Shown piece by piece: positions 1-9,871 of a DNA stretch of 9,871 bases (position 1 is the stretch's first letter; each line of letters begins with the position of its first letter). Below the pieces are notes generated by a model, which was not told where the DNA came from, did not search any database, and saw only the letters and a list, made by a program, of their open reading frames with translations. The stretch is taken from positions 1-9,871 of the forward strand of contig JAJRWB010000037.1 in NCBI GenBank assembly GCA_024276995.1, given 5' to 3'. The stretch comes from Candidatus Eiseniibacteriota bacterium. Its GTDB lineage: Bacteria > Orphanbacterota > Orphanbacteria > Orphanbacterales > Orphanbacteraceae. The translations under genes were made by a program, and so were the position numbers.

Positions 1-819
1 ACCGAGATGTCCCGTCTTCATGTGGTAACTCTCGAAAGCGAAGTCTCGGAGGAACGCGGCATGATCGAGCAGGATATACGGGCTGGCGGCAAGAAAGGAG
101 AGGACCACCGCGGCGAGTGAAATGACGAGCGGCCCGACGCGGAAAGGCCGCCCTGCGAGAAGAACCGCGAGAGGGAGTTCCGCCGCGAGGAGCGCCCCGG
201 GATACTTCGTCGATGCCGCCAGCCCGACGGCGCATCCGGCGGCGACGAGGAAACGATTCTCCCGGCCGGAGAGGAACCGGACAAGGAGGTAGAGCGCGAG
301 TGCCACGAAGAAAGTCATCGGCACGTCCACTTCGAGGAAACGGGATTTATCGATGTGGACGGGAGCGAAGGCGAGGAGAGTCGCCGCCGCCACGGCGAGG
401 GCGGCGGCGCCGATGCGCCGCGCCGTGGCGAACAGGAGCCAGACGGTGCACGACCCGGCGAGCACCGTGAGGGAGCGGCCGGCGAGGATGAAAGGCGCCG
501 GCGCCGTGAGATAGGCGACCCGGAACGACGTCGCATCGGGGAAGGCCCCGGTGAGAGCGCCGGCGGCGCGGAGAAACGCCTGCACCACGAACTGTGCGTA
601 GAAGTAGAGCGTCGGGTAGTTGAAGAAATGAGGATTGAAATCGAACGGCTTACCGTCCCACCCCCAAAATCCCCACGCCCTCCGGAGGGAGACCGCCTCC
701 TCGAAACAATCGGGGAGCCCCCACCCGATGTGGTGAATCCGGACGAGGGCGGCGACCAGCGCGATGACGATCCCCGGCCAGAGAGGATTCCACGGTCCAT
801 CCCTTCTTCCGTCGTTCAT
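1..819 (-). CDS. GT39/PMT-type membrane glycosyltransferase, 3' part cut by window edge
   Basis: Family 39 glycosyltransferases move a sugar from a polyprenyl-phosphate donor to a lipid, glycan or protein acceptor on the outer face of the inner membrane. The 273 visible residues show a first transmembrane segment at about 15-32. An acidic first-loop motif FEEA follows at 39-42, where the family's catalytic acidic pair usually sits, then NPHFFNYPTLYFY at 62-74. Further hydrophobic segments lie at about 111-131, 138-153, 167-182, 190-203, 208-222 and 228-250. VHIDKSRFLEVDVPMTFF (154-171) and STKYPG (203-208) are typical of bacterial GT39 proteins. The start at 819 has a GGGGGGAGGAAG ribosome site and overlaps the aminotransferase stop as ATGA, so the two are probably co-translated. 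The C-terminal periplasmic domain lies beyond base 1. Family call is solid; substrate unknown. Confidence 0.88.
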   Translation of the reverse strand, partial: MNDGRRDGPWNPLWPGIVIALVAALVRIHHIGWGLPDCFEEAVSLRRAWGFWGWDGKPFDFNPHFFNYPTLYFYAQFVVQAFLRAAGALTGAFPDATSFRVAYLTAPAPFILAGRSLTVLAGSCTVWLLFATARRIGAAALAVAAATLLAFAPVHIDKSRFLEVDVPMTFFVALALYLLVRFLSGRENRFLVAAGCAVGLAASTKYPGALLAAELPLAVLLAGRPFRVGPLVISLAAVVLSFLAASPYILLDHAAFLRDFAFESYHMKTGHLG

Positions 820-2006
820 CGGGCTTCCTCCCCCCGGATCGCGTGCCGACGGGCGGCGGCGCCGACCTGTTCGATCAGCCGGACGATCTGTTCGGCGACA
901 TTCGGTTCGACATCCGCCGAGAGGGGAAGGAGAAGCAGTTCGCTCGAAAGGCTCTCGGCCACGGGACATCCTCCCGGCGGAACCATCCCCAGTACTTGTG
1001 GCCCGAGGTTGGGCGGTGTTCTGTACAAGGCCCGGCATTCGACGTTCTCGGCGAGAAGGATTTCCCGGAGCCGGTCTCTCGAAAGACCGAACCGTCCGGG
1101 GCGGACGCGCAGGGCGAATTCGTGTCCGCTCGGCGTCGTGCCGTCGAGTGCCTCGGGCACGTCGACGCCCGCCACGTCACGGAGTGCCCGGCGGTAGGCC
1201 TCGATCACGGCGAGCCTTCGGCGGCGTTCCCGCGCGAGGCAGGAGAGGGAATGGTGCGCCAGGCACGCGCCGATTTCCGTCGGCCTGGCGCTCATTCCAA
1301 CGCGTGTGAACTCCCCGTCGTCATCCTTGCCGTAATTCCGCAGGATCCTCAGCTCGTGACCGAGCGATCGATCGTTCGTGGTGACCACCCCCCCTTCCCC
1401 ACCGGTGACGAGCTTCGACGGAGTCAGGCTGAAGATTTCCGCGTCCCCGAACGACCCGCACGGTTTCCCGTTCCAGCTCCCGCCGAACCCGTGGGCGGCG
1501 TCGAAAACGAGGGGAATCCTTCTTTCCGCCGCCAGTTCCTCGAGCTCTCCCACGGGGGCTATGCTCCCGAACAGGTGAAAGCCGATCAGAACCGACGCCG
1601 GCTCTCCTCCAGCCGACGCCTCGGCGACCAACGCCTCGGCGGCTCCCATCATCCAGTGACGGGGGGAGACATCGGCGAAAAGGATTCCGGGGCCGCCGTC
1701 GCGGACGGCGTGGGCGACCGGGGGGAAGATGAAGGAAGGGAGGATTGCGATTCCTTCGATCGACAGGGCGCGTAGAAGGAGGGAGAGCGCCGCCGATCCG
1801 GATGAGAAAAGAACCGCGTCGGCGGTTCCGGCAATGCCAGCCATCTTCTCTTCGAACCGCTCGATCCAGGGACCCTTGTTCAGCCGGCCCGATGCGAGAA
1901 TCACGTCGATCGACGAGCGAAGGATTTCGCCGCCGGGAAGAACGACTGTTCCGTATTCGATCGGCAAGGGGAAACGGGGCGTTCCCCCCTCAATAGCGAA
2001 TCGCAC
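816..2006 (-). CDS. DegT/DnrJ/EryC1/StrS-family PLP sugar aminotransferase
   Basis: A fold-type I, pyridoxal-phosphate aminotransferase of the family that converts keto nucleotide-sugars to amino sugars for surface glycans. The 396 residues are the usual family length. Visible landmarks are SSGSAAL (68-74, phosphate cradle), FDAAHGFGG (168-176, D169 contacting the PLP ring nitrogen), SLTPSKLVTGGEGG (193-206, with K198 the expected Schiff-base lysine) and RPTEIGACLA (241-250). The start is GTG at 2006: an in-frame TGA lies two codons upstream, and GGGGGAAG sits about nine bases before the GTG. The stop overlaps the next gene as ATGA. Neighbours (GT39, flippase nearby) support a role in making an amino sugar for an exported glycan. 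The sugar cannot be told from sequence, and the motif spacing is more divergent than in well-known members such as WbpE or DesV. Confidence 0.88.
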   Translation of the reverse strand: MRFAIEGGTPRFPLPIEYGTVVLPGGEILRSSIDVILASGRLNKGPWIERFEEKMAGIAGTADAVLFSSGSAALSLLLRALSIEGIAILPSFIFPPVAHAVRDGGPGILFADVSPRHWMMGAAEALVAEASAGGEPASVLIGFHLFGSIAPVGELEELAAERRIPLVFDAAHGFGGSWNGKPCGSFGDAEIFSLTPSKLVTGGEGGVVTTNDRSLGHELRILRNYGKDDDGEFTRVGMSARPTEIGACLAHHSLSCLARERRRRLAVIEAYRRALRDVAGVDVPEALDGTTPSGHEFALRVRPGRFGLSRDRLREILLAENVECRALYRTPPNLGPQVLGMVPPGGCPVAESLSSELLLLPLSADVEPNVAEQIVRLIEQVGAAARRHAIRGEEAR

Positions 2007-2059
2007 GAATCACACTTCCCCCGCCGTGGCCAGGTCGCACCGACGGCCCGATGGCCGGA

Positions 2060-2076
2060 TGGTACGGAGTGTACCA
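2060..2076. repeat. 6-bp inverted repeat (TGGTAC-N5-GTACCA) before the aminotransferase
   Basis: The repeat lies in the 75-base gap between the small membrane protein and the aminotransferase. On the minus strand it overlaps TGGTACACT, a 4/6 extended -10 candidate (TACACT at 2073-2068) that would start RNA near 2060. It could be an operator separating the glycan genes from the ParA cassette, or a weak hairpin. No T-run follows, so it is not a clear terminator. Confidence 0.3.
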
Positions 2077-2081
2077 CAAGC

Positions 2082-2315
2082 TCAGAAAGTGGTTCCCTTT
2101 CGCTGACTCTCCCCCACGCCCACGGCGTGAAGGGGAAGTGTCGCCGCGGGACGACCGCTCGGGACGTTCTTCCGTCGCGTCGCCTCGCGCGGCCTTCCCG
2201 GTGTGAGCCGATCGACGCTCCTCTCCCACCTCGAGTTGATCGCGCAGATCTTACCGACCATGATGGCCACCACCATGTATAGCGCCGCGAGGAAAATCAG
2301 ATAGAAATAGATCAC
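2082..2315 (-). CDS. small single-pass membrane protein, last gene of the ParA-CBM cassette
   Basis: Not recognised as a known family. The 77-residue product begins with one strongly hydrophobic segment (residues 2-25, rich in Tyr, Leu, Val and Met). A basic, Pro/Arg-rich tail of about 50 residues follows and is predicted to be cytoplasmic by the positive-inside rule. Two features support real translation: the GTG start at 2315 overlaps the stop of the previous gene as GTGA, and a strong GGGGAGG ribosome site sits six bases before it. The basic tail may be poorly conserved, since its composition is what GC-rich sequence gives by chance; the hydrophobic head and the coupling are the stronger evidence. 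As the only membrane-spanning product in the cassette it could anchor the ParA-like or pseudo-MinD protein at the membrane (inference). Confidence 0.6.
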   Translation of the reverse strand: MIYFYLIFLAALYMVVAIMVGKICAINSRWERSVDRLTPGRPREATRRKNVPSGRPAATLPLHAVGVGESQRKGTTF

Positions 2316-2896
2316 CGCGTGCCTCCCCGGTTGCGGATGACGGAGAGTTCCCCTTCGAGTTCCCGGAAGAATGCCGCTTCCCGTTCGTCGAGGTCGTCGG
2401 GGGAGACTACCCGCTCGTTATCTCGATTCCACTCTTTCTCTCTTTCCCAAAGCACCGCGTTTTCTCCTTCCACGGTCCGGACGCGGCAGATCCTCATCCA
2501 GGCGACCCGCGAGAGCGCGAGCCCGCGAAGGGTATCGGCGAAGCGCCCATCGTAGCGGGGTGCGAGGACGAGGAGCACCGGCCCGTCGATACACCGCACC
2601 GCACGGTCGGGGAAGAGGCGGACGATGTACTCGCCCTCCCGCCTGAGCCACGAAACCGAGCGGGCGATGCGCCCCGCCTCGGCGGCGTTGAAGGAGACGA
2701 CTGCCTCCACGAGGGTGGCGATTCCCCCGCCGGAGAGGGCGAACATGGGGATCTCTTCCCCCCCGGGCAGGGGAAGGGGGGAGCGGAGAACCTCGATGTC
2801 GTCCCCCAGAACGCCGGGGCGCTCCCGCACGTGGACGAGGGCGTCATCGAGGCCGTGCGCTTCCTTCACGCGAAGCCATCGGACTGCTTCGTTCAT
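2312..2896 (-). CDS. uncharacterised 194-residue protein, cassette gene 3
   Basis: I do not recognise this protein with confidence. It appears soluble, with alternating strands and helices: a beta-rich N-terminal half (GDDIEVLRSPL at 31-41, IPMFALSGGG at 49-58), a helix at 59-85, and a core strand GPVLLVLAPRY (105-115) followed by a helix and a second strand VAWMRICRVRTV (131-142). The C-terminal 45 residues are charged and probably helical (EREKEWNRDNE, DLDEREAAFFRELEGEL). The GxVLLVLAPRY-helix-RICRVR order recalls the second half of PD-(D/E)XK nuclease-like proteins such as NucS-type or DUF91 folds, but no D...ExK active site is visible, so any such relation would be to an inactive form. 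The ATG at 2896 is chosen because GGAGGAGG lies ten bases upstream and it shares its A with the previous stop (TGATG). A longer in-frame opening back to 3082 would overlap the upstream gene by 187 bases and is unlikely. Confidence 0.7.
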   Translation of the reverse strand: MNEAVRWLRVKEAHGLDDALVHVRERPGVLGDDIEVLRSPLPLPGGEEIPMFALSGGGIATLVEAVVSFNAAEAGRIARSVSWLRREGEYIVRLFPDRAVRCIDGPVLLVLAPRYDGRFADTLRGLALSRVAWMRICRVRTVEGENAVLWEREKEWNRDNERVVSPDDLDEREAAFFRELEGELSVIRNRGGTR

Positions 2897-3594
2897 CACT
2901 TCAGCGCCTCCTCCAACCGTTGTGCGGCGGCGAGCAGTCCCGGCTCCCTTCGCCGCGAAACCCCCGCCACCAAGGAGGAGAGTCTCGATGCCATGTCGTC
3001 CTCCGAACCGAAGATACGCGGTTGCCTCCCGAGGAAGCACCGCGCCGCTTCGGCGAGGCGAATCGGCGCGATGCGCAGCCACTCATCGCTCCGGTCGCCG
3101 ACAGCGACGAGGAGCGGGTCGATACCGCACCGGGCACGGGACATTTCGCGGATGAAAAGATAAGCTTCTTCAAGCGATGGGATCTCCCCGGTGAAGAGGA
3201 GGAGCGCCTGGTCGGCGCACATCAGAATCGCCGACGCGATCGGTTCACCCTTCTCGCGAAGTGTCAGGAAGAGGAGATTGCCGCCGAGACGGTCGCGCAC
3301 CTCGCCGGGGAAACGTTCCGGCGCAACGCCGCGGGAGGGCGCGCCCGCCGAAGGCGCAAGGTGGAAAAGACCTCCATCCACCGCCGCGACGGTCGAGGAG
3401 AGTCTTTCCGCCGACAGGGAGCGCCGGACCTCGTGAAGATATGCTTCCCCCATCTCGCCCGCGGCGTTGCGCACCGCCACGATGGCGAAGGGGAGATCGT
3501 CGCGCCGCCGCGCCACGGGCGAGGAGAAGTAGATCCGCGACATCGCCTCGAGAGAGTCGGCGACCGAGCGGTCGGGCGGACGGGCGTTCGACAT
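2896..3594 (-). CDS. MinD/FlhG-like protein without a P-loop (putative pseudo-ATPase)
   Basis: A 232-residue soluble protein. Its second half reads like the C-terminal half of a MinD/FlhG/ParA ATPase. ASAILMCADQALLLFTGEIPSLEEAY (120-145) matches the 'ADEVLVVTTPEPTSLTDAYAL' region that follows Walker B. LLVAVGD (161-167), AARCFLGRQPRIFG (183-196) and the helical end 201-231 follow the family order. In the first half, FAIVAVRNAAGEMGEA (36-51) sits where the P-loop GGKGGVGKT should be but lacks the Lys-Thr pair. AVDGG (71-75) and NLLFLTL (106-112) fall where Walker A' and Walker B strands are expected, with the catalytic Asp missing from the latter. I infer a degenerate ATPase that may pair with the active ParA-CBM protein upstream, two bases away. 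The similarity is judged by eye; an unrelated alpha/beta protein remains possible. Confidence 0.6.
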   Translation of the reverse strand: MSNARPPDRSVADSLEAMSRIYFSSPVARRRDDLPFAIVAVRNAAGEMGEAYLHEVRRSLSAERLSSTVAAVDGGLFHLAPSAGAPSRGVAPERFPGEVRDRLGGNLLFLTLREKGEPIASAILMCADQALLLFTGEIPSLEEAYLFIREMSRARCGIDPLLVAVGDRSDEWLRIAPIRLAEAARCFLGRQPRIFGSEDDMASRLSSLVAGVSRRREPGLLAAAQRLEEALK

Positions 3595-3596
3595 GG

Positions 3597-4688
3597 CTAC
3601 TCGGCGCTCTTCGCGGCCGACACTTCCACCACGGAGTTCCGGTAGCCCGCCGCGCTCTCTTCGTACGGCATGGCGGGATCCTCGATCCAGGCGCCGTCCA
3701 CTACGAAGCGATACCGATAGCGGCCCGGCGGGAGGTCGACGTCGAGCACCCAGAGGCCGGCGTCCACATCGGCCTCCATCCTCCCCTCGATCGGGTTCCA
3801 GTCGTTGAACTCGCCCGCCACCTGGACGGTCGATGCCTCCGGAGCGTAAAGGCGGAACCGGACGACTCCACCGCGCACCATCGGCCCCGGCTGGCCTTCG
3901 TCCTCGGGCGGGTGCTCGTCGAGGGTGATCACCGGAACCGACTCGGTCAGCTCCGCCGCCAGGGCGAGGTAGTCGTCGTGCACGGTGGAGTTTCTTCGCA
4001 CCGCGCCGACCGGCACGCCGCGGGCGGCCGCTTCCTTCACGACCACCGAACAGCGGATCGACGTGGCGAAAAGCCTGTCGCCGAACTGCTCGGTCAGTTC
4101 CTCGTAGACCCGCCGCCCGTACCGTGTGCGCGGGTTGAAGAGCGTCGCAAGTGCCCGCACGGTGATCTGTTTCGCCATGTTCCTCTCCACCATGTCGACG
4201 GTGTCGAGAAACCGTTCGAGGCCGTGCAGCGAGAAGGAGGAACTCTCCACGGGAACGATCGCCTCGTCGGCGGCGACGAGGGCGTTGATCGTCAGGAAAC
4301 CGAGAGACGGGGCGCAGTCGATGAGCACGAAATCATACTCCTTCGGCAGCTCCCGAAGGGCGATGGCGAGCCTCGATTCCCGTTCCGGCTCGCCGGCGAG
4401 TTCCTGCTCCACCGACGCGAGGGTGATGTTCGACGGGGCGATGTCGCACCCCTCCATCACCGGGAGGATGATTTCGCTCATCGAAACGGCGGGACGCATC
4501 AGGGCGTCGCGCATCGACCGGCCGAGCATCGCCGTGTCGAGTCCGAGGGCGAGGGAAGCGTGTCCCTGTGGGTCGAGATCGACCAGGAGAACGGACCTCC
4601 CCGTTTCCGCGCACGCCGCGGCGAGGTTCACCGCGGTGGTCGTCTTGCCGCACCCACCTTTTTGATTCGCAATGGCAATGACATTCAT
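3597..4688 (-). CDS. ParA/Soj-type ATPase fused to a C-terminal AMPK-beta/CBM48 carbohydrate-binding domain
   Basis: Residues 1-255 form a complete ParA/Soj ATPase. They include the deviant Walker A KGGCGKTT (10-17, signature K10 and catalytic K15), Walker A' LLVDLDPQGHAS (34-45), Walker B FVLIDCAPSLG (120-130, D124) and the Soj-like stretch NPRTRYGRRVYEEL with the following strand and helix. A charged linker leads to residues 275-355, an E-set glycogen-binding domain. GEFNDW (W297), YRYRFVVDGAW (R327, W334), IEDP and N351 align with the AMPK-beta GSFNNW, YKFFVDGQW and NN positions that hold glycogen (W100, K126, W133, N150), with Lys replaced by Arg. Plain ParA proteins are about 250-270 residues, so the extra 100 are a true fusion. 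The ATG at 4688 has GGAGG nine bases upstream. First gene of a four-gene cassette. Likely role: ATP-driven positioning on the nucleoid of something that carries or binds alpha-glucan (inference). Confidence 0.92.
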   Translation of the reverse strand: MNVIAIANQKGGCGKTTTAVNLAAACAETGRSVLLVDLDPQGHASLALGLDTAMLGRSMRDALMRPAVSMSEIILPVMEGCDIAPSNITLASVEQELAGEPERESRLAIALRELPKEYDFVLIDCAPSLGFLTINALVAADEAIVPVESSSFSLHGLERFLDTVDMVERNMAKQITVRALATLFNPRTRYGRRVYEELTEQFGDRLFATSIRCSVVVKEAAARGVPVGAVRRNSTVHDDYLALAAELTESVPVITLDEHPPEDEGQPGPMVRGGVVRFRLYAPEASTVQVAGEFNDWNPIEGRMEADVDAGLWVLDVDLPPGRYRYRFVVDGAWIEDPAMPYEESAAGYRNSVVEVSAAKSAE

Positions 4689-4861
4689 CTGACGTTTCCT
4701 CCCGGGAGGCGGCTCATCGCTCCGTCCGGAAATGAAAATCCCCTCCGTCTTCCGGGGAGGGGATCGTTCGGCGGCGCACTCGCGCCAACCGGATACCGGC
4801 GGGAATCTATGACATGAAAAAAGCGGAGTACAATCATGGTTGTCGACCCTCCGCTGCGCAT
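4685..4861 (-). CDS. possible upstream ORF in the parA leader (58 codons, or 50 from an internal start)
   Basis: An open frame runs from ATG 4861 to a TGA at 4687-4685 that overlaps the parA ATG as ATGA. An internal ATG at 4837 has GGAGGG nine bases upstream, giving a 50-residue product beginning MIVLRFFHVID. The product is Arg/Pro/Gly-rich and unlike any protein I know, so it may matter through its translation rather than its peptide. Ribosomes moving through it would run over both terminator-like hairpins and then couple directly to parA. A stop-free run of this length is easy to get by chance in GC-rich DNA; the ribosome site and the exact ATGA junction are the only positive signs. Confidence 0.3.
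   Translation of the reverse strand: MRSGGSTTMIVLRFFHVIDSRRYPVGASAPPNDPLPGRRRGFSFPDGAMSRLPGGNVR
4698..4709 (-). promoter_or_regulatory. parA ribosome-binding site inside a 12-bp palindrome
   Basis: The parA ribosome site GGGAGG forms the second half of the perfect palindrome CCTCCCGGGAGG. The first half is complementary to it and could hide it in a tight hairpin (CCUC-CCGG-GAGG) or pair two transcripts together. It decides the parA start at 4688. Confidence 0.4.
4734..4764 (-). terminator. second terminator-like hairpin in the parA leader (distal)
   Basis: A perfect 9-bp stem, ATCCCCTCC (4746-4738 on the plus strand) with GGAGGGGAT (4764-4756), has a 9-base loop and is followed on the minus strand by TTTTCATTT. 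The T-run is weaker than at the proximal hairpin. It lies about 50 bases before the parA start. On the minus-strand RNA the 5' arm carries CCUCCC, which can also pair with the GGGAGG of the parA ribosome site. Confidence 0.45.
4817..4855 (-). terminator. Rho-independent terminator-like hairpin in the parA leader (proximal)
   Basis: Minus-strand arms AGCGGAG (4855-4849) and CTCCGCT (4828-4822) form a 7-bp stem. The loop holds a smaller ACAA/TTGT stem (4843-4840 with 4833-4830), and a run of six T (4822-4817) follows directly. No minus-strand gene ends upstream of it: the only upstream DNA is the start of a plus-strand gene. It therefore most likely ends a short leader RNA of about 70 bases or acts as an attenuator. 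Confidence 0.6.
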
Positions 4862-4884
4862 ACCGTTGCCGTTCAGATGTTTAC

Positions 4885-4901
4885 ACTAGGCAAAAACTAG
4901 G
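4885..4901. repeat. ACTAGG direct repeat, 11 bp apart, over the -10 region
   Basis: ACTAGG occurs at 4885-4890 and again at 4896-4901, an 11-bp step (one helical turn), separated by CAAAA. The pair overlaps the weak -10 box and the predicted start point of the minus-strand promoter, a placement suited to a regulator that binds two sites on one face of the helix. Short enough to be chance. Confidence 0.3.
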
Positions 4902-4923
4902 GATTTCCCGCGAATCGTGTCAA
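4894..4923 (-). promoter_or_regulatory. candidate sigma-70-type promoter for the parA leader
   Basis: On the minus strand a perfect TTGACA (4923-4918) is preceded by a run of seven T (UP-like). An 18-base gap leads to TAGTTT (4899-4894), a 3/6 match to the -10 box. It would start RNA near 4887, about 200 bases before parA. The -35 is strong and the -10 weak, as in an activated or repressed promoter. Confidence 0.45.
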
Positions 4924-5021
4924 GAAAAAAATGAGTATTGGAAAAAAGAATAAGCCCTTTACCTGTCAATCAAAAGCCGTTTTTCGCGGGCGGGCGACCC
5001 GGCGAACCGGGTTCACCGGTT

Positions 5022-6830
5022 ATGCTACAATCGCTCTTCGTGAACACGAGGTGGAACAGCCGGGCGCTTCTGGGAGGGGCGCTCCTTCTCGCCGTGATCG
5101 TGGCCTATCTCCCGGCCACAAGGGCCGGGTTCATCTGGGACGACGATTCGTACATCACCGGCAACGCTACGCTCCGTTCGGTAGACGGACTCAGACGGAT
5201 CTGGTTCGAACCGGGGGCGACGACGCAATACTACCCGGCGGTACATACGCTCTTCTGGTTGGAGTACCGCGTCTGGGGGGTCGCCCCGGCGGGTTACCAC
5301 TGGATCAATATCCTTCTCCACGGCGCAAACGCGGCGCTCCTCTTTCTCTTGCTCCGCCGGCTCGGCGTACCCGGCGCGCTATTCGCGGCATCGATCTTCG
5401 CCCTTCACCCTGTGCACGTCGAATCGGTCGCATGGATCACCGAGGGAAAGAATACGCTTTCCGGGTTCTTCTACCTCGCATCGTTCCTCGCCTATCTCCG
5501 TCACATCCGAGAGCGCCGCGCCGTGACGTATGCCGTCGCTTTCGCCCTTTTTCTTCTCGCCCTCCTCTCGAAAACGGTGACCGCCTCTCTTCCCGCGGCC
5601 ATCGGGATCGCTCTTCTTTGGAGAGACGGCCGCGTGGAAAAACGTGTCATCATGGAACTGCTTCCTTTCTTTCTCGCCGGAATCCTCGCCGGCGCCGGCA
5701 CGGCGTGGATCGAGAAGCATTACCTCGGCGCAGGCGGCGAGGAGTGGACGCTCTCGTTCATGCAAAGGCTCGCCGTCGCCGGGCGCGCCCTTTGGTTCTA
5801 CGCGGGAAAACTCGCCTGGCCGGCGCGTCTTACATTCATTTACCCCAGGTGGGAGACCGACGCCCTCGGGGGAACGGCGCTCCTCTACCCGGCGGCGGCG
5901 CTCGCCGTCGGGGTCCTCTTGTGGCGATTCCGCCGCCCCCTCGGCACGGGACCGCTCGCGGCGGTCCTCTTCTTCGGCGGCACCCTCGCGCCGGCGCTCG
6001 GGTTCATCGACGTCTACCCGTTCCGTTTCTCCTTCGTGGCCGATCATTTCCAGTACCTGGCGAGCATCGGCCTGATCGTCCTGTTCGCGGCATCCCTCGC
6101 TTCGTGGACGAGACGTATTCCGCTCCGGCGCACCACGGCGGCGGCGCTGCTCCTCTGCGCCCTCCTCGGAACGCTCACCTGGAGACAGTGCGGCGTTTAC
6201 ACCGATCTCGAGACACTCTGGAGCGACACGATCGAGAAGAACGATCGGTGCTGGATGGCATTCAATAACCTGGGACAGCTTCTCGCCGCGCGGGGGGAGA
6301 CGAAGCGGGCGATCGGACTCTATCGAAAGGCGATCGAAGTGAAGCCGGATTACGATAAGGCGCTCAACAACCTCGGCGTCGCCCTCGACGCGACGGGACG
6401 CCGTCGCGAGGCGGTGGCCCTCTACGAGCGGGTCCTCGCCGCGAACGGGGAGAACGTGGTCGCGTTGAACAACCTCGTGATGGCGCTCACCGGGCTCGGG
6501 CGATACGACGAGGCGATCCGCCGGGCCGTCGAGGGCCTGCGGATCCGGCCGGGGTCGGTCGAGTTGACCACCAATCTCGGGGTGGCGCTCGCCCGGAAAG
6601 GAGATTTCGACGGCGCCGTGAGTGCGCTGCGCCGCGCCGTTTCGCTCACCCCCCGGGACGCGCAGGTCCACTACCGTCTCGCCACCCTTCTCGAGCAAGG
6701 AAACCTTCGACACGAGGCGATCTCCGAATACCGCGAAACCCTCCGTATCGACCGCTTCCACGCCGGCGCGCGCGAAGGCATCGCGCGGCTCGCCGATCAA
6801 GGGCGACCCGATCCGGCCGATGAACCGTAG
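5022..6830 (+). CDS. TMTC/DUF1736-like multi-pass glycosyltransferase with five C-terminal TPRs
   Basis: Resembles the bacterial relatives of eukaryotic TMTC1-4 (O-mannosyltransferases; GT-C fold with TPRs). Residues 15-395 form about ten membrane segments. WDDD at 39-42 is the first-loop acidic motif expected to act in catalysis. FALHPVHVESVAWITEGKN (126-144) and ADHFQYLASIG (340-350) are family hallmarks. Residues 410-579 contain five 34-residue TPRs in register (410, 444, 478, 512, 546) that may bind the acceptor protein. The frame is open from TTG 4938. I prefer ATG 5022 because the preceding bases are AT-rich and noncoding in character; GTG 5040 is also possible and would follow an extended -10 box. 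None of these has a good ribosome site. The metallophosphoesterase starts 48 bases downstream. Target and sugar donor unknown. Confidence 0.88.
   Translation: MLQSLFVNTRWNSRALLGGALLLAVIVAYLPATRAGFIWDDDSYITGNATLRSVDGLRRIWFEPGATTQYYPAVHTLFWLEYRVWGVAPAGYHWINILLHGANAALLFLLLRRLGVPGALFAASIFALHPVHVESVAWITEGKNTLSGFFYLASFLAYLRHIRERRAVTYAVAFALFLLALLSKTVTASLPAAIGIALLWRDGRVEKRVIMELLPFFLAGILAGAGTAWIEKHYLGAGGEEWTLSFMQRLAVAGRALWFYAGKLAWPARLTFIYPRWETDALGGTALLYPAAALAVGVLLWRFRRPLGTGPLAAVLFFGGTLAPALGFIDVYPFRFSFVADHFQYLASIGLIVLFAASLASWTRRIPLRRTTAAALLLCALLGTLTWRQCGVYTDLETLWSDTIEKNDRCWMAFNNLGQLLAARGETKRAIGLYRKAIEVKPDYDKALNNLGVALDATGRRREAVALYERVLAANGENVVALNNLVMALTGLGRYDEAIRRAVEGLRIRPGSVELTTNLGVALARKGDFDGAVSALRRAVSLTPRDAQVHYRLATLLEQGNLRHEAISEYRETLRIDRFHAGAREGIARLADQGRPDPADEP
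5023..5031 (+). promoter_or_regulatory. possible extended -10 box (TGCTACAAT) at the TMTC-like gene start
   Basis: TGCTACAAT fits TGnTATAAT with one mismatch. It has no -35 at the expected place. RNA would start near 5038, two bases before the in-frame GTG 5040, giving a leaderless message. If real, ATG 5022 cannot be the start from this promoter. Confidence 0.3.
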
Positions 6831-6878
6831 GAGAACCGGCGACCTGTCGCACCCCCGCCCGGAGGAGAATCGCCGCGA

Positions 6879-7928
6879 ATGAAGACCTTGGAAAAGAGGC
6901 GGCCCGCGCCGGGCGGTGTTCCGTCCCCTCCGGGAACCGGCCGCGCCCGGATGACGCGAAGATCGGAAGAGATCGATCGCCTCGAGCGGCGCGTCGGAAG
7001 GGTGCATCTCGGCCAGCGGCTCGGCATACAGACCGACCACGCGGCGCGATCCCACGGCGTGGGGCTCAATTTCTTCCATTTCGAGAACGTCCGGTTTCTT
7101 CACACCCTCGCCGCGGTTCTGCTGAAAGGGGCGGGGCTTTTCGCCAGAGGCGAGCGAAATATGCTCGACCTCGCGATTCGCCGGAACGATGTCTTCTTCC
7201 CCCGCCTGCCGGAACCGTTCGACCGCTTCCGGATCCTCCACCTGAGCGACCTCCACCTCGATACCCACCCCGACCTCGCCCGCGTGCTGATCGATCGGCT
7301 CGACCGCATCGCCGGCGAATACGACGTCTGCGTGCTCACCGGGGATATCCGCTCGTCCACCCATGGATCGTCGGAAGACGCGATCCGGGATCTCGCCGCC
7401 ATCCGCCCCCACATCGGATCGCCCGTCTACGCCGTGCTCGGAAACCACGACTTCATCGAGACCACGCCCCGGCTCGAGGAGATGGGGATCTCCCTCCTTC
7501 TGAACGAGTCGGCGGAGATTCGAAAAGATGGGGAATCGATCTTCCTGGCGGGGGTGGATGATCCCCATTTCTACGTGGCGGACAACATCGAGAAGGCGTC
7601 GTCGCGGATCGACGCCGACGCCTTCGCCATACTGCTCGCCCACTCCCCCGAGGTCTATCGGAAGGCGGCGTACTGCGGTTTCGATTTTCTCCTCGCCGGC
7701 CACACCCACGGCGGCCAGATCTGCCTGCCCGGCGGCGCGCCGATCCTGAAGAACGCCCGCTGCCCCCGCCGTCTCATCGCGGGACCCTGGCGATACCGCG
7801 GCCTCGTGGGGTATACGTCGACCGGTTCGGGAGCGTCGTGTCTCGGCGTGCGCTACAATTGTCCGCCCGAGATCACGCTGCACTCTCTCCGCCGGAATCG
7901 CGCCGCCGACCGGTCGCCGGGGGAGTGA
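6879..7928 (+). CDS. calcineurin-like metallophosphoesterase, YkuE type, with N-terminal extension
   Basis: A two-metal phosphoesterase of 349 residues. The metal-binding motifs are complete: SDLHLD (123-128; D124, H126), GD (155-156), GNHD (188-191), AHSPE (254-258; H255) and GHTHGGQ (274-280), ending with the PEITL strand seen in this group. YkuE-like relatives are often membrane-tethered and act on lipid-linked or envelope phosphates. This one has no clear transmembrane helix or signal peptide, but an extra 110 or so basic residues (MKTLEKR... to about 113) with an amphipathic stretch at 72-90 that may touch the membrane. Start at 6879: GGAGGAG lies 11 bases upstream (6861-6867). Probably co-transcribed with the TMTC-like gene. 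The last 56 bases overlap the convergent flippase gene. Substrate unknown. Confidence 0.88.
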   Translation: MKTLEKRRPAPGGVPSPPGTGRARMTRRSEEIDRLERRVGRVHLGQRLGIQTDHAARSHGVGLNFFHFENVRFLHTLAAVLLKGAGLFARGERNMLDLAIRRNDVFFPRLPEPFDRFRILHLSDLHLDTHPDLARVLIDRLDRIAGEYDVCVLTGDIRSSTHGSSEDAIRDLAAIRPHIGSPVYAVLGNHDFIETTPRLEEMGISLLLNESAEIRKDGESIFLAGVDDPHFYVADNIEKASSRIDADAFAILLAHSPEVYRKAAYCGFDFLLAGHTHGGQICLPGGAPILKNARCPRRLIAGPWRYRGLVGYTSTGSGASCLGVRYNCPPEITLHSLRRNRAADRSPGE

Positions 7929-9132
7929 TTGGATGGAAAAGGAGGAGGAGGACCGCCGCCGTCTCCGCGATCACCGCGGCGATCGCCGCCCCTGAAGCGC
8001 CCCTCCCGGGAATCAGCAGCCACGCCGTCGCGATATGGATCACCAGCGCGGCGAGGTTCACCTTCGCGATCGCCCCCCCCGCACCCATGGCGAAAGCGTG
8101 AACCGTCCTGAGCGACCGGAGAAGCGATGGGATGAGAGAGACGGAAAGGATCGTCAACGTACCCGCCCCCGCGGAAAAGGAAGATCCGAAAAGGGCGGCG
8201 AGAATCGGACCGGCGCCGAATGCGAAGATCCCGACGACGAGAAGGGCATAGGCGGTTACCGCCGCGGCCGCCGTCGCCACGATCCGGTTCGCCCCCGCGC
8301 CGCGGGACGCGAAAAACGAAAGCGCGGGAAGGAAAGCCGCGAAAAACGCTCCCGGCAGGAGACGGGCGGCGTCGACAAGGCGGGCCGAGGCGCTGTAGAG
8401 GCCCGCGCCGGAAGTGCCGCCGAACCAGCCGAGAAGAATCACCGCCGCACGGCCGCCGCTCGTCGCCGCGAGGACGGCGAGCACCATGATGAACCCCTTC
8501 CCGGCGGCAGGCGCCGCTCGAAACGCCTTGCCGGTGGAAGGTTCGCGCACGCCGCGCGGCGCAATGAGCGCTGCGATAAGAAGACGAAGCGCTCCGGCGG
8601 CCACCGCCGCGAAGACGAGATGGGATAACGTCCCGCCCCCTTTCACGATAACAACGGATGTGACGAGCTGTACGGCGAGAATCGCCCCGTCCGCGAGAGC
8701 CGCCGGGCGGCCCTTCCCCGCCGCGCGAAGCACGGCGGTGAACAGCGAGCGAACCGAGCCGGTGGCGATGAGCGGGGCACCGCCGCGCAGTGTCGCGACG
8801 ACCGCCGGGTCCCGTGAAAGGAAGGGCGCCCCGAGAGCGAGAAGGAAGGCCCCCGCCACGCCGGCGCCGAGGACGAAGGGGATCGCCCCTCTCAGACAAC
8901 CGGTCGCTTCCCCGCGGTCCGCGGCCACCCTCGTTCCGATCACCGCCGGGAGGCCCGCCTCGGCGAGCAGCGCCAGCGGGACGACCCACGCGAAGAGGAT
9001 GGCCCACGCGCCGAGTCCCGCGGGGCCGAAGGCGCGCGCAACGACGGCGGCGATCAGCAAGTTGAGAAGTGCCGGCCCGCATCCTTGGAGAAAGCGGACA
9101 ACCGTGCTGCGCATGAGCGATGGGCGCGCCAT
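7873..9132 (-). CDS. Wzx/MATE-like polysaccharide flippase (oligosaccharide repeat-unit transporter)
   Basis: A 419-residue, very hydrophobic protein with about twelve predicted membrane segments (for example 19-32, 41-58, 82-101, 117-135, 147-163, 170-190, 213-233, 255-272, 287-305, 308-330, 352-373, 380-398). The N-terminal run FLQGCGPALLNLLIAAVVAR, FGPAGLGAWAI and the LLAEAGLPAVIGTRVAAD loop match polysaccharide-export flippases of the MOP superfamily, which turn undecaprenyl-linked glycan across the inner membrane. Length is near the usual 400-480. The ATG at 9132 is taken; ATG 9114 (residue 7) is the alternative. Neither has a Shine-Dalgarno site, which fits the leaderless-message idea given for the upstream repeat. 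The 3' end overlaps the metallophosphoesterase, convergent. It may serve the glycan made by the aminotransferase and glycosyltransferases nearby (inference). Confidence 0.82.
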   Translation of the reverse strand: MARPSLMRSTVVRFLQGCGPALLNLLIAAVVARAFGPAGLGAWAILFAWVVPLALLAEAGLPAVIGTRVAADRGEATGCLRGAIPFVLGAGVAGAFLLALGAPFLSRDPAVVATLRGGAPLIATGSVRSLFTAVLRAAGKGRPAALADGAILAVQLVTSVVIVKGGGTLSHLVFAAVAAGALRLLIAALIAPRGVREPSTGKAFRAAPAAGKGFIMVLAVLAATSGGRAAVILLGWFGGTSGAGLYSASARLVDAARLLPGAFFAAFLPALSFFASRGAGANRIVATAAAAVTAYALLVVGIFAFGAGPILAALFGSSFSAGAGTLTILSVSLIPSLLRSLRTVHAFAMGAGGAIAKVNLAALVIHIATAWLLIPGRGASGAAIAAVIAETAAVLLLLFHPITPPATGRRRDSGGESAA

Positions 9133-9138
9133 GGAGGG

Positions 9139-9167
9139 ACAGTACCCGGCGGGGAGGGGGGAGACAA
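9139..9167 (-). promoter_or_regulatory. candidate flippase promoter (TTGTCT-N17-TACTGT)
   Basis: On the minus strand TTGTCT (9167-9162) stands 17 bases from TACTGT (9144-9139). Six bases then separate the -10-like box from ATG 9132, so RNA would begin on or next to the start codon. The -10 match is weak (3/6); the mirror-image arrangement with the bshB1 side is the stronger argument. Confidence 0.4.
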
Positions 9168-9211
9168 CACGAAACAGGGCCGCGCCGTTTGGTGTTGTCT
9201 CCTCCTTTCCC
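9151..9211. repeat. long inverted repeat between divergent flippase and bshB1-like genes
   Basis: The arms 9160-9170 (GGAGACAACAC) and 9192-9202 (GTGTTGTCTCC) are perfect 11-bp inverted copies. As RNA, pairing extends to 20 bp (9151-9170 with 9192-9211, three G-U pairs), and the 21-base loop can form a further AAAC/GTTT stem. Arm centres are 32 bp apart, close to three helical turns. Each arm carries one -35-like TTGTCT, so it reads best as paired promoter or operator DNA. Confidence 0.7.
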
Positions 9212-9223
9212 GCGACGTATCAT
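9195..9223 (+). promoter_or_regulatory. candidate bshB1 promoter (TTGTCT-N17-TATCAT)
   Basis: TTGTCT (9195-9200, 4/6) stands 17 bases from TATCAT (9218-9223, 5/6). RNA would start about 9230, leaving only about six bases before ATG 9237. This agrees with the absence of any purine-rich ribosome site there. Confidence 0.5.
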
Positions 9224-9236
9224 CGCGTTACCCGAT

Positions 9237-9871
9237 ATGAGCGATCCGCTTCACATCCTGGCGATCACGGCGCACCCGGATGATGCCGAACTCCTCATGG
9301 GGGGAACCCTCGCCTGCGCGGCGAAAGAGGGAAAACGGACCGGCGTGCTCGACCTGACACGGGGGGAATCGGGAACGAAGGGGAACGCCGAACTGCGCCG
9401 AGCCGAAGCGGAGCGCGCCGCGGAGATCCTCGGCCTCGCGGTGCGCGAGAACGCGGGCCTACCCGACGGTCGCATCGAGACGAGCGTGGAAAACCGTCTC
9501 GTCGTCGCGACGTGGATCGGGCGTCTCGCGCCCGATGTGATTCTCATTCACTACCCGGGCGGGCGGAATCCGGACCATCACGCCGCCTCGATTCTGGCAC
9601 GGGAGGCGGCGTACTCCGCCGGTCTCACGAAATTCGGCGGCGGCGGGCCGGTCCACAGGCCGCGGCGTATCTTCGAGGCGGTCTCCTACCTGCCGGTCTC
9701 ACCGACGATCACCGTCGATATTTCAGACGTCATCGAGACGAAGCTCGAAGCGATCCGCGCCCACCATTCCCAGGTCGGCGGCGCATTCGAGGGAGGCGAC
9801 ATCCTCTACAACGGAATGGCCGACCTGATCGAACCGGTCCGCTTCCGGTGCCGCGCATACGGCTCCGCCGT
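9237..9871 (+). CDS. bshB1: LmbE-family deacetylase, BshB1-like (bacillithiol pathway), 3' end cut by window edge
   Basis: BshB1 removes the acetyl group from N-acetylglucosaminyl-malate, the second step of bacillithiol synthesis. Cysteine addition by BshC follows. The 211 visible residues start with LAITAHPDDAELLMGGTL, where the AHPDD motif supplies zinc ligands His and Asp and the catalytic Asp. They continue with LTRGESGTKGNAELRRAEA, the hallmark of this subfamily, and PDGRIE. GRNPDHHAAS supplies the third zinc ligand; the usual HPDH reads NPDH here, but the ligand His is kept. KLEAIRAHHSQ near the end is also typical. Full-length members are about 230-240 residues, so only 20-30 are missing. 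Other LmbE deacetylases with different glycan substrates cannot be excluded, and no bshA or bshC is in view. Start ATG 9237 has no ribosome site. Confidence 0.85.
   Translation, partial: MSDPLHILAITAHPDDAELLMGGTLACAAKEGKRTGVLDLTRGESGTKGNAELRRAEAERAAEILGLAVRENAGLPDGRIETSVENRLVVATWIGRLAPDVILIHYPGGRNPDHHAASILAREAAYSAGLTKFGGGGPVHRPRRIFEAVSYLPVSPTITVDISDVIETKLEAIRAHHSQVGGAFEGGDILYNGMADLIEPVRFRCRAYGSA

Follow-up and report, generated by a model that had tools for sequence, protein, structure and literature searches.

The described systems closest to the locus studied here are the ParA/Soj ATPases with their ParB/Spo0J partners, the positioning systems built on ParA/MinD-type ATPases, and the glycogen-binding domain of AMPK-beta. 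In M. xanthus ParB, residues L11, L15, L18, and I19 are needed to bind ParA and R13 is needed to activate it; a 20-residue ParB peptide is sufficient to stimulate hydrolysis by ParA (PMC12462528). The partners in positioning systems bind the ATPase with their N-termini, and the remainder of the partner binds the cargo (PMC10241942). In AMPK-beta, the residues contacting the sugar are W100, K126, W133, L146, and T148 (PMC2642990). A preliminary description of the present locus knew of no characterised protein that pairs a ParA ATPase with a glycogen-binding domain; none, nor anything else relevant to the pairing, was found in the literature searched. What is new here, as predicted from sequence, is a system of a ParA and its partner, for positioning or regulation, in which the ATPase bears a putative alpha-glucan-binding module.

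The window, i.e. the whole 9,871-nucleotide stretch of DNA that was analyzed, encodes this protein on the minus strand. The product of 3597-4688 is a ParA/MinD ATPase carrying a CBM48 domain, and is termed the fusion below. Its features were assigned as follows:

4697-4703, minus strand: Shine-Dalgarno-like GGGAGGA, 5' of the fusion start (read from the sequence)
3597-4688, minus strand: ParA-CBM48 fusion gene, 363 aa (open reading frame and Pfam; AlphaFold; orthologues in 6/6 relatives)
3927-4688, minus strand: ParA/Soj ATPase domain, residues 1-254 (AAA_31, E 4.2e-53; Soj structural matches)
3897-3926, minus strand: linker, residues 255-264, presumably flexible (pLDDT <50 at residues 255-261)
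3618-3896, minus strand: AMPK-beta-type CBM48/E-set domain, residues 265-357 (AMPK1_CBM and AMPK-beta2 matches; invariance of W297 and W334)
3798-3800, minus strand: codon of W297
3687-3689, minus strand: codon of W334

The preliminary description had placed the open reading frame at exactly these coordinates and had read it as a ParA ATPase joined to an AMPK-beta/CBM48-like domain; both statements proved right. It had overlooked the strand, the broad occurrence of the fusion, and the partner encoded in its operon. Residues 1-176 were matched by the Pfam family AAA_31 (E 4.2e-53) and residues 284-359 by AMPK1_CBM (E 5.6e-13; 49.3 bits, against a curated cut-off of 26.8), with CBM_48 as the second-choice match of the C-terminal part (E 6e-10). 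Among solved structures, ParA and Soj were retrieved by the N-terminal part, with 8ray as the best match at E 9e-45; the CBMs of AMPK-beta were retrieved by the C-terminal part. An AlphaFold model built from 81 orthologues had a mean pLDDT of 92.4 and a pTM of 0.74; in it, a mostly beta domain is connected to the alpha/beta ATPase through residues 255-261, which have pLDDT <50. The ATPase superposed on Soj structures with Z-scores of 36-41 and rmsd values of 1.2-1.7 over 241-251 residues, and BcsQ was matched at Z 27. The C-terminal part was modeled at high confidence as an all-beta domain; the structural matches listed pertain to the ParA domain, and the E-set fold rests on the sequence matches and the predicted strands. 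All of the ParA residues named earlier (K10, K15, D37, D39, and D124) were present and invariant in 81 fusions, an invariance that was partly selected in the stretch NQKGGCGK, which had served as a search peptide. The ParA part thus has the motifs and the predicted fold of an active Soj-like ATPase.

The fusion is widespread across many bacterial phyla. It was found in 7/7 sampled genomes of the organism's own phylum, where the six relatives were 57-66% identical to it. The best 80 matches in the genome collection, nearly all from MAGs, were 37-57% identical and covered the fusion over all or nearly all of its length, and the titles of fusion records included Omnitrophota, Eisenbacteria, Zixibacteria, Desulfobacterales, Myxococcales, Planctomycetales, Rokubacteria, and Latescibacterota, along with others. 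For Omnitrophota, a sample of 145 genomes was drawn from the phylum of one such locus; 101 matched at the threshold of E <1e-100, and four of these matches ended before the CBM, leaving about 97/145 fusions. The corresponding samples of Myxococcota and Desulfobacterota yielded fusions in 20 of 112 genomes and six full-length fusions in 118 genomes, respectively. Because full-length homologues occur in many phyla, chance or an assembly error was ruled out as the origin of the fusion.

The C-terminal domain was compared with AMPK-beta residue by residue. As the preliminary description had proposed, W297, R327, W334, and N351 aligned with W100, K126, W133, and N150 in the match that phmmer gave to AMPK-beta2 (E 1.6e-9). 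The domain therefore keeps the two main sugar-stacking tryptophans of AMPK-beta, with a basic residue at the place of K126. Across 81 fusions, W297, W334, Y326, D337, F294, and G322 were invariant; the sequences had been fetched in part with the peptides NQKGGCGK, EFNDWNPI, and AWIEDPAM, a match to one of which sufficed, so that invariance within these stretches is partly selected. Position 327 was R, K, or Q in 44, 26, and 11 fusions, and position 351 was N in 49 and D in 32. The equivalents of L146 and T148 were not kept in the window, being A347 and Y349; position 347 is F or Y in most relatives.

The genomic surroundings bear on what the domain may bind. The glycogen synthase GlgA was present in 7/7 genomes of the own phylum, with GH57 genes close by. 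At one Desulfobacterota locus (L114), the same-strand gene upstream of the fusion encodes part of a glycogen synthase joined to a phosphorylase. In Omnitrophota, the fusion was commoner in genomes having glycogen synthase (93/126 v. 8/19, p 0.008), a weakly informative difference given that these genomes are incomplete and related and that incompleteness gives the same trend. A Pfam tally of 110 fusion neighbors outside Omnitrophota returned no recurrent alpha-glucan family. Within the own genome, the CBMs most like that of the fusion (46-48% identity) include those of a GH13 alpha-amylase. That gene (L118:2976-6413, contig C27) has three tandem AMPK-type CBMs, and its contig also holds glycogen synthase and GH57 genes. 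Another gene (L119:3008-3586, contig C31) encodes 193 aa with a possible anti-sigma-like N-terminus, a transmembrane-like segment, and a C-terminal AMPK1_CBM.

Binding of alpha-glucan by the fusion CBM is moderately likely. Alternatively, the C-terminal domain could be an E-set module that serves protein-protein contact or the dimer geometry of the ATPase and binds no glucan. This explanation accords with the presence, in this genome, of AMPK1_CBM-like E-set domains on unrelated envelope and membrane proteins, with the loss of the L146 and T148 contacts, and with the possibility that some conserved residues (G322, D331, Y326) are structural. However, W297 and W334, whose AMPK-beta counterparts touch sugar, do not vary in any of the 81/81 fusions, which come from many phyla; position 327 is K or R in 70/81, and GH57 and glycogen genes adjoin some loci. 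A pure contact module is accordingly considered unlikely.

A glucan-binding ATPase remains the favored reading, and its operon supplies a candidate partner. A conserved operon begins with the fusion and continues with gene 2 and gene 3, all on the minus strand; the gap between the stop codon of the fusion and the start of gene 2 is 2 nt, and the order of the three genes recurs in the window's family and in other phyla. The features of the two downstream genes are:

2896-3594, minus strand: gene 2, the partner candidate, 232 aa (position conserved in family f1 and in other phyla)
3520-3564, minus strand: N-terminal motif of gene 2, VADSLEAMSRIYFSS, the counterpart of LGRGLEDISHLFLS in relatives
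2899-3489, minus strand: MinD/ParA-like body of gene 2, degenerate and without the P-loop (profile-profile comparison)
2312-2896, minus strand: gene 3, 194 aa, whose start overlaps the gene 2 stop as TGATG (homologues in the same place across phyla)
2483-2854, minus strand: PD-(D/E)XK-like domain of gene 3, NucS/EndoMS C-terminal type, catalytic motif lost (AlphaFold and structural matches)

On the other side of the fusion, a divergent PMT/TPR glycosyltransferase-like gene adjoins it (4938-6830, plus strand). The same type of gene was observed in the window's family (e.g. L020:5977-7947), and relatives lie near some Omnitrophota loci.

Whether the fusion stays beside the same partners had been posed as a question in the preliminary description. 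A gene with an N-terminal motif adjoins the fusion at 66 of 81 loci, 31 of them with the gene downstream and 35 with it upstream. A loose form of the downstream motif was present in 29 of the 72 genes at position +1, compared to 6 of 877 other genes of the loci; the ParB-like pattern LG[RK]G[LI] was present in 11/42 partners and 0/943 other genes (p 2e-16). The motif takes the form LGRGLEDISHLFLS and variants in Desulfobacterota, Eisenbacteria, Rokubacteria, and others, and PRDLADVLHYFLPE in Myxococcota; in the window it is SLEAMSRIYFSS. The ParB of the own genome starts with MTKRVLGRGLEALLS. The LGRGLEDIS motif of relatives places L, R, L, and I at the positions of ParB L11, R13, L15, and L18, which are critical for binding or activating ParA. 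Compared to the L.R.L..L of ParB, the motif of the window's gene 2 has V11, L15, and M18 but D13 in place of R13, making the match weaker there. Five further Desulfobacterota fusion loci came from the genome sample (L112-L116): L113-L116 have a motif-bearing partner directly downstream, and L112 has no same-strand partner in that place. This operon partner with its ParB-like N-terminal motif is the best evidence for a ParA-partner system.

The surface on which such a motif would dock was also inspected. The partner pocket of the fusion ATPase stays hydrophobic (L129, F131, I134, M166, M171), and the V116 position of the pocket is Q95 in 75/81 fusions. R187 is invariant. The equivalent of the DNA-contacting R238 of M. 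xanthus ParA is K or R in 70/81 relatives; in the window it is V216, and it is V or I within the window's family. Because of V216 and of D13 in the partner motif, predicted nucleoid binding and ParB-like activation are least certain in the window's own species.

Beyond the motif, the body of gene 2 resembles a degenerate ParA/MinD protein (probability 96.4, E 1.3e-9 by profile-profile comparison). Some relatives of gene 2 keep the P-loop, and the one at locus L032 matches CbiA (E 6.6e-10). No Pfam or NCBIfam family matched gene 2, and neither a ParB/Srx CTPase fold nor an HTH was found in it; gene 2 is not a ParB, though its N-terminus may work in a ParB-like way. The body of the partner varies. 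At four loci (L023, L037, L050, L063), the ParB-like motif is followed by a Cys-rich domain in place of the MinD-like body; in other lineages (L046, L058, L089, L034), the gene 3 domain follows the motif with no body between them. This second architecture ties genes 2 and 3 together; gene 3 is also present in L114 and L115.

Gene 3 was modeled with AlphaFold (pLDDT 85.8). The model matched the C-terminal domain of NucS/EndoMS (2vld, 5gke) with a Z-score of 11.5 and rmsd values of 2.4-2.8 over 107-113 residues, and with a Foldseek E of 2e-4. The catalytic motif of NucS/EndoMS-type nucleases is D...ExK. It is not kept in gene 3: the window has EEIPMFAL...LVEAVV, and relatives have IDLLA...(I/V)D with no K. 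Because this motif is lost, gene 3, despite its predicted NucS fold, is not a NucS nuclease and is probably a non-catalytic binding domain.

Four Desulfobacterota ParAs that are nested in the fusion clade (L108-L111) have neither the CBM nor a motif-bearing neighbor. Since these CBM-less proteins are also without the partner gene, the pattern suggests that the CBM and the partner go together, with one clade, and hence one event, as its basis. The same four ParAs have a different, acidic C-terminal tail.

Omnitrophota present another arrangement. The 35 loci with a motif-bearing gene directly upstream of the fusion are nearly all from this phylum. The upstream gene starts like IYEHLAKIYLDAS and continues with a run of basic residues, after which a transmembrane-like segment is found in 34/35 of these genes; the outer domain of the protein had no clear Pfam match. 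The Omnitrophota partner is likely this upstream membrane protein. A GH57 gene lies just upstream of the partner gene in 14 loci, again nearly all Omnitrophota. In a tree of the ATPase domains, the upstream-partner loci, together with four loci lacking an assigned partner, formed one group (support 0.87). When scored against each other, the upstream and downstream motifs did no better than background, and no claim is made that they are the same; members of the window's family (L010, L013, L020) scored with the upstream motif too, so that a few sequences score with both. Separately, three contigs of the Omnitrophota sample (G007:C4, G225:C3, G233:C6) held open frames of 30,185, 37,731, and 57,099 codons with glycosyltransferase-5-like stretches.

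The neighborhoods also bear on a second alternative, in which the fusion is a metabolic regulator and not a positioner: glucan on the CBM would alter the state of the ATPase or its dimer, and the dimer would act on a transcription factor. The action of FleN on FleQ is a model for regulation of this type, and FleN was among the structural matches of the fusion ATPase. In Myxococcota loci, and also in L113, the gene that immediately precedes the fusion on its strand is of the MerR type (such genes were observed at L048, L053, L067, L088, L099, and L113), and ECF sigma genes occur 3-4 genes downstream in Myxococcota. Further, AMPK is inhibited by glycogen via the same type of domain (PMC2642990). 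The MerR and sigma genes are nevertheless absent from most loci, including the window, and the conserved neighbor is the motif-bearing partner; a purely regulatory role is thus improbable. That the fusion is a DNA- or plasmid-partitioning ParA with a CBM gained by chance is very improbable: although Soj/ParA gave the highest similarity and the partner motif is like the ParB N-terminus, a separate parAB pair is located elsewhere in the genome (L002), gene 2 matched no Pfam family and has neither the Srx nor the HTH domain of ParB, and the fusion is conserved over phyla in chromosome-like contexts.

The reading preferred here is a ParA/MinD-type system based on the ParA-CBM48 fusion, triggered by its partner, with the CBM tied to glycogen as cargo or signal; we give it about an even chance of being correct. 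In this scheme, the N-terminal peptide of gene 2 would dock at the edge of the ParA dimer and trigger ATP hydrolysis, as ParB does. By analogy to ParB, stimulation of the fusion ATPase by gene 2 is quite probable. The remainder of the gene 2 protein and the gene 3 protein would bind cargo or matrix, and the CBM would tie the ATPase to cytoplasmic alpha-1,4-glucan (glycogen). Glycogen would then be either the thing positioned or a signal that sets the place or state of the ATPase; taken singly, its role as cargo is rather doubtful, and its role as signal is doubtful to the same degree. The preliminary proposal of a positioning ATPase with a glucan sensor, or of glycogen positioning, is plausible. 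A more specific version, in which a dedicated storage-polysaccharide partition machine exists in many phyla, its ParA holding glycogen granules by its own CBM and being cycled by the operon partner, with the effect of spacing the granules inside a cell or among cells, is advanced tentatively.

The sharing of glycogen between bacterial daughters and the action of carbohydrate status on cell organization are little understood. Should glycogen be what the CBM binds, the family would offer a candidate alpha-glucan system of the ParA type, for which the partner, the activation peptide, and the mutants of interest are already defined. The loci also add to the candidate partners of ParA a family that joins a ParB-like peptide to pseudo-MinD, pseudo-NucS, or Cys-rich domains, and these joinings show how ParA systems may acquire new cargos.

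The system was finally compared with those already known. Like ParA/Soj with ParB/Spo0J, it has deviant Walker motifs, the same fold (Z 36-41), and activation that probably proceeds through a short N-terminal partner motif (of the LGRGL type in relatives); unlike them, it has a C-terminal CBM48, its gene 2 is without the ParB CTPase and HTH, the own-genome parAB is separate, and the DNA-contacting Arg/Lys is Val in the window's fusion. The glycogen-binding domain of AMPK-beta is similar in sequence (E 1.6e-9), in the equivalents of W100, K126, W133, and N150, and in being attached to a nucleotide-dependent switch protein, whereas the putative glucan-binding domain of the fusion sits on a ParA ATPase and not in a kinase complex, and does not keep L146/T148. 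McdA/McdB, PpfA, and PomX/Y/Z likewise pair a ParA/MinD ATPase with a partner that activates it through its N-terminus and uses its body to bind cargo (PMC10241942); there it is the partner that binds the cargo, whereas here the ATPase has a domain that putatively binds glucan, and gene 2 has a pseudo-MinD body. PhaM, which acts on PHB granules, similarly links a storage granule to the nucleoid (PMC3556143), but it is not known as an ATPase, and the polymer is different. The C-terminal domain of NucS/EndoMS shares its fold with gene 3 (Z 11.5), which has lost D...ExK and has no NucS N-terminal domain. BcsQ (Z 27) also connects a MinD-like ATPase to a polysaccharide system, but it is more distant than Soj and is without a CBM, and no cellulose genes were seen beside the fusion.
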